DNA from: Anaerosalibacter bizertensis
GTDB taxonomy: Bacteria; Bacillota; Clostridia; Tissierellales; Sporanaerobacteraceae
Direction of reading: 5' to 3'
DNA: 64,000 bases
Assembly: GCF_009696605.1 (NCBI RefSeq)
Contig: NZ_VULR01000001.1
Location: 62,001-126,000 of the forward strand
Shown here: positions 1-64,000 of the stretch, one piece after another
How the letters are laid out: each line of letters opens with the position of its first letter
Numbering within the stretch: position 1 is the first letter of the stretch
The notes under the pieces: generated by a model
Databases searched by the model: none
The model's input: only the letters and a program-made list of their open reading frames with translations
What the model was told of the DNA's origin: nothing
Made by a program: the position numbers and the translations under genes

Positions 1-2226
<2,226 letters not shown>

Positions 2227-2240
2227 AATTAAAGCCTCCA

Positions 2241-2987
2241 TTAAAAGTTAATAAGTTTTAAAAAGTCTTTAGCCTTTAAACTAGCACCGCCAACCAATGC
2301 TCCATCTATATCAGATTCATTCATTATCTCATTTATATTAGCTGGCTTGACACTTCCTCCATACTGTATTCTTATCTTTTCAGAAATGTCTTTACCATAT
2401 TTATTCCCAATAATCTCTCTAATAAAACTTATTATATCATTTGCATCTTTACTTGAGGCTGTTTTACCAGTTCCTATTGCCCAAATGGGCTCATAGGCAA
2501 TTACAATGTTTTTTAATAATTTTTCTTCTATTCCTTCTATAGCTTTTAAAACTTGTCTTTCAACTATTTCTTTTTCTTTACCGCTTTCCCTTTCTTCCAG
2601 GGTTTCTCCTACACATATTATTGGATTTATGCCATATTTTAATGCAGCTTTTGCTTTTTTATTTACAGTTTCATCAGTTTCATTGAAATACTGCCTTCTT
2701 TCAGAATGACCTATTATTACATAGTCAATATCTATTTCTTTAAGCATTAATGGAGATATTTCGCCTGTATAAGCTCCGCTATCTTCCCAATGCATATTTT
2801 GTGCTCCAAGTTTTATATCTGTTCCATCTATTTCTTTCTTAACTTCCATTAAATCTGTAAAAGGAACACATAGAACTGCTTCTACATTGGAATTTCTTTC
2901 TTGATTTTTTATGTCCTTTACTAGTTCTAATGCTTCTTTTACAGTTTTATTCATCTTCCAATTTCCTGCAATAATTGGTGTACGCAT
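2241..2987 (-). CDS. tpiA: Triosephosphate isomerase
   Basis: Interconverts dihydroxyacetone phosphate and glyceraldehyde 3-phosphate. The 248-residue TIM barrel is full length. It shows the N-terminal GNWKMNK lysine motif, the catalytic histidine in GHSERR, the catalytic glutamate in AYEPIWAIGTGK and the C-terminal phosphate-binding YGGSVK. The start is well placed behind AGGAGG. The gene lies 14 nt after pgk and 14 nt before gpmI in the glycolytic operon. Confidence 0.98.
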   Translation of the reverse strand: MRTPIIAGNWKMNKTVKEALELVKDIKNQERNSNVEAVLCVPFTDLMEVKKEIDGTDIKLGAQNMHWEDSGAYTGEISPLMLKEIDIDYVIIGHSERRQYFNETDETVNKKAKAALKYGINPIICVGETLEERESGKEKEIVERQVLKAIEGIEEKLLKNIVIAYEPIWAIGTGKTASSKDANDIISFIREIIGNKYGKDISEKIRIQYGGSVKPANINEIMNESDIDGALVGGASLKAKDFLKLINF

Positions 2988-3001
2988 GAAAATACCTCCT
3001 C

Positions 3002-4195
3002 TTATTTTTCACTTATAGCAGCAATACCTGGTAATTCTTTTCCTTCCAAGAATTCTAAAGAAGCTCCTCCACCTGTTGAAATATGGGTCATCTTATCTTT
3101 AAATCCAGCCTTTTCAACTGCTGAAGCACTATCTCCTCCACCGATTATAGTTATAGCTTTAGTTTCTGCCATAGCTTTTGCAACAGCTTCTGTTCCAATT
3201 TTGAAGTTTTCCATTTCAAATACGCCCATTGGTCCATTCCATACAACTGTTTTAGCATCTTTTATTGCTTCGCTAAATAGCTTTACTGTTCCTGTTCCTA
3301 TATCTAAACCCATCATATCTTCTGGAATACTGTCTATCTTTACAGTCTTAAATTCAGTATCATTTTTAAATTCTTTTGCTACTACTACATCTACTGGAAG
3401 TAAAATTTTTACATCTTTTTCATCCGCTTTTTTAAGTAAATCACCAGCTAAGTCTAGTTTATCTTCTTCAAGTAAAGAAGTCCCTATACCATATCCTTTT
3501 GCTTTTAAGAATGTATAAGCCATTCCTCCACCTATAAGTATAGTATCAACTTTTTCAAGTAAATTTTCAATAACTCCTATTTTATCTGAAACCTTTGCTC
3601 CTCCAAGTATAGCAACAAAAGGTCTTTCTGGATTTTCTAAAGCCTTACCCATTACTTCTATTTCTTTTTTAACTAAAAAACCTACAGCTGAAGGTAAAAA
3701 GCTTGAAACTCCAACATTTGAAGCATGAGATCTATGAGAAGTCCCAAAAGCATCGTTTACAAACAAATCACCAAGGGAGGCTAATTCTTTAGCAAATGCT
3801 TCATCATTTTTCTTCTCTTCATTTCTAAATCTAGTATTTTCTAATAAAACTACATCCCCATTATTCATATTATTTACTATTTCTTTTACATCTTCACTAA
3901 TAACTTTATCATCTTTAGCAAATGTCACTTCTTTATTTAAAAGCTCTGACAATCTATTGGCTACTGGTTCTAAACTATATTTAGGATCTGCCTCTCCTTT
4001 TGGTCTACCTAAATGGGACATAAGCACTACCTTTCCACCATTTTCAATTAAATAATTTATAGTAGGAAGAGCACTTACAATTCTTGTATCATCAGTTATT
4101 TTGCCATTATCATCCATAGGAACATTAAAGTCACATCTAACTAATACCCTTTTGCCTTCTACTTTTAAATCTTCTACAGTCTTCTTATTTAACAT
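3002..4195 (-). CDS. pgk: Phosphoglycerate kinase
   Basis: Transfers phosphate from 1,3-bisphosphoglycerate to ADP, the first ATP-yielding step of lower glycolysis. The 397 residues match the family. Motifs include [27 protein letters not shown] and the nucleotide-binding GGGDSASA near the C terminus. It is the second enzyme gene of the cggR operon and is separated from gap by 67 nt that carry a hairpin (see 4229-4255), so its expression may be lower than that of gap. Confidence 0.98.
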
Positions 4196-4228
4196 ATTTT
4201 ATCACCTCTTAATAATATAGTTGGTAAA

Positions 4229-4255
4229 AGCCGGTCTTGAAATTCAAGACCGGTT
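4229..4255 (-). terminator. Intercistronic hairpin between gap and pgk (attenuator or partial terminator)
   Basis: An 11-bp perfect inverted repeat (4231-4241 with 4243-4253; arm CCGGTCTTGAA) has a one-base nominal loop. In the minus direction it is followed by only CTTTTACC, a short U-run, so it looks leaky. It could protect the cggR-gap 3' end or reduce readthrough into pgk. Confidence 0.55.
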
Positions 4256-4262
4256 TAATATG

Positions 4263-5267
4263 TTACTTATTTGCAATATAGCTTACTAAGTCTACTACTC
4301 TATAAGAATATCCCCATTCATTATCGTACCAAGAAACTACTTTTACCATATTATCAATAACCATTGTAGACAATCCATCTACTATTGAAGAACGTGGGTC
4401 TCCTTTGTAGTCAATTGAAACTAATGGCTCTTCTGAGAATCCAAGAACCCCTTTCATATCTCCTTCACTAGCTTCTTTCAATGCTTTATTCACTTCTTCT
4501 GCAGTTGTTGGTTTTTCAACTTCAAATACAACATCTACGATGGATACTGTTGGAGTTGGAACTCTCATTGCAAAGCCATTTAACTTTCCTTTAAGTTCTG
4601 GTATTACTAATGCAACTGCTTTAGCAGCTCCTGTTGTTGTAGGTACAATTGATTCTGCTGCTGCCCTAGCTCTTCTTAAATCTTTGTGTCTCTTATCCAA
4701 TAATCTTTGATCTCCTGTATATGAGTGAACTGTAGTCATAAGACCTTTCTTCACTCCAAATTTATCTACTATTACCTTTGCAACTGGTGCAAGACAGTTT
4801 GTTGTACAAGAAGCATTTGAAATTATGTGATGTTTTTCTGGATCATAATCTTTTTCATTAACTCCCATAACTATGGTAACATCTTCATTTTTAGCTGGTG
4901 CAGTAATTACTACTTTCTTTGCTCCTGCTTTAATATGTTTGGAAGCTCCTTCTCTGTCCTTAAATACTCCTGTTGAATCAATTACTAAATCTACTCCCAA
5001 TTCTTTCCAAGGTATTTCTTCTGGGTTTCTGTGATCTGTTCTTTTAACTTCTTTGCCGTTTATAATAAATGAATCTTCTGTTGTTTCAATAGTCCCATTA
5101 AATTTACCATATAGTGAATCATATTTAAATAAATGTGCTAAAGTATCAATATCACCTGATGCATTAACTGCTACTACATCAAAATCTTTTATGCCTTCCT
5201 CCATATAAATTCTTAAAACATCTCTTCCTATTCTACCAAATCCATTTATACCTACTTTTAAACTCAT
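4263..5267 (-). CDS. gap: NAD-dependent glyceraldehyde-3-phosphate dehydrogenase, type I
   Basis: Oxidises glyceraldehyde 3-phosphate to 1,3-bisphosphoglycerate. The 334 residues are of typical length. The protein shows the N-terminal NAD-binding NGFGRIGR, the active-site [12 protein letters not shown] with the catalytic cysteine, and [11 protein letters not shown] near the end. It is the first structural gene after cggR, as in Bacillus gapA operons, and is followed by a hairpin before pgk that may set gap apart in expression. Confidence 0.98.
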
Positions 5268-5315
5268 ATATACTCCTCCTTAAAATTAATATTTATTTTT
5301 AGCTACAAATGTAGC

Positions 5316-6341
5316 TTAATTAACTAATTTTAAAATCTTTCTAGCTGCTCCTTCATCCGTTACTAATATCATATCTTCCCTAATGCTAGATATAGAAATT
5401 ATTGCTTCTGCTTTTTTTTCTCCTCCTGCAACTCCAATTACATTATTTACTTTTTTAAAGTCTACAAGAGATAATCCTACTGTTATAGATTCCCATACCC
5501 TATTGCCATTTGTATCAAAATAATGTCCAAAAGCTTCAGCTACTGCACCTCTATCTATTAATTCTTCAATAGTTTCTTCAGATACCTTTCTTCTTTCTGC
5601 CATTACATCTGCCCTTCCTATTCCAAAGACAAGTATGTCTAGTTTTTTTATTATATCTACAAACTCTTTGACTTCAGAAACCTTTAAAAGAGCATTTATA
5701 GCTTCTTGTTCAATATTATCTGGCACATGCAAAAGTCTGTAATTTCCATCTAATTTTTTAGCTAAATTAGCAGCTATACTATTAGCTTGAGTTTCTACAT
5801 CTTTACCTAGTCCTCCTCTAGCAGGAAGTACTAAAATATCATTAGCTACTTTTCCTTTTGGCATCTCTTCAGCTACTTGAGCCATTGTAGTTCCTCCAGT
5901 TATTCCTATAATACTATTTTTTTTAATCATCTTCTTTAAAAATCTTGCAGCAGTTCTACCCATATCTTTCAAAACTAATTTACTTTCATCAGAATTTCCA
6001 GGAACAACTAGAACTTTTCTAATATTCAATTTGTTTTCTAATGCACTTTCTAATTCAGTCAATCCTTTTATTATATGAATTAAGTCTTTTATATCTTCTA
6101 AAAGAACTTTCCCTTCATTAGTTACATACATACCCATAGATTCAATATTTAATAAACCTTGATTTTTTAAAATATTCACTTCTGTCCTAATAGTTCTTTC
6201 TCCCATGCCTAACTGATTAGCTAAAGATCTTCTTCCAATAGGTTGATTATAATATATATTTCTTAAAATATCATACCTATTTTCTAAGATATCAATTAAT
6301 TCTGGTGCTATTTTTTTTTCTAATTCAATAATTTTTTTCAA
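5316..6341 (-). CDS. cggR: Central glycolytic genes regulator, SorC/DeoR type
   Basis: Repressor of the gap operon whose activity in Bacillus is relieved by fructose-1,6-bisphosphate. The N-terminal third holds a winged helix-turn-helix (GRRSLANQLGMGERTIRTEV); the C-terminal two thirds form a SorC sugar-phosphate-binding domain (IGITGGTTMAQVAEEM, LPARGGLG). A GTG at 6350 overlaps the ribosome site AAGAGGTG, so the TTG at 6341, 6 nt downstream of that site, is the better start (341 residues). It is the first gene of the operon and probably autoregulated through the operator at 6424-6460. Confidence 0.93.
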   Translation of the reverse strand: MKKIIELEKKIAPELIDILENRYDILRNIYYNQPIGRRSLANQLGMGERTIRTEVNILKNQGLLNIESMGMYVTNEGKVLLEDIKDLIHIIKGLTELESALENKLNIRKVLVVPGNSDESKLVLKDMGRTAARFLKKMIKKNSIIGITGGTTMAQVAEEMPKGKVANDILVLPARGGLGKDVETQANSIAANLAKKLDGNYRLLHVPDNIEQEAINALLKVSEVKEFVDIIKKLDILVFGIGRADVMAERRKVSEETIEELIDRGAVAEAFGHYFDTNGNRVWESITVGLSLVDFKKVNNVIGVAGGEKKAEAIISISSIREDMILVTDEGAARKILKLVN

Positions 6342-6423
6342 TAAAAACACCTCTTAAAATTAGAAAGCCAAATATTTCTATCATATGATATTATGTACAT
6401 AAATACTTTATATAATTCTACAT

Positions 6424-6460
6424 GGGCAGATAATGTCCCCCTATGTCTTTTTTGTCCCAC
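6424..6460 (-). promoter_or_regulatory. Putative CggR operator in the leader
   Basis: On the minus strand two GGGAC boxes (plus-strand GTCCC at 6435-6439 and 6454-6458) are spaced 19 bp apart, each followed by a partly related half site (GACA, TGCCC). The Bacillus CggR operator is also a direct repeat of GGGAC-containing boxes about two helical turns apart. It lies 50-80 nt downstream of the predicted start point, between promoter and cggR, as in Bacillus. Confidence 0.7.
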
Positions 6461-6513
6461 TAGATTCAAAAAAATATTTTCTTTAAAATCATATATTTTC
6501 CTAATACAATTCT

Positions 6514-6542
6514 ATTATAGAATAAAATTTGTTTTTTTTCAA
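6514..6542 (-). promoter_or_regulatory. Sigma-A promoter of the cggR-gap operon
   Basis: On the minus strand TTGAAA (6537-6542) and TATAAT (6514-6519) are separated by exactly 17 nt. The -10 box is perfect and the spacer is A/T rich. The leader to cggR is about 165 nt and contains the putative operator. Confidence 0.75.
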
Positions 6543-6552
6543 GTCAAACATA

Positions 6553-6587
6553 AAAAGCTTCTATTCATTTTTTGAATAGAAGCTTCA
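6553..6587 (-). terminator. rpoN terminator
   Basis: A 13-bp perfect stem (6555-6567 with 6573-6585; arm AAGCTTCTATTCA) with a 5-nt loop overlaps the rpoN stop codon. In the minus direction it is followed by a short U-run (TTTTTA). Confidence 0.75.
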
Positions 6588-7970
6588 ATATCTTCTCCTT
6601 ATTGAAGATGAAGGTATATCCATTTCATCTCTATATTTAGCTACAGTTCTTCTTGAAATTGATATACTTTTTCCTTTTAAAATATTTGATATCTTTTGAT
6701 CACTTAAAGGTTTTTTAGGATCTTCTTTCTCTATTAAATCTCTAATCATAGCTTTAATACTAGTAGCCGATACATCACCTTTTCCACTAGTTACTCCGCT
6801 TGTAAAAAAGTACTTAAGCTCAAAAAGTCCCCTAGGAGTCTGTATATACTTTCCATTAGTTGCTCTACTTACAGTAGATTCATGAACCCCTATATCATCT
6901 GCTACATCTTTTAACGTTAATGGTTTTAAAGCTTTCTCTCCTCTTTCAAAAAAATCTTTTTGAAATTTTAATATGGACTCAACTACATTATATATAGTCA
7001 TTCTTCGCTGTTCTATACTTTTTATAACCCACATAGCTGAATTTAATTTATCAGTTAGAAATTCAATTATATTTGGATCATCTGATTTAGACATAAGTTC
7101 CCTATAAAATCTATTAATATTTAGCCTTGGAGCTGTAATATCATTTAGTATAATAATATATTCCCCATCTAAATATCTTAATGTAATATCTGGAGTAATA
7201 TACTTTACCTCTTCAACATCACCTGAAAAACATCTTCCAGGTTTGGGTTCTAACGTTTTAATATAGTCACAAATATCTTGAACCTTTTTTAGTTCTATAC
7301 CTAATTCTTTAGACATTTTAAGAAGTCTATTGTGTGCCACATCTTCTAAATAATCTTCAACAATCCTATATACATTTTCATCATCAATATTTCTATCTTT
7401 AAGTTGAATTATTAAACATTCTTTTAAATCTCTTGCGCCTACGCCAACGGGATCGAAAGTTTGTATCTGTAGTAAAACCTTTTCCACTCTTTCTAAAGAG
7501 ACATGTAAATCTTCAGCTAAACTATCAATAGGTGTAACTAAATAACCATTTTCATCAATACTCTCAATAATGATTTTTCCAATTAACCTATCGATTTTAT
7601 CACAAATATTTAAATTTAATTGAAGTAATAAATGTTCTTTTAAAGATGATGAATGGGTGACAAAGTTATCATAAGTAACTTCTTTTTCATTTTTATCTCT
7701 TGGTGATGAAATGGTATAGCTTATATCATCATAGTTTCCTAAAAACTCCTCCCAATCAATCTCTTCATTTTTAGATTCTATTTCATCTATGTTTTCATGT
7801 TCTTTAGAATTATTTTTTACTTCTAGCAATGGATTTATTTCCATTTCGTTTTCTAAATATTGATTTAGTTCTTGACTAGTAAATTGAAGTAACTGAATCG
7901 CTTGTCTCAATTCAGGTGTCATTACCAACTTTTGAGCTTGCTCAAGGGTTAAGTCATAACCTAATCTCAT
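6585..7970 (-). CDS. rpoN: RNA polymerase sigma-54 factor
   Basis: Alternative sigma factor that needs AAA+ bEBP activators and recognises -24/-12 promoters. At 461 residues it is full length. Region I at the N terminus is glutamine/leucine rich (LTLEQAQKLVMTPELRQAIQ). The core-binding domain follows, then the HTH (LKDVADDIGVHESTVSRAT), and the RpoN box ISRRTVAKYRDEMDIP lies near the C terminus. In clostridia amino-acid catabolic operons such as prd are often sigma-54 dependent, but no convincing -24/-12 element was found in this window. It stands alone with its own promoter and terminator. Confidence 0.97.
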   Translation of the reverse strand: MRLGYDLTLEQAQKLVMTPELRQAIQLLQFTSQELNQYLENEMEINPLLEVKNNSKEHENIDEIESKNEEIDWEEFLGNYDDISYTISSPRDKNEKEVTYDNFVTHSSSLKEHLLLQLNLNICDKIDRLIGKIIIESIDENGYLVTPIDSLAEDLHVSLERVEKVLLQIQTFDPVGVGARDLKECLIIQLKDRNIDDENVYRIVEDYLEDVAHNRLLKMSKELGIELKKVQDICDYIKTLEPKPGRCFSGDVEEVKYITPDITLRYLDGEYIIILNDITAPRLNINRFYRELMSKSDDPNIIEFLTDKLNSAMWVIKSIEQRRMTIYNVVESILKFQKDFFERGEKALKPLTLKDVADDIGVHESTVSRATNGKYIQTPRGLFELKYFFTSGVTSGKGDVSATSIKAMIRDLIEKEDPKKPLSDQKISNILKGKSISISRRTVAKYRDEMDIPSSSIRRRY

Positions 7971-8017
7971 AAAAGCTCACTCCATCCTTACTTCTAAATT
8001 ATTTAGCTACAGTTCAT

Positions 8018-8046
8018 ATTATACCAGATACTTATATAAAGTACAA
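8018..8046 (-). promoter_or_regulatory. Sigma-A promoter of rpoN
   Basis: Minus-strand TTGTAC (8041-8046), a 17-nt spacer, and TATAAT (8018-8023) preceded by TGG, an extended -10. It lies about 50 nt upstream of the rpoN start. Confidence 0.7.
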
Positions 8047-8091
8047 AACTATTTATTTTTCGACAAATTAATTTTATACTTTTATATAAAT

Positions 8092-8123
8092 AAAAATCTC
8101 TTAATCTAGATTAAGAGATTTTT
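8092..8123 (-). terminator. Terminator of the nucleoside ABC operon
   Basis: A perfect 32-nt palindrome (8092-8107 with 8108-8123; arm AAAAATCTCTTAATCT). The outer A/T pairs supply a U-run in either direction. It lies directly after the last permease gene. Confidence 0.75.
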
Positions 8124-8128
8124 ATTTA

Positions 8129-9073
8129 TTATGCTTCATTTTTTTCATAAGGAACCCCATTTGCCGCTGGTCCTGTTGCTTTACCAACAAAGCTCATAAG
8201 GATTATTAGTGTAAGAATATATGGAATCATTTCTAATATCTGAGATGAAACTTTTATATCTGTTCCACCTAAATAAACTACTATCCCTTGGGCCGCTCCA
8301 AACAATAAACATGCCCACATAGAACCCTGAGGAGTCCATTTACCAAATATCATAGCCGCTAAAGCTATAAATCCTTGACCAGATATGAGGGTTGCTCTAA
8401 AATTAGATACTACAGCTATACTCATTGAAGCTCCGCCAAGTCCTGCAAATATTCCTGAAAGTATTACTGCCAAATATTTAACTTTGAACACATTAATCCC
8501 CAATGTATCTGCAGCTTTTGGATGTTCTCCTACAGCCCTTATTCTAAGTCCAATTTTAGTTTTATATAATAAGAACCATACTATAAATACTAATAAAAAT
8601 GCAATATAAACTGTTGCATATTGATTAAAAGCTAAGTCTAAAAAAGAACCTTTTGTAAATAAATTGTTCATTGGTCTAGGTATTTTGTTTTGTAGTGGAA
8701 TTGGAGCAGTCATAGTTGCTCCATTAAAAAATACTCTGCTTAAAAACAATGCTAGCCCTGGTCCTAAAAAATTTATTGCAATACCTGAAACTACTTGATC
8801 TGCTGCAAAAGAAACACAAGCTATGGCATGTAAAAGGGCCAATACTCCACCAGCTAGTCCTCCCATTAGGAATCCTAGCCAAGGACTGCCTGAAAAATAA
8901 GCTACAGTAGTTCCTACAAAAGCACCTATGGTCATCATACCTTCAAGACCTATATTTACTACCCCAGAGTTTTCAGACATTACTCCTCCCAAGGCCGTAT
9001 ACATAAGAGGTGCAGCATACATCAAACTTATTCCTATGATTAGTCCTAAATCACTTAGACTCAATCTCTCCAC
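8129..9073 (-). CDS. nupQ: Nucleoside ABC transporter permease, second subunit (NupQ/YufQ-like)
   Basis: Integral membrane subunit of a BMP-type ABC importer (BPD_transp_2 family), here 314 residues with about nine hydrophobic segments. Typical features are NIGLEGMM near the N terminus and the conserved RAVGEHPKAADTLGI cytoplasmic loop that contacts the ATPase. It overlaps the preceding permease gene by 23 nt, so the two are translationally coupled. In Bacillus the homologous NupNOPQ system imports guanosine and other nucleosides; the exact substrate here is inferred by family only. Confidence 0.88.
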   Translation of the reverse strand: MERLSLSDLGLIIGISLMYAAPLMYTALGGVMSENSGVVNIGLEGMMTIGAFVGTTVAYFSGSPWLGFLMGGLAGGVLALLHAIACVSFAADQVVSGIAINFLGPGLALFLSRVFFNGATMTAPIPLQNKIPRPMNNLFTKGSFLDLAFNQYATVYIAFLLVFIVWFLLYKTKIGLRIRAVGEHPKAADTLGINVFKVKYLAVILSGIFAGLGGASMSIAVVSNFRATLISGQGFIALAAMIFGKWTPQGSMWACLLFGAAQGIVVYLGGTDIKVSSQILEMIPYILTLIILMSFVGKATGPAANGVPYEKNEA

Positions 9074-10127
9074 CTCTCTTTCTTCTAACTCTTAAAGTTG
9101 TTAACATCTCTATAAGTTTAGGCATAGATATAAAGAACACAATTATACCTATTACTATATTTATAATTTCAGATGGTGCTCCCATAGCAGGCTGTATTTT
9201 ATAACCTCCATATTTTAAACCTCCAAATAAAAGACCTGCAAAAATACAACCTATTGAGCTATTTGCAGCTATTAAAGAAACTGCTATACCATCAAAACCA
9301 TTGCCTTCCATAGCCGCTAAAACAGATACTTCCTCAGTAACACCTAGTACGTGAACAGCACCTGCAAGACCAGACAATGCACCTGCAATAGCCATAGATA
9401 TAACTATATTCTTTTTAACATCTATTCCTCCGTATTCCGCTGCATCACTATTAAAGCCTACCGCTCTTAGTTGATATCCTAGGGTAGTATTTTTCAATAT
9501 ATGTCTAATCAATATAGCTGCAATAATTGCAATTATAAATCCCCAATTAACTGGTGCACGGAAAAAGTCTCCTAGGAAATTTATTCCCTTTGGAAATCTT
9601 ATACTGGCAGTTTCCAATATCTTTTGAGAAGCTTCGCTATTAGGTCTTTTGAACTTATCCCAAAATACAATAGCATTGCTTAAATACAAAGCTATCCAAT
9701 TAAGCATTATAGTTGTAATAACTTCATTTACACCAAATCTAGCTTTCAAAAATCCAGCTAAGCCTGCCCATATAGCTGCTGCCAAACAAGCCATTAATAT
9801 TGCTACAATTGCATGAATAACAGGTGGTAGATTCCAAAAATAACCTACTAAAGTTGCTACTAATGCACCTATTATAAATTGCCCTTCTGCTCCAATGTTA
9901 AATAGTCCAGTCCTAAAGGCAAATGCTACAGATATACCCGTTAATATTAAAGGTGTAGATTTTATTATTGTCCAGGAAATATATTTAGGTTTTCCAAAAA
10001 TTCCTCTAATCATTATTGCATAGGCTTCTAGTGGATTAAACCCTACTGCCAATAATATAAAAGCTCCTACTAAAAGACCTACAAATATAGATATAATAGT
10101 AATTTTAAGCCTATTTCTTTTCATCAT
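9051..10127 (-). CDS. nupP: Nucleoside ABC transporter permease, first subunit (NupP/YufP-like)
   Basis: A 358-residue membrane subunit of the BPD_transp_2 family that pairs with the 8129-9073 permease. It has a short basic N terminus (MMKRNRLK), then alternating hydrophobic segments, the TGLFNIGAEGQ motif, and the ATPase-contact loop LRAVGFNSDAAEYGGID. Its start overlaps the end of the ATPase gene by 17 nt and its end overlaps the next permease, so the three genes form one tightly coupled operon. Confidence 0.88.
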   Translation of the reverse strand: MMKRNRLKITIISIFVGLLVGAFILLAVGFNPLEAYAIMIRGIFGKPKYISWTIIKSTPLILTGISVAFAFRTGLFNIGAEGQFIIGALVATLVGYFWNLPPVIHAIVAILMACLAAAIWAGLAGFLKARFGVNEVITTIMLNWIALYLSNAIVFWDKFKRPNSEASQKILETASIRFPKGINFLGDFFRAPVNWGFIIAIIAAILIRHILKNTTLGYQLRAVGFNSDAAEYGGIDVKKNIVISMAIAGALSGLAGAVHVLGVTEEVSVLAAMEGNGFDGIAVSLIAANSSIGCIFAGLLFGGLKYGGYKIQPAMGAPSEIINIVIGIIVFFISMPKLIEMLTTLRVRRKRGGEIESK

Positions 10128-11670
10128 CTACACCTCCTCCAGCCATTAAATATCCTAATTTTTTCTCATCTGCATCTTTTCTATCTAAAACATCTACAAT
10201 TTTACCGTTATATATTACAGCTATTCTATCTGAAAGATTCAATATTTCATCTAATTCAAAAGAAACTAGCAAAACTGCTTTTTCATTATCTCTTTGTTCA
10301 ACTAAATATTTATGAACGAATTCAATTGCTCCAACGTCTAATCCTCTTGTTGGTTGAGCAGCTATAAGCACATCTGGATCATTAGTTATCTCTCTTGCTA
10401 TTATAACTTTTTGTTGGTTACCTCCAGATAGAGAACCTGCAGTTTGTTTTTCGTTTTGAGGTCTTATATCGAATTTTTCAATTAATTTTTTAGCATGTTC
10501 ATCTATATTTTTATGGTTTAGCCTTCTATTTTTGGAAAAAGGCTCCTTATCATAGTTTTCCAATATCATGTTTTCAGCTACACTAAAATCTAATATTAGT
10601 CCTCTTTTCTGTCTGTCTTCAGGTATGTTGCACATACCCTTTTCCATAATATTTCTAGGAGTAGTATTAGCTATATCTTCTCCATTTAAGATTACTTTTC
10701 CTGATTCAATAGGTCTAAGGCCGGTTATCCCTTCTAAAAATTCGCTTTGTCCATTTCCATCTACTCCTGCTATTCCTAATATCTCTCCTTTATGAAGTTG
10801 AAGAGATAAATCATTGACTGCATTTAATTTTCTATTATCTTTAATTACAATATTATTAATATCAAGAACTACTTCTCCTCTGGCCATTTCTTTTTTATCT
10901 ACTGCAAAACTAACTTGTCTACCTACCATCATTTCAGCCAAATCTTCTTCTGTTACATCACTTACTTTAACTGTATCTATTTTTTTACCTCTTCTTATAA
11001 TAGTACAGTAATCTGCCGCTTGTCTTATTTCCTTTAGTTTATGAGTAATAATTATAATCGTTTTCCCTTGTTCAGTTAGGCTTTCCATTATCTGTATTAG
11101 CTCTTCTACTTCTTGAGGTGTTAAAACAGCCGTTGGCTCGTCCAATATTAAAATATCCGCTCCTCTATAAAGAGCCTTTAGTATTTCTACCCTTTGTTGC
11201 ATACCTACTGATATATCATGTATCTTAGCATTTGGATCTACATGAAGACCATACTTTTTAGATAATTCTTCAACTTCTTTAGTAGCACTTTCAATATCAA
11301 TACATTTTGTATCAAATGAACCTTTTTTAATAGTAGTTTCCATGCCAAGTATTATATTTTCAACTACTGTAAATTTATCGATCAACATAAAGTGTTGATG
11401 CACCATTCCAATGCCTTTTTCTATAGCTATATTAGGATTTTTAATTTCTACTCTTTCTCCATTAATAAAGACATCTCCTTCAGTAGGCAAATATAATCCA
11501 TATAGTACATTCATTAAAGTGGTCTTTCCTGCTCCATTTTCTCCCAGTAGGGCATGAATTTCCCCCTTATGAACTGTTAAATCAATACTATCATTTGCTA
11601 CAAAATCTCCAAATTTCTTAGTTATCCCCTTCATTTCAATTGCTTTAGTTTGAAAATCTACATTTTTCAA
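10111..11670 (-). CDS. nupO: Nucleoside ABC transporter, duplicated ATP-binding protein (NupO/YufO-like)
   Basis: A 519-residue protein with two ABC ATPase domains in tandem, the arrangement used with BMP and ribose-type importers. Domain 1 has Walker A GENGAGKTT, signature ISVGMQQRVEIL and Walker B LILDEPTAVLT. Domain 2 has a degenerate A-site (GVDGNGQSE), signature LSGGNQQKVIIAR and AAQPTRGLD. The degenerate second site is usual for the family. It follows the lipoprotein gene after a 60-nt gap that contains a stable hairpin. Confidence 0.93.
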   Translation of the reverse strand: MKNVDFQTKAIEMKGITKKFGDFVANDSIDLTVHKGEIHALLGENGAGKTTLMNVLYGLYLPTEGDVFINGERVEIKNPNIAIEKGIGMVHQHFMLIDKFTVVENIILGMETTIKKGSFDTKCIDIESATKEVEELSKKYGLHVDPNAKIHDISVGMQQRVEILKALYRGADILILDEPTAVLTPQEVEELIQIMESLTEQGKTIIIITHKLKEIRQAADYCTIIRRGKKIDTVKVSDVTEEDLAEMMVGRQVSFAVDKKEMARGEVVLDINNIVIKDNRKLNAVNDLSLQLHKGEILGIAGVDGNGQSEFLEGITGLRPIESGKVILNGEDIANTTPRNIMEKGMCNIPEDRQKRGLILDFSVAENMILENYDKEPFSKNRRLNHKNIDEHAKKLIEKFDIRPQNEKQTAGSLSGGNQQKVIIAREITNDPDVLIAAQPTRGLDVGAIEFVHKYLVEQRDNEKAVLLVSFELDEILNLSDRIAVIYNGKIVDVLDRKDADEKKLGYLMAGGGVDDEKK

Positions 11671-11695
11671 CGGGGTACCTCCTATCTAATATCTA

Positions 11696-11723
11696 AGCAG
11701 CCCAGACAAAAGCCTGAGCTGCT
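11696..11723. terminator. Hairpin between lipoprotein and ATPase genes
   Basis: A 10-bp stem with one G-U pair (11696-11705 with 11714-11723; arm AGCAGCCCAG) and an 8-nt loop. In the direction of the operon (minus) there is no U-run after it; the T-run is on the other side. It therefore looks like an mRNA-stabilising hairpin that would keep the binding-protein message abundant, not a full terminator. Confidence 0.6.
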
Positions 11724-11730
11724 TTTTTAA

Positions 11731-12825
11731 CTATTCTAATGTCTTTAAATATTCCTCATAAGAATCTTCATCAACAGGTACTTTTATTTCACCATCAATT
11801 ATAAGCTTTTTAATTTCTTCTACTTTATCAAGAATTTCTTTTGGAACATGCTTATCTGATGTTGGAGCTATGTCTACAGCACCTTCTTCAAGACCGTAAA
11901 CAACTGTAGTTCCTCCTGGGAATTTTCCTTCTTTTAAATCTTTAACTACATTGTAAACTCCAACGTCTACACGTTTCATAGCTGATGTGATAACATTGTC
12001 AGGAGCCAAGTCATTTTGATCTCTATCAACACCTATAGCATACTTGTCTTGCTCTTTAGCTGCTTCTATAACCCCATCTCCTGTACCTCCAGCAGCATGG
12101 AATACTATATCTGCACCTTGTTGATACATGCTATTTGCTATAGCTTTTCCCTTTGCAGGGTCATCAAATGCTTCTGCATATTGTCTAAGAACTTTTACAT
12201 CTTTATCTGCAACTTTGTTTGCATATGCAACACCTGCATGATATCCATAATCAAAAGCAGTTATAACTTCACTTTCCATACCGCCTACAAAACCAACTTT
12301 GCCAGTTTCACTCATCATAGCAGCTATATATCCTACTAAAAATGATGGTTGTTCTTGTTTAAATACAACGCCTACTACATTATCTGGTGTCTTATCGCCA
12401 TATGAAAAGTCAACTATTGCATATTTTGCGTCTGGATTTTCTTCTGCAGCAGCTTTTACTGCATCTGCTAATTTAAATCCAATTCCCCATATAAGATCAT
12501 TTTCTGCATCAAGTGCTGTTTCTAAGTTAGGAACAAAGTCTGCATCTTGATGAGATTCTTGATAATCTGATTTTGTACCTAAATCCTTGTCAGCCTTTTG
12601 AAGTCCTTCCCAAGCTGATTGGTTAAAAGACTGGTCATTTACCCCACCAACATCTGTAACCATAGTAATTTTAAGTTGTTCATCTGTTGCTTCATTGTCT
12701 TCTCCTTCTGTTTGCTCAGCTGGTTTCTCAGCATCATCTGCTTTATCTCCACCTGAACATCCAACTACAGTAAATGCTAATACTGCAATCATAAGTAGGG
12801 CTAATATTTTTTTCATTTTAGACAA
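11731..12825 (-). CDS. nupN: BMP-family nucleoside-binding lipoprotein (NupN/YufN-like)
   Basis: Extracellular substrate-binding subunit of the ABC importer encoded downstream, 364 residues. It has a type II signal peptide (basic start, hydrophobic stretch, lipobox VVGC followed by SGG) and an acidic linker, then the BMP/PnrA fold (KITMVTDVGGVNDQSFNQS, FVGGMESEV, VFHAAGGTGDGV). The TTG at 12825 is placed 7 nt after GGAGAG; an ATG three codons in is the alternative. Family members bind purine nucleosides. It has its own promoter, and a hairpin follows it. Confidence 0.9.
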   Translation of the reverse strand: MSKMKKILALLMIAVLAFTVVGCSGGDKADDAEKPAEQTEGEDNEATDEQLKITMVTDVGGVNDQSFNQSAWEGLQKADKDLGTKSDYQESHQDADFVPNLETALDAENDLIWGIGFKLADAVKAAAEENPDAKYAIVDFSYGDKTPDNVVGVVFKQEQPSFLVGYIAAMMSETGKVGFVGGMESEVITAFDYGYHAGVAYANKVADKDVKVLRQYAEAFDDPAKGKAIANSMYQQGADIVFHAAGGTGDGVIEAAKEQDKYAIGVDRDQNDLAPDNVITSAMKRVDVGVYNVVKDLKEGKFPGGTTVVYGLEEGAVDIAPTSDKHVPKEILDKVEEIKKLIIDGEIKVPVDEDSYEEYLKTLE

Positions 12826-12880
12826 TTTTAAACTCTCCTTTCAAATTTTATTTTGAAAATATTTTATTGCTATTAATATA

Positions 12881-12909
12881 ATTTTAACACATTTTATATT
12901 ATTCTACAA
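12881..12909 (-). promoter_or_regulatory. Promoter of the nucleoside ABC operon
   Basis: Minus-strand TTGTAG (12904-12909), a 17-nt spacer and TAAAAT (12881-12886), about 55 nt upstream of the lipoprotein start. No purine riboswitch was recognised in the leader. Confidence 0.5.
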
Positions 12910-12951
12910 AATTTAATAAAATCCTTCTAACTTTTTTTATAATATCTCACA

Positions 12952-12990
12952 AAAACACTCCAAGTTTACCTTGGAGACTTGGAGTGTTTT
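12952..12990 (-). terminator. Terminator of the glycine reductase operon
   Basis: A 13-bp perfect stem (12952-12964 with 12978-12990; arm AAAACACTCCAAG) begins at the grdD stop codon. In the minus direction the second arm ends in a U-run. Confidence 0.75.
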
Positions 12991-14170
12991 AACAAATATT
13001 AGATTCATTTGAAATATAGCCTTCTTTGGCTAATATGCTTATAGCATTTTCAACTTTACCTTCATTAACCATTAAAACTGGTCCTGTGCATCCCATTCCA
13101 CTTTCTGCATATATTCCATTTTTCCAGAGAACCTTCACTGCATCTTCTAATTCCATAATATCTATACCAGAAATAGTTCCTGTTACCGTTTCCTTTTCTG
13201 GAGGAATAATTTCTTCATCAACAGTCCCTTTCTTACTATCCTTTGTTATCCCTTCAAGCATTTCTTTAAAACCTGCACTATTTACCTTTTTAAATTCTTC
13301 TTTAGCCACTTCATTTATATTTCCTTTAGATAGACTAGCACCATAACTAATAGCATTAGCTACAACTGGTACTCCTGAAGCTCTTGAAAGAATAAGTATT
13401 GTTCTTTCATAACCTTCTCCAATTCCTGGACCATATCCATAACCTAATGATTCATAGTTTCCACCTGTAGTGTAAGATGAAAACATCTTTATTAATATAT
13501 TTCCCGTTAAAGTATCTGTTATCATTACATCAGGTACTCCACTAAGTAAATCATTTCCTCTCATTACACATCCACCATCTGCTCTTAAAGATTCAGTAAA
13601 GTTGATTTTATATCCATTTTTATCAAGCTCTTTCAATGCTCTTTCCACTTGTATAGCACCATCTACATTTAATATTCCAACAGTAGGGTTATCAATACCC
13701 ATAGATTTAGCAGTAATGATTCCGTATATCCCATTCATGACCATTGCTTCTACTCTATGTGGTGAAGAAGTACCTGTAGTTGTAGCTATGAACATCTCCT
13801 TGCCTTTCCCTGGTGTTATAACTCTTCCCACAGTAGAAACTCCAATTGGAAAACTATAATGCATAGTTACAGCAGAATCTATTTCATTATTATCTAACAA
13901 TTCCTCCATTTTCTTATAACCTTCATCTTCAGTTTTCACTACTACTTGAGTCAGTGAACTATCTACTTTTGGGCCTATTAAAACAACCTCAATATTTGAA
14001 TCTCTTTCTTGAGCTATTTCCGCACCTTTAACTACATTTTCTACACCATGTTCACTTCCGAGAGTAGTTATACCTACTCTTATTTTCCTTCCAAACTGTC
14101 CTGTTTCTAAAGCATCTGCTATATCATTAAAAACTTTACCTACCATACTTTTCACATTATTATCTGTCAT
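12989..14170 (-). CDS. grdD: Glycine/sarcosine/betaine reductase component C, subunit alpha
   Basis: Together with GrdC it takes the carboxymethyl group from the Se-carboxymethyl selenoether of GrdA and releases acetyl phosphate, the energy-conserving end of glycine reduction. The 393 residues resemble PlsX/phosphate acyltransferases. The GMGCTGP motif near the C terminus places a cysteine at about residue 361, matching the catalytic Cys359 described for Eubacterium acidaminophilum GrdD. It is the last gene of the operon, 10 nt after grdC, and is followed by a terminator. Confidence 0.95.
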   Translation of the reverse strand: MTDNNVKSMVGKVFNDIADALETGQFGRKIRVGITTLGSEHGVENVVKGAEIAQERDSNIEVVLIGPKVDSSLTQVVVKTEDEGYKKMEELLDNNEIDSAVTMHYSFPIGVSTVGRVITPGKGKEMFIATTTGTSSPHRVEAMVMNGIYGIITAKSMGIDNPTVGILNVDGAIQVERALKELDKNGYKINFTESLRADGGCVMRGNDLLSGVPDVMITDTLTGNILIKMFSSYTTGGNYESLGYGYGPGIGEGYERTILILSRASGVPVVANAISYGASLSKGNINEVAKEEFKKVNSAGFKEMLEGITKDSKKGTVDEEIIPPEKETVTGTISGIDIMELEDAVKVLWKNGIYAESGMGCTGPVLMVNEGKVENAISILAKEGYISNESNIC

Positions 14171-14180
14171 TTTATCACCT

Positions 14181-15719
14181 CTACTCCTTTAGTAGATGAG
14201 AGGCAAAATCTCTCATAGCTTCTGCTACAAGGCTTCTTATTTCTTCTTCCGATACTCCTTTTTCTTCATCTACTTTTCCAGGATTCTTTTCCATAACTAT
14301 GGATACCCCATCAAATAAATTAGTCATTCTACCTAAAAATAAACTACCTTTTCCTATAATCATTGCATTTTTTATTTTGTTATTTAATATATCTTCTCTA
14401 GCAAACCCTACATAAGGTACTCCTGATGGAATATGTCCTTGAGTTGGTGCCCAACCTTCCATACCATGTGTTTCTATAAAATCATTTAACTGGGTCCTTT
14501 CCAATTCCTTTCTCATTACACCTAATGCACCAATCATTTTATAATTAGCCTTTGGTACATCCCCTGCTCCTGCAGGTTTTGTTATATCTGGATTTTGCAT
14601 TTCTACTGAGTATTTATCTATATCTGTTATTTTTAAGTCACCTTTATCAAGAGGTTCAGTTACAAGAGAACTTATAACTGCTTGAGGTGAAGAACCTGTT
14701 CCTACTGTATGTCTTCCCACTAGATCGGTTCTAAGTATTGGATTAACTCCATCATTTTCTCCTATAATAATTGCAAATCCTCCAACTACATCCTCTAATA
14801 CTGGTAATCCTTTTTTAACATGATCTTTACCATTCATACCTAACTTAGCTGTTGAACCACCTGCTACTACTACTACATTCTTAAATATTTTAGCGTCAAC
14901 TAATGCAGCAGCTTCTATCATGGCATGTGTAGGAGCGGCACAGAATCCTCTTGTATCTGAACCTGTAGCATTTGTAAAACCTGCCATTTCGCCAACTGCT
15001 TTTGCAAAATTCCCTCCACCTCTTTGATTCATATCTCCACAAGCTTCTTCTGAACATTCAATTATATATTCAACTTCCTCTGGATTAATATTATTTTTCT
15101 CTATAAGATTTAAAGCTGCTAATACTCCTGAAGCTTTTGCTACTAAATTTTCAAATAGCACATGGGCGCTAAGGTTAACATCAATGTCATGAGCTCTCTT
15201 AACGCAACCTACAAGCTCTCCATTATTATATAATCCTTCAGCACCTTGTTCTTCTACAGATTTTTTTATGCTTTCTATTTCTTCTCCTTCTTTAAGTCTT
15301 AATATTAAATCTTCTTTCATAAAATGGTGTGTTCCCAGTTTTTGTTTAACATCTTCTGTAAATTTTTTTTCTAACTTAACTAAATCAAAAGTATCTACAA
15401 TTTTCATAAGACCTATAAATTCATCTTGAGGCATTATTTCCCCAAATTTGCCTACTTTATCTGCCCCTTCAACTTTCTTATCATGCCAAGGCATTTTATA
15501 TTCTTTTAATTCTTCTGGTGTTATATTCCCAATATATGTTTGATTCGGCGGATAACTAACTACTTCTTCAAAACTTCTAATATGTTCGGGCAAGTTTTTT
15601 AAATAATCTGAATTTGGATTGATTGTTTTTTCTGTAGTTTGTGTAGTTCCATTATGCAAGATCATATCTGGCGTATGTATCAAAACATATCCTGAGCCTT
15701 TAACTACAGCATGAGCCAT
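14181..15719 (-). CDS. grdC: Glycine/sarcosine/betaine reductase component C, subunit beta
   Basis: FabH/thiolase-like partner of GrdD in component C, shared by glycine, sarcosine and betaine reductases. The 512 residues are full length, and the FabH-like part includes ECSEEACGDMNQRGGGNFAK and ATGSDTRGFCAAPTHAM. It begins behind GGAGGTG with normal spacing. A 20-bp-arm inverted repeat separates it from grdB, so component C may be made at a different level from the selenoproteins upstream. Confidence 0.95.
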   Translation of the reverse strand: MAHAVVKGSGYVLIHTPDMILHNGTTQTTEKTINPNSDYLKNLPEHIRSFEEVVSYPPNQTYIGNITPEELKEYKMPWHDKKVEGADKVGKFGEIMPQDEFIGLMKIVDTFDLVKLEKKFTEDVKQKLGTHHFMKEDLILRLKEGEEIESIKKSVEEQGAEGLYNNGELVGCVKRAHDIDVNLSAHVLFENLVAKASGVLAALNLIEKNNINPEEVEYIIECSEEACGDMNQRGGGNFAKAVGEMAGFTNATGSDTRGFCAAPTHAMIEAAALVDAKIFKNVVVVAGGSTAKLGMNGKDHVKKGLPVLEDVVGGFAIIIGENDGVNPILRTDLVGRHTVGTGSSPQAVISSLVTEPLDKGDLKITDIDKYSVEMQNPDITKPAGAGDVPKANYKMIGALGVMRKELERTQLNDFIETHGMEGWAPTQGHIPSGVPYVGFAREDILNNKIKNAMIIGKGSLFLGRMTNLFDGVSIVMEKNPGKVDEEKGVSEEEIRSLVAEAMRDFASHLLKE

Positions 15720-15759
15720 AAATTACACCTCCAATAATATAAGCTTATAAATAATTCTT

Positions 15760-15800
15760 ATATCTTTTAGATAAGGGTCTGACCCTTATCTAAAAGATAT
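15760..15800 (-). terminator. Long intercistronic hairpin between grdB and grdC
   Basis: A perfect 20-bp inverted repeat (15760-15779 with 15781-15800) around a single base, so the effective loop is 3-5 nt. In the transcript direction it is followed by AAGAATTAT without a real U-run. It is better explained as a processing or stabilising hairpin or attenuator than as a complete terminator. Confidence 0.6.
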
Positions 15801-15813
15801 TATGATTTTATTA

Positions 15814-17124
15814 CTACTCTTCAAATATTGTTTGCTCTTCTACTTCAGTGATTAAAGCTTTTAAAGCTCTTTCCACTAATTTTCTTCTAAGACTTTTTTC
15901 TTCTTCAAAATCTAAATTAGGGTTACCTAATGGGTGAGGAATTGCTATTGTTGGTACTATCCTATTAGCTCCTACAGTCATAGAAATAGGAGTTACAGTA
16001 CACATATGAACTACAGGAATTCCTGCCCTTTCAATTTCTTTAACCATCGTTGCTCCGCAACGTGTACAGGTACCTCAAGTGGAAGTTAAGATAACTGCAT
16101 TAACTCCATCAGATAATAGCTCTTTTGCAATTTTTTCCGCAAAAGCCTTTGCACTAGCAACAGCTGTTCCGTTTCCCACTGTTGTATAAAAGTACCTATG
16201 AAGGCTTCCTATTTTGCCTTCTTTCTCCAAATCCCTTAAAACATCTACTGGTAACACTCTATCTGGATCTTCATTTGCATATACCGGATCATATCCCCCA
16301 TGAGCTGTTTCATGAGTTTCCTTAGTTAGATTATCGATGCCTTCAATATCGTACTTTCCATATTTAGAAGCACTAGAAGATTCTATATGGTCTGGATTTC
16401 CTTTAGGAACAATTCCACCAGATGTAACCAACGCAATTTTTGCCTTTGACAAATCTTTAATAGCTGCTTCTGGCTTTACCCTGTCAAAGTCGGGCATTGG
16501 AAACTCTGTTACAAACTCTTCTCCTTTTAATTTCTTAAGGAGCATATCCACAGCTCTTTCAGAACCTCTTTTTTCTTCAAAATAATTCTTTCTTACACCT
16601 CTTGCAATATATCCCTCTTCTTCTGGAGATCCTATATCTTCTCCCTTAGCAAGTTTTAATGCTAATGGTACCATTTGCTTCACTGCACTTCTCATACCTG
16701 CTGCACTATTCTTAGTTGAAACTATATGAACACTTTTCTTAAACATATCTGCACCAGGATTTTCTACATACATACCTGTTAAAACAGGTATGCCCAATTC
16801 TTTATGAACTGCATCTGTTATAGTTCCACAAGCTACACCATATCTTCCTGCATTAAAAGCTGGACCTGCTATGAAAATATCAGGATCATATTTTTTTACC
16901 ATTTCAACTATTTCGCTTTTAGCTTCTTCAATATTTTCATTAAAATAACTGTCACCGCATATAATTGTTGCAACTATTTCAGCTTCTCCTTTAAATCCAG
17001 CATTTATAGCCATTCCCGGTCCAACAATTCCTTCTCGAACCTCTGGTTTATAATCTGCTTTTTCTTCTCCACCTATTCCTGCAAAAAACTGATTTATATA
17101 GTGAACAGCTTTGATTTTTGCCAT
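15814..17124 (-). CDS. grdB: Glycine reductase component B, selenoprotein subunit (in-frame UGA = Sec350)
   Basis: Substrate-specific selenoprotein of protein B; it binds the glycine Schiff base held by GrdE and passes the carboxymethyl group to GrdA. The frame 17124-15814 encodes 436 residues interrupted by one TGA at 16075-16077 (codon 350). It reads STUGTCTRCGATM, the UxxCxxC redox motif of the GrdB family, so the TGA is selenocysteine and not a disabling stop. Downstream sequence continues in frame with ERAGIPVVHMCTVTPI. The start ATG follows GGGGGGAG. A SECIS-like hairpin follows the UGA (see 16048-16062). Confidence 0.96.
16048..16077 (-). promoter_or_regulatory. grdB selenocysteine codon and SECIS-like hairpin
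   Basis: The UGA at 16075-16077 is followed after 12 nt by a perfect 6-bp stem CGTTGC/GCAACG with loop GGA (16048-16062). The apical loop begins 18 nt after the UGA and starts with G, which fits the general bacterial SECIS model (UGA-to-loop 16-37 nt, G in the first two loop bases). Confidence 0.8.
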
Positions 17125-17157
17125 TTACTCCCCCCCTCTCTCGTATTTAAGTGGGTA

Positions 17158-17634
17158 TTAATCATTAAATTTACAAAACTCGTCCCTTATGCCTTTAACT
17201 TCTTCAATTATTTCATCAACATCTAAAACCATTTCCATCATACCAATTTGTTCGTCATAAACATCTGGATCTACTGCTTCTTTAAATTCTGGCTCTACAA
17301 CATGATATACTCTAAGTCCTAACTGGACTCCTGCTAATGGACCTGCAAAAGTTGGGTCTCCTGCTGTTACAGTTTCAGCTGCTAAACCTGCAGCTTCCGC
17401 TTCAGCTCCACCTATTAATACGATTACATTTTCTTCACCGTATTTTTCAGCAGCTTCTTTAACCCTCTTTTGATTCTCTAAGTCCATAGCTCCTGCAGCA
17501 GTTCAGACAAAACATTCAGTTGATGAGAAAACTACTTCGCCACCAGTTGTCTTTATACACTCTTCAATAGCTGGTCCTGGTATACCATCCCTGTCACCTA
17601 TAATTATTATCTTTTTACCATCAAATAGTGACAT
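17158..17634 (-). CDS. grdA: Glycine reductase selenoprotein A (in-frame UGA = Sec44)
   Basis: Small selenoprotein carrier: its selenocysteine accepts the carboxymethyl group from protein B and delivers it to component C, and it is re-reduced by thioredoxin. The frame of 158 residues starts at the ATG at 17634 ([20 protein letters not shown]) behind AAGGATGTG and contains TGA at 17503-17505, codon 44, in the motif [16 protein letters not shown] (CxxU). Sec44 is the position known from E. acidaminophilum GrdA. A reading that starts at the ATG at 17487 would lose the active site. The hairpin downstream of this UGA is weak by eye (GCU/AGC). Confidence 0.96.
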
Positions 17635-17667
17635 ATTCTCACATCCTTTCTTATTTTTTAATATCTC

Positions 17668-18954
17668 TTAATAACCTTTAGCAGTTAATTTGTTAAAACC
17701 AAGTTCATTAGTTGCTCCAGTTATAGCTTGTAATTCTACAACTATACTACCATCTTCTTTCAAACTTCCATCAAATCCTCCTGCAATTGTATCTACATAA
17801 CTTGTATCTCCAATAATTTTATCCATTGGAGGAAGAGTTATTACTTCATTTGCATTTCCACCTGTTACTACAGCATTAGCTAGTGGATCAGCGTCTGCAA
17901 GAGATTGACTTGCTCCATCCCTTCCTGCATATTCATCTGTAATTATTACTGTTTTTATACCTTTTTGCTCTATTTTCTTGCAGTTCATAATAAGATCTGT
18001 ATCTGGATTACCAAAGCCTTCTTGAGAGATTAGCACTCCATCTAATCCTAAGAACTCAGCTAGTTTTGCTGTCCAATTTGATGATCTTTCCTTGTCTGCC
18101 AAATAAACATTTTCATTAGTGATTATTACTCCAATAAAATTCAATTCCTTACCATGTTTTGCAAACAAATCTTTGACTACCGGATTGTTTAAGTGATGAT
18201 AAGTTGTATTCTTATCACATGCTGAAACACAGTTTCCACTAACAATTGCACCATCCATTATTTCTGTTGGATAAATAATAGTTGGTAAAGACTCTTTTGC
18301 GTCTACGCCATAAACATAGGTATCATGAAGTAAACCTTGACTTTGAAGCATTTGAACATAAGCTACTTTTGGAAGTTCTGGATACTTATTGATACTTTCA
18401 AGCATAGGCTCTGTTTCAAAAATTTCTACTTCATCAGGAGTCAAATCTTTTGCTACTTCTCCTAAATAAGTAGCAGCCTTAAATCCAGCCATTCTTAATG
18501 CTCTTTCATGTTCATGTTGCTTAAGTCCCTCTTTAGGTTCACAAACTAAAACTATATTGTTCAATTTAGAAAATGGAGTATAATCAGCTCCTGGACCAGT
18601 CATATCAATGATACCCTCTTGAAACCCTACTATCTTTCCTGCAGTAACTACTGCACAGCCTTTTAACACATTGGTTTTACCACTTCCAACAGTATCTACC
18701 TTGGAAATCATTCCGGGGAATATTCCTCCTGGCCCCTCTACTTTAACCCTTGGTTCAATAACGTCTTTTACAGGTGTTATTCTAATGCTTTCACCTGGCC
18801 TTGCCAATTCTAAATCTACTTTTTCAAAATGTTCATCTTCTTTAATAAGATTTACTAGCTCATTTTTGTTTACATATAATGTCTTGTTTTCTAGTTTTGT
18901 CTCTTCGGCAAATTGAACATCTTCAATAAATAAATAGCCTAATTCCAGACGCAT
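17668..18954 (-). CDS. grdE: Glycine reductase component B proprotein (pyruvoyl precursor)
   Basis: Precursor of the two non-selenium subunits of protein B. Family members are cleaved before a cysteine that becomes a pyruvoyl group, which binds the substrate amino group. The protein has 428 residues. The cleavage motif SGNCVSACDKNTTYHH puts the reactive cysteine at residue 242, the position expected for GrdE. Start behind AGGAGGTG. It follows trxA after a 66-nt gap with a 17-bp-arm palindrome, and precedes grdA. Confidence 0.96.
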   Translation of the reverse strand: MRLELGYLFIEDVQFAEETKLENKTLYVNKNELVNLIKEDEHFEKVDLELARPGESIRITPVKDVIEPRVKVEGPGGIFPGMISKVDTVGSGKTNVLKGCAVVTAGKIVGFQEGIIDMTGPGADYTPFSKLNNIVLVCEPKEGLKQHEHERALRMAGFKAATYLGEVAKDLTPDEVEIFETEPMLESINKYPELPKVAYVQMLQSQGLLHDTYVYGVDAKESLPTIIYPTEIMDGAIVSGNCVSACDKNTTYHHLNNPVVKDLFAKHGKELNFIGVIITNENVYLADKERSSNWTAKLAEFLGLDGVLISQEGFGNPDTDLIMNCKKIEQKGIKTVIITDEYAGRDGASQSLADADPLANAVVTGGNANEVITLPPMDKIIGDTSYVDTIAGGFDGSLKEDGSIVVELQAITGATNELGFNKLTAKGY

Positions 18955-18986
18955 ACAGTCACCTCCTCTTGTTTTAAAAAATATCT

Positions 18987-19020
18987 ATTTTAATTCTAGG
19001 CATATGCCTAGAATTAAAAT
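18987..19020 (-). terminator. Palindromic attenuator between trxA and grdE
   Basis: A perfect 34-nt palindrome (18987-19003 with 19004-19020; arm ATTTTAATTCTAGGCAT) immediately after the trxA stop. In the transcript direction AGATATTTTTT follows, a plausible weak terminator inside the operon. Confidence 0.6.
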
Positions 19021-19338
19021 CTAAACATACTTTTTAATCATTTCTTCTACACTTTTTTCTGTTGCTTCTTCTTTAACTCTTTCATCAATTTTTTCTCCAT
19101 CTTTATATATAGCAATAACAGGTAAACCCAATACCTTTTGTGAAATAGCAAGTCTTCTTGCCTTCATTGTATCAAGTTTGCAAAATTTCATTTTATCTCC
19201 ATATTGTTTTTCTAATTCTTCAATATGTGGCATAAGTGCTTTACATGGCTCACAACCTTGACTCCAAAAGTCTACCAATACATAGCCATCAGCCTTTAAC
19301 ACTTCTTCTTCAAAAGTTTTTTTGTCAACCTCTAACAT
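19021..19338 (-). CDS. trxA: Thioredoxin with GCEPC active site
   Basis: A 105-residue thioredoxin fold that supplies electrons to reduce the oxidised GrdA selenenylsulfide after each turnover. The active site is WSQGCEPCK (cysteines 29 and 32), in place of the usual WCGPC. Related GCxPC sites are known for thioredoxins of glycine-reducing clostridia. It lies between trxB and grdE in the operon. Start behind AGGAGGG. Confidence 0.93.
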   Translation of the reverse strand: MLEVDKKTFEEEVLKADGYVLVDFWSQGCEPCKALMPHIEELEKQYGDKMKFCKLDTMKARRLAISQKVLGLPVIAIYKDGEKIDERVKEEATEKSVEEMIKKYV

Positions 19339-19361
19339 AATTATCCCTCCTAATTATATTT

Positions 19362-20306
19362 TTAATCATCAAAAACTTCACTAATATATTTTTCTGCTTG
19401 AATAGCAGCAATAGCCCCATCACCAGTAGCTGTAACTACCTGTCTTACCGTTTTAACTCTACAATCACCAGCAGCAAATACACCATCAACATTTGTTCTC
19501 ATCTCAGCATCAGTTGGAATATAGCCATTTTCCATATTAACCTTACCTTCAAATATTTCAGTTGCAGGTAAATATCCTATGAACACAAATATACCAAACA
19601 TGCCATCATCTTCGTCAGCTACTACTTCCGTTTGTTCCCCAGTTTTTGTGTTTTCTACTACCATAGAACTTACTAAGCCATCACCTTTTATTTCTTTAAC
19701 AACAGAATCCCACATGAAATCTATTTTTTCATTTTTGAAAGCTTTCTCTTGAATAGATTTAACTGCTCTTAGTTCATCTCTTCTATGAATTATAGTTACT
19801 TTCCTTGCAAATTTAGTTAAGAATATAGCTTCTTCTACAGCTGCATCTCCTCCACCAACTACATAAACTTCTAAATCAGTAAAGAATGCCCCATCACAAG
19901 TAGCACAATAAGAAACTCCTTTACCAGTTAATTCTTTTTCTCCTGGAATACCTATTGGTCTAGGTACTGCTCCTGTAGCTATTATAACCGCCTTTGCCTT
20001 ATATTCGTTTTTTTCACCTTTTATTGTTTTAATCTTATCGTCTAAATTAACTTCAAGAACAGTATCAATGATTCTTTCAGCGCCAAATTCATCAGCCTGT
20101 TGAACCATTCTTGCTGTTAAAGATGGTCCACTAGAGTTCTCAATAGAACCTGGATAGTTTTCAACCTCATTTGTAGTTACTATTTGTCCTCCAGATTTTT
20201 CTTTTTCAATTATTAGAGTCTTAAGTCTTGATCTTGATGCATATAATCCTGCTGAAAGCCCTGCAGGACCTGCTCCTATTATTATAACGTCATAAATTTC
20301 TGTCAA
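19362..20306 (-). CDS. trxB: Thioredoxin reductase
   Basis: FAD- and NADPH-dependent reductase for the adjacent TrxA. It shows the N-terminal dinucleotide fold IIGAGPAGLSAGLYAS, the redox motif CATCDGAFF near residue 135, a second NADPH-binding GGGDAAVEEA, and the C-terminal FAD motif GDCRVKTVRQV. An ATG at 20312 is only 2 nt from GGAGGAG, whereas the TTG at 20306 has normal spacing, so 314 residues are proposed. Second gene of the grd operon. Confidence 0.94.
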   Translation of the reverse strand: MTEIYDVIIIGAGPAGLSAGLYASRSRLKTLIIEKEKSGGQIVTTNEVENYPGSIENSSGPSLTARMVQQADEFGAERIIDTVLEVNLDDKIKTIKGEKNEYKAKAVIIATGAVPRPIGIPGEKELTGKGVSYCATCDGAFFTDLEVYVVGGGDAAVEEAIFLTKFARKVTIIHRRDELRAVKSIQEKAFKNEKIDFMWDSVVKEIKGDGLVSSMVVENTKTGEQTEVVADEDDGMFGIFVFIGYLPATEIFEGKVNMENGYIPTDAEMRTNVDGVFAAGDCRVKTVRQVVTATGDGAIAAIQAEKYISEVFDD

Positions 20307-20384
20307 ATTCATCTCCTCCTTAATTATAGTATGGATATAATTTACTGCTCGGTATTAAACTTACCGAAAATATTTTTATTTATA

Positions 20385-20759
20385 CTACAATCTATATAAT
20401 ACCCCTTCAATCAAAGATAAATCTATTACCTGAAAATCCTCTAGTATCTCTTTATTCCAAGGAGGTGTATTATTGATATCTAACATTTTTTTTGTAGTCG
20501 CTATACTGTTTTCAATAATCATAAGGGATTCTGTATCAAGATTACTATTTTCTGATACAATAACTGTTTTATATGGGGTTTCGTTAGGCTTAACACTGCC
20601 TGATAATGGATGAGTCAATAATTTATATCCTAAGTGAACTTTATCTCTCACTATTTCTAACAATTTTAAATAGTCAACATCATAATATTCTAAGAAAACT
20701 TTTTCTTTCAATCTATTTTTAACTAAAGGATTATTTGTTACTATAATAGACTCAGTCAT
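20385..20759 (-). CDS. grdX: GrdX protein (unknown function, first gene of the glycine reductase operon)
   Basis: A 124-residue protein with no recognised catalytic motif. It resembles GrdX, a small protein found at the head of glycine reductase clusters. It begins MTESIIVTNNPLVK behind AAGGAGAG and contains HPLSGSVKPNETPY and NNTPPWNKEIL. Because it is the first gene after the tandem glycine riboswitch it must be made whenever the operon is on. No function can be read from sequence. Confidence 0.9.
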   Translation of the reverse strand: MTESIIVTNNPLVKNRLKEKVFLEYYDVDYLKLLEIVRDKVHLGYKLLTHPLSGSVKPNETPYKTVIVSENSNLDTESLMIIENSIATTKKMLDINNTPPWNKEILEDFQVIDLSLIEGVLYRL

Positions 20760-20867
20760 AGACTTCTCTCCTTAATTTTTATAAAGACTCATGTTTTTTT
20801 AAAATTAATGTGTCTATTGACAGTTTTAATAAAGATTGTTAATTTTTTCTCTATCTAGTTTAGGTAT

Positions 20868-20907
20868 AAAAAAAGAATAGAAAAGACACATTATGCCTAT
20901 CTACTCT
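20868..20907 (-). terminator. Riboswitch-linked intrinsic terminator
   Basis: Minus-strand stem: AGAGTAG pairs with CTATTCT (20901-20907 with 20874-20880, one G-U) and inside it AGGCA pairs with TGTCT, followed by seven U (20868-20874). It lies just after the second glycine aptamer and 110 nt before grdX, the expected place for a transcriptional expression platform. Confidence 0.75.
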
Positions 20908-20910
20908 GTT

Positions 20911-21078
20911 TTATAACCTGAGAGTTTCTCCTCCTCTATACGAGGAGGATTGCTCCTTCGGTGTGCTTTCGCTTTCCAGAGAACTGTCCAAATGCGATTC
21001 TTTTGCCTGAGAGTTTCATTATAGAGTGGCAAAACCTATAACTTACTCCTTCGGCGCCAAATTTTGGTCTCTCCCGCA
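20911..21078 (-). ncRNA. Tandem glycine riboswitch (two aptamers)
   Basis: On the minus strand aptamer 1 begins GCGGGAGAG (plus 21069-21077), has GCCGAAGGAG (about 21045-21055) and the conserved AAACTCTCAGGCAAAAG (20999-21016). Aptamer 2 has GTTCTCTGGA (about 20977-20986), CACCGAAGGAGCAA (about 20948-20961) and AAACTCTCAGG (about 20918-20928). This is the classic gcvT-type tandem arrangement. With the terminator downstream it is predicted to switch grd transcription on when glycine is abundant. Confidence 0.95.
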
Positions 21079-21153
21079 TTTTTCATACAGTTGGTGAAAA
21101 GATATTATTATTATGTATGTACTAGATTATTGAATTTTATTGTTTCCACTTTT

Positions 21154-21182
21154 ATTATAATATATAATTCCATAAAATACAA
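21154..21182 (-). promoter_or_regulatory. Promoter of the glycine reductase operon
   Basis: Minus-strand TTGTAT (21177-21182), a 17-nt spacer and perfect TATAAT (21154-21159). The predicted start is about 70 nt before the first glycine aptamer. Confidence 0.7.
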
Positions 21183-21225
21183 TATAATTATCAATCAATA
21201 CAAAAATTTAACATTTAATATATTA

Positions 21226-22833
21226 TTAGCTATTTTGTTTATCTAATACATATTGAGCAATATTTGATGAATGGTCAGAAATTCTCTCTAAATTACTTAT
21301 TAAATCTAAAAATATTACTCCTGCACTTGGTTGACAAGCTAAATTATTTAGTCTGTCAATATGATTAGCTCTGTATTGTTTTTCCATAAAATCTACTTCT
21401 TCTTCCATCTTAAGAACTTCTTCTGCTTTTTTAAAATCAGTATTTTTAAATGCTTCTACTGCTGATATATATACATTTTCTACTTTATCAAACATTACTT
21501 TTAACTCATCCATTGCATCATCTGTAAACCATAGTCTATGATCCATTCTATATTGAGCTAATTCTGCTAAGTTATCTGCATGATCCCCTACTCTCTCAAT
21601 ATCATTTACTGCATTGAAAAGAGTGTTCACTGCATTATGCTGTTCCTTAGTTAGAGGTGCATTTGAAAGCTCTACTAAATATTCAGTAATATCTGTTTCA
21701 AGTCTATTAATTACTTTTTCTTGTTGAAAAACCTCTTGAATTAATTTTGAATCTTTGCTAAAAAATGCTTTTGCTGAAGTTTCTAAGTTTTTTTCTACAA
21801 CTTTTCCCATTCTGCTTACTTCTTTTGAAACTTGACCTACAGCAATGGAAGGTGTTTCAATTATTCTTGAATCTAAAAATTTAAGTCCTACCCCTTCTTC
21901 TTCTATATCACCAGGCACCAATTTATTAGCTGCTTTAACTAATAATCCTGCAAAAGGAAATTGAATAATTACATTTAAAATATTAAAAATAGTATGAGCA
22001 TTTGCAATTTGTTTTTGTATATTACCTGGTGTTAACGCTAAAACTACTTTTTGTATAGGTGTTCTTAATAAGGTCATGAAAATAATTGTTCCTATAAGAT
22101 TGAATAAAAAGTGGATTATTGCAGCCCTTTTTGCAGTTTTATTAGTTCCTATACTTGATAAAAGTGCTGTAGTAGTTGTCCCTATATTGTCACCAAATAA
22201 TATAGGAAATGCAATGTTAAGACTTATTAATCCTTCCCTTGCTAAAGCTTGTAAAAGTCCAATAGAGGCACTACTACTTTGGAGAATAGTTGTAAGACCA
22301 AGGCCCACCAAAACTCCTAAAAACGGATCATTTAAACTTATCATTATGCTTTTAAAAGCAGGATTTTCACTTAATGGTGCCAAGCTATTGCTCATTAAAT
22401 CCATACCCATAAAAAGAAGACCAAATCCTATTAATATTTCAGCAAAATCTTTGGCACTTTTTCTTGAAGTAAACAACCATATACCTACACCTACGCCTAA
22501 TGCTATTGGAGCAAAGTCCGTCAAATTAAAAGCTATAAGCTGGGCTGTTATAGTTGTACCTACGTTGGCTCCCATTATTACACCAACAGCTTGATTAAGA
22601 GTCATAAGTCCAGCATTTACAAATCCAATTACCATTACAGTAGTTGCACTACTACTTTGAATAATCATTGTAACAAGTGCACCTACTAAAACTCCCATAA
22701 GCCTATTATTGGTTAAAACTTCAATAAGTTTTTTTAATCTTTCTCCAGCAGCTTTTTGAAGTCCCATGCCCATTAGGTTCATGCCATATAAAAAAAGGCC
22801 TAATCCACCAAAGACACCAAAAGCAATTTCCAT
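21226..22833 (-). CDS. Na/Pi symporter family protein with PhoU-like C-terminal domain
   Basis: Predicted sodium-coupled phosphate transporter of the NptA/YjbB type, 535 residues. The N-terminal 320 residues carry two inverted Na_Pi_cotrans repeats, each with a QSSSA motif (QSSSATTVMVIGF and QSSSASIGLLQAL). The C-terminal about 190 residues are helical and PhoU-like (DIERVGDHADNLAELA, LISNLERISDHSSNIA). It is not part of the grd operon, because the grd promoter follows it. Phosphate supply would help acetyl phosphate formation, but that link is only a suggestion from proximity. Confidence 0.9.
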   Translation of the reverse strand: MEIAFGVFGGLGLFLYGMNLMGMGLQKAAGERLKKLIEVLTNNRLMGVLVGALVTMIIQSSSATTVMVIGFVNAGLMTLNQAVGVIMGANVGTTITAQLIAFNLTDFAPIALGVGVGIWLFTSRKSAKDFAEILIGFGLLFMGMDLMSNSLAPLSENPAFKSIMISLNDPFLGVLVGLGLTTILQSSSASIGLLQALAREGLISLNIAFPILFGDNIGTTTTALLSSIGTNKTAKRAAIIHFLFNLIGTIIFMTLLRTPIQKVVLALTPGNIQKQIANAHTIFNILNVIIQFPFAGLLVKAANKLVPGDIEEEGVGLKFLDSRIIETPSIAVGQVSKEVSRMGKVVEKNLETSAKAFFSKDSKLIQEVFQQEKVINRLETDITEYLVELSNAPLTKEQHNAVNTLFNAVNDIERVGDHADNLAELAQYRMDHRLWFTDDAMDELKVMFDKVENVYISAVEAFKNTDFKKAEEVLKMEEEVDFMEKQYRANHIDRLNNLACQPSAGVIFLDLISNLERISDHSSNIAQYVLDKQNS

Positions 22834-22941
22834 TTAATAATCCCCCTAACTTTTTCATATAAAGTATTTTAATAAGCCTTATATATAGTACATTATTTTT
22901 TTAAAAGATTTGTTAAATCTATGTTAATTTTATTAATTTTC

Positions 22942-23409
22942 TTACTCTAAGTTTGGAAAATCAAGTTGTCTTAAACATTCAAATAAAATTATATTTACAG
23001 AATTAGCAAGATTTAAGGATCTTGGAATATCTTTTTTCATGGGGATTCTAATAGTTCTATCCCAATTTTCAGAAATTAAATTCATTGGTAAACCTTTTGT
23101 TTCTTTACCAAAAACCAAAAAGCATTCATCAAAATATTCCATTTCAGTATACTTTTTCTTTCCTTTTGTTGTTGCATAAAAAAAATTTTCTTTTTTATGC
23201 TTTTCTATCAATTCCTCAAAGCTATCATAATAAAATATATCTACTAAGTTCCAATAATCAAGTCCTGCTCTTTTTAAATATTTGTCTTCTACAGAAAAAC
23301 CTAAAGGTTTTACTAAATGTAGTTTAGTTTCTGTAAGGGCACAAGTTCTAGCTATATTTCCCGTATTTTGCGGTATTTCTGGTTCTACTAATACGATATT
23401 TAATGACAT
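22942..23409 (-). CDS. trmL: tRNA (cytidine(34)-2'-O)-methyltransferase
   Basis: SPOUT-class RNA 2'-O-methyltransferase that modifies the wobble base of leucine tRNAs. At 155 residues it is the compact single-domain form. Motifs are EPEIPQNTGNIARTC at the N terminus, FGKETKGLP in the middle and IPMKKDIPRSLNLANSV in the C-terminal knot. It starts behind GAGGAG and sits alone between the phosphate transporter and a HAD hydrolase. Confidence 0.93.
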   Translation of the reverse strand: MSLNIVLVEPEIPQNTGNIARTCALTETKLHLVKPLGFSVEDKYLKRAGLDYWNLVDIFYYDSFEELIEKHKKENFFYATTKGKKKYTEMEYFDECFLVFGKETKGLPMNLISENWDRTIRIPMKKDIPRSLNLANSVNIILFECLRQLDFPNLE

Positions 23410-23484
23410 TTAAATCTCCTCTTTTCTTAGTTTTTGCTTATCTAAAAAAAGTATACCATAATTACTGTAGTAATGTAATATTCT

Positions 23485-24306
23485 TTATAATACAAACTTT
23501 TCTATTGCTTCTCCTACTCCGCTTTCATCATTTGTCTTTGTAACTACATTAGCAATTTTTTTTACTTCTTCTTCTCCATTTCCCATAGCTATAGAAAGAC
23601 CTGCTATTTTAAGCATAGGTATGTCATTTTCATTATCTCCAATAGCTACTACTTCACTTCTATCTATATTTAATACATTGCATAACTCTATCAATGCTCT
23701 TCCTTTAGATACTCCCTTATTCATAATTTCTACATTATTCCACCAGGAACTTGCCACTTCAATTCCATCTATTTTAGCAGCTTCTTTCCTAAACTCTAAA
23801 AGTTTTTCTCTATCGTCTTCTACAAATACGAATTTATAAACTAAAGGTTTCTCATCATCTAGTATTTCAATAGGATTATCTATTATTCTAATATCTATTC
23901 TTTCCTTTTCATCTATTTTTTCATTTAATTTATAATAATTATTAACTGTTTCTGAAAATCTCCTTGCAAAAAAGGTAGTATCATCATAAAAGTGATAATA
24001 AATCCCTTTTTTTTCAGCTAAGTTTATAACTTCTTTAGAAGCTTCAACCGAAATAGGCTTTTCATATATTATATTTAATTTACCATGTTCCGCTACATAG
24101 GCACCATTACAGCTTATTATAGGAGTTTCTATTTCCAAAGATTTAGCATAATGTAATGCAGAAGGAAAGATTCTGCCAGTAGAAAGTACTACTTTAACCC
24201 CTTTATCTGTAACTTTTTTTATAGCTTCTTTGTTTTTTTTACTTATTTCATTTTTACTATTCAATAGGGTTCCATCCATATCTATTGCAATTAATTTATA
24301 CTTCAT
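23485..24306 (-). CDS. Cof-type HAD-IIB hydrolase (sugar-phosphate phosphatase family)
   Basis: A 273-residue HAD-superfamily phosphatase with a C2B cap. Motif I is DMDGTLLNS at the N terminus, motif II LSTGR, motif III KGVSKGRAL with the conserved lysine, and motif IV GDNENDIPML. The family dephosphorylates sugar phosphates, FMN or related small molecules; the substrate cannot be told from sequence. It is preceded by GGAGGATGTAA and stands as a single gene. Confidence 0.9.
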   Translation of the reverse strand: MKYKLIAIDMDGTLLNSKNEISKKNKEAIKKVTDKGVKVVLSTGRIFPSALHYAKSLEIETPIISCNGAYVAEHGKLNIIYEKPISVEASKEVINLAEKKGIYYHFYDDTTFFARRFSETVNNYYKLNEKIDEKERIDIRIIDNPIEILDDEKPLVYKFVFVEDDREKLLEFRKEAAKIDGIEVASSWWNNVEIMNKGVSKGRALIELCNVLNIDRSEVVAIGDNENDIPMLKIAGLSIAMGNGEEEVKKIANVVTKTNDESGVGEAIEKFVL

Positions 24307-24383
24307 TTACATCCTCCTATCTTTTTTATAAACCACATAAAAGTATACCATAAATATATGAAAATATTAATACAAATAAAAAG

Positions 24384-24427
24384 CAATTTACAAAAGAAGG
24401 CTAGTTCTAGCCTTCTTTTGTAAATTG
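24384..24427 (-). terminator. Terminator of the BtuFCD-type operon
   Basis: A perfect 21-bp stem (24384-24404 with 24407-24427) with a 2-nt nominal loop overlaps the end of the ATPase gene. On the minus strand GCTTTTTATTTG follows. Confidence 0.8.
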
Positions 24428-25663
24428 ATCTATAGAGTTAATAATTATAAGTCCATCTTTTTTCATCGACTCCAATATCTTTAATCCTTCCCCTTCTGTA
24501 TAATCAAATTTATCATATTTAGTATATTTATTTACTAGATACACTTTTTTTCCCATTTTCAATCCATTATAAGCTGCTTCTAAGTTTTTTAAATTTCCTT
24601 CTCCATAAGGTATGCTACTTAATATTACTACATCTGATTTTCCTATTGCCTCCATATTTTCTTTGAAAGATTTTTCACTTATTGCTGAAAATGGCCTTTC
24701 ATCTACTACATCCAAAGATAATTTTTTTGCTAATTGCCAATCACTGTCTCCTACATTTACTACTCCTACAGATACATCATAGCCCTTTTCTTCTAACTTA
24801 CTTAATATTTCTCCTGATGTACCCCCACCTGCTATTACATGAATTTTTTTATTACTTTTTTTATTTTGATCTATGCTATTATTTAAAGATAATGGCACTA
24901 TATAAAGACTATCGGTATAAGGATTTTCTTCAACTATAACATTTAGTCCATAAGCCTTCTCAATATTTTTTCTTGTTATAACTTCTATTGGAGTTCCTTT
25001 GCTCACAATTTTTCCTCTATCCATGAGTATTATTTTATCACTATATCTACAAGCTAAATTAATATCATGTATTACTAATATAATGGTAGTACCTTTTTCT
25101 TCATTTAATTGTTTTAGTAAATTTAATAAATCAATTTGATGGTTTATATCTAGATGGCTAGTAGGTTCATCTAAAAAAATTATTTCAGACTCTTGAGCCA
25201 AAGCTCTAGCAATTATAACTCTTTGCCTTTCTCCTCCACTTATTTCATTTATATTTCTATTCCTTAAATGAAATGTATTTGTTTTTTTAAGGGCTTCAGC
25301 CACAATTTTGAAATCTTTTTCATTTTCTTTTTTAAATCTATCTAAATAGGGAAACCTTCCCATCATTACTATATCGAATACAGTAAAATCATAAGATATG
25401 GTTGTATCCTGAGGAACAAGAGAAATATTTTTTGCCAATTCCTTTGTCCTGTACTTTTTTATGTCCTTACCATATACCTTTATAAAACCACTTTCCGGAT
25501 CATATAAATTGCTTAAATTTTTCAATAATGTGGATTTGCCTGAGCCGTTTGGTCCAATAATACTTATAAACTGTCCCTTCTCTATAAAAAAAGATATATC
25601 TTTTAAAACTAATTGTTTCCTATAAGCAAAATTTAAATTTTCAACTTCTAGTGCATAATTCAT
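24407..25663 (-). CDS. btuD: Cobalamin/iron-siderophore ABC transporter ATPase with extra C-terminal domain (BtuD-like)
   Basis: ATP-binding subunit for the FecCD-type permease beside it. Residues about 1-245 form the ATPase: Walker A GPNGSGKST, signature ISGGERQRVIIARA, Walker B IIFLDEPTSHLD. A further 150 residues follow, longer than a usual BtuD of about 255, with a Rossmann-like motif IHVIAGGGTSGEILSKL and VVILSSIPYGEGN. A GTG at 25672 overlaps the ribosome site; the ATG at 25663, 8 nt after AGGGG, is preferred. Cobalamin is the likeliest substrate but siderophore is possible. Confidence 0.88.
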   Translation of the reverse strand: MNYALEVENLNFAYRKQLVLKDISFFIEKGQFISIIGPNGSGKSTLLKNLSNLYDPESGFIKVYGKDIKKYRTKELAKNISLVPQDTTISYDFTVFDIVMMGRFPYLDRFKKENEKDFKIVAEALKKTNTFHLRNRNINEISGGERQRVIIARALAQESEIIFLDEPTSHLDINHQIDLLNLLKQLNEEKGTTIILVIHDINLACRYSDKIILMDRGKIVSKGTPIEVITRKNIEKAYGLNVIVEENPYTDSLYIVPLSLNNSIDQNKKSNKKIHVIAGGGTSGEILSKLEEKGYDVSVGVVNVGDSDWQLAKKLSLDVVDERPFSAISEKSFKENMEAIGKSDVVILSSIPYGEGNLKNLEAAYNGLKMGKKVYLVNKYTKYDKFDYTEGEGLKILESMKKDGLIIINSIDQFTKEG

Positions 25664-25678
25664 AATGTTCACCCCTAG

Positions 25679-26728
25679 TTAAATCTCTCTTTTTTTCTTT
25701 CGCAATAAATATATGAAGAAGGGTCCTCCAAATAAGGCTGTTATAATTCCTACAGGTATTTCTGTGGGAGATATAATAGTTCTTGCAATTGTATCAGTAA
25801 AGATCATAAATATACCTCCAACTAATGCAGAAGCTGGCATAAGTATTCTATGGTCTGGTCCTACCATAAGTCTAACTATATGAGGAATTATTAAACCTAC
25901 AAATCCAATTATTCCACTTACAGATACCACCATAGATGTCATAAATGATGATAATATAAGTATATATATTTTAACCTTTTCTACTTCTACTCCTAAACTT
26001 CTAGCCGATTCTTCACCTGTAAGAATTATATTTAAATCCCTAGCAAAAAAATTCAGGAATATAATAGATATTATAGTAGGTATTGTAATACGTATTAAAG
26101 GTTCCCATCCTTTTCCAGAAAAACTACCTAATGTCCAAAAAATTATTTTTTCCATATCTTTAGTATACAATACCATCAAAAAAGACATTATGGCAGTAAA
26201 AAATTGGCCTAAAGCTATACCTGACAATAAAAGGGTGGTAGCAGGCACTTTACCTTTTACTTTAGATATAAAGTAGACTGTGAAAACTGTAATAATAGAA
26301 CCTAAAAATGCAAAAAGGGATGTAGAAGAAATTCCCAGGAAATTTATTTCTATTCCTGATATTATGGCAATAGAAGCCCCTAGGGCTGCCCCTGATGATA
26401 TACCTATTACATAGGGGTCAGCCATAGGGTTTTTAAACATTCCTTGAAAGGCAGTTCCTGCACTAGCAAGACTAGCTCCAACCAACACACCAAGCAATAC
26501 CCTTGGCAATCTAATATTTAAGATTATAGTCTTATAGGAATCAGATATTCCACTTACATCTATCATATCCCTAATATAAGGAAGTCTTGAAAATATTATC
26601 TTAAATGTATCGCCTACTTTGATATTAGCCGTTCCAATCGTAGCAAATAAGCCAATAAAAAATATTAATAAGATAGATAATATTATAATTATAGTGGCAT
26701 ATTTATTCTTTAACTTTTTAAATATCAT
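25679..26728 (-). CDS. btuC: FecCD-family ABC permease (BtuC-like)
   Basis: A 349-residue membrane protein with about ten transmembrane segments, from the cobalamin/iron-chelate permease family. Typical motifs are LRLPRVLLGVLVGASLASAG-like RLPRVL near residue 93, NPMADPYVIGISSGAALG, and GFVGLIIPHIVRLMVGPDHR, which contacts the ATPase. It lies 14 nt after the binding-protein gene and just before the ATPase, forming a complete import operon. Confidence 0.92.
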   Translation of the reverse strand: MIFKKLKNKYATIIIILSILLIFFIGLFATIGTANIKVGDTFKIIFSRLPYIRDMIDVSGISDSYKTIILNIRLPRVLLGVLVGASLASAGTAFQGMFKNPMADPYVIGISSGAALGASIAIISGIEINFLGISSTSLFAFLGSIITVFTVYFISKVKGKVPATTLLLSGIALGQFFTAIMSFLMVLYTKDMEKIIFWTLGSFSGKGWEPLIRITIPTIISIIFLNFFARDLNIILTGEESARSLGVEVEKVKIYILILSSFMTSMVVSVSGIIGFVGLIIPHIVRLMVGPDHRILMPASALVGGIFMIFTDTIARTIISPTEIPVGIITALFGGPFFIYLLRKKKREI

Positions 26729-26742
26729 ATAAATCCCTGCTT

Positions 26743-27702
26743 TTATTCAAATAAATCTGGATGCAATGTTTTAGCTACTAGTTCTAAAGCTTCTACAATT
26801 CTTGGTCCAGGTCTTGAAACTATATTAGGTTCTAATAGATATACCTTGTCATTTTTAACAGCATTTATAGTTTCATATCCAGGTCTAGATTTTATTGATT
26901 CTACCGTTTTATCTTCTGTATCTTCAGCTGCTAAATATATATCAGGATTTCTTTCAATCAATTGTTCCTGGTCAAATTCTGTATATTCCTCTTTTGCATC
27001 TTTAGCTATATTTTCTCCACCAGCTAAATTTATTAATTCATCCATAAAAGATCCAGGACCAGCAGCCATAAGTGGGTCATGCCATATTTCATAAAACACT
27101 TTTGCCCTCTCTTCATCCTTTACTTTATCTACAATTTCATCTTTTTTGGCTTTCATATCCTCTGTTATTTTTTTAGCTTCTTCTTCTTTACCAGTGATTT
27201 TGCCTATTTCATTTATAGTATTTATTACTTCATCTATAGACTCTGGTTCATAAGATACTATAGGTATACCTGCTTCTTTTATTTTACTATTTATTCCTTC
27301 ATCACCTTTTCCATATTGAACTACTAAATCTGGTTCTAACTCAATAACCTTTTCAATATTTATTCCTTCATAATCTCCTATTTTATCTTTTTCTTTTGCT
27401 TCTTCCGGATAATCACAGAAACTTGTTACTCCTACAATCTTATCTTCTAATCCTAAACTAAAAAGTATTTCTGTATGGCTTGGTGCTAACGAAACTATCC
27501 TTTCAGGTTCCTTTTCTATAGTGACTTTATTCTTAAACTGGTCTTCTACCTCTAGAGGGTATGCTGAATTTTCGCCTTCAGTTTCAACCTTCTCATTATT
27601 ATCTTCTGCTTTATTAGAATTTCCGCAACCTGTAAAAGCAACCAATGTTAATGCTAGTACTAATACTAACATTAGTATTTTTTTGTTTTTAAATCTTTTC
27701 AT
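26743..27702 (-). CDS. btuF: ABC transporter substrate-binding lipoprotein (BtuF-like)
   Basis: A 319-residue class III periplasmic-binding-protein homologue anchored to the membrane, with basic start MKRFKNKK, a hydrophobic segment and lipobox FTGC. The mature part has PERIVSLAPSHTEILFSLGL and EPDLVVQYG, typical of BtuF and related cobalamin or iron-chelate binders, and a rigid helix linking two lobes is likely. It is the first gene of the operon, behind TGGAGGA and a plausible promoter. No cobalamin riboswitch is visible upstream, so iron-chelate uptake stays possible. Confidence 0.9.
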   Translation of the reverse strand: MKRFKNKKILMLVLVLALTLVAFTGCGNSNKAEDNNEKVETEGENSAYPLEVEDQFKNKVTIEKEPERIVSLAPSHTEILFSLGLEDKIVGVTSFCDYPEEAKEKDKIGDYEGINIEKVIELEPDLVVQYGKGDEGINSKIKEAGIPIVSYEPESIDEVINTINEIGKITGKEEEAKKITEDMKAKKDEIVDKVKDEERAKVFYEIWHDPLMAAGPGSFMDELINLAGGENIAKDAKEEYTEFDQEQLIERNPDIYLAAEDTEDKTVESIKSRPGYETINAVKNDKVYLLEPNIVSRPGPRIVEALELVAKTLHPDLFE

Positions 27703-27749
27703 ATGTATTCCTCCATCCTTTAGTTAATTAAATACTATGTTTCAAGGAA

Positions 27750-27778
27750 ATGATATCAAATAATCTTAACAGATTCAA
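27750..27778 (-). promoter_or_regulatory. Promoter of the BtuF-type operon
   Basis: Minus-strand TTGAAT (27773-27778), a 17-nt spacer and TATCAT (27750-27755), 48 nt upstream of the lipoprotein start. No B12 box was seen between promoter and gene. Confidence 0.55.
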
Positions 27779-27910
27779 GACTAGAATATTAGCTAAATAT
27801 TTCTCTAAAATCTTATACCAGCTTCTTCATTCTCATTATGCAATAATAACTTTAATATTCTTCACCTTGTAGATGCTGTATTTATTTTCCTATTGTGCTT
27901 TCATTTATCA

Positions 27911-28582
27911 CTAACTTTCTTTAGCTAATTGCCATTGCTCTCTTGTCATTCTTTCAATAACCCTATTATCTTTTATTTCAGGATTTCTTAAAACATTGTT
28001 AAACCAATTTAAAGCTTCTTCCTTCTTTCCTAATCTTCTCGAAAATTCCCCTATTAAATACGTTAAGGTCAATTCGTCCATAGTGCTATCAGCTAAATAT
28101 TCATTATAATAGGCTTCCCTGTAAAGATCTAAAGTAAAATGTAAAAATCTTTTTTCTTCATTGCTGTCTTTTTTTATTCTATACAACCAAGCTGTTCTTA
28201 AACAAATATTAGCTAAATTATATTTTTCAAAGTTTAATAGTTGTCCACAATATAGTGATAATTTATATGCTTCGATGGATTTTTCAATACTTCTTCGGCC
28301 TGAAAAGCTTCTTTTATTCCATTTTGAAGATACTTTATCTAATATAATTTTCTTTTCCTTAGAATTTATATTATGAAACTTGTCCTCCATAGATGCGTAA
28401 CCACAATGTTGGCATACAAATACATTATATTTTATAGGATTCTCCCCTTCATAATAAGTTAAAAAATCCGAATCCCTTTTAATTAATCTAAGTTTAGAGG
28501 TTCTAACCTTATTTGTTATGAATTCTTGATTACATACGGGACATTGAACTTTTTTATCATACAATTCTTCTACTTTTTCCAA
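27911..28582 (-). CDS. DUF2225 family protein
   Basis: A 223-residue cytoplasmic protein of unknown function. The N-terminal 70 residues contain two CxxC pairs (CPVCNQEF and CQHCGYA) that probably bind zinc. The remainder is helical and resembles TPR repeats (LANICLRTAWLYRIKKD, LIGEFSRRLGKKEEALNWFN), which fits DUF2225. It starts at a TTG 7 nt after GGAGG. It lies downstream of the VanW gene in the same direction. No function can be assigned. Confidence 0.85.
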   Translation of the reverse strand: MEKVEELYDKKVQCPVCNQEFITNKVRTSKLRLIKRDSDFLTYYEGENPIKYNVFVCQHCGYASMEDKFHNINSKEKKIILDKVSSKWNKRSFSGRRSIEKSIEAYKLSLYCGQLLNFEKYNLANICLRTAWLYRIKKDSNEEKRFLHFTLDLYREAYYNEYLADSTMDELTLTYLIGEFSRRLGKKEEALNWFNNVLRNPEIKDNRVIERMTREQWQLAKES

Positions 28583-28662
28583 TTTAATTCCTCCATTTTT
28601 TATTTATTATTCTGTATTTAAGCTATATCTTCAACTTCTTTGTTAGAGGAAATAATAGTTTA

Positions 28663-29781
28663 TTATCTTTTTCTGTTTTTATCTCCATATATATATATTT
28701 TTACATTATTATCTGTTGACTTGGTATGAATATATACAGGAAAATCAAAATTATTTTTGAATTTTAAATCTAATGCGCCATAAGCTACTGCTGCATCTTT
28801 ACCATGGGGTACATACTTTACTGGTAAAGAATGTGGGTGTCTTTCTATAACCTCTAAATTTGATAATAAAATAGCATTATAAAGAGTAGTAGATACTTGG
28901 CATACCCCTCCTCCTAATCCTGGCGTAAACTCCCCATTTACAATAACAGTTGCTTCTTTATATCCATTTTGTTTACTTCTTGGACCTGTTGTTTCATTAA
29001 ATGAAAAAGTTGCTCCTGGCATTAATAATTTTCCATCTAAAGCTTTTGCAGCAATACGAATATTTTCTTTTCTCTCCTTACTACTGGTTTTAAAAGAAGT
29101 TGAATATTGGCCTATTATTCCATTAATTTTGCTCAATTCTGCTTTGGTAACTTTAGGATTTACCTTTTCTACTGGAATTTCTAGATCCTCTAACTTATAT
29201 ATATTATTTTTAATTTTCTCTTTTAAAAGTTCTTCATTTACTTTTCTACCTATTTGCTCTTCTGTTATAGATATATTTCCTTGATTAAAGTAAAATACTG
29301 CATCTTTACTTTCTATCTTAATATCTTCAGATATTTTATCGACTACTTTATCTATGGACTTTAAATCATAACCACTTTTTAACTTCACTTCTTTTCCATG
29401 TTTTTTAGTATTTGAAATAATTTTAAGTCTACTAAAAATATTGCCTTCCCTTCCTACTTTATAAGATTCATCTACTGCTTTTTCATAATCATAGTAAAAA
29501 CCTAGTTCTTTAAGCTCTATTCTATAATTTTCATCTTTAAATTTTAATATCATCTTTTTATCATTTAAATCTTTATCCATTTCTTTTTTTATATGCTTTA
29601 AAGCTTCTTCTTTAGTCTTATTACTTATGTCAATTTTTTCTACTCTTACTCCAGTATATATTGTATCTTTATTTAATACTGAGAAAAAACCATAAAATCC
29701 AATTAGAAATAGCATTATTGCTAAAGATATATATATTATTATCCATCTATTTTTCTCATTCTCTTTTCTTGTTTTCTCCAT
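28663..29781 (-). CDS. VanW family protein with N-terminal membrane anchor
   Basis: A 372-residue predicted membrane-anchored extracellular protein. It has a charged N terminus (MEKTRKENEKNR), one transmembrane helix at about residues 14-35, then a domain like the YoaR peptidoglycan-binding region, and a C-terminal VanW domain (KALDGKLLMPGATFSFN, GLGGGVCQVSTTLYNA, RHPHSLPVKYVPHGKDAAV). The upstream ATG at 29796 overlaps GGAGGAG, so the ATG at 29781 is used. VanW proteins are linked to the cell wall in Firmicutes, but their activity is unknown. Confidence 0.9.
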   Translation of the reverse strand: MEKTRKENEKNRWIIIYISLAIMLFLIGFYGFFSVLNKDTIYTGVRVEKIDISNKTKEEALKHIKKEMDKDLNDKKMILKFKDENYRIELKELGFYYDYEKAVDESYKVGREGNIFSRLKIISNTKKHGKEVKLKSGYDLKSIDKVVDKISEDIKIESKDAVFYFNQGNISITEEQIGRKVNEELLKEKIKNNIYKLEDLEIPVEKVNPKVTKAELSKINGIIGQYSTSFKTSSKERKENIRIAAKALDGKLLMPGATFSFNETTGPRSKQNGYKEATVIVNGEFTPGLGGGVCQVSTTLYNAILLSNLEVIERHPHSLPVKYVPHGKDAAVAYGALDLKFKNNFDFPVYIHTKSTDNNVKIYIYGDKNRKR

Positions 29782-29908
29782 AATTCTCCTCCACATTTAA
29801 AATATAATTCTCTTAACTTATATGAGATTGCTCTTCCTCAGTTTTTTGTTTATAATATTCCATCTTATGGTTTTTTATACATGATTATGCCCTTTTTATC
29901 TATATTAT

Positions 29909-30556
29909 TTACCTAAAATTCTCCTTATAATAATTGCAATAGTCAGTTAGAGGACATTTAGTACATAAAGGCTTTCTAGCTTTACAAATCCTCCTTCCAT
30001 GGAAAATTAGAAGATGATGAGCCTTTGACCATCTCTCTTTTTTTATATTATTCATTAAGTCCTTTTCTGTGTCTAATACATTTTTACTATTTGCTAAACC
30101 GATCCTATTTGATACTCTAAAAACATGAGTATCAACAGCAATTGCATCTACTGAAAAAGCATTACTTAATACTACATTTGCAGTTTTTCTACCTACGCCT
30201 GGAAGTTTCATAAGATCCTCTCTAGTATCTGGAACCTTTCCATCAAACTCTTCAATGATCATTTTACAAGTTCCTAAAATATTCTTACTCTTATTTTTAT
30301 AAAAACCACAAGTTCTAATTTTTTCTCCTAACTCCTCTTTAGTAAGCTTTAAATAATCCTCAGGTGTTTTACATTCTTTGAAAAGCTCTTCAGTAACTAT
30401 ATTCACTCTCTTATCTGTACACTGTGCTGATAATATGGTTGCTATTAAAAGCTCAAAACTATTTGAATGATTCAATTCAGCCCTTGCATCTGGATAAAGC
30501 TGTTCTAGTATATCCAGAATTTTATCCACTTCTTTTTTATCAATATCTTTCTTCAT
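29909..30556 (-). CDS. nth: Endonuclease III
   Basis: DNA glycosylase/AP lyase that removes oxidised pyrimidines. Its 215 residues are typical. It shows the helix-hairpin-helix LPGVGRKTANVV with the catalytic lysine, the catalytic aspartate in VDTHVFRVSNR, and the C-terminal iron-sulfur loop CKARKPLCTKCPLTDYC (C-x6-C-x2-C-x5-C). A GTG at 30565 lies inside the ribosome site TAGGTG, so the ATG at 30556 is the better start. It follows the DUF503 gene by 9 nt and is likely co-transcribed. Confidence 0.95.
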   Translation of the reverse strand: MKKDIDKKEVDKILDILEQLYPDARAELNHSNSFELLIATILSAQCTDKRVNIVTEELFKECKTPEDYLKLTKEELGEKIRTCGFYKNKSKNILGTCKMIIEEFDGKVPDTREDLMKLPGVGRKTANVVLSNAFSVDAIAVDTHVFRVSNRIGLANSKNVLDTEKDLMNNIKKERWSKAHHLLIFHGRRICKARKPLCTKCPLTDYCNYYKENFR

Positions 30557-30565
30557 ACTAATCAC

Positions 30566-30847
30566 CTACAATATTTCTATATTATAATCAATTATTTCTA
30601 CCCTACTATCCCTATCTACAAATTTCAACACATTTGAAACAATTTTATTGGCATGAGATGTGTTGTTAGTTACACAAGCAAATCCTATTAAAGAAGTTTG
30701 CCAGCTATCGTTTAAGTCTAACTCTGCAATAGATACATTAAATCGTGATTGTATTTTTCCTATTATACTTTTTACCACATGTCTTTTATCTTTTAAAGAA
30801 TTTGATTCGTATATAATAATTTTAAGTGTACAGGAACCAATTATCAT
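30566..30847 (-). CDS. DUF503 family protein (YlxP-like)
   Basis: A 93-residue small protein starting MIIGSCTLKIIIYESNSLKDKR at the ATG at 30847 behind GAGGTGATTTTC. The SLKDKRHVVKSIIGKIQSRFNVSIAE segment is characteristic of DUF503/YlxP, elsewhere found beside infB and rbfA. Here it is next to nth instead. Function unknown; a ribosome or RNA link is suggested by other genomes only. Confidence 0.85.
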   Translation of the reverse strand: MIIGSCTLKIIIYESNSLKDKRHVVKSIIGKIQSRFNVSIAELDLNDSWQTSLIGFACVTNNTSHANKIVSNVLKFVDRDSRVEIIDYNIEIL

Positions 30848-30901
30848 GAAAATCACCTCAGTATAGTTTAAGTTTAAGTAGGGTATTTTAGAATAATTAA
30901 A

Positions 30902-30941
30902 AGATAAATAAAAGGAGGTAAACACCCCCTTTTATTTATCT
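30902..30941 (-). terminator. kbl terminator
   Basis: A 14-bp perfect stem (30902-30915 with 30928-30941; arm AGATAAATAAAAGG) overlaps the kbl stop codon. Minus-strand sequence continues TTTTAATT. Confidence 0.75.
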
Positions 30942-32130
30942 ACCCCAATATATTCATTTCCTTACCCACTTTTTCAAATACTTCTACAGCTCTATCAAGT
31001 TGTTCTTTTGTATGACCTGCTGTTACCATACATCTTACTCTTCCTGTTCCCTTTGGAACTGTTGGGAATACTATGCCTGATACAAATACTCCATTTTCGA
31101 GTAACTTTCTACTAAACTCCATAGTCTTTGCTTCGTCACCTATTATTACTGGAGTTATAGGTGTTTCACTATGGCCTGTATCAAATCCTAATGTGCCAAG
31201 TTTTGATTTGAAATATTTAGCATTGTCCCAAAGCCTATCTGTATACTCTGTTGATTCCATAAGCATTCTTAGTGCTTCCATTATTGCTCCTACTGCTGCT
31301 GGTGGAAGAGATGTACTAAATAATACTGGTCTAGCTCTATGGTTTAACCACTCATACATAGTTTCACTACCTGCTACATATCCTCCTACTACCCCTATAG
31401 CTTTTGACAATGTACCTATTGAAAAGTCTACTCTTCCATGTAGATTAAAGTGGTCTACAGTACCTCTACCACTTTCTCCCAATACTCCAGAACCATGAGC
31501 ATCATCCACATAAGTCATAGCTTCATACTTTTCAGCTAGCTCTACTATTTCAGGAAGTTTAGCAATATCTCCATCCATACTAAATACTCCATCAGTTATA
31601 ATTAGTATATTATTATATTTATCCCTATTTTCTTTAAGTACTTTTTCTAGATGATCAATATCTGAATGTTTGTATATAGTTTTGTCAGCTTTGCTAAGTC
31701 TAGAACCATCTATAATAGAAGCGTGGTTCAATTCATCAGAAATAATTAAATCTCCTTTTTCAGTTATAGCTTGAATTGTTCCTGCATTGCAATTAAATCC
31801 TGATTGGTAGATAAATGCTGCTTCTTCACGTTTAAATTCAGCTAATAACTTTTCAAGTTCTTCATGAATATCCATATTCCCTACTATAGTTCTAACTGCA
31901 CCTGCTCCTGCACCATATTTCTCAACTGCTTCTATTGCAGCCTTTTTTAGCCTTGGATGATTGGCAAATCCTAAATAGTTGTTTGAAGATAGATTTATAA
32001 CTCTTTTTCCATCTAAAATAACTTCTGAATCATTTGCTCCTCCTAATACTGGAAGTTTTCTGTAAACCCCATCATCTTTTAACCCCTGAATTTTTTCTTT
32101 CAAGAAATTTAACTCATGAACATTTGCCAT
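30940..32130 (-). CDS. kbl: Glycine C-acetyltransferase (2-amino-3-ketobutyrate CoA ligase)
   Basis: PLP enzyme that splits 2-amino-3-ketobutyrate with CoA into glycine and acetyl-CoA, the second step of threonine degradation. The 396 residues belong to the alpha-oxoamine synthase family: [17 protein letters not shown], the PLP-contact [15 protein letters not shown], and the lysine motif [16 protein letters not shown]. The ATG at 32130 has AAGGAGGG 5-10 nt upstream; an upstream extension to 32178 lacks a ribosome site. No threonine dehydrogenase gene is adjacent. The glycine produced could feed glycine reductase. Confidence 0.9.
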
Positions 32131-32209
32131 AGTTTCCCTCCTTAAAATAATTTTAGAGAAAGATTCATAATTATCCAAATATAGTATATCACAAATATTT
32201 GATTAATTA

Positions 32210-33328
32210 TTAACAGTTTTTGTTTTGAAAATATTTTAATAAACTTTCCATCTCTTTCTTAACATCTTCGTTTTTTTCAACTTTAATTGCCTCTTTTATA
32301 ATGGAACTACCTATATTTATATCAATATTTAATATAGACCAAGTAGCATATTTTCGAATCATAGGATTTTCATCATTTAATAAATCTTTCAAAAAATAAA
32401 TATTTTTCTTTTCCTTCATATTTCCTAAGGCTATTAAAGAATTCCTCCTTAAAATATTTCTTCCTCTCCAACTTCCTGCCATATGACCGTACTTTTCTTT
32501 AAACTGTCTATTAGACAAAGTAAACAATTCCTCTATATCTATATAACCTTTAGTAATTTTAGGTATAAACTCATTTTTATCGCTTTTTACAGCCCTTTTA
32601 TTTATAGGACATATTAATTGACAAGTATCGCAACCATAGATTTTTATTCCCATTTTTTCTCTTAATTCATAAGGAATCTCATTTTTAGTCTGAGTTAAAT
32701 ATGAAATACATTTTTTAGGATTTAATCTGTATGGTTCTTCCAATGCACCAGTAGGACAGGCTTTTATGCAAAGATTGCAATCATTACATCCTTCCTCTAC
32801 CTCTATATCTGGTTCAATATCTAAATCTGTTAAAATATATCCTATAAAAATAAATGAACCATAAAAATTATTTATAATTGAACAATTCTTACCATACCAT
32901 CCAATACCAGATTTTTTAGCAAGTTCTCTATCTATTAAAGGACCAGTATCTACAAAATATTCATACTTAAAATCCTTTTCCTTTTTTATTTCATTTATAA
33001 GCTTTCCCATTTTTTCCTTAATTACTCTATGATAATCTTCTCCCCAAGATGATTTTGATATTTTCCCTTTAAACTTATACTCTACCTTATCATTAAATTC
33101 TACATTATAAGAAACCCCTATGGTAATAATAGTTTTACAACTTGGAAAAACTTTTTTAGGATCTATTCTTTTTTCAATATCTCTTTCCTCAAACTCTGTT
33201 TCTTTATTATTTTCTCTTCTTTCAATTAAATAACCTTTTAAATTGTTTAACTTATTACAATCTGCAAAACCTATTACATCTATTCCTACTTCCTTAGATT
33301 TCCCTATAATATATTTTTTAAAATCCAT
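32210..33328 (-). CDS. queG: Epoxyqueuosine reductase
   Basis: Cobalamin- and iron-sulfur-dependent enzyme that reduces epoxyqueuosine to queuosine in tRNA anticodons. The 372 residues hold the catalytic and B12-binding N-terminal domain, two 4Fe-4S motifs (CNDCNLCIKACPTGA and CDTCQLICP), and a C-terminal HEAT-like segment (KDLLNDENPMIRKYATWSIL). Only a weak ribosome site (GGGAAGA) precedes the ATG at 33328. Its dependence on cobalamin fits the nearby BtuFCD-type importer, though they are not in one operon. Confidence 0.93.
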   Translation of the reverse strand: MDFKKYIIGKSKEVGIDVIGFADCNKLNNLKGYLIERRENNKETEFEERDIEKRIDPKKVFPSCKTIITIGVSYNVEFNDKVEYKFKGKISKSSWGEDYHRVIKEKMGKLINEIKKEKDFKYEYFVDTGPLIDRELAKKSGIGWYGKNCSIINNFYGSFIFIGYILTDLDIEPDIEVEEGCNDCNLCIKACPTGALEEPYRLNPKKCISYLTQTKNEIPYELREKMGIKIYGCDTCQLICPINKRAVKSDKNEFIPKITKGYIDIEELFTLSNRQFKEKYGHMAGSWRGRNILRRNSLIALGNMKEKKNIYFLKDLLNDENPMIRKYATWSILNIDINIGSSIIKEAIKVEKNEDVKKEMESLLKYFQNKNC

Positions 33329-33603
33329 ACAAATCTTCCCTTTATGTTTTTCCTTTATTATAACCTATTTATTGAGTTTTTTAAAATTGTAAATACCAAA
33401 AAATCCCATTGATATAGAATTAACATATAATAAATATTTTTCTGATGTTTTAGATATATTGTAGTATTTTTCTGAATTATTTTGATACTTTTGCTGGAAT
33501 TTTAGTTATTTATGTAACTAAGTTGATTTTAATGATGCAAACCTTTTCATAATATGATAAGATATATTTAATAACATAATTATATCTTAAGGAGGAATGT
33601 TAC
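33329..33603. other. Divergent intergenic region queG/ald
   Basis: 275 nt, very AT rich, holding the upstream regions of two divergent genes. Only the ald ribosome site AAGGAGG (about 33590-33596) is clear. I found no confident -35/-10 pair and no recognisable riboswitch. Confidence 0.5.
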
Positions 33604-34719
33604 ATGATTATTGGAGTACCTAAGGAAATTAAAGAGCAAGAAGACAGAGTAGCCCTAACACCTGCTGGTGCAGATGCTTTAGTTAGAGCAGGCCATAAGG
33701 TTTTAGTAGAAAAAAATGCAGGTATGGGAGTAGGCTTTACTGATGAAGAATATTCGGAGCTAGGAGCAGAAATACTACCAGAAGCTTCTATGGTATGGAA
33801 CCAAGCTGATATGATTATGAAAGTTAAAGAACCACTTAAGTCTGAATATACATATTTTAGAGAAGGACTTATTATATTCACTTATTTACACTTAGCAGCA
33901 GCAGAAGAATTAACAAAAGCTTTAATGGAAGCTGGAACAGTTGCTATAGCTTATGAAACTGTTGAAAATCCAGATAGATCTTTACCTCTTCTTTCACCTA
34001 TGAGTGAAGTAGCTGGACGTATGGCAGTACAAGAAGGTTCAATTTATTTAGAAAAAACTCGTGGAGGAAAAGGTCTTTTAGTAGATGGAGTACCAGGTGT
34101 TCCTCCTGCACATATAGTAGTTGTAGGTGCTGGTAATGTAGGTACAGGAGCTATTAGAAGAGCTATTGGTTTAGGTGCTAGAGTTACTGTACTTGACATA
34201 AATACGGACAGGCTTCGTTATTTAAATGAAGTATTTATGGGTAGAATAGAAACTCTTTATTCAAATAACTACAACCTAACTAATGCTGTAAAATCAGCTG
34301 ACTTAGTAGTAGGTGCTGTTTTAATTCCAGGAGCTAAAGCACCAAAATTGGTTACAGAAGAAATGGTAAAACTTATGGAACCAGGTAGTGTTCTAGTTGA
34401 CGTTGCTATTGACCAAGGTGGATGTATAGAAACTACACATCCTACAACTCACGCTGATCCAATATTCATGAAACATGATGTAGTACATTATGCAGTAGCT
34501 AACATTCCAGGAGCAGTTCCAAAGACTTCAACATTAGCCCTTACAAATGCTACTTTACCATATGCAATTAGAATTGCTAATAAAGGTTGGAAGCAAGCAT
34601 TAAAAGACGAAATGCCATTGAGAAAAGGTGCTAATATATTAGAAGGTAAATTAGTTTACAAAGCAGTAGCAGACGCTTTTGATTTACCATATACACCAGT
34701 AGAAGAAATATTAGGTTAA
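33604..34719 (+). CDS. ald: Alanine dehydrogenase
   Basis: NAD-dependent oxidative deamination of L-alanine to pyruvate, ammonia and NADH. Alanine is a classic Stickland electron donor. The 371 residues are full length: [20 protein letters not shown] at the N terminus, catalytic lysine region [11 protein letters not shown]-like ([11 protein letters not shown]), the NAD fold [16 protein letters not shown], and [14 protein letters not shown]. Start behind AAGGAGGAATGTTAC. It is a single plus-strand gene among minus-strand neighbours, closed by a strong palindromic terminator. Confidence 0.97.
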
Positions 34720-34728
34720 TATAGATAT

Positions 34729-34766
34729 AAAAATCTCCAATTTCAATATTGAAATTGGAGATTTTT
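34729..34766 (+). terminator. ald terminator
   Basis: A perfect 38-nt palindrome (34729-34747 with 34748-34766; arm AAAAATCTCCAATTTCAAT) with T-rich ends in both directions. It can serve ald and the convergent permease gene. Confidence 0.85.
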
Positions 34767-34815
34767 GTTTATAATTATCATATATCATATTAGGCACTTT
34801 TAAAATACAGTTCAA

Positions 34816-37485
34816 TTAGTCTATAGATCTTATGGCATCTGTTATTTCAATTTTATCTACTTGTCTTCTAGGGCCTATCGTAGCTATATATCCAATACTC
34901 AAATTTATAGCTATCACTATTAAAAAGGACTTCCAATCTATAAAAAAACCTTTTGTATATGTCGGTATTGGAAATACATATAACGGAAACAAATATACCT
35001 GATAAACAAATATACCCATCTCAGCTATAAGGGCTACTATACAAGAGAAAATAGCCGATATACTTCCATACATTATTCCCTCGAATTCTATCATCTTTCT
35101 AAACTGTTTTTTAGTAAGGCCAATAGCCTTCATAATACCATGTTCCCTAGTCCTAGATATTAGATTATAATTTATGTTGTTATATATACTTAGTCCGCTT
35201 ATTAAGATTAAAATAACAGCTATAGCATTTTGGAACAAGTTATCAGTTATAGATGACTTCTCCTGTTCTTTATTAAACTCGTAGATATCAACAAACAGAG
35301 TCCTTTCAAAAATCTCCGATAATTCTTGGGATTTTTCCTTAACCGATTTATAATTTTCTTTACTAATATTTTCTTCTAAATTTATTCTAACTGCCCTATA
35401 GGAATTATCTATTCCAGATAATTCTTTAAACATATTTTCTGATATTAATACATAGGGTATTGTTGGCATTGCCACTACATTTTGATCCCTATACTGTGTT
35501 GGCAATTCATCAACTATACCTATTACAGTAAATTCTTTATCCACATACTGGGAACTATATTTTTTATGTTCCGATAGAAGCTCCATATTATCTATACCCT
35601 TGGCATATCCTTCTTTTGGGATAGTTACTTTAATCTTATCCCCATTTTTAATATCTAGTACAGGTTCATATCTACCTTTCGCTTTTTCATCATAGGGAGC
35701 CCCATTTTCCTTTGTTTTAGGAATATAAACTACTGCTACAGGCTCTTTTTTCATTCTATTTATATCTATTTTTTCATTTTGCAATATGCTAAATATTTTG
35801 CCTAAGTATTCTAGATCCTTATCCCTAAGCCCTGTTACAACATTTCTAATCATTACACTATCCTTAGTATCTCCTTCTATATAGAAGTCTCCTAAATTCG
35901 CTTCTGGATAAAAACCTTTTTCATTCATAAATTTTATATAATTTTCACCATTTGTTTCATTCAATTGCTCTTTATCTAATTTAAGTTTAGAATATAAGGC
36001 TTGTATATAAAATACATTTTCAACCTGAGGTATTTTTTTAATTTCATCTAGCTGTTCTTTTGTATAACCATTTTTCATAGGCTCATTCATGTCTAAATTT
36101 AATAAGATTTCAGACCATGGTGATTTATCACCAATACTCTCCAATTTTTCTCTACTTCTTCCATGCAACTCTTCTTTAAAAGACCTCGCCATAAAAAAGG
36201 TTGAGCCTACTGCCATAGCTATTATAGTAAATATAAGAACTTTTTTATTTCTTTTTAGATTTTTATAAGATACCTTATTTTGTACATTCATAAACCTTTC
36301 AATAAAGCTTTCTTTCTCTTTAATTTCCACGTTTTTATCTTGGGTAGCTTTATTCATAGCTTCTATTGGAGATACTTTATTTGCTAATATTCCCCCTCTT
36401 AATCCTGCTAATAGTATAGAGCCTAAGGCTGATAACATAGCTAACCCAATAGAAAACTTAGAAATAACTACAGTGTCTAATTTATATTGGGCTTCCGTGA
36501 TAAAAATTGCCATTTTGCTTCCCTTAAGAACATATGTGAATAACATTCCTGTCAACGAACCTAATGATGCACCTACAATATATAAGATAAATATTTCCGA
36601 TAATATTATATATACTATCTGCTTTTTGGTGCTACAAATAGCCCTCATCATACCATACTCTTGGACTCTTTTTAGCACTGAAATACTATATAAACTGTAA
36701 ATTACTATTCCACCTACTAACATAAGTAATAGGGAAATCCTTACCAAATTCCAATCTACAGCTTCAAATTCTCCCATAGCATCAAGTAACATCTTATTTA
36801 ACTGTATTTGACTTTCATCCTTTATTCCTATAGCCTTTCCTAGCTTCTTAGCCTCATTCTTATATGTTACTCCTTCTTTAAATTCTACTAAAGTTTCTAT
36901 AGACTCCTTATCCTGTGCTAGTTTTCCTTTATCAAATGCTATAAAAGCATTTCTAAAATCATGACTCTGGCTATGCAACCTATTTTTAATTATCCCAACT
37001 AACTTAAATTCTTTTTCTCCATTTTCTTTTGAAGATAATTTTATATTTTTATTTAGTTCATGGGGCAATCTAAGCCTATCCAATACCCATCCTTCTATTG
37101 CAATCTCATTTGATTCTGTTGGATATTTTCCCTCTATTATTTCTGTATCCAACATATATAATAACTTTTTCTCTCCTGCCAAGATATCTACATTTACACC
37201 ATTGTTACTCTTCCAAGTACCATAATTAAAACTATTTGCTACTTCCTTTACATTTTTTTCTTTACTTATTTTATCTATTTGAGCTTTACCTAACCCATTA
37301 TAAAAAACATGATTTCTTCCTGTGTTTTGTATAATATCATCAACTTGGAGCACCCTTGCACTTTCAGATAAAGAACCTATGGTCACTACTAAAAACACAC
37401 TTAACATAATACTTAGAACTATCGCTATAGATCTTTTCTTATATTCCTTTATATGTTTCCATGCTACTTTCATGTATTTTAGCAA
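34816..37485 (-). CDS. ABC transporter permease, FtsX/MacB type
   Basis: A large 889-residue membrane protein with two FtsX-type halves. A first transmembrane helix lies near residues 18-38 and is followed by a large extracellular domain. A helical bundle lies around residues 250-370, another helix near 417-432 is followed by a second extracellular domain, and a final bundle around 770-870 contains EHGIMKAIGLTKKQFRKM. It lacks the ten-helix BceB layout. The TTG start at 37485 overlaps the end of the ATPase gene and has GGAGGGAG upstream. Such pairs export or sense peptides and lipids; the substrate is unknown. Confidence 0.85.
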   Translation of the reverse strand: MLKYMKVAWKHIKEYKKRSIAIVLSIMLSVFLVVTIGSLSESARVLQVDDIIQNTGRNHVFYNGLGKAQIDKISKEKNVKEVANSFNYGTWKSNNGVNVDILAGEKKLLYMLDTEIIEGKYPTESNEIAIEGWVLDRLRLPHELNKNIKLSSKENGEKEFKLVGIIKNRLHSQSHDFRNAFIAFDKGKLAQDKESIETLVEFKEGVTYKNEAKKLGKAIGIKDESQIQLNKMLLDAMGEFEAVDWNLVRISLLLMLVGGIVIYSLYSISVLKRVQEYGMMRAICSTKKQIVYIILSEIFILYIVGASLGSLTGMLFTYVLKGSKMAIFITEAQYKLDTVVISKFSIGLAMLSALGSILLAGLRGGILANKVSPIEAMNKATQDKNVEIKEKESFIERFMNVQNKVSYKNLKRNKKVLIFTIIAMAVGSTFFMARSFKEELHGRSREKLESIGDKSPWSEILLNLDMNEPMKNGYTKEQLDEIKKIPQVENVFYIQALYSKLKLDKEQLNETNGENYIKFMNEKGFYPEANLGDFYIEGDTKDSVMIRNVVTGLRDKDLEYLGKIFSILQNEKIDINRMKKEPVAVVYIPKTKENGAPYDEKAKGRYEPVLDIKNGDKIKVTIPKEGYAKGIDNMELLSEHKKYSSQYVDKEFTVIGIVDELPTQYRDQNVVAMPTIPYVLISENMFKELSGIDNSYRAVRINLEENISKENYKSVKEKSQELSEIFERTLFVDIYEFNKEQEKSSITDNLFQNAIAVILILISGLSIYNNINYNLISRTREHGIMKAIGLTKKQFRKMIEFEGIMYGSISAIFSCIVALIAEMGIFVYQVYLFPLYVFPIPTYTKGFFIDWKSFLIVIAINLSIGYIATIGPRRQVDKIEITDAIRSID

Positions 37486-38165
37486 GATTCTCCCTCCCTA
37501 TTAACAAGGAGATTACCATCTTCAATTCTTACTATTCTATCAGCCATTTGAGCTAGTTTTTCATCATGGGTTATCATAACTAATGTTTGATGATATTTTC
37601 TTACAGATTGTTTTAAAAGATTTATTACTTCTAAACTGGTTTTAGAGTCAAGATTTCCTGTTGGCTCATCTGCAAGAACTATAGCTGGTCTAGTAGCTAA
37701 TGCTCTAGCTATGGCTACCCTTTGTTGTTGTCCTCCTGATAATTGATTTGGAAGAGCATTTTTCTTGTCATAAATATTTAACGTCTTCATCAATTCTTCT
37801 ATGAATTCATTGTCTACAGTTTTTAAATCAAACTCTATAGGTAAAGTTATATTTTCCCATACATTTAATACTGGAATTAAGTTATATGTTTGAAAAACAA
37901 ATCCCACTTTTCTCCTTCTAAATATGGCCAAACTTTCATCATCCATTGAATGGATATCTTTATTATCTATAAATACTTTTCCTTCAGTTGGTCTATCTAG
38001 TCCCCCCATCATATGAAGCAATGTAGTCTTCCCTGAACCAGAAGAGCCTACTATTGCTACAAATTTACCTTCTTCTATAGATAAATCTACTCCATCTACG
38101 GCTTTTACTAAATTATCACCTTTTCCATAATACTTTTTCAGTGATTTAGTTTCCAATATTTTCAT
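37479..38165 (-). CDS. ABC transporter ATP-binding protein, MacB/LolD type
   Basis: A 228-residue ATPase: Walker A GSSGSGKTT, Q-loop VFQTYNLIPVLNVWENITLP, signature LSGGQQQRVAIARA, Walker B IVLADEPTGNLDSKTS. It fits the MacB/LolD/BceA group used with FtsX-type permeases, and its stop overlaps the permease start by 7 nt. The ATG at 38165 follows GGGAGG. Its 5' 90 nt and leader are duplicated at 39711-40001, where the gene copy is broken. Confidence 0.92.
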   Translation of the reverse strand: MKILETKSLKKYYGKGDNLVKAVDGVDLSIEEGKFVAIVGSSGSGKTTLLHMMGGLDRPTEGKVFIDNKDIHSMDDESLAIFRRRKVGFVFQTYNLIPVLNVWENITLPIEFDLKTVDNEFIEELMKTLNIYDKKNALPNQLSGGQQQRVAIARALATRPAIVLADEPTGNLDSKTSLEVINLLKQSVRKYHQTLVMITHDEKLAQMADRIVRIEDGNLLVNREGESC

Positions 38166-38225
38166 GACTAATCCTCCCTTGTATATGAGTCTAGTGGCAA
38201 ATATAGCAATATATTTAACACTACA

Positions 38226-38286
38226 ATAATAGGATACCACCTCTAAATTACAAAACAATTTAATCTTGTTGACAGTTTTGTAATTT
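38226..38286 (-). promoter_or_regulatory. Promoter and 12-bp inverted repeat (candidate regulator site) before the ABC genes
   Basis: Perfect inverted repeat AAATTACAAAAC/GTTTTGTAATTT (38245-38256 with 38275-38286, 18-nt spacer). Its downstream arm overlaps a -35-like TTGTAA (38248-38253), with TATTAT (38226-38231) 16 nt further. This is a good candidate binding site for the two-component regulator encoded at 41.1-41.8 kb; the assignment is inference. Confidence 0.6.
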
Positions 38287-38324
38287 TATTAATTGTATTA
38301 ATTAAATTTTCCATTATTATAAAT

Positions 38325-38357
38325 AAAAAAATAAGACAAAGAATAGTTCTCTGTCTT
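38325..38357 (-). terminator. Terminator in repeat copy A (end of the VanZ-like gene)
   Basis: An 11-bp stem with one G-U (38333-38343 with 38347-38357; arm AAGACAAAGAA on plus) and a 3-nt loop, followed on minus by ATTTTTTTATTT. The same terminator is present in copy B. Confidence 0.75.
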
Positions 38358-38410
38358 GAGTTTTACTAATATCTGCTTTATTTAAATTCATTATTATACT
38401 AAAGATATAT

Positions 38411-38884
38411 TTAATAAATTTCTTTACGAATACAATGTTGATAACAACAAAATATTCCATATCCTATCATACATCCGATTAGATTTAAAATAATATCATC
38501 AATATCACAATAACCTAACATAGTTATTAGCTGAAATATTTCTATAAATATTATACCTATAAAAGAAATGAGCAATACTTGAAAAAAATTTTTATTATAT
38601 GCAATCGGCAAGAGAAAACCAAATGGAATAAATGGTAATATATTTCCTAAAATATTTTTAAAAGCAAACATACTGAAAAAATTTGTTAAATATGGTTTCA
38701 TTGTCCTGAATGGAACCATATTTATATTCCATATTCCTTCTTCTCTATTAGATTTTATAGAATTTATCCTATCTACTAATTCATAAAATGAGCCTTTAAA
38801 TTTAACAGCTATAAAAACAAACAAAATTATAATATAAATCCAAAATAGCTTTTTCTTATTAAATGAATTTTTCTTATTAAACAT
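38411..38884 (-). CDS. VanZ-like family membrane protein
   Basis: A 157-residue protein with about four hydrophobic segments and the VanZ signature region NILGNILPFIPFGFLLP followed by GYCDIDDIILNLIGCMIGY. The ATG at 38884 follows AAAGGGGG and gives MFNKKNSFNKKKLFWIYII; a longer frame to 38956 has no ribosome site. VanZ proteins are linked to glycopeptide (teicoplanin) resistance and envelope functions, but most homologues are uncharacterised. It lies inside the segment flanked by the 291-bp repeats and diverges from the secreted-protein gene. Confidence 0.85.
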   Translation of the reverse strand: MFNKKNSFNKKKLFWIYIIILFVFIAVKFKGSFYELVDRINSIKSNREEGIWNINMVPFRTMKPYLTNFFSMFAFKNILGNILPFIPFGFLLPIAYNKNFFQVLLISFIGIIFIEIFQLITMLGYCDIDDIILNLIGCMIGYGIFCCYQHCIRKEIY

Positions 38885-39013
38885 ACGTATTCCCCCTTTA
38901 TTATAAAATAACAAACTATTACTTAAATTACAATATTTAAAAAATGTTTTTTGCAATACTTATTTTCGTATGATATTATAAAATTACCAGAATTATAAAA
39001 AGGAGGGATATAT

Positions 39014-39526
39014 GTGAGGAAATGTAATAAAATTATTAGCATTATTTTTGCAATATTTTGTATTATTTCTATAAGTTCATCAGCTTTTGCAGATTCAATC
39101 CATGTATTGAAAGAAAATCCACCAAATAATACATTCACGGGAGACTTTGAAATTTCTGGAGCAAATCCACCAGGACGTAATGCAGATATACACAACTTAT
39201 CATTATCATCATATAACTATCAAGCAAAAAATATGGGATATAGACTTTATACTAGTAAATGGTTGAAAGGTGCTTCTTCAATAAAAATAACAGTTAGAAA
39301 TTGGAAATTACTTGAATTCCATGGTGGAAAAAGTAATCAACTAGACTTAATAGTGTATAACTCTTCTAAAAAACCAATTAAAAGTAAAACAATAACAATT
39401 AATGGAACAAGCGCTTCTACAACTATTAGTGGTCTACCTAGTTCTTCAAAGTATTATATTTGTTTTCAAGTTCCTACTAACGGTAATAGATATTCTTATA
39501 ATGGAACTATTTCTAAGAACAATTAA
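39014..39526 (+). CDS. Small secreted protein, unrecognised family
   Basis: A 170-residue protein that starts at GTG behind AGGAGGG. It has a clear Sec signal peptide: basic MRKCNK, a hydrophobic run IISIIFAIFCIISISSS, and probable cleavage after AFA. The mature part of about 145 residues has no cysteine, is rich in Ser, Asn, Lys and Tyr, and looks beta-rich (SIKITVRNWKLLEF, LDLIVYNSSKKPIKSKTI), suggesting a compact beta-sandwich. I recognise no family. It is divergent to the VanZ-like gene, within the repeat-flanked segment, and ends in a good terminator. Confidence 0.8.
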   Translation: MRKCNKIISIIFAIFCIISISSSAFADSIHVLKENPPNNTFTGDFEISGANPPGRNADIHNLSLSSYNYQAKNMGYRLYTSKWLKGASSIKITVRNWKLLEFHGGKSNQLDLIVYNSSKKPIKSKTITINGTSASTTISGLPSSSKYYICFQVPTNGNRYSYNGTISKNN

Positions 39527-39603
39527 TAAAATATTAGTGTCTGATCTAAAAAATCATTAGATTAAGTAAAATACAATACTAAATACAAAAACTATATATT
39601 TTA

Positions 39604-39646
39604 AAAAGCAAGTATATTACTTTATTTTTATATACTTGCTTTTTTT
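39604..39646 (+). terminator. Terminator of the secreted-protein gene
   Basis: A 13-bp stem (39604-39616 with 39631-39643; arm AAAAGCAAGTATA) followed on plus by a run of T. It lies about 75 nt after the stop. Confidence 0.8.
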
Positions 39647-39698
39647 ACTTTTAATCTCTCTTTAGCTAGGGTTTTTTCTTTCTTTTATTTTACTTCTA

Positions 39699-39800
39699 TT
39701 AAAATACCAATATAGATAAATCTATTCCATCTACTGCCTTCACTAAATTAGCATCTTTTCCATAGTATTTTTTCAATGATTTTGTTTCCAATATTTTCAC
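39699..39800 (-). pseudogene. Truncated second copy of the ABC ATPase gene (5' fragment)
   Basis: It encodes about 33 residues (VKILETKSLKKYYGKDANLV and AVDGIDLSI, then unrelated residues and a stop). This is about the first 30 residues of the ATPase at 37479-38165, ending before Walker A. The start is GTG where the intact copy has ATG; the ribosome site is kept. Many of the differences are silent, suggesting the fragment once belonged to a functional paralogue. Confidence 0.85.
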
Positions 39801-40001
39801 AATTAATCCTCCCTTGTATATGAGTCTAGTGGCAAACATAGCAATATATTTAACACTACAATAACAGAATACCACCTCTAAATTACAAAACAATTTAATC
39901 TTGTTGACAGTTTTGTAATTTTGTTAATTGTATTAATTAAATTTTCCATTATTATAAATAAAAAAATAAGACAAAGAATAGTTCTCTGTCTTGAGTTTTA
40001 C
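39711..40001 (-). repeat. 291-bp direct repeat, copy B
   Basis: Copy of 38076-38366. It keeps the inverted repeat (39880-39891 with 39910-39921) and the terminator (39968-39978 with 39982-39992), which here serves the histidine kinase gene. The -10 box is weaker (TGTTAT in place of TATTAT). The 485-nt space 39527-40011 holds only this repeat, the gene fragment and the upstream terminator. Confidence 0.9.
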
Positions 40002-40011
40002 ATTTTATTTA

Positions 40012-41097
40012 TTAATAATTTTGTAATGTTATCAATATGGTAAATTTACTTCCTTGTCCTTCTTCAGAGGATACTATCAATCCTCCACCTTGTTCTTCTA
40101 ATATATTTCTAGCAAGGTATAATCCTATTCCTGAGCCCTCAGCTTTTTTTGCTTTTTCTGAATCTCCTCTATAAAATCTATCAAAAATTTTCCCTATATC
40201 CTTTGATGGAATTCCTATACCATTATCTTCTATATCTATTTTTATATAAGTTTCTAACTTTTCCATAGAAATATTTATCTGTCCATTTTCATCTGTATAT
40301 TTGACAGCATTGTCAAGAATATTAAATATTGCTTCTTTAGTCCATCTAAAGTCATGATATACATAAATGCTTTCTAAATTGCTCATATTTATATCTATAT
40401 TTTTTTCCAATGCTTCTAAATATACTCCATTAACTGCTTCCAATATAGTTTGTTTAACATCTTCTTTCTCTTTTTTTATCTGTATCATACCCGATTCTGT
40501 CGTAGAGATTTTGACTAGAGAATTAGCCAACCATTCAAGTTTTTCTACTTCATCTTTTACTCTTTCTAAAAATTCTTCCTTTTCTCCTTTAGTCAGTCCT
40601 CCTTCAATCAATAAAGAATTAAACATTTTTATAGAAGCAAGCGGTGTCCTAATCTGATGTGAAATATCAGTTACTAAAGATTTTACTTCCTCTTTCTCAA
40701 TATTTATACTATCTATACTTAACTGCAATCTTCTAGACATTTGACAAAATTGAGATTCTAGTCGTGATAATATTCCTTCTTCATCAATATTTGATATAGT
40801 AGAATAATCTCCATCCATAATCCTATCTATGTCAAAGGATACTTTCTCTAATTTTTTCATTATATATTTTAATACACGGATAAATAAAATAATATTTAAT
40901 ATAATAACTAGAGCTATAACAACTGTACTCTTAAATATAAATTTAGAAATTAAACCCTCATTTATTTTTATATTGTAACTTTGCAACTGTTTTATAAAAA
41001 AATAATTATTTAAAATAGTTAATGAAAATATAAAAATTAGACTTATTAATAAAATAATAAAAGCTTGTTTAACTATGGTATCTTTTTTAAGTATCAT
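40012..41097 (-). CDS. Sensor histidine kinase, two-transmembrane
   Basis: A 361-residue membrane kinase. Two hydrophobic helices (about residues 12-34 and 55-73) enclose only about 20 outside residues, so sensing is probably within the membrane or through a partner such as an ABC transporter. It has a HAMP-like linker, then HisKA with DISHQIRTPLASI (His147) and HATPase boxes NILDNAVKYT, DNGIGIPSK and GSGIGLYLA. Its ATG overlaps the stop (ATGA) that the upstream regulator would have without its frameshift, so the two were translationally coupled. It ends before repeat copy B. Confidence 0.92.
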   Translation of the reverse strand: MILKKDTIVKQAFIILLISLIFIFSLTILNNYFFIKQLQSYNIKINEGLISKFIFKSTVVIALVIILNIILFIRVLKYIMKKLEKVSFDIDRIMDGDYSTISNIDEEGILSRLESQFCQMSRRLQLSIDSINIEKEEVKSLVTDISHQIRTPLASIKMFNSLLIEGGLTKGEKEEFLERVKDEVEKLEWLANSLVKISTTESGMIQIKKEKEDVKQTILEAVNGVYLEALEKNIDINMSNLESIYVYHDFRWTKEAIFNILDNAVKYTDENGQINISMEKLETYIKIDIEDNGIGIPSKDIGKIFDRFYRGDSEKAKKAEGSGIGLYLARNILEEQGGGLIVSSEEGQGSKFTILITLQNY

Positions 41098-41802
41098 TCT
41101 TTAAAACGCCCCTTAGTCCAAATATATCCTATTCCCCTAATATTTTTTTATATATTTAGGTTCTGAAGGATTATCTTCAATTTTTTCTCTAAGTCTTCTA
41201 ATATTTACTGGGAGCGTACTTTCATCTAAAAAGTCTCCCTCCATATCCCATAACTTACTAAAAAACTGTTCTTTGGTAATTACTTGTTGAGGATTGTCTA
41301 TAAAATATTTAAATAATTTAAATTCTGTTTTAGATAAAGATATTTCTTTTCCCTTTACATATACTTTCATAGTTTTAGGATAATAAACTATGTCTTCACA
41401 TTGAATTTTTTTAGCTTCTTGATCATTAAATTTTCTTCTCAAAACTGCGTTAACTTTAGATACAAGTACCATTAAACTAAAAGGTTTGGTAATATAATCA
41501 TCAGCTCCTAAATCATAACCTGTAACTATATCTACTTCCCCTACACAAGCCGTTAAGAATATAATAAAAACATCTGATATTTTCCTTATTTCTCTACAAA
41601 ACTGAAAACCATTCCCATCAGGTAGACCTACATCTAGCACCATTAAATCTATTTCTTGTTCATTAAATATTTCTTTACCTTCTTTAAGACAATCTGCCGA
41701 AAATACATTAAATCCTTCTTTTTCTAGTTTAAAACTAATACCTCTATTCAGCGATTCATCATCTTCTATTAATAAAATATTTATTTGGTTGTTCATATCC
41801 AT
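41094..41802 (-). CDS. OmpR-family response regulator with a +1 frameshift near the C terminus
   Basis: The receiver domain has the acidic pocket EDD, phospho-acceptor Asp57 (VLDVGLPDG) and Lys (DDYITKPFS); the winged-helix output domain begins at about residue 125. The uninterrupted frame stops at 41137 after PKYIKKY (221 residues). In the next frame the sequence continues IRGIGYIWTKGRFKE and ends in TGA overlapping the kinase ATG. The shift maps to seven A on the minus strand (plus 41143-41149). Removing one A restores a usual 235-residue regulator. This is either a real truncation of the DNA-binding wing or a homopolymer sequencing error. Confidence 0.9.
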
Positions 41803-41859
41803 CCTCCATAATAATATTTTTATCTAATTATATTATACAACATTTAAAACCCTTCTAAA

Positions 41860-41888
41860 TTGAAGTTTACACTATTAAAGTATATAAT
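41860..41888 (+). promoter_or_regulatory. Promoter of the TtcA-like gene
   Basis: TTGAAG (41860-41865), a 17-nt spacer and perfect TATAAT (41883-41888), about 42 nt before the start codon. Confidence 0.65.
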
Positions 41889-41929
41889 TTAAATAATATC
41901 TATATTTTAATATTTTTGGAGGTATTCTT

Positions 41930-42643
41930 ATGAAAAAATGGTACAATAAACTTTTTTTAAATAATATAAGAATGGCAGTAGAAAACTATAATATGATAGA
42001 AAGTGGAGATAAAATATTAGTTGGACTTTCTGGAGGAAAAGATAGTATATTTCTCTTATATTCCCTAATACTTTTAAGGGAAAACTCATATTTAAATTTT
42101 GATATTATAGGACTACATATAGATATAGGTCTTGGAATAGATATGGAAAGTACAAAAAAATTCTTAGTTGAAAACAACATTCCATATATTTATGAAAATA
42201 TAGATATTATAGATAAGATATTTGAAGATAAGAAGAGTCCTTGTTATCTTTGTTCCAAGATGAAAAGAGGGGCTATAGCTAGAATTGCCAAAGAAGTTGG
42301 TGCTAATAAGATTGCCTTAGGTCATCATAAAACAGATTTAGTTATAACCTTTTTATTAAATCTTATATATACTGGAAAATTAGATACCTTTAAACCTATA
42401 TCCTATAATGAAAAACATGATTTACATCTTATAAGACCCCTTATATATGTAGAAGAAAATATAATAGAAAAGATTGTTAATGGTGAAAACCTTCCTTTAG
42501 GAAAAGGGGAATGTCCTCAAGATGTTAAAAATAAACGAAGTGAAATAAATAATCTACTAAAATATATAGAAAATAAATACCCAGATTTCGAGCAAAAAAC
42601 TATTACAGCCATTGAAAATTTCTCAGATGATAATTTATGGTAA
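41930..42643 (+). CDS. TtcA-like ATP-dependent tRNA thiolation enzyme (PP-loop ATPase)
   Basis: A 237-residue PP-loop protein. The pyrophosphatase loop is LVGLSGGKDSIFLLYS (about residues 30-45). The cluster cysteines expected for the TtcA group are C105 and C108 in CYLCSKMKRGA and C195 in GKGECPQD, which together probably hold a 4Fe-4S cluster. The GHHKTDLVITFLLN motif differs from the usual GHH.DD. It could thiolate tRNA C32 or perform a related reaction; it is shorter than E. coli TtcA (about 311). It is a single plus-strand gene with its own promoter and a shared terminator. Confidence 0.82.
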   Translation: MKKWYNKLFLNNIRMAVENYNMIESGDKILVGLSGGKDSIFLLYSLILLRENSYLNFDIIGLHIDIGLGIDMESTKKFLVENNIPYIYENIDIIDKIFEDKKSPCYLCSKMKRGAIARIAKEVGANKIALGHHKTDLVITFLLNLIYTGKLDTFKPISYNEKHDLHLIRPLIYVEENIIEKIVNGENLPLGKGECPQDVKNKRSEINNLLKYIENKYPDFEQKTITAIENFSDDNLW

Positions 42644-42681
42644 ACTAAAAAAGAACCCTTTAAAGAGTTCTTTTTTAGTTT
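42642..42681. terminator. Bidirectional terminator (TtcA-like gene / nfo)
   Basis: A 15-bp perfect stem (42642-42656 with 42667-42681; arm AAACTAAAAAAGAAC) and a 10-nt loop with A/T tracts on both sides, between convergent genes. Confidence 0.85.
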
Positions 42682-43502
42682 GCCAATTTCCTTAATACTC
42701 TTATTTCCTTTCTATGTCCTTCTAAGTCATTAGGTGTTTCTAGATAAAAAGGTAATTCCTTTAATTGAGGATGGGTTATGATTTTTTTTATAGTATTTAA
42801 TCCTATAGTTCCTTCCCCTATTTTAGCATGTCTATCCTTTCTACTATTAAATTCCATCATACTATCATTTAAATGAATACATTTTAGTTTATCTATTCCT
42901 ACAATATTATCAAATTCTTCTAATACTCCATCTAAATCATTTACTATGTCATAACCAGCTGAATAAATATGGCAAGTATCTAAACAAACTCCAACTAACT
43001 CGCTATATTTAACCCCATTTATAATATCTCTAATCTCTTCAAAGGTATGTCCTAACTCAGTCCCTTTCCCAGACATAGTTTCAAGTAAAAGCATTGTATT
43101 TTCATTTCCAGTTATTATTTCATTTAATGCATCTGCTATTCTTTTAACTCCATATTCTGGTCCCTTACCTAAATGATTTCCTGGATGAAATGTAAAATAT
43201 GGAATAGACATAGAATCCATTTTTTCATAATCCTCTTTTAATATTCCTTTAGCCATTCCATAAGTTCTATCTTTATGAGAACCTAAATTCAAAATATATG
43301 GAGCATGGGCAAGTAATGGACCGAAGCTATTTTCATCTAGTATTTTTTTCATCCTTGATATATCTTCCATATCCATTTTTTTAGAAGAATAACCTCTTGG
43401 ATTCCTAGAAAAAAACTGATATACATTTGCATCTATACTTAAAGCTGATTTAGCCATTTTTTCATATCCTTCTGCAATAGATAAGTGGCAACCTATATAC
43501 AT
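42675..43502 (-). CDS. nfo: Deoxyribonuclease IV (AP endonuclease)
   Basis: Zn-dependent apurinic/apyrimidinic endonuclease of base excision repair, 275 residues, with a TIM barrel. Visible metal-binding motifs include HAPYILNLGS, LLLETMSGKGTELG, GVCLDTCHIYSAGYD and CIHLNDS with RKDRHAKIGEG. It stands alone, convergent with the TtcA-like gene and divergent from rodA. Confidence 0.95.
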   Translation of the reverse strand: MYIGCHLSIAEGYEKMAKSALSIDANVYQFFSRNPRGYSSKKMDMEDISRMKKILDENSFGPLLAHAPYILNLGSHKDRTYGMAKGILKEDYEKMDSMSIPYFTFHPGNHLGKGPEYGVKRIADALNEIITGNENTMLLLETMSGKGTELGHTFEEIRDIINGVKYSELVGVCLDTCHIYSAGYDIVNDLDGVLEEFDNIVGIDKLKCIHLNDSMMEFNSRKDRHAKIGEGTIGLNTIKKIITHPQLKELPFYLETPNDLEGHRKEIRVLRKLAN

Positions 43503-43637
43503 TGAATCACTCCTTTATTTACTATCATTATATATGATATCATAAAGTAAGTATAATTTAACTGTTTGTTCTATATTCAAATATAATGCAAATATGATAT
43601 AATTGTCTTTGTAAATCTTAAAAAAGGAGCTATTTAT

Positions 43638-44744
43638 ATGATAGATTTAAAGAAAAAATTTTCTAAAAGATTCGATTTTGTACTCTTCACAACTGTTGCA
43701 CTACTTTGTTTGTATGGAATAATAATGGTTATGAGTGCTACTGCAAGTTTGAATAGACCTCGGCTTATAAAAGTTCAAATTATTGCTACAATACTTGGAT
43801 TAATAACTATAATAATTCTATCATTAGTTGACTATAAAATACTTGGAAATTTTTATATTCCCATATATATTTTTTGCAACCTTCTTCTTTTAGCAGTGCT
43901 CATATTTGGTACTGGTGATAAGGATTGGGGTGCTAGAAGTTGGCTTAGTATAGGAGGATTTGCTTTTCAACCTGCTGAATTAGCAAAAATTGCTGTTATA
44001 ATTTCTGTTGCAAAGATGATAGATAAAAATAAAAAAACTATAAATCAACCTTTTGTTCTTTTAAAAGTACTATTATTTGCTGGAGTACCTATTGGACTTA
44101 TAGCTATACAACCTGATTTTGGAACAGCTGTAGTATTTGTGTTTTTTGTATTTGTAATGTTATTTGCAGCAGGCTTAAAACTACGTTATTTTGGATATGC
44201 TATAATAATTGGAATTATAAGCTTGCCTATTCTTTGGTTTTCATTCGACGGCTATCAAAGAAAAAGGATACTAAATTTTCTAGATCCAGAACATGATACC
44301 AGTGATTCTGGTTATCAAGCTATGCAAGCAAAAATTGCTGTAGGTTCAGGTAAACTTCATGGCCGTGGATTATTTAAGGGAGTTCAAACCCAGTTTGGGT
44401 ATATACCTGAAAAACATACAGATCTTATATTTGCTGTTATTGGAGAAGAATTAGGACTCATAGGTGGACTTATTTTATTTGCATTATACTTTTTAATGCT
44501 ATATAGACTAATTAAAATCGCTAAGGAAACAAAAGACACCTTTGGTTCTCTCATGGTCGTTGGGATAGCTGCTATGTTAGGAATTCATATATGGGAAAAT
44601 ATAGGTATGACTATTGGACTTATGCCTATTACAGGTATTCCTCTTCCTTTTATAAGTTATGGAGGAACATTCCTTTTAGTAAATATGATTTGTATAGGTA
44701 TCGCTTTAAGTGTTGGTATGAAAAAAGAAGGATTAAAATTTTAA
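43638..44744 (+). CDS. rodA: Rod shape-determining protein RodA (SEDS glycosyltransferase)
   Basis: Membrane peptidoglycan polymerase of the SEDS family, 368 residues with about ten transmembrane helices. Typical sequences are WLSIGGFAFQPAELAKIA, IQPDFGTAVVF, SDSGYQAMQAKIAVGSGKLHGRG, EKHTDLIFAVIGEELGL and GIPLPFISYGG. RodA is favoured over FtsW or SpoVE by length and by the KGVQTQFGYIPEKHTDLIFA region, but context gives no mreBCD to confirm it. Start behind AAAAAGGAGC. Confidence 0.9.
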   Translation: MIDLKKKFSKRFDFVLFTTVALLCLYGIIMVMSATASLNRPRLIKVQIIATILGLITIIILSLVDYKILGNFYIPIYIFCNLLLLAVLIFGTGDKDWGARSWLSIGGFAFQPAELAKIAVIISVAKMIDKNKKTINQPFVLLKVLLFAGVPIGLIAIQPDFGTAVVFVFFVFVMLFAAGLKLRYFGYAIIIGIISLPILWFSFDGYQRKRILNFLDPEHDTSDSGYQAMQAKIAVGSGKLHGRGLFKGVQTQFGYIPEKHTDLIFAVIGEELGLIGGLILFALYFLMLYRLIKIAKETKDTFGSLMVVGIAAMLGIHIWENIGMTIGLMPITGIPLPFISYGGTFLLVNMICIGIALSVGMKKEGLKF

Positions 44745-44787
44745 GAGCTAGAGATATAAAAATAAATATGTAAAGATCTATTTTTTT

Positions 44788-44823
44788 AAAGAACCCACTA
44801 AATATATATTTAGTGGGTTCTTT
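44788..44823. terminator. Bidirectional terminator (rodA / nudC)
   Basis: A perfect 36-nt palindrome (44788-44805 with 44806-44823; arm AAAGAACCCACTAAATAT) between convergent genes, T-rich in both directions. Confidence 0.85.
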
Positions 44824-45640
44824 TAAACCATTCAATAAGTTCTGCTCCTATACTTTTAGATTTTTTATATTTAGGAATTTCATCTTTGCTAAACCAATCA
44901 GCATGTACTATTTCTTCTCCATCTACATTTATCTCACCATCTAAGTATTCAGCAGTAAAACCAATCATCATTGAATTTGGAAATGGCCATGGTTGACTTC
45001 CAAAATATTTTATGTTTTTAATCCTTATACCTACTTCCTCATATACTTCTCTTCTTACACATTGTTCAAAAGTTTCACCAAGTTCTACAAAGCCAGCTAT
45101 TACACTGTACATTCCTTTAGGAAAATTTTTATTATGAGCTAATAAAATCTGATCTCCTTTTGTTATAGCTACTATAATTGCAGGAGATGTTTTAGGCCAA
45201 GTAGTATATCCACATTTAGGACAAAAAAGGGCTCTTTCACTTTCATTGTTTTTTCTTTCCATATAATATCCACATACACCACAATATCTATGGCATTTTT
45301 CCCAGTTCAATAAAAGTAAAGATTTAGCAGCTAATAAAAAAAGTTCTTCTTCAAGTAAAAATGTAAGAGGTTTCAAATCATATATCTCTATTCCACTTGG
45401 TGTTTTAAAATTATCTTTTATTTCGCTACTAAAACAATTATATCCATCAAGTGCTCCCATACATTGAGTATGTGCTAATTTAAAATCAAATTCTTCTAAA
45501 TCTTTTCTTCTTAATATACTTATCTCATCACCTTTAGATTTAACTGCTAATTTTCCATTATTATATGGAAACCACAAATCCTCAGCGCTTTTAGAATATA
45601 ATGGTACAACTGAAGCCTCAAATCTCATATAGTCTTTCAA
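44810..45640 (-). CDS. nudC: NAD(+)/NADH diphosphatase
   Basis: Nudix hydrolase that splits NAD(H) and can remove NAD caps from RNA. The 276 residues include a four-cysteine zinc ribbon (CGVCGYY with CPKCGYT), the Nudix box GFVELGETFEQCVRREVYEEVGI and the NudC-specific SQPWPFPNSMM motif. It starts at TTG behind GGAGGGG. It lies 26 nt after tdk and may share its transcript. Confidence 0.93.
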   Translation of the reverse strand: MKDYMRFEASVVPLYSKSAEDLWFPYNNGKLAVKSKGDEISILRRKDLEEFDFKLAHTQCMGALDGYNCFSSEIKDNFKTPSGIEIYDLKPLTFLLEEELFLLAAKSLLLLNWEKCHRYCGVCGYYMERKNNESERALFCPKCGYTTWPKTSPAIIVAITKGDQILLAHNKNFPKGMYSVIAGFVELGETFEQCVRREVYEEVGIRIKNIKYFGSQPWPFPNSMMIGFTAEYLDGEINVDGEEIVHADWFSKDEIPKYKKSKSIGAELIEWFKRTH

Positions 45641-45666
45641 TTTATCCCCTCCATGTATATTAGATA

Positions 45667-46245
45667 TTATTCATCTTGTTTTTTCTTTTCTTCTAAAAAA
45701 CATTTTCTACACAATGGTTCATATTCATCAGAAGCTCCTAGTTTTATTCTTTCCATATCATCAGACTTCCTATGGCTAACCCAAGCATCTACACCACATT
45801 TTGCACAAACAGCATGGTGTTTATGTAGATAATCTGATATAGGCATAAGTTCTTTAATTACTTCAAAAGGTTTACCCCTATAATCCATATCCAATCCTGC
45901 TACTATTATTGTACAACCTCTTTTTAAAAATTCATTTATACCATTTACTATATTTTTCAGTTCTCCACCTAAAAACTGTACTTCATCTATAGCAATAACA
46001 TCTGGTTTAAGCTCATCACAATATTCTATAATTTCATCTATATCTTCAACTAAAATTGCATTCATATAAGTTAAATCATGAGTTACAATCTCATTCTTTG
46101 AATACCTACTATCTACTACAGGTTTAAAAGCAATAGTATTATATCCTGCAATTTTAAAGCGCTTTATATCTTTTTCTAAACTAGAAGTTTTTCCTGAAAA
46201 CATAGAACCTGTGTGTATTATCAGCCTACCTTTATATTGATGCAA
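45667..46245 (-). CDS. tdk: Thymidine kinase
   Basis: Type II thymidine kinase that salvages thymidine to dTMP. It shows the P-loop GSMFSGKTSSLEKDIKR, Walker B-like IAIDEVQFL, the lasso region and zinc cysteines CAKCG and CRKC. Two starts are possible: the ATG at 46251 is only 2 nt from GGGGG, while the TTG at 46245 has 8-nt spacing and is preferred here (192 residues). Confidence 0.93.
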   Translation of the reverse strand: MHQYKGRLIIHTGSMFSGKTSSLEKDIKRFKIAGYNTIAFKPVVDSRYSKNEIVTHDLTYMNAILVEDIDEIIEYCDELKPDVIAIDEVQFLGGELKNIVNGINEFLKRGCTIIVAGLDMDYRGKPFEVIKELMPISDYLHKHHAVCAKCGVDAWVSHRKSDDMERIKLGASDEYEPLCRKCFLEEKKKQDE

Positions 46246-46309
46246 TTCCATTTCCCCCTTATTTTTGTTTACAAATGATATTATAGCATATATCAGCTTT
46301 AAGAAATAT

Positions 46310-46894
46310 TTATCTTATGAATTGAATTAAAAAATATAATGAATAAAAACTTGAGCCTATAAATAATAAATTTTCTCCTTCTCCATTGGTTTTAATTGTA
46401 ATAGGAGAAGATATGTTTTTAGTTATAGGAAAAAATAGCTGTATTCCCTTAGGAGTAAAAAAATCCATAACTAAATGTAAAACATACCCTATATTAAATC
46501 CTAGATATATTTCATTTATTCCAAACTTTATAGAATAAGTATACGCTATTGATGAAAATAATAAAAAACCAAGTAAACTATGAGTAAAGCCTCTATGACT
46601 AGACATTCCAGTAAGTATCATTATTATACCTAATATTTTAAATTCTTGATTTTCAACAATAGAATCTAAGTATATAAATCCAATACCTATAAGTACATAA
46701 AATAATACCTTAAAAAATTTATTATTGAATATTAATATCTTTTGATTTAATTTGCTTTTTGGATGATCTAAATCAGGAATTACTGCTCCAATTGCTGAGG
46801 TTATTATTAAAAAAAATTGTTCCTTAACAGGTTTACCAGTTGATAGTGCTAATCCCGTTGCTACTCCCACTGCTACATGAGTTTTTCCTGTCAA
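46310..46894 (-). CDS. Membrane-bound metal-dependent hydrolase family (YdjM/DUF457)
   Basis: A 194-residue membrane protein with about four to five hydrophobic segments. It has the N-terminal GKTHVAVGVATGLAL histidine motif, VIPDLDHPKS, and HRGFTHSLLGFLLF, conserved in the DUF457/YdjM family. Family members are called putative metal-dependent hydrolases, but the activity is not established. It starts at TTG behind CAGGAGTGAG. A single gene. Confidence 0.82.
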   Translation of the reverse strand: MTGKTHVAVGVATGLALSTGKPVKEQFFLIITSAIGAVIPDLDHPKSKLNQKILIFNNKFFKVLFYVLIGIGFIYLDSIVENQEFKILGIIMILTGMSSHRGFTHSLLGFLLFSSIAYTYSIKFGINEIYLGFNIGYVLHLVMDFFTPKGIQLFFPITKNISSPITIKTNGEGENLLFIGSSFYSLYFLIQFIR

Positions 46895-47207
46895 TACATC
46901 TCACTCCTGTCATTTCTTTAATGTCATAAAGTCATTCTATATTATACTTCATATTATTTCTTAAAAGATAGTTTCACTATAATTCTATCTCTCTGAACAT
47001 AAGTTCTTAATGTTTGTATTATTATTATACAGCATAGTTAGGTGTTTGTCATCTACACAATTCATTTATAAATAAGTTTTAAATTATTAACATCTTTCTC
47101 CATTCAATTAGTTCATAGACAAAGCTTTTTAGGATAAAACTCGTAACATAAAACTTAGCCTTTGAATATGATGAAGTATAACATGGTTCGTTAAAGGGGG
47201 TACATCT
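46895..47207. other. Divergent intergenic region
   Basis: 313 nt between the DUF457 gene and the plus-strand ABC genes. It contains AT-rich promoter-like sequence on both strands and the ribosome site AAAGGGGG before the ABC ATPase. I see no gene, T-box, riboswitch or strong hairpin. Confidence 0.5.
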
Positions 47208-47987
47208 ATGGAAAGAAAAAGTATTGTAGAAATTAAAGACATTAGTATGACCTATCATACCCTTGATGGAGAGACAGAAGCAATAAAAGATATAAACCTT
47301 AATATAGATAAAGGTGAAATAGTATCTCTTGTAGGCCCTAGTGGATGTGGAAAATCCACTCTATTGTCAATTATTGCTGGGCTTATTGAACCTTCAAAGG
47401 GGAAAGTATTAATCAAAGGCAAAGAAGTTAAAGGTCCTACAAAAGAAATAGGATATATGTTTCAAAGAGATCATCTCTTTGAATGGAGAACAATAATAGA
47501 AAATGTTCTGATAGGTTTAGAAATTCAAGGAAAAGTAAATGAAGAAAACTATAAATATGCAGAAAAACTACTCGACATATATGGTCTTAGTGATTTCAAG
47601 GAAAAATTTCCCAGACAATTATCTGGAGGTATGAGACAAAGAGCTGCTTTAATTAGAACTTTAGTTGTAAAACCAGATTTACTTTTATTAGACGAGCCTT
47701 TTTCTGCATTAGATTATCAAACAAGGCTGGCTATTGCAGATGAAATAGGAATCATCTTGAAAAAAGAGGAAAAAACTGCCCTTATGGTTACTCATGATAT
47801 AGCAGAAGCAATTTCCATGGCAGATAGGGTGGTAGTCCTGTCAAAAAGACCTGCCACAATAAAAGATATAATACCTATAAACTTAAGTTGTCCAGGCGAA
47901 GTTCGAACCCCTATGAAATGTAGAGAAGCTCCAGAATTTAGACATTATTTTAATCAAATATGGAAGGAGCTAGATATTCATGTATAA
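47208..47987 (+). CDS. ABC transporter ATPase, SsuB/TauB/ThiZ type
   Basis: A 259-residue ATPase of the nitrate/sulfonate/taurine/thiamine-precursor importer group: Walker A GPSGCGKST, Q-loop MFQRDHLFEWRTIIENV, signature LSGGMRQRAALIR, Walker B LLLLDEPFSALD. It overlaps the permease gene by 8 nt. No substrate-binding protein is next to the pair, so the substrate cannot be inferred. Confidence 0.88.
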   Translation: MERKSIVEIKDISMTYHTLDGETEAIKDINLNIDKGEIVSLVGPSGCGKSTLLSIIAGLIEPSKGKVLIKGKEVKGPTKEIGYMFQRDHLFEWRTIIENVLIGLEIQGKVNEENYKYAEKLLDIYGLSDFKEKFPRQLSGGMRQRAALIRTLVVKPDLLLLDEPFSALDYQTRLAIADEIGIILKKEEKTALMVTHDIAEAISMADRVVVLSKRPATIKDIIPINLSCPGEVRTPMKCREAPEFRHYFNQIWKELDIHV

Positions 47988-48783
47988 TAAAGTTTCGGAA
48001 GAACAAGAAAAATATATAAGAAAGATAAAAAGAAGAAAGAAAAATATTACCATTACACAAATATTAATCTTAGTAGTATGGTTATTTTTATGGGAGGTAG
48101 CTGCTAAGTTAGGATGGATAGACACATTTTTGACTAGCTCCCCATCTGAAGTATGGAAACTATTTATTGAATATACTAAAAACGGAAACCTATTTTATCA
48201 TGTAGGTATATCTGTAACGGAAACTATAATAGGTTTCTTAATTGGAACAATTTTAGGGGTTTTAGTTGCTATAATGCTTTGGTGGTCAGACTTTATAGCA
48301 AAAGTGTTGGATCCTTATCTTGTAGTTTTAAATAGTTTACCTAAAACTGCCCTTGCTCCTATAATTATTATATGGGTAGGTGCAGGATATTCAGGTATAA
48401 TTGTTACAGCTATTACAGTATCTATAGTAGTTACCATAATGAATGTATATAGTGGATTTAGAAATGTAGATGAAGACAAAATAAAACTTTTAGAAACTTT
48501 TGGAGCTACAAAATTCCAAGTTTTAAAAAAGGTAGTGCTTCCATCAAGTTTTCCTACAATAATAAGTACTTTAAAAGTAAATATAGGATTATCATGGGTT
48601 GGAGTTATTGTAGGAGAATTTTTAGTTTCTAAAGCTGGTATTGGTTATTTAATAGTTTATGGCGGCCAAGTATTTAAACTGGATTTAGTAATGATGAGTG
48701 TATTTATATTAGCAATAATATCTGCTGTAATGTACCAACTTATAGCTTTTGTGGAAAAAAAGCTAACTAAATGGCAACAATAA
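47980..48783 (+). CDS. ABC transporter permease, SsuC/TauC/ThiX type
   Basis: A 267-residue membrane protein with about six helices and the EAA-like loop ETFGATKFQVLKKVVLPSSFPTI that docks to the ATPase. The basic N terminus (KIKRRKKN) precedes the first helix. It is coupled to the ATPase gene and followed by a good terminator, so the operon holds only these two genes; the binding protein must be elsewhere or absent. Confidence 0.88.
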   Translation: MYNKVSEEQEKYIRKIKRRKKNITITQILILVVWLFLWEVAAKLGWIDTFLTSSPSEVWKLFIEYTKNGNLFYHVGISVTETIIGFLIGTILGVLVAIMLWWSDFIAKVLDPYLVVLNSLPKTALAPIIIIWVGAGYSGIIVTAITVSIVVTIMNVYSGFRNVDEDKIKLLETFGATKFQVLKKVVLPSSFPTIISTLKVNIGLSWVGVIVGEFLVSKAGIGYLIVYGGQVFKLDLVMMSVFILAIISAVMYQLIAFVEKKLTKWQQ

Positions 48784-48810
48784 AGGTAGTGGAAATAATC
48801 CACTACCTTT
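48782..48810. terminator. Bidirectional terminator (ABC permease / map)
   Basis: A 12-bp perfect stem (48782-48793 with 48799-48810; arm AAAGGTAGTGGA), 5-nt loop, flanked by A/T runs, between convergent genes. Confidence 0.8.
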
Positions 48811-48813
48811 ATT

Positions 48814-49560
48814 TTATTGCTCTGTAATTATTATTGGACCATCTTTTGTTATAGCCAGTGTGTGCTCATATTGAGCTGATAATTTTCCATCTAATGTTCT
48901 TGCTGTCCATTGATTATCATCTATTTTACAACCATAAGTTCCTATATTAACCATAGGCTCAATAGTTAAAACCATTCCTTCCATAAGTCTTAATCCTCTT
49001 CCTGGACGTCCAAAATGGGGTACCTGTGGATCTTCGTGCATATCTTTACCTATTCCGTGTCCAACAAAATCTCTTACAACAGAAAAGCCTTCAGATTCTA
49101 CATAAGTTTGAATAGCATGAGATATATCACCTATTCTATTACCTACTACAGCTTTTTCTATTCCTATATAAAGAGCTTTTTTAGTTACATCTAATAGTTT
49201 TTTTGCTTCATCTGAAATATTTCCTACTGCGTAAGACCAAGCTGAATCTGCAAGCCACCCATCTAAATTTACTACCATATCTACAGTTACAATATCTCCA
49301 TCTTTTAATAACTCTTTTCTTGGAAAACCATGACATATTTCATCATTTACAGATGCACAAATAGCATAAGGATATCCTTGATATCCCTTTTGTTCTGGTA
49401 TAGCATTACGTTTTTTTAGAAACGCTTCTACAAATTGGTCTATTTCTAAAGTCGAGATTCCTGGTTTAATAATTTTTGCAATTTCTTTATGACAATCTGA
49501 TAATATTTTACCTGCTTGTTGCATTTTTTCAATTTCTTCCCTAGTCTTTATTATCACCAT
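48814..49560 (-). CDS. map: Methionine aminopeptidase, type I
   Basis: Removes the initiator methionine from new proteins. The metal-ligand motifs are VDMVVNLDGWLADSAWSYAVG, GHGIGKDMHEDPQVPHFG, and the glutamates in LTIEPMVNIG and YEHTLAITKDG. A longer frame begins at 49581, but its first ATGs are too close to AAAGGAG; the ATG at 49560 (MVIIKTREEIEKM) has 10-nt spacing and matches the usual N terminus. A solitary gene, not in the ribosomal adk-map-infA setting. Confidence 0.94.
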   Translation of the reverse strand: MVIIKTREEIEKMQQAGKILSDCHKEIAKIIKPGISTLEIDQFVEAFLKKRNAIPEQKGYQGYPYAICASVNDEICHGFPRKELLKDGDIVTVDMVVNLDGWLADSAWSYAVGNISDEAKKLLDVTKKALYIGIEKAVVGNRIGDISHAIQTYVESEGFSVVRDFVGHGIGKDMHEDPQVPHFGRPGRGLRLMEGMVLTIEPMVNIGTYGCKIDDNQWTARTLDGKLSAQYEHTLAITKDGPIIITEQ

Positions 49561-49607
49561 ATTATTCATACTCCTTTTCATATTATTACTTTATATATAA
49601 CAAAAAA

Positions 49608-50567
49608 CTATTTTTCTTTCAAATTATTCTTTTTATACCTACTTATAATTTCAATAAATCTTTCATCATTATATAAATTCTTTAAATCTTCATCTACTTT
49701 CATTGTTTCTATAAACTCTGGAGAAAGAACTATAACCTTTCTCAAGTCCATTATAGCTTTATCATTTTCATTAAGTTTTGCATGACAACACGCTCTATTA
49801 TAATACAGGTATTCTGCATAAGGATTATATTCTATTCCTTCCGTCAAAACTTGTATAGCTTTCTTTATTTTCCCTTGTTCTATATATATAACAGATTTAT
49901 TAAGAAATGAATATGGATAATTTTTATTTAATGCTATTGACTTATTATAATATTCTATAGCACTTTTCAATTTATTTAATTTTTTATAAATAACTCCCAT
50001 ATTAAACAAAGCTTTATAATAGCTAGAATTTATTTCAATACTCTTTTTAACCATTTCATAGGCTTTATTATAATCCTTCATTTCTTCGTAAATAGAACCT
50101 AAATTATTATAAGCAATATGATCATTTGGTTTTAATTCAATGACCTCTTTATAATATTTTATAGCTTCTTCTTTTTTTCCTATTTCATCATATATATTAG
50201 CTATATAAAAAAAAGCTCTATCATATTTAGGATTTATCTCTATAGCCTTAAAATAATATTCTAAAGCTTTTTCACTATTACCTAATCTTTCATAAATTGT
50301 AGCTATTCCATAAAATGCTCCAGATTCTTCTGGATTTAATTTTACAATTTCTTTATAAGCCTTAAGTGCTTCTGTAAGTTTATCCATTTCATCATATATA
50401 AAAGCTATATTATATAATATTTCTAAATCTTCTTCTGCTTCTCCAGGAAAATTTAGTGCTTTGAAATAAAATTTTACTGCTTTCTCTTTATAATCATCTA
50501 AATAAAAATTTTCTGCTAGTATTATGTAATTATATCTTCGGTCAAAATTGGTTAAATGACTCTTCAT
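49608..50567 (-). CDS. Tetratricopeptide repeat protein
   Basis: A 319-residue soluble protein made of about seven to eight TPR units of 34 residues, such as YKEIVKLNPEESGAFYGIAT, YFKAIEINPKYDRAFFYIAN and YNKSIALNKNYPYSFLNKSV. There is no signal peptide or enzymatic domain. Such proteins act as protein-binding scaffolds; no partner is suggested by its neighbours (map upstream of none, rib operon next). It starts behind AAGAGGTG. Confidence 0.88.
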   Translation of the reverse strand: MKSHLTNFDRRYNYIILAENFYLDDYKEKAVKFYFKALNFPGEAEEDLEILYNIAFIYDEMDKLTEALKAYKEIVKLNPEESGAFYGIATIYERLGNSEKALEYYFKAIEINPKYDRAFFYIANIYDEIGKKEEAIKYYKEVIELKPNDHIAYNNLGSIYEEMKDYNKAYEMVKKSIEINSSYYKALFNMGVIYKKLNKLKSAIEYYNKSIALNKNYPYSFLNKSVIYIEQGKIKKAIQVLTEGIEYNPYAEYLYYNRACCHAKLNENDKAIMDLRKVIVLSPEFIETMKVDEDLKNLYNDERFIEIISRYKKNNLKEK

Positions 50568-50672
50568 TAATTTGCACCTCTTAATATTTATTGTCTATTT
50601 ATAGTTTATCATATTTTTTAGGTTTATTATTAATAATTATATTTTGTGAAAATTGGGATAAGTACTTTTTTG

Positions 50673-50722
50673 AAAAAAATTAAACAGCTTCAGCCCGATG
50701 AAATATCGAGCCTTAGCTGTTT
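50673..50722 (-). terminator. Terminator of the riboflavin operon
   Basis: A long stem with outer arms AAACAGCT/AGCTGTTT (50682-50689 with 50715-50722) and a G-U-containing inner stem around ATTTC, followed on minus by ATTTTTTT. Confidence 0.8.
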
Positions 50723-50778
50723 AAGGTTATTTTCATTATTTCCACTGTCTAATTGACAGGATGCAGTTCACATCACTA

Positions 50779-51252
50779 TTATCTTTTTAGTTCAATAGTT
50801 TTTATAAGATTAGCCATTTCTATAGCTGAAACCGCTGCTTCAAATCCTTTATTTCCTGCTTTTGTGCCTGCCCTTTCTATAGCTTGTTCAATATTATCAG
50901 TTGTAAGTATTCCAAATATTACTGGTATTTCTGTATCTAATGACGCTTTTGCTACACCTTTAGAAACTTCATTTGCTACACATTCAAAGTGATAAGTAGC
51001 TCCCCTTATTACAGCTCCAAGACAAATAATGGCATCATATTTTTTTGATGCGGCTAATTTTTTTGCTATTAGTGGTATTTCAAAAGAACCTGGAACCCAA
51101 AATATTGATATGTCTTCTGATTCCACCCCATGCCTTTTTAACCCATCTATAGCACCATCTAATAGTTTTGATCCAATAAATTCATTAAATCGTCCTATAA
51201 CTATACCTATTTTTAATTCTTCTCCAATTAAATTTCCTTCATATATATTCAT
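50779..51252 (-). CDS. ribH: 6,7-dimethyl-8-ribityllumazine synthase
   Basis: Condenses the ribitylaminouracil intermediate with dihydroxybutanone phosphate. The 157 residues contain [17 protein letters not shown], the substrate loop [30 protein letters not shown] with the catalytic histidine, and [10 protein letters not shown]. It is the last gene of the ribD-ribE-ribBA-ribH operon and starts behind AAGGAGGG. Confidence 0.97.
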
Positions 51253-51265
51253 TAATTTACCCTCC

Positions 51266-52468
51266 TTAATTCACACTAATAATATGGCCAAGTTTTTCTT
51301 TTTTTGTCTTTAAATATTTATAGTCTTCTTCTGTAGCTTCAATTTCAATTGGTACTCTTTCTACAATTTCAAGATCATATCCTGAAAGACCAGATATTTT
51401 CCTAGGATTATTTGTCATAAGCCTTATCTTCTTAAGTCCAATATGTGATAATATCTGTGCTCCGATCCCATAATCCCTCATATCATCTTCATATCCTAAA
51501 GCCAGATTTGCTTCTACAGTATCCATCCCATTGTCTTGAAGGGAATAAGCTTTAATTTTATTTAAAAGACCAATCCCTCTACCTTCTTGCCTCATATATA
51601 AAATTACACCTTTTCCCTCTTTATTTATTTTGTCCATTGCTAAATGGAGTTGTTCACCACAATCACATCTACTAGAACAAAACACATCACCAGTTAAACA
51701 TTCAGAATGAACCCTTACTAACGTAGGCTCTCCGTCAGTAACATCACCTTTAATCAAAGCCACATGTTGCTTGCCATTTAATAAATCTTCATATCCTACT
51801 ATTTTAAAATCTCCATATTTTGTTGGTAAATTAGCTATTCCTTCTCTAGAAATTAATATTTCAGTTCTTCTTCTATAAGCTATGAGATCTGCTATAGTTA
51901 TTATTTTAAAACCAAATTTACTAGCATATTTTATTAAATCATTGGTTCTAGCCATAGTTCCATCTTCGTTCATAATTTCACATATAACGCCAGCTGGGAA
52001 AAGTCCTGCAAGTTTTGCTAAATCTACAGCTGCTTCAGTATGACCTGCTCTTTTTAGTACTCCTCCTTTTCTTGACTTTAAGGGAAAAATATGTCCTGGC
52101 CTTCTAAAGTCTTCTGCTTTAGAGTCTTTATCTAATATTTTTCTTATAGTTAGTGCTCTATCTCCTGCTGAAATACCTGTTGAGGTATCTTTGTAATCTA
52201 CAGAAACAGTAAAAGCAGTTTCATGATTATCTGTATTATTAGCTACCATTTGATTAATATTAAGTTCTTCTAGCCTTTCTCCTTCAACAGGCATACAAAC
52301 CAATCCTCTTGCATATTTAGTCATGAAATTTATTTTTTCTGTAGTCACTTTCTCTGCTGCAATAATTAAATCCCCTTCATTTTCCCTATCTTCATCATCT
52401 AAAACTACTACAAAATTGCCCTTTTTCATCTCTTCTATAGCTTCTTCAATAGTACTAAACTCACCCAT
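51266..52468 (-). CDS. ribBA: Bifunctional 3,4-dihydroxy-2-butanone 4-phosphate synthase / GTP cyclohydrolase II
   Basis: Supplies both precursors of riboflavin synthesis. Residues about 1-200 are the RibB domain ([31 protein letters not shown]). Residues about 205-400 are the RibA domain, with the zinc site [19 protein letters not shown] and the active-site [16 protein letters not shown]. The 400-residue fusion is the usual Firmicutes form. It lies between ribE and ribH, 13 nt from each. Confidence 0.97.
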
Positions 52469-52480
52469 TTTTTAGCCTCC

Positions 52481-53131
52481 TTATGCATATCCATATTTTT
52501 TAAGTGTATCTAAGCTTATACTTGAATTTATTTTAGATTTTTCATCTTTATTTAATAGCTTTTCAATATATTTTCCTATCTGATCACATTCAATATTTAC
52601 AATATCTCCTGGTTTCTTTTTTAGAAGAATAGTTTCTAATTGAGTGTGAGGAACTATGGAAACTTTAAAATTATTATCATCCACATATGCTACTGTTAAG
52701 CTTACTCCATCTAATGCTATGGAGCCTTTATATATTATATATTTCATAATATCCTCGCTAGCCTCTACAGTTATCCATATTGAATCTCCATCATTTTCTA
52801 ATCCTTTTATAGTACCTGTAACATCTATATGACCACTAACTATATGGCCTCCCAGTCTATCTCCTACCTTCAACGCTCTCTCTAAATTCACATTATTGCC
52901 AATTTTCAAAGTATTGAGATTGGTTTTAGAGATTGTTTCATTCATAATATCTGCTTCAAAGTAATCTGAATTATAACTTTTTACAGTTAAACATACTCCA
53001 TTGACAGCTATACTATCCCCTAGTGAAATATCTTCTAAAATTTTGTTACAACTTATTCTTAAAACAGTTATTTTTTTAGATTTAGTTATATTTAAAACCA
53101 TTCCTACTTCTTCAATAATTCCTGTAAACAA
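52481..53131 (-). CDS. ribE: Riboflavin synthase, alpha subunit
   Basis: Dismutates two lumazine molecules to riboflavin. The 216 residues form two lumazine-binding repeats (MFTGIIEEVGMV with SIAVNGVCLTV, then GHIVSGHIDVTG with SIALDGVSLTVA). It starts at TTG behind GGAGGTGAG. Second gene of the rib operon, 14 nt after ribD. Confidence 0.96.
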   Translation of the reverse strand: MFTGIIEEVGMVLNITKSKKITVLRISCNKILEDISLGDSIAVNGVCLTVKSYNSDYFEADIMNETISKTNLNTLKIGNNVNLERALKVGDRLGGHIVSGHIDVTGTIKGLENDGDSIWITVEASEDIMKYIIYKGSIALDGVSLTVAYVDDNNFKVSIVPHTQLETILLKKKPGDIVNIECDQIGKYIEKLLNKDEKSKINSSISLDTLKKYGYA

Positions 53132-53145
53132 TAACTCACCTCCAA

Positions 53146-54243
53146 TTATAAATATCCTTCTATTACTACATCTTCTCCCAATTTAAATGTGTTAATATTT
53201 TTTAATTGTGGTGTATTCTTTAACAGTCCTACCCCCTTCCCTTCAACTGGAGTCTTTGAGCTAACTCCTCCAATTAGCTTTGGTGCAATAAAAAATATTA
53301 CTTTATCTACTAACCCTTCCTTTAAAAAAGAAAAATTTACTTCTCCTCCACCTTCTATTAAAAGACTATCTATTTTTCTTTTTCCTAGTTCATTCATTAA
53401 AAAGTTTAGATCTACTTTTCCTTGCTTTAATGGTGAAATAATAACTTCTGCTCCTATACTTCTAATTTTCTTTATATTTTCTTTCCTTGCATCCTCTGTT
53501 ACAACTACTATAGTCTCCGCAATATCCAAAGTATTTAACACATTTGATTCAATTGGTATTCTTCCATGACTATCTAAGATAATTCTTATAGGACTTTTAC
53601 ATTTTTCATTTTTAATTCTTGTATTTAAAGTTGGATTATCTTTTAACACTGTGTTTATACCAACTGTTATACCAGATACCCTATGTCTCAATTTATGAGA
53701 ATACATTCTTGAATCAATATTGGTTATCCATTTAGAGTCTCCAGTATAAGTAGCTATTTTTCCATCTAGACTCATACCAGCCTTTAAAATACAAAAAGGT
53801 CTATTGTTTTTTATATATTTTATAAAAATCTCATTAATTTTTTCTGCTTTTTCTTTCTTAACCCCTACCTTTACATCTATACCATTTTCTAAAAGCAGAT
53901 TTATTCCCCTTCCTGATACTAATGGATTTGGATCTTCCATAGCTATAACTACTCTTTTAATTCCTCTTTTAATAATTTCATTTACACAGGGAGGAGTTTT
54001 TCCATGGTGAGAACAAGGTTCCAATGTAATGTACATAGTAGAACCTTCTACGTTTTCCTTTGCACTATTAAATGCATTTATCTCAGCATGCTCCTTTCCA
54101 TATTGCTTATGATAACCAGCACCAATTATATCTCCATTCTTTACAATTAAAGCTCCTACAAGGGGATTAGGATTTGTAAAACCTATTCCATTTTTTGAAA
54201 GCTCCAATGCTTTTTCCATAAAATATTCATCATTAAACTTCAC
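53146..54243 (-). CDS. ribD: Bifunctional riboflavin deaminase/reductase
   Basis: Converts the GTP cyclohydrolase II product by deamination and side-chain reduction. The N-terminal deaminase (about residues 1-145) has the zinc motif HAEINAF and PCSHHGKTPPC. The C-terminal reductase begins near RPFCILKAGMSLDGKIAT and includes LLIEGGGEVNFSFL. Both TTG 54246 and GTG 54243 are possible starts; GTG has the better 7-nt spacing from GGAGG (365 residues). First gene of the operon, directly after the FMN riboswitch terminator. Confidence 0.96.
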   Translation of the reverse strand: MKFNDEYFMEKALELSKNGIGFTNPNPLVGALIVKNGDIIGAGYHKQYGKEHAEINAFNSAKENVEGSTMYITLEPCSHHGKTPPCVNEIIKRGIKRVVIAMEDPNPLVSGRGINLLLENGIDVKVGVKKEKAEKINEIFIKYIKNNRPFCILKAGMSLDGKIATYTGDSKWITNIDSRMYSHKLRHRVSGITVGINTVLKDNPTLNTRIKNEKCKSPIRIILDSHGRIPIESNVLNTLDIAETIVVVTEDARKENIKKIRSIGAEVIISPLKQGKVDLNFLMNELGKRKIDSLLIEGGGEVNFSFLKEGLVDKVIFFIAPKLIGGVSSKTPVEGKGVGLLKNTPQLKNINTFKLGEDVVIEGYL

Positions 54244-54254
54244 CAAATCACCTC

Positions 54255-54296
54255 CAAAAAATTAAACTGCCCTGAAAAAATTCAGGGCAGTTTAAT
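54255..54296 (-). terminator. FMN-riboswitch terminator
   Basis: A 16-bp perfect stem (54261-54276 with 54281-54296), 4-nt loop, followed on minus by TTTTTT and then the ribD ribosome site. Its first arm can instead pair with the aptamer 5' strand at 54428-54437, which has the same 10 nt as the second arm. Confidence 0.9.
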
Positions 54297-54333
54297 AGTA
54301 TATAAATACATAAATATATACAAAAAATCAGAT

Positions 54334-54441
54334 AACCTTCTTTCATCCAGACTATACTGTCGGCTTCGGAATCTAACCGAATCAGCCTTTCGGCTCGTGG
54401 GCTATACCACCGGTAGGGAATTTCACCCTGCCCTGAAGGTT
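54334..54441 (-). ncRNA. FMN riboswitch (RFN element)
   Basis: On the minus strand P1 is AACCTTC/GAAGGTT (54435-54441 with 54334-54340). The conserved core includes CAGGGTGAAATTCCC, ACCGGTGGTATAGCCC, GAGCC and GATTCCGAAGCCGAC, and CAGTCTGGATG-like AGTATAGTCTGGATG. All typical RFN blocks are in order. With the terminator it should stop transcription of ribD-ribE-ribBA-ribH when FMN is high. Confidence 0.97.
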
Positions 54442-54466
54442 TAAATTTCATATGTAATTTTAATTT

Positions 54467-54495
54467 ATTATAACATTATCTAAAATTAAAAGCAA
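54467..54495 (-). promoter_or_regulatory. Promoter of the riboflavin operon
   Basis: Minus-strand TTGCTT (54490-54495), a 17-nt spacer and perfect TATAAT (54467-54472) with an extended TGT before it. The transcript would start just upstream of the FMN aptamer. Confidence 0.75.
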
Positions 54496-54540
54496 ACATT
54501 TTCATTGTTTTTTATATAACTATTTACTATTCAACTAATA

Positions 54541-54585
54541 ATTAAACAGCCATCCCCTAGTCAAAATAAAGGATGGCTGTTTAAT
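54541..54585 (-). terminator. Terminator of the metal ATPase gene
   Basis: A 15-bp perfect stem (54541-54555 with 54571-54585; arm ATTAAACAGCCATCC) with a 15-nt loop begins at the stop codon. The U-run after it is weak (TTAATTATT). Confidence 0.65.
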
Positions 54586-56696
54586 TATTCTTCAACATTA
54601 AGAGCTCTCATAGAGTTTAAAATAGCAATTATAGAAACTCCAACATCGGCAAATACTGCTTCCCACATTGTAGCTACTCCAAATGCTCCTAATATTAGTA
54701 CTATTAATTTAACTCCTAAAGCAAATATTATATTCTGTGTAACTATTTTTTTTGTTCTTTTAGATATTTTAATTCCTGTAGATATCTTCTTAGGCTCGTC
54801 TGTCATTATAACTATGTCTGCTGCTTCTATAGCTGCATCTGAACCTAAACCTCCCATAGCAATTCCTACATCTGCTCTAGCCAAAACTGGTGCGTCATTT
54901 ACTCCATCTCCAACAAAAGCAACTTTACCTTCTTTACCTTTTTCATTCATTATTTTTTCCAATATACTTACCTTGTCTTGAGGAAGAAGTTCTCCATATA
55001 CTCCATCAATTCCTAAAGATTTTCCAACCTCATTTGCCACCAATTTATTATCTCCTGAAAGCATAATAGTTTCTTTAATTCCTAATTCTTTAAACTGACT
55101 TATAGTTTCCTTTGCATCTTCTTTTATTTCATCAGATATTATTATATTTCCTATATACTTATTATTTTTGCTTACATAAACAATAGTTCCAAAACTTTTT
55201 TTATCTTCAACAAAGATACCTTCATCCTCAAATAATCTTCTATTCCCTACTATTATTTCATCTCCATTTATTTCTGCTTTTATCCCTTTGCCAGATATTT
55301 CTCTATAACTCTCTATGATTTTATTATCAATATCTTTTCCATAAGCCTCAATTATAGACTTTCCTATTGGATGGTTTGAAAAAGCTTCTCCAAAAGCTGC
55401 ATATTCTAAAACCTCATCTTCTGTAAAATCTTCTACTGCTTCTATTTCTGTAACTTTAAATACTCCCTTTGTTAATGTGCCAGTTTTATCCATAACTATG
55501 GTATCTACCTGATTTAACGCGTCTAAATAATTTCCACCTTTTATGAGTATTCCAGTTTTTGAAGCTCCACCAATTCCTCCAAAAAAACCTAGTGGTATTG
55601 ATATAACTAATGCACATGGACAAGATATTACTAAAAATATTAGTGCTCTATATATCCAATCACTTAAGTTTAAGTTAAATAAAAGTGGTGGAATAAATGC
55701 TATAACCAATGCACTTATCACTACTACTGGAGTATAATATCTTGCAAATACAGTAATAAAATTCTCAGTTGGGGCCTTTTTACTAGAAGCATTTTCAACT
55801 AAATCTAATATTTTAGATACTGTTGATTCCCCAAACTCTTTTGAAACCTCTATAGTTAATAGGCCTTGATTGTTTACAAATCCGCTTAATACGCTTTCTC
55901 CACTCCCTACACTTCTAGGAACATTTTCTCCAGTTATATTAGAAGTATCTACAGTAGAATTTCCTTCTATAACTATACCGTCTAAAGGTATTTTTTCTCC
56001 TGGTTTTACAACTATATAATCTCCTACTTTTACTTCAGCAGGTTCTACTTTTCTTATATTTTTTCCTTCTTTAAGATTTGCATAATCAGGTCTTATATCT
56101 AATAAAGCTTTTATAGATTTTCTAGAATGACCAACTGCCATATCCTGAAATAATTCTCCTATTTGATAAAAAAGCATTACAGCAACACCTTCTGGATATT
56201 CTCCAATTGCAAAAGCACCTATAGTAGCTAATGCCATTAGAAAATTTTCATCAAAAATCTGACCTTTAGATATATTCCTTGCAGCTCTTAATAGTATTTC
56301 TCCTCCAACAACTATATAACTTACAAAGAAGAAAGCAAATCTAGAACTTCCTTCTAATTTTAATATTATAGGTATTAAGTATAAAATTACAGCTATTATT
56401 ATTTTAGCTACTTGGCTTTTTTCAATATTGCCATGGCTGTGGTCATGTTCATGACTATGACTTAAGGATTCTTTTTCAATAACCCTTACATGTGGTTCAA
56501 GTTCATTTACAATAGTTTTTATCTCATTAGAGATTTTATCTGAATCATTATCTGCTTCTATCTGGACTTTTAATTTTTTTGATACAAAGTCCAGAGTGGC
56601 ATTGTCTACACCATTTATATCATTCGCCTTTTTTTCAATTTTATTAGCACAATTTGCACAATTTAATCCTTCTAATATAAATTCTTTTTTAGCCAC
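54585..56696 (-). CDS. Heavy-metal translocating P-type ATPase (Cd/Zn/Pb exporter, CadA/ZntA type)
   Basis: A membrane pump that exports soft divalent metals. From GTG 56696 it has 703 residues: an N-terminal HMA domain with EGLNCANCANKIE, a His-rich stretch (HSHEHDHSHG), eight predicted helices with the CPCALVIS ion motif, phosphorylation site DKTGTLTKG, and hinge GDGVNDAPVLARADVGIAMG. An ATG at 56729 lies upstream of GGGGG and is less likely. CPC points to Cd/Zn/Pb or Cu/Ag; the CNCAN-type HMA plus a C-terminal region typical of ZntA favour Zn/Cd. A palindromic operator precedes it. Confidence 0.92.
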   Translation of the reverse strand: MAKKEFILEGLNCANCANKIEKKANDINGVDNATLDFVSKKLKVQIEADNDSDKISNEIKTIVNELEPHVRVIEKESLSHSHEHDHSHGNIEKSQVAKIIIAVILYLIPIILKLEGSSRFAFFFVSYIVVGGEILLRAARNISKGQIFDENFLMALATIGAFAIGEYPEGVAVMLFYQIGELFQDMAVGHSRKSIKALLDIRPDYANLKEGKNIRKVEPAEVKVGDYIVVKPGEKIPLDGIVIEGNSTVDTSNITGENVPRSVGSGESVLSGFVNNQGLLTIEVSKEFGESTVSKILDLVENASSKKAPTENFITVFARYYTPVVVISALVIAFIPPLLFNLNLSDWIYRALIFLVISCPCALVISIPLGFFGGIGGASKTGILIKGGNYLDALNQVDTIVMDKTGTLTKGVFKVTEIEAVEDFTEDEVLEYAAFGEAFSNHPIGKSIIEAYGKDIDNKIIESYREISGKGIKAEINGDEIIVGNRRLFEDEGIFVEDKKSFGTIVYVSKNNKYIGNIIISDEIKEDAKETISQFKELGIKETIMLSGDNKLVANEVGKSLGIDGVYGELLPQDKVSILEKIMNEKGKEGKVAFVGDGVNDAPVLARADVGIAMGGLGSDAAIEAADIVIMTDEPKKISTGIKISKRTKKIVTQNIIFALGVKLIVLILGAFGVATMWEAVFADVGVSIIAILNSMRALNVEE

Positions 56697-56721
56697 TAGA
56701 GATATCCCCCTTTGCCAACTA

Positions 56722-56753
56722 TTAAACATATGAACAATTGCTCATATGTTTAA
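56722..56753 (-). promoter_or_regulatory. ArsR/CadC/SmtB-type operator
   Basis: A 12-bp-arm palindrome TTAAACATATGA/TCATATGTTTAA (56722-56733 with 56742-56753) around ACAATTGC, whose core CAATTG is itself symmetric. The ATATGA-x-CAATTG-x-TCATAT pattern resembles known metalloregulator operators of the ArsR/SmtB family. It lies immediately downstream of the -10 box, where a repressor would block transcription. No arsR-like gene is in the window. Confidence 0.75.
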
Positions 56754-56757
56754 ATAT

Positions 56758-56786
56758 ATTATACTTCTAATATAAAAAATTGTCAA
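56758..56786 (-). promoter_or_regulatory. Consensus sigma-A promoter of the metal ATPase gene
   Basis: Minus-strand TTGACA (56781-56786), a 17-nt spacer, TATAAT (56758-56763). Both hexamers are perfect. The predicted start falls inside the operator. Confidence 0.9.
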
Positions 56787-56794
56787 CATATCTA

Positions 56795-56832
56795 AAAAAA
56801 ATAATCTCTAGTCTTTCGACTAGAGATTATTT
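56795..56832 (-). terminator. Terminator of the nitroreductase gene
   Basis: A 15-bp perfect stem (56799-56813 with 56818-56832), loop GAAA on minus, followed by TTTTTTTT-like T-run. Confidence 0.9.
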
Positions 56833-56840
56833 AAATTATA

Positions 56841-57653
56841 TTATATATTAAATTCACCTATGTAATTGTAGGTTATCCCGTTTACTTCTACATCTTTATC
56901 ATTTAATAACTGCCACTTACCAGTTATTCCAATAGCACTAGCCATATTTTCAAAATAATACATAATAATACCTGCGTCTATAAAACTAAATTTATCTTCA
57001 TCTTTCATTAAAATTAAAACTATCTTATTATCTTTTAATATGAATCTCCAAGGTTGGTTATTATAACTTGATGGAGCAAATCTAGTATAATAAAATAAAT
57101 CACTTAAACCTCTGCTCTCTAATTCATCAGCAGCTATATTCTTTCCAATTTCACCTTTAAAAACAATATCTTCTATAGATAGTCTACAACTATCTGGCTC
57201 TTGAATGAAAGGATTTTTAGGTACTGGATTTCCTATAGCTAAGATATAGTCTATATTTCCTTCCAAATTGTCATATAATTCTTTCTTGGTTTCTTCATCC
57301 ACACTTTCTATACTTATCCAGCAAGTTCCTAGACCATATTCTGTTACCTTAGTTATAAGTTTTTCCATAGCATAAGATCCTTTAATTATAGCATCTCTAG
57401 AATCATTTAAAATTTCTAATCCAATATAATGAGGGCTTTTTATCATCACTCCTGCATATCCACCTTTTCCTTTAAGAAGCTCATATACTTTATCCCCATT
57501 TTTAAGTAATAAAAACTTAAAGCTTTTATCTCCTATCTCCTTTTCTATATCTTCTCCATACTCCATAATTTTTTCTAATGTTTCTTTACTTACATCTTTG
57601 TCTTTGTATTCTCTTGTAGATTTTCTGTCTCTTAAAAAATTACTCATAAGCAT
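56841..57653 (-). CDS. Nitroreductase family protein
   Basis: A 270-residue FMN-binding nitroreductase-like protein. The N-terminal RDRKSTREYKDKDV is the usual FMN phosphate-binding start; MEKLITKVTEYGLGTCWIS and LAIGNPVPKNPF are conserved in the family, and the C-terminal FAPSSYNNQPWRFIL looks like a second FMN-contact motif, which suggests an internally duplicated or rearranged fold. The reaction cannot be told. The ATG at 57653 follows AAAGGATG; an ATG two codons later is also possible. Confidence 0.85.
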   Translation of the reverse strand: MLMSNFLRDRKSTREYKDKDVSKETLEKIMEYGEDIEKEIGDKSFKFLLLKNGDKVYELLKGKGGYAGVMIKSPHYIGLEILNDSRDAIIKGSYAMEKLITKVTEYGLGTCWISIESVDEETKKELYDNLEGNIDYILAIGNPVPKNPFIQEPDSCRLSIEDIVFKGEIGKNIAADELESRGLSDLFYYTRFAPSSYNNQPWRFILKDNKIVLILMKDEDKFSFIDAGIIMYYFENMASAIGITGKWQLLNDKDVEVNGITYNYIGEFNI

Positions 57654-57718
57654 TTAACATCATCCTTTCCCTATTGTCTCTCTATTATATATACCACTTT
57701 AAAATGTGTCTAATCTAT

Positions 57719-58282
57719 TTATATTAATTGAAAATAAATTAATATTTCTTTAATATACATTGATAATTTAAAATGAACAAATAATGCTGGAATTGTACCA
57801 ATTATTATTCCTGCTACTACATCCGTAGGATAATGCACTCCTAAATACATTCTAGAAATCCCAACAGTAGCCGCTAATAATAGTGCTGGAACGACCAAAT
57901 AAGGATAGTTTAAATATAATATAGTAGCAATTGAAAATCCAGCCGTTGTATGTCCAGATGGAAAGGAATAATCTTTAAGAATTATTCCAAAAGTATTTAT
58001 ATTATCAAGAACATTATAAGGTCTCTGTCTACCTAAAGATCTTTTCAATATCTGAACAATTATCTGGCTTATAGAAATAGCCACTGCCCCTTCTACGCCT
58101 ACAACCCTTAACTTGTCCTTACCAAACAAAATTAGTAAAGCAAATAAAGTTGTACTAAACCAACCACTGCCTAAGTTTGTAATTATATACATAAATCTAT
58201 CTAAAAAATTAGATTTAATAGTACTATTAAACCAGCTCAGTATTTTTCTATCAAATTTATTTGGTATTTTATTTTTCTTCAT
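57719..58282 (-). CDS. PAP2-family phosphatase (undecaprenyl-diphosphatase or lipid phosphatase)
   Basis: A 187-residue membrane protein with about five helices. The three PAP2 catalytic motifs are visible: KRSLGRQRPYNV, FPSGHTTAGFS and SRMYLGVHYPTDVVAG. Members dephosphorylate undecaprenyl diphosphate, phosphatidic acid or phosphatidylglycerol phosphate; the substrate is unknown here. Start behind CTAGGTGATTTC. Confidence 0.92.
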   Translation of the reverse strand: MKKNKIPNKFDRKILSWFNSTIKSNFLDRFMYIITNLGSGWFSTTLFALLILFGKDKLRVVGVEGAVAISISQIIVQILKRSLGRQRPYNVLDNINTFGIILKDYSFPSGHTTAGFSIATILYLNYPYLVVPALLLAATVGISRMYLGVHYPTDVVAGIIIGTIPALFVHFKLSMYIKEILIYFQLI

Positions 58283-58448
58283 GAAATCACCTAGATATAT
58301 ATTTTACTTATTGTAATATTCTATCTTATAGAATATCTCCCATTATATTATTACCCATGTTTTTTTAAAAAACTTTATATTTTAAAATTTTCCATAGAAT
58401 TATCTAAATGTATATATGGTTATTTACATTTGCTGTATAATAATTGTT

Positions 58449-58922
58449 TTACTTTTTCCTTGAACACATAGCTTTTCTTTCACTACAATTTTTTTTACAT
58501 CTTTTTACTTTATTCTTTTCATTACAATAATTTTTCGATGACCCACATTTAGGACATGTATCATCTTCATACTCTATATCTTCCATTCTTTCTTGCCAGC
58601 TATTTCCACAGTTTTTACATACAAGTTTGCAAATATGCTGAGTATAATTTCCACCAGATATTTTTATAGCTTTCCCATTTATTAAACTATCTGCAACTTT
58701 TCTTTTAGCTTCATTGTAAATTCTTTGAAAAGTTTGCCTGGATATTTCCATATTTTTTGCACATTCTTCTTGTTCAAGATTTTCCAAATCCCTAAGCCTT
58801 ATAGCTTCTAATTCTTCTATTTTTAAAACATTTTCTCTTATATCCCCTTCTGCTTCAGAAGGAACAAAATATCTAAAATCAGGTAACTTCTCAACTCTTC
58901 TCCATTTTACAGGTCTAGCCAT
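58449..58922 (-). CDS. DUF134/UPF0251 DNA-binding-like protein
   Basis: A 157-residue protein. The N-terminal half begins MARPVKWRRVEKLPDFRYF and contains a sigma-70 region-4-like HTH (EEAIRLRD-like EAIRLRDLENLEQEECAKNM and ISRQTFQRIYNEAKRKVADS). The C-terminal part has a rubredoxin-like zinc site CKNCGNSW and CPKCGS, and a Cys/Lys-rich tail. A TTG start at 58937 overlaps the ribosome site GAGGAGG, so the ATG at 58922 is used. A single gene; target unknown. Confidence 0.9.
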   Translation of the reverse strand: MARPVKWRRVEKLPDFRYFVPSEAEGDIRENVLKIEELEAIRLRDLENLEQEECAKNMEISRQTFQRIYNEAKRKVADSLINGKAIKISGGNYTQHICKLVCKNCGNSWQERMEDIEYEDDTCPKCGSSKNYCNEKNKVKRCKKNCSERKAMCSRKK

Positions 58923-59074
58923 AGTATTCCTCCTCAATAAAGACTTCTAGACCTATTATATTTCATTATAGTTTTTTTTCAAATTTTTTGTTCTACATTT
59001 TCAAATATTCTTAATATAATAGTTCTTTTCAATCAACATATGATATTATATTATTAAAAACTATAGGTGATATA

Positions 59075-60976
59075 ATGAGTTTTAAATTTAACAAACAACA
59101 ATTAGAGGCAATTAAACATAAAGATGGTCCTGCCTTAGTGTTAGCTGTACCTGGTGCAGGAAAAACTACAGTTTTAATTTACAGAACCCATAATTTAATA
59201 AAAAAACATAATATAAATCCTCTAAAAATACTTTCTATAACTTTCAGTAAAGCTTCTGCAAAAGATATGAAAAATAGATTTAACAATACATTTCCTAATT
59301 TTTATAATATACCTGTAAACTTTTCTACTATTCATAGTTTTTCCTATACTATTTTAAAAGAATATGCTTATAGGAATAATTTAAAATATAGTTTAATAGA
59401 AAATTTTAAACATCCTCAGCATAAAAATAAATTATTAAGGAAAATTTATCTTGACATAAATGGTGAATATATTACTGAAGAAAAACTAGAAACAGTTATA
59501 AATACTATTGGATATATCAAAAATATGATGTTTACTATAGATGACTTTCTTCAAAAATATAAAGTCGATATAAAAAACTTCAAAAAAATTTACACTAAAT
59601 ATGAAAATTATAAGTATAATAATTTTCTTATAGATTTTGATGATATGCTTACATATACATTGAACATTTTAAATAAAGATAAATATTTACTGAACAAATA
59701 TAGAAATAAATTTGATTATATTCAAGTTGATGAAGGACAAGATACTTCTAAAATACAGATGGAAATAATTAAAACTATTTCTCAACCTAAAAATAATTTA
59801 TTTATCGTAGCTGATGATGATCAATCTATCTATCGATTTAGAGGAGCTTCTCCTGAAAATATATTGAATTTCAAAGAAATATATCCTCAAGCAAATATAT
59901 TCTATATGGAACAAAATTTTCGTTCTTCTAATAATATAGTAAATGTCTGTAATAAATTTATAAAGCAAAATACTTTAAGATATAATAAAGAGTTATTTAC
60001 TGAAAATAAAAATATAAGACCTGTTAAAATTATAAGAAGCGAAACCATAATAGATGAATATGAATATTTAATAGAAATGTTTAAAAAACATGGGGACTTA
60101 TCAAATTCTGCTATATTATATAGAAATAACATCTCATCTTTAGGACTTATAGAATATTTAGACAGAAATAATATACCCTTTTATATTAGGGATGCTAAAA
60201 TAAGTTTTGCTAATCATTGGGTAGTAAAAGATATACTAGCATTTTTAAATGTGGCATATGATAATAAAAATATATTTGAATTTGAAAAAATATATTATAA
60301 AACTAAAGGATACATATATAAAAAACATATAAATTGGGCAAAAACCCTTAGCTATAATATTCCTATATTCGATAGACTACTGCAATATCCAGATTTAAAA
60401 AAAGATTATAAAAAACAAATTAAAGAATTAAAAGTTGATTTTAAAAGGTTATCTAATTTAAAACCCTACGATGCTATTTCTTTTATTGAAAAAGATTTAA
60501 AATATGAAAAATATCTTAAAGAAAATTCCATTAAGTTTGGATATACTTATGATTCTTTAAAAACTATTTTGTTTAATCTAAAATTAATAGCTAAAAATAC
60601 AAATAATATAAAAGAATTTTTAGGACGATTAAAATATTTAGATTATATAACGTATAGATCTAGAAAAGAAAAAAATGGGGTTAGATTGTCTACAATTCAT
60701 TCAGCAAAAGGTCTTGAGTTTAAAAAAGTCTATATAATAGATCTTATAGAAGGAGATTTTCCTACTTTTAATAGCATTGAAGCCTTTGAAAAAGGCCAGA
60801 TAAATTTGTTAGAAGAGGAAAGAAGGCTATTTTATGTAGGTATGACTAGAGCTAAAGAAGTTTTAGATTTAATCACCATAGACTATAAAAACGAAAGTAA
60901 AGTAAAAGATTCTAGATTTTTAATAGAACTAGAGGACATATTTAAAGATGAATTATATAAGAAATCCAAAAACTAA
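59075..60976 (+). CDS. UvrD/Rep-like superfamily 1 DNA helicase
   Basis: A 633-residue helicase with all SF1 motifs in order: Q-motif FNKQQLEAIKHKDGP, Walker A AVPGAGKTT (Lys30), motif II QVDEGQDTS, motif III DDDQSIYRFRGA, LSTIHSAKGLEFKKVYIID, and motif VI EERRLFYVGMTRAKEVL. It is about 100 residues shorter than PcrA and lacks its usual C-terminal extension. It is unusually Lys/Asn/Tyr/Ile-rich and AT-rich compared with its neighbours. A single plus-strand gene behind AGGTGATATA, so a role in repair or in a mobile element cannot be settled. Confidence 0.9.
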   Translation: MSFKFNKQQLEAIKHKDGPALVLAVPGAGKTTVLIYRTHNLIKKHNINPLKILSITFSKASAKDMKNRFNNTFPNFYNIPVNFSTIHSFSYTILKEYAYRNNLKYSLIENFKHPQHKNKLLRKIYLDINGEYITEEKLETVINTIGYIKNMMFTIDDFLQKYKVDIKNFKKIYTKYENYKYNNFLIDFDDMLTYTLNILNKDKYLLNKYRNKFDYIQVDEGQDTSKIQMEIIKTISQPKNNLFIVADDDQSIYRFRGASPENILNFKEIYPQANIFYMEQNFRSSNNIVNVCNKFIKQNTLRYNKELFTENKNIRPVKIIRSETIIDEYEYLIEMFKKHGDLSNSAILYRNNISSLGLIEYLDRNNIPFYIRDAKISFANHWVVKDILAFLNVAYDNKNIFEFEKIYYKTKGYIYKKHINWAKTLSYNIPIFDRLLQYPDLKKDYKKQIKELKVDFKRLSNLKPYDAISFIEKDLKYEKYLKENSIKFGYTYDSLKTILFNLKLIAKNTNNIKEFLGRLKYLDYITYRSRKEKNGVRLSTIHSAKGLEFKKVYIIDLIEGDFPTFNSIEAFEKGQINLLEEERRLFYVGMTRAKEVLDLITIDYKNESKVKDSRFLIELEDIFKDELYKKSKN

Positions 60977-61010
60977 TAGGAAACATTTTAACATTTCCTA
61001 TTAGCTTTTT
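60973..61010 (+). terminator. Terminator of the helicase gene
   Basis: An 11-bp perfect stem (60973-60983 with 60994-61004; arm CTAATAGGAAA), 10-nt loop, followed by CTTTTTATT on plus. It also lies just after the prdF stop for the minus strand. Confidence 0.8.
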
Positions 61011-61014
61011 ATTC

Positions 61015-62028
61015 TTACCTAGGCAACACAAATCCATATTTAAATGGATCATCTGAATCTATGATTAGTTGGTTAAAACCTGTGATAAAAGCTTTTCCTG
61101 TTACCTCAGGAACTACTCCATTAAATTCACCTACTTTTGTCTCTTTTAAAACTTTTCCTGTAAAGGTAGTCCCTGATATACTTTCATATACAAAGGGTTC
61201 ATTAAGATTAATCTTTCCCTTGGAATAAAGAGCCGCTAATTTAGCACTAGTCCCTGTGCCACAAGGAGAACGGTCAAATTGCCCTCTTCCAAATATAACT
61301 ACATTTTTTAAATCAGCTTTAGAGTGTGAGGGTCTATCATATATTTCAATTAAATCCACAGTTTTTATATATGGTTTTTCCGGATGATAAATCTCTATAC
61401 TGTTGTTTATAGCTTTCCTAATTTCTAGACTTAATTTTACAAGCCTATCAATATTTTTCACTTCTAAATCTATACCTAAATCTTTAGCATCTACTAGTAC
61501 AAAAAAACTTCCTCCAAAAGATATATCAACTTTGATTTTCCCTAAACTAGGTATTTCTACTTCTAAATCTTCTTTAAATAAAAAAGAAGGTACATTAGTT
61601 ATAGATACAGACTTGGCTTTCTTATTTTCTACATTAACCCTTGCTTTTATAAGACCAGCTGGTGCATCTAAAACAATATCTGTATAGGGTTCTTTTGCTT
61701 CTATCATTCCTGTATCAATCAATACAGTTGCTACTCCCATAGAACCATGACAACACATATTTAAATATCCGCCACCATCCATAAATATTACCCCTAGATC
61801 TGCTTCTCCTTTTCTTGTAGGTGGAGTAATAATAGCTCCAAACATATCATTATGTCCTCTAGGTTCATGCATCAACATTCTTCTTATATGGTCTAATTTT
61901 TTTTCTAAATACTCTTTTTTTTCAGCCATATTTTTCCCTGGTATAGTAGGGATTCCTCCTACTACTACTCTAGTTGGTTCTCCTACTGTATGAGAATCTA
62001 CAACATTTATACTCTTTATTAACTCCAT
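61015..62028 (-). CDS. prdF: Proline racemase
   Basis: Cofactor-independent racemase that makes the D-proline used by proline reductase. The 337 residues contain the two catalytic cysteine motifs MCCHGSMGVA (Cys92 region) and DRSPCGTGTSAKLA, plus the N-terminal DSHTVGEPTR. The MCCH version has an extra cysteine where many homologues have MCGH. The related 4-hydroxyproline epimerases cannot be fully excluded, but its position directly after prdB supports PrdF. Start behind AAGAGGTG. Confidence 0.93.
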   Translation of the reverse strand: MELIKSINVVDSHTVGEPTRVVVGGIPTIPGKNMAEKKEYLEKKLDHIRRMLMHEPRGHNDMFGAIITPPTRKGEADLGVIFMDGGGYLNMCCHGSMGVATVLIDTGMIEAKEPYTDIVLDAPAGLIKARVNVENKKAKSVSITNVPSFLFKEDLEVEIPSLGKIKVDISFGGSFFVLVDAKDLGIDLEVKNIDRLVKLSLEIRKAINNSIEIYHPEKPYIKTVDLIEIYDRPSHSKADLKNVVIFGRGQFDRSPCGTGTSAKLAALYSKGKINLNEPFVYESISGTTFTGKVLKETKVGEFNGVVPEVTGKAFITGFNQLIIDSDDPFKYGFVLPR

Positions 62029-62044
62029 ACTATCACCTCTTATA

Positions 62045-62770
62045 TTAAACTTTTGCTATATATTCATATGGAAGAGGTACTATTTTCCCTGGAGTATCTA
62101 TTTCTACTAATTGTTTTAAAGTATCTTTAAGAATGTTCTTCTGCATATCTATATTGTTTGGTTCCCCCACATTCGCACCCATAGGTACTATTGGAGCAGT
62201 ACATCTTGGAGTTCCATTCTGCCTTACTACTGGTGGCAAGGCAGCAATTATAATAGTTGGAATTCCTGCCTCTTCAATCGCTCTCTGCACAATCACGGCA
62301 GAGCGGTGACAAGTTCCTCATCCTCCTGTCATTACTACAGCATCTACATCTTCTTCTTTCAATATATAGGCTATTTTAGGACCTGTGATTTCTTTAAATG
62401 CCTTTACATTTCCTCCACCACCCATAAATCCTATATGTTTTGGTGCAACTTTCTTTATAAATTCTTCTTCTTCTAGTTCTCTAAGTCTATCTATAGGAAA
62501 CATACAGTTAATATCTTTATTTACATCAGAATTATCATACCCTCCATGAGAAACCATTAAATCACTATCAGTTGAATCACCTGGAACTATTCTAAAAGAA
62601 GTATCCCCAGCAAGATTAAATCTTTCATCTGATTTTAAATGAACTCCTGCTGCTGTAACTAATGCTATAACCATTTCATTCAAAGGTTTATCTACAGGTG
62701 TCCAAACTGGTTGGGGAGTTATGGGAACATATATTTCTGATTTCAATCCTTTAATCACAGTAAGAGTCAA
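62045..62770 (-). CDS. prdB: D-proline reductase selenoprotein PrdB (in-frame UGA = Sec151)
   Basis: Selenium subunit of D-proline reductase, which with the PrdA pyruvoyl subunit cleaves D-proline to 5-aminovalerate. The frame encodes 241 residues with a single TGA at 62318-62320. It reads VMTGGUGTCHRSAVIVQRA (UxxC), and the coding sequence continues RAIEEAGIPTIIIAALPPVV, so the TGA is selenocysteine. An ATG at 62776 lies too close to AAGGAGGG; the TTG at 62770 gives a normal N terminus (TLTVIKGLKSEIYVPITP). A hairpin that fits a SECIS follows the codon. Confidence 0.95.
62279..62320 (-). promoter_or_regulatory. prdB selenocysteine codon and SECIS-like hairpin
   Basis: The UGA at 62318-62320 is followed by an 8-bp stem CGCTCTGC/GCAGA..GCG with a 2-nt bulge (62279-62305) and a 9-nt loop CGTGATTGT. 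The loop starts 20 nt after the UGA and its second base is G, in line with the bacterial SECIS model. Confidence 0.75.
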
Positions 62771-62783
62771 ATCCATCCCTCCT

Positions 62784-63056
62784 TTATAATTTGCTTCCTC
62801 TATTCATCCTCTTATTTAATTGTCTTTTTCCATAAATATAATTTTCATTTATATTTTCATCTATTACTTCTGGATAGGTCAGTAAAAAGCCTACCTCTTG
62901 TCCTTCTTTTAATTCATTTTCACTTATTACCATCCTTTTAGGTAATCTTATCTGCCCCATCCTACCTTTAAAGTCTATAACAACTCCACCATCGCTAACT
63001 TCTATAATTATACCTTCATAATATCTTTCAGAAGAAATATATCTTAATTTCCCCAT
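62784..63056 (-). CDS. Small protein of the proline reductase cluster
   Basis: A 90-residue protein between prdA and prdB. The start ATG overlaps the prdA stop (TAATG), so it is translationally coupled. The sequence begins MGKLRYISSERYYEGIIIEV and contains VVIDFKGRMGQIRLPKRMVI and GQEVGFLLTYPEVI, suggesting a small beta-barrel (SH3/OB-like) domain. Similar small genes occur in clostridial prd operons without an assigned function. A structural or maturation role is only a guess. Confidence 0.75.
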   Translation of the reverse strand: MGKLRYISSERYYEGIIIEVSDGGVVIDFKGRMGQIRLPKRMVISENELKEGQEVGFLLTYPEVIDENINENYIYGKRQLNKRMNRGSKL

Positions 63057-64000
63057 TACTTTTCCTCCAGTTTTAAAGAACCTTCATTTTCCACTAGTTC
63101 TATTTTATTTCCTGTGCCTTTTTCAATTAAATCTATATTGTTTAGCTTAACTTCAGAACTATACTTTCTATCAGGAGAAAGTATTTTTTCTCCTGCCATC
63201 TCTGCTTTAAGCATATATATAGCTCTTATTGCATCTTCTTTACAGAGACAATTGTTACTCAATATTTCATTTTCAATTCCGTCCTCTGATTTATTATTAT
63301 CTACCATAGCATTCATATATTTGTTCCCTACTACTAATTGACCTTGAACTGCAGCAAAAGTCATACCCACTACCGATATTCCTCTTCTTCCTATCTCTTC
63401 AATATGGCTAGCAAAATCTACATGATTATTTCCAAATCCTTCGGTAGTCACTATAGCTCCATCTATATCCATAGCTTCTACTGTCATTCCTAAAAGTTTA
63501 GATACGTAAAATTTTTCTGAATTTGCTTGAGGAGAACCTACAAATATAACTGCAGCTAAATCTAACTCCTCATCCATCATAGCTTCCAATACTAATGGCT
63601 CTCTAAAATAATGTCTTGAAGTTTCTTTTGAAGCTGGTCCTATACAGGTTAAGGCATGAATACATCCATCTAGTACTTGAAGTGGTGAAACCACTATTGG
63701 AACATTTCCTAAATCTACATTGGCTTTAGCTCCAAGTACTCCTACAGGCTCTTGAGGTAATATATAATTATCATGCATTGCGCCTTGACCCATTATCTCT
63801 TTAACTATAACTATTTTTTTCTTATTTGGCCTTCTTTTTTGAACATACTCTTCTGTTTTAATAACTAAATCTTCATTAACTTTCTTTAAGGCCTCCCTTA
63901 TTTCCTGAGTAATATAATCGGTAACCTTATGAGCTGCCATAGGTCCTGGTCTTTCCATATTTTTGCCTTCTTTAATCATTACATCAGTTTTAATAAATAT
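63056..64000 (-). CDS. prdA: D-proline reductase proprotein PrdA, C-terminal part (cut by window edge)
   Basis: The reading frame is open to the right edge of the window (IFIKTDVMIKEGKNMERPGP is continuous), so the ATG at 63979 is internal and the gene starts beyond 64000. About 315 residues are visible of a family length near 620. PrdA is cleaved before a cysteine that becomes the pyruvoyl group; the best candidate is the cysteine in HALTCIGPASKETSRHY, with GQGAMHDNYILPQEPVG upstream of it. TTEGFGNNHVDFASHIEEIG and NKSEDGIENEILSNN are conserved. First visible gene of the prd group. Confidence 0.92.
   Translation of the reverse strand: MFIKTDVMIKEGKNMERPGPMAAHKVTDYITQEIREALKKVNEDLVIKTEEYVQKRRPNKKKIVIVKEIMGQGAMHDNYILPQEPVGVLGAKANVDLGNVPIVVSPLQVLDGCIHALTCIGPASKETSRHYFREPLVLEAMMDEELDLAAVIFVGSPQANSEKFYVSKLLGMTVEAMDIDGAIVTTEGFGNNHVDFASHIEEIGRRGISVVGMTFAAVQGQLVVGNKYMNAMVDNNKSEDGIENEILSNNCLCKEDAIRAIYMLKAEMAGEKILSPDRKYSSEVKLNNIDLIEKGTGNKIELVENEGSLKLEEK

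Follow-up and report, generated by a model that had tools for sequence, protein, structure and literature searches.

The closest described systems are the gcvT riboswitch of B. subtilis, a transcriptional ON switch (PMC5666159), and the glycine riboswitch upstream of the grd operon of C. difficile (CD2357-48), an operon that is induced by glycine (PMC11477304, PMC10880999). Expression of the C. difficile operon also rises strongly in a sigL mutant (PMC7438776), which means that further layers of control exist in that organism. In tandem switches of the ON type the first aptamer is conserved and the second is variable, according to the portion of PMC13104608 that cites Torgerson 2020. A riboswitch in front of grd genes is thus an arrangement already known from C. 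difficile, and the induction by glycine of its own reductive fermentation is on record, so the novelty that an initial annotation of the present locus had implied does not hold.

Here we describe the corresponding locus of Anaerosalibacter bizertensis, located in a stretch of 64,000 nt that was analysed as a whole and is called the window below. A tandem transcriptional ON-type glycine riboswitch very probably controls the glycine reductase operon of this organism.

Results

The gene order grdX-trxB-trxA-grdE-grdA-grdB-grdC-grdD stated in the initial annotation was recovered with NCBIfam models, with profile matches for all eight genes, and the promoter and the intrinsic terminator that it had placed before grdX were found as well (Table 1). 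The covariance check that it had proposed gave a strong result, as both aptamers exceed the RF00504 gathering score of 32.

Table 1 Features of the grd locus, in positions of the window
Feature	Position	Strand	Details
Sigma-A type promoter	21154..21182	(-)	TTGTAT (21182-21177), 17 nt, TATAAT (21159-21154); from sequence
Predicted P0/kink-turn partners joining the aptamers	20984..21090	(-)	Leader CUGUAUGA (21090-21083) and linker GGACAG (20989-20984)
Glycine aptamer 1	20985..21086	(-)	RF00504, 66.5 bits, E 1.2e-11 (cmscan, Rfam 15)
Glycine aptamer 2	20902..20983	(-)	RF00504, 40.2 bits, E 1.1e-4 (cmscan, Rfam 15)
P1 helix of aptamer 2 (P1b), antiterminator	20904..20981	(-)	CUCUG (20981-20977) with CAGAG (20908-20904)
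Intrinsic terminator	about 20868..20909	(-)	Stem -13.1 kcal/mol; U7 at 20874-20868; from folding
grdX, GrdX family protein	20385..20759	(-)	NF038093, 138.9 bits; Shine-Dalgarno AAGGAG 20773-20768
trxB, thioredoxin reductase	19362..20312	(-)	TIGR01292
trxA, clostridial thioredoxin	19021..19338	(-)	NF047697
grdE, component B subunit alpha	17668..18954	(-)	Best match NF040793, below its sarcosine-specific cut-off
grdA, selenoprotein A	17158..17634	(-)	NF040748, 283.4 bits; in-frame UGA read as Sec
grdB, selenoprotein B	15814..17124	(-)	TIGR01917, 764.1 bits; in-frame UGA read as Sec
SECIS_4	16074-16037	(-)	RF01990; 3' of grdB UGA
grdC, component C subunit beta	14181..15719	(-)	NF040746
grdD, component C subunit alpha	12989..14170	(-)	NF040747
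Operon-end terminator	12950..12985	(-)	ACACTCCAAG ... CTTGGAGTGTTTTT; 3' of grdD

The genes encode the selenoproteins GrdA and GrdB together with GrdE, GrdC and GrdD, and the B component is of the glycine type, which makes this a glycine reductase operon. When read through its UGA, GrdB passed the cut-off of the glycine reductase B model (602.2), and it scored below the cut-offs of both the sarcosine and the betaine models. The grd gene order is conserved in four relatives of the family, and no strong internal terminator whose stem is immediately followed by a U-tract was found inside the operon. Together with the terminator after grdD, this supports transcription of the genes as one operon. 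The gene of a BMP/PnrA-like ABC substrate-binding lipoprotein (PF02608; 11731-12825, minus strand) follows the grd operon, as it does in all four family relatives examined.

Two hairpins were observed within the operon. The first, a conserved hairpin of 13-15 bp, lies directly 3' of the trxA stop codon (19020-18987, minus strand) and has a U6 run a few nucleotides downstream. It is possibly a weak attenuator or a processing site inside the operon, and with its U6 it could reduce readthrough into grdE, which counts against the mechanism proposed below. The second lies at the junction of grdB and grdC (15799-15758, minus strand) and has 20 bp in the window. It was rejected as a terminator, since it has no U-tract, and as a genome repeat, since only one copy is present in the genome. 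A hairpin at this junction is conserved throughout Tissierellales (relatives L189-L218). In the family of A. bizertensis its stem is 17-20 bp long, and its sequence varies between genera while the pairing is kept. In many other families the hairpin has the form GGGTGAT-N3-8-ATCACCC. This motif was present in 23 of 60 genomes, mostly as a single copy per genome, and by coordinates it adjoins the 5' side of grdC in about 20 of the 23. A literature search on the grdB-grdC hairpin found no paper.

Upstream of grdX, an intact TATAAT promoter like that of the window was present in all 23 leaders that were checked. In a search of the whole genome with RF00504, aptamer 2 reached 50.2 bits (20989-20896); no further matches besides the pair in the grd leader were obtained, and no glycine riboswitch was found at the gcvT-gcvH genes of the same genome. 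A riboswitch of another kind, an FMN riboswitch (RF00050, 122.1 bits), is located elsewhere in the window (54331-54444, minus strand). In the minimum free energy (MFE) fold the leader CUGUAUGA pairs with the linker GGACAG, as expected of a P0 helix with a predicted kink-turn in tandem RF00504 elements, and the relatives displayed have a similar leader of the UGNNUGA type.

The initial annotation had described two complete aptamers. The tandem architecture stands, but the two aptamers are unequal, aptamer 2 being diverged in J1/2 and J3/1. Aptamer 1 of the window matches the family consensus well, with a small change in J3/1 that is seen in the genus (AAAAGAAU where AAAAGGAC is expected). In aptamer 2, J1/2 is GGAAAG against a consensus of GGAGAG, and J3/1 is UUAUAAAAC against CAAAAGGAC. 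The same holds for the grd-linked tandem leaders in general: aptamer 1 is near the consensus and aptamer 2 diverges, with GGAAAG, GAAAAG or similar as J1/2 in most of them, and none of the 40 leader units examined retains AAAAGGAC as J3/1 of aptamer 2. In two further grd leaders (L087 and L088) aptamer 2 is present only as a remnant. Judged from the sequences, this pattern appears consistent with that reported for tandem switches of the ON type. When the divergence of aptamer 2 was compared between grd and other contexts, several of the presumed non-grd tandem loci were found to head trxB, and these therefore look like grd operons themselves.

The divergence of aptamer 2 makes the occupancy of both sites unsure. 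It also gives some weight to a degenerate or variant switch whose ability to sense glycine has been lost, or to membership in the glycine-GGAnGA class (RF03166), whose tandem model matched the whole element with 92.3 bits at a lax threshold. We regard this as highly unlikely, because the score is below the gathering score of 110, as were those of all grd-linked leaders tested, which is expected of ordinary tandem switches, and because both aptamers exceed the RF00504 cut-off.

The terminator of the riboswitch was missed by a simple terminator scan because its stem is bulged, and it was recovered by folding. Its 5' arm takes in most of the CAGAG strand (20908-20904) that forms the 3' strand of P1 of aptamer 2, and since this strand is common to both helices, bound aptamer 2 and the terminator are mutually exclusive. 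The terminator is thus exclusive with the ligand-stabilised P1, as in a transcriptional ON switch. The free minimum fold, in which the terminator is formed, has an energy of -68.6 kcal/mol compared to -64.6 kcal/mol when P1b is forced. With the terminated fold about 4 kcal/mol better, termination (OFF) should be the default state of the RNA when no ligand is bound. The energy of the terminator hairpin is -13.1 kcal/mol in the window and in its closest relative, and -17.5 to -18.6 kcal/mol in the other four members of the family.

The overlap was assessed in 40 leaders of relatives and in the window, counted as 42 leader units. The hairpin sought had to take in two or more of the six P1b-strand bases, with an energy of at most -8 kcal/mol and a U-tract behind it. 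It was present in 40 of the 42 grd-linked units compared to 109 of 630 dinucleotide-shuffled controls, in which the P1b strand alone had been kept unchanged. The two failures were L087 and L088, which have a single aptamer and only a remnant of the second.

The same anatomy bears on the direction of the switch. An OFF switch like those of sodium:alanine symporter genes, with glycine promoting termination, is very improbable at this locus. Tandem glycine OFF switches do exist, as stated in the portion of PMC13104608 that cites earlier work, but here the terminator uses the P1b strand, so formation of P1b must oppose termination, and the folds showed no separate antiterminator in competition with P1b. 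Moreover, the conserved aptamer is the first and not the second, and the downstream pathway consumes glycine. We give hardly any credence to mainly translational control, in which the P1b 5' strand (UUCUCU), freed in the OFF fold, would pair with the Shine-Dalgarno region of grdX (AGGAGAGAA). This pairing is present in the MFE fold of the full leader; however, any Shine-Dalgarno sequence would show trivial complementarity of the CUCU/GGAGAG kind, the pairing elements are about 200 nt apart, and the terminator is conserved and sufficient.

An ON mechanism is favoured by the identity of the P1 3' strand with the 5' arm of the terminator. Transcription would start some 60 nt before aptamer 1. When glycine is absent, the CAGAG strand that ends aptamer 2 would pair into the terminator hairpin, and transcription would stop at about 20868. 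With glycine, the pair of aptamers would fold and P1b would hold the CAGAG strand, blocking the terminator, so that the polymerase could continue from grdX through grdD, up to the terminator 3' of grdD. The initial annotation had proposed that glycine turns transcription on by preventing terminator formation, and the conservation of the strand overlap far above that in shuffled sequences lends support to this as the probable mechanism. It is further favoured by the linkage of RF00504 to grdX and grdC in relatives, by the ON action of the B. subtilis gcvT switch (PMC5666159) and by the induction of the C. difficile grd operon with glycine (PMC11477304), which is described for the operon as a whole. 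We infer glycine as the ligand in the window organism, as well as the size of the response and the readthrough to grdD.

Among the matches listed for 249 Tissierellales genomes, RF00504 was located on the strand of grdX and no more than 900 nt upstream of it in at least 45 genomes from 14 families, and within 9 kb (3.8-5.7 kb) upstream of grdC in at least 51 of 85 copies from 15 families. These are minimum figures, because they rest on the best matches listed and because many contigs break off close to the genes. The family of A. bizertensis had the element upstream of grdX in six of six genomes. In some families, according to the count based on grdC, trxB instead of grdX follows the switch. 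Grd switches supported by cmscan were found, among others, in Thermohalobacter berrensis, Caloranaerobacter azorensis, Thermotalea metallivorans, Geosporobacter, Tepidibacter, Clostridium carboxidivorans, Hespellia stercorisuis and Sellimonas caecigallum.

Several leaders differ in their layout. In L086, two complete tandem glycine riboswitches are arranged in series before grdX (77-257 and 434-615), each with its own terminator, and a promoter-like TTGACC/TATACT lies between them. L085, too, has a second copy of the riboswitch upstream, of which the 3' part is present. In the grdX leaders L087 and L088 one aptamer is good and the second is strongly reduced (a type-1 singleton with a ghost aptamer), and the reduced aptamer seems to supply a terminator strand.

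Glycine aptamers were also observed in front of other genes. In L039 an aptamer (1501-1590) lies upstream of a gene for a DUF711 protein (PF05167), with a small putative ACT-domain ORF between them (genes at 1696-1977 and from 1990). Aptamers are likewise located upstream of DUF711-like genes in L043, L045, L048, L056, L060, L061 and L062; the assignment is from Pfam in L039 and from similar ORFs in the other seven leaders. The 3' aptamer before the DUF711 genes has an intact AAAAGGAC or AAAAGAAC. This linkage hints at a glycine-related role for DUF711.

Discussion

These findings indicate that control of the Stickland reduction of glycine by a glycine-inducible RNA switch is no speciality of C. 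difficile and is widespread in Tissierellales and other Clostridia. The element of the window offers a precise and testable strand exchange for this control. It is tempting, although we consider it rather doubtful, to propose that the glycine riboswitch of Tissierellales serves mainly glycine reduction and not cleavage, with aptamer 1 as the sensor and aptamer 2 as a structural partner and the source of the switching strand. The hairpin between grdB and grdC and the aptamers in front of the ACT-domain/DUF711 operons are less ordinary, and they may merit more attention than the riboswitch itself.

Compared to the gcvT switch of B. subtilis, the element of the window has the same two aptamers, predicted kink-turn, single terminator and probable transcriptional ON action (PMC5666159), but the B. 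subtilis switch governs oxidative glycine cleavage and not glycine reduction. The glycine-GGAnGA riboswitch (RF03166) has the same tandem architecture, although the window element is not a member, with a score below the threshold of that class. The grd operon of C. difficile resembles that of the window both in its glycine riboswitch and in having its own thioredoxin system (grdX-trxB3-trxA3 and the remaining genes), a likeness drawn from the published description of the riboswitch and operon. In C. difficile, gcv and an AGCS transporter also have glycine riboswitches, whereas in the genome of the window the grd element alone was found, and it is thus the reductive pathway, and not glycine cleavage, that bears the sole glycine switch detected.
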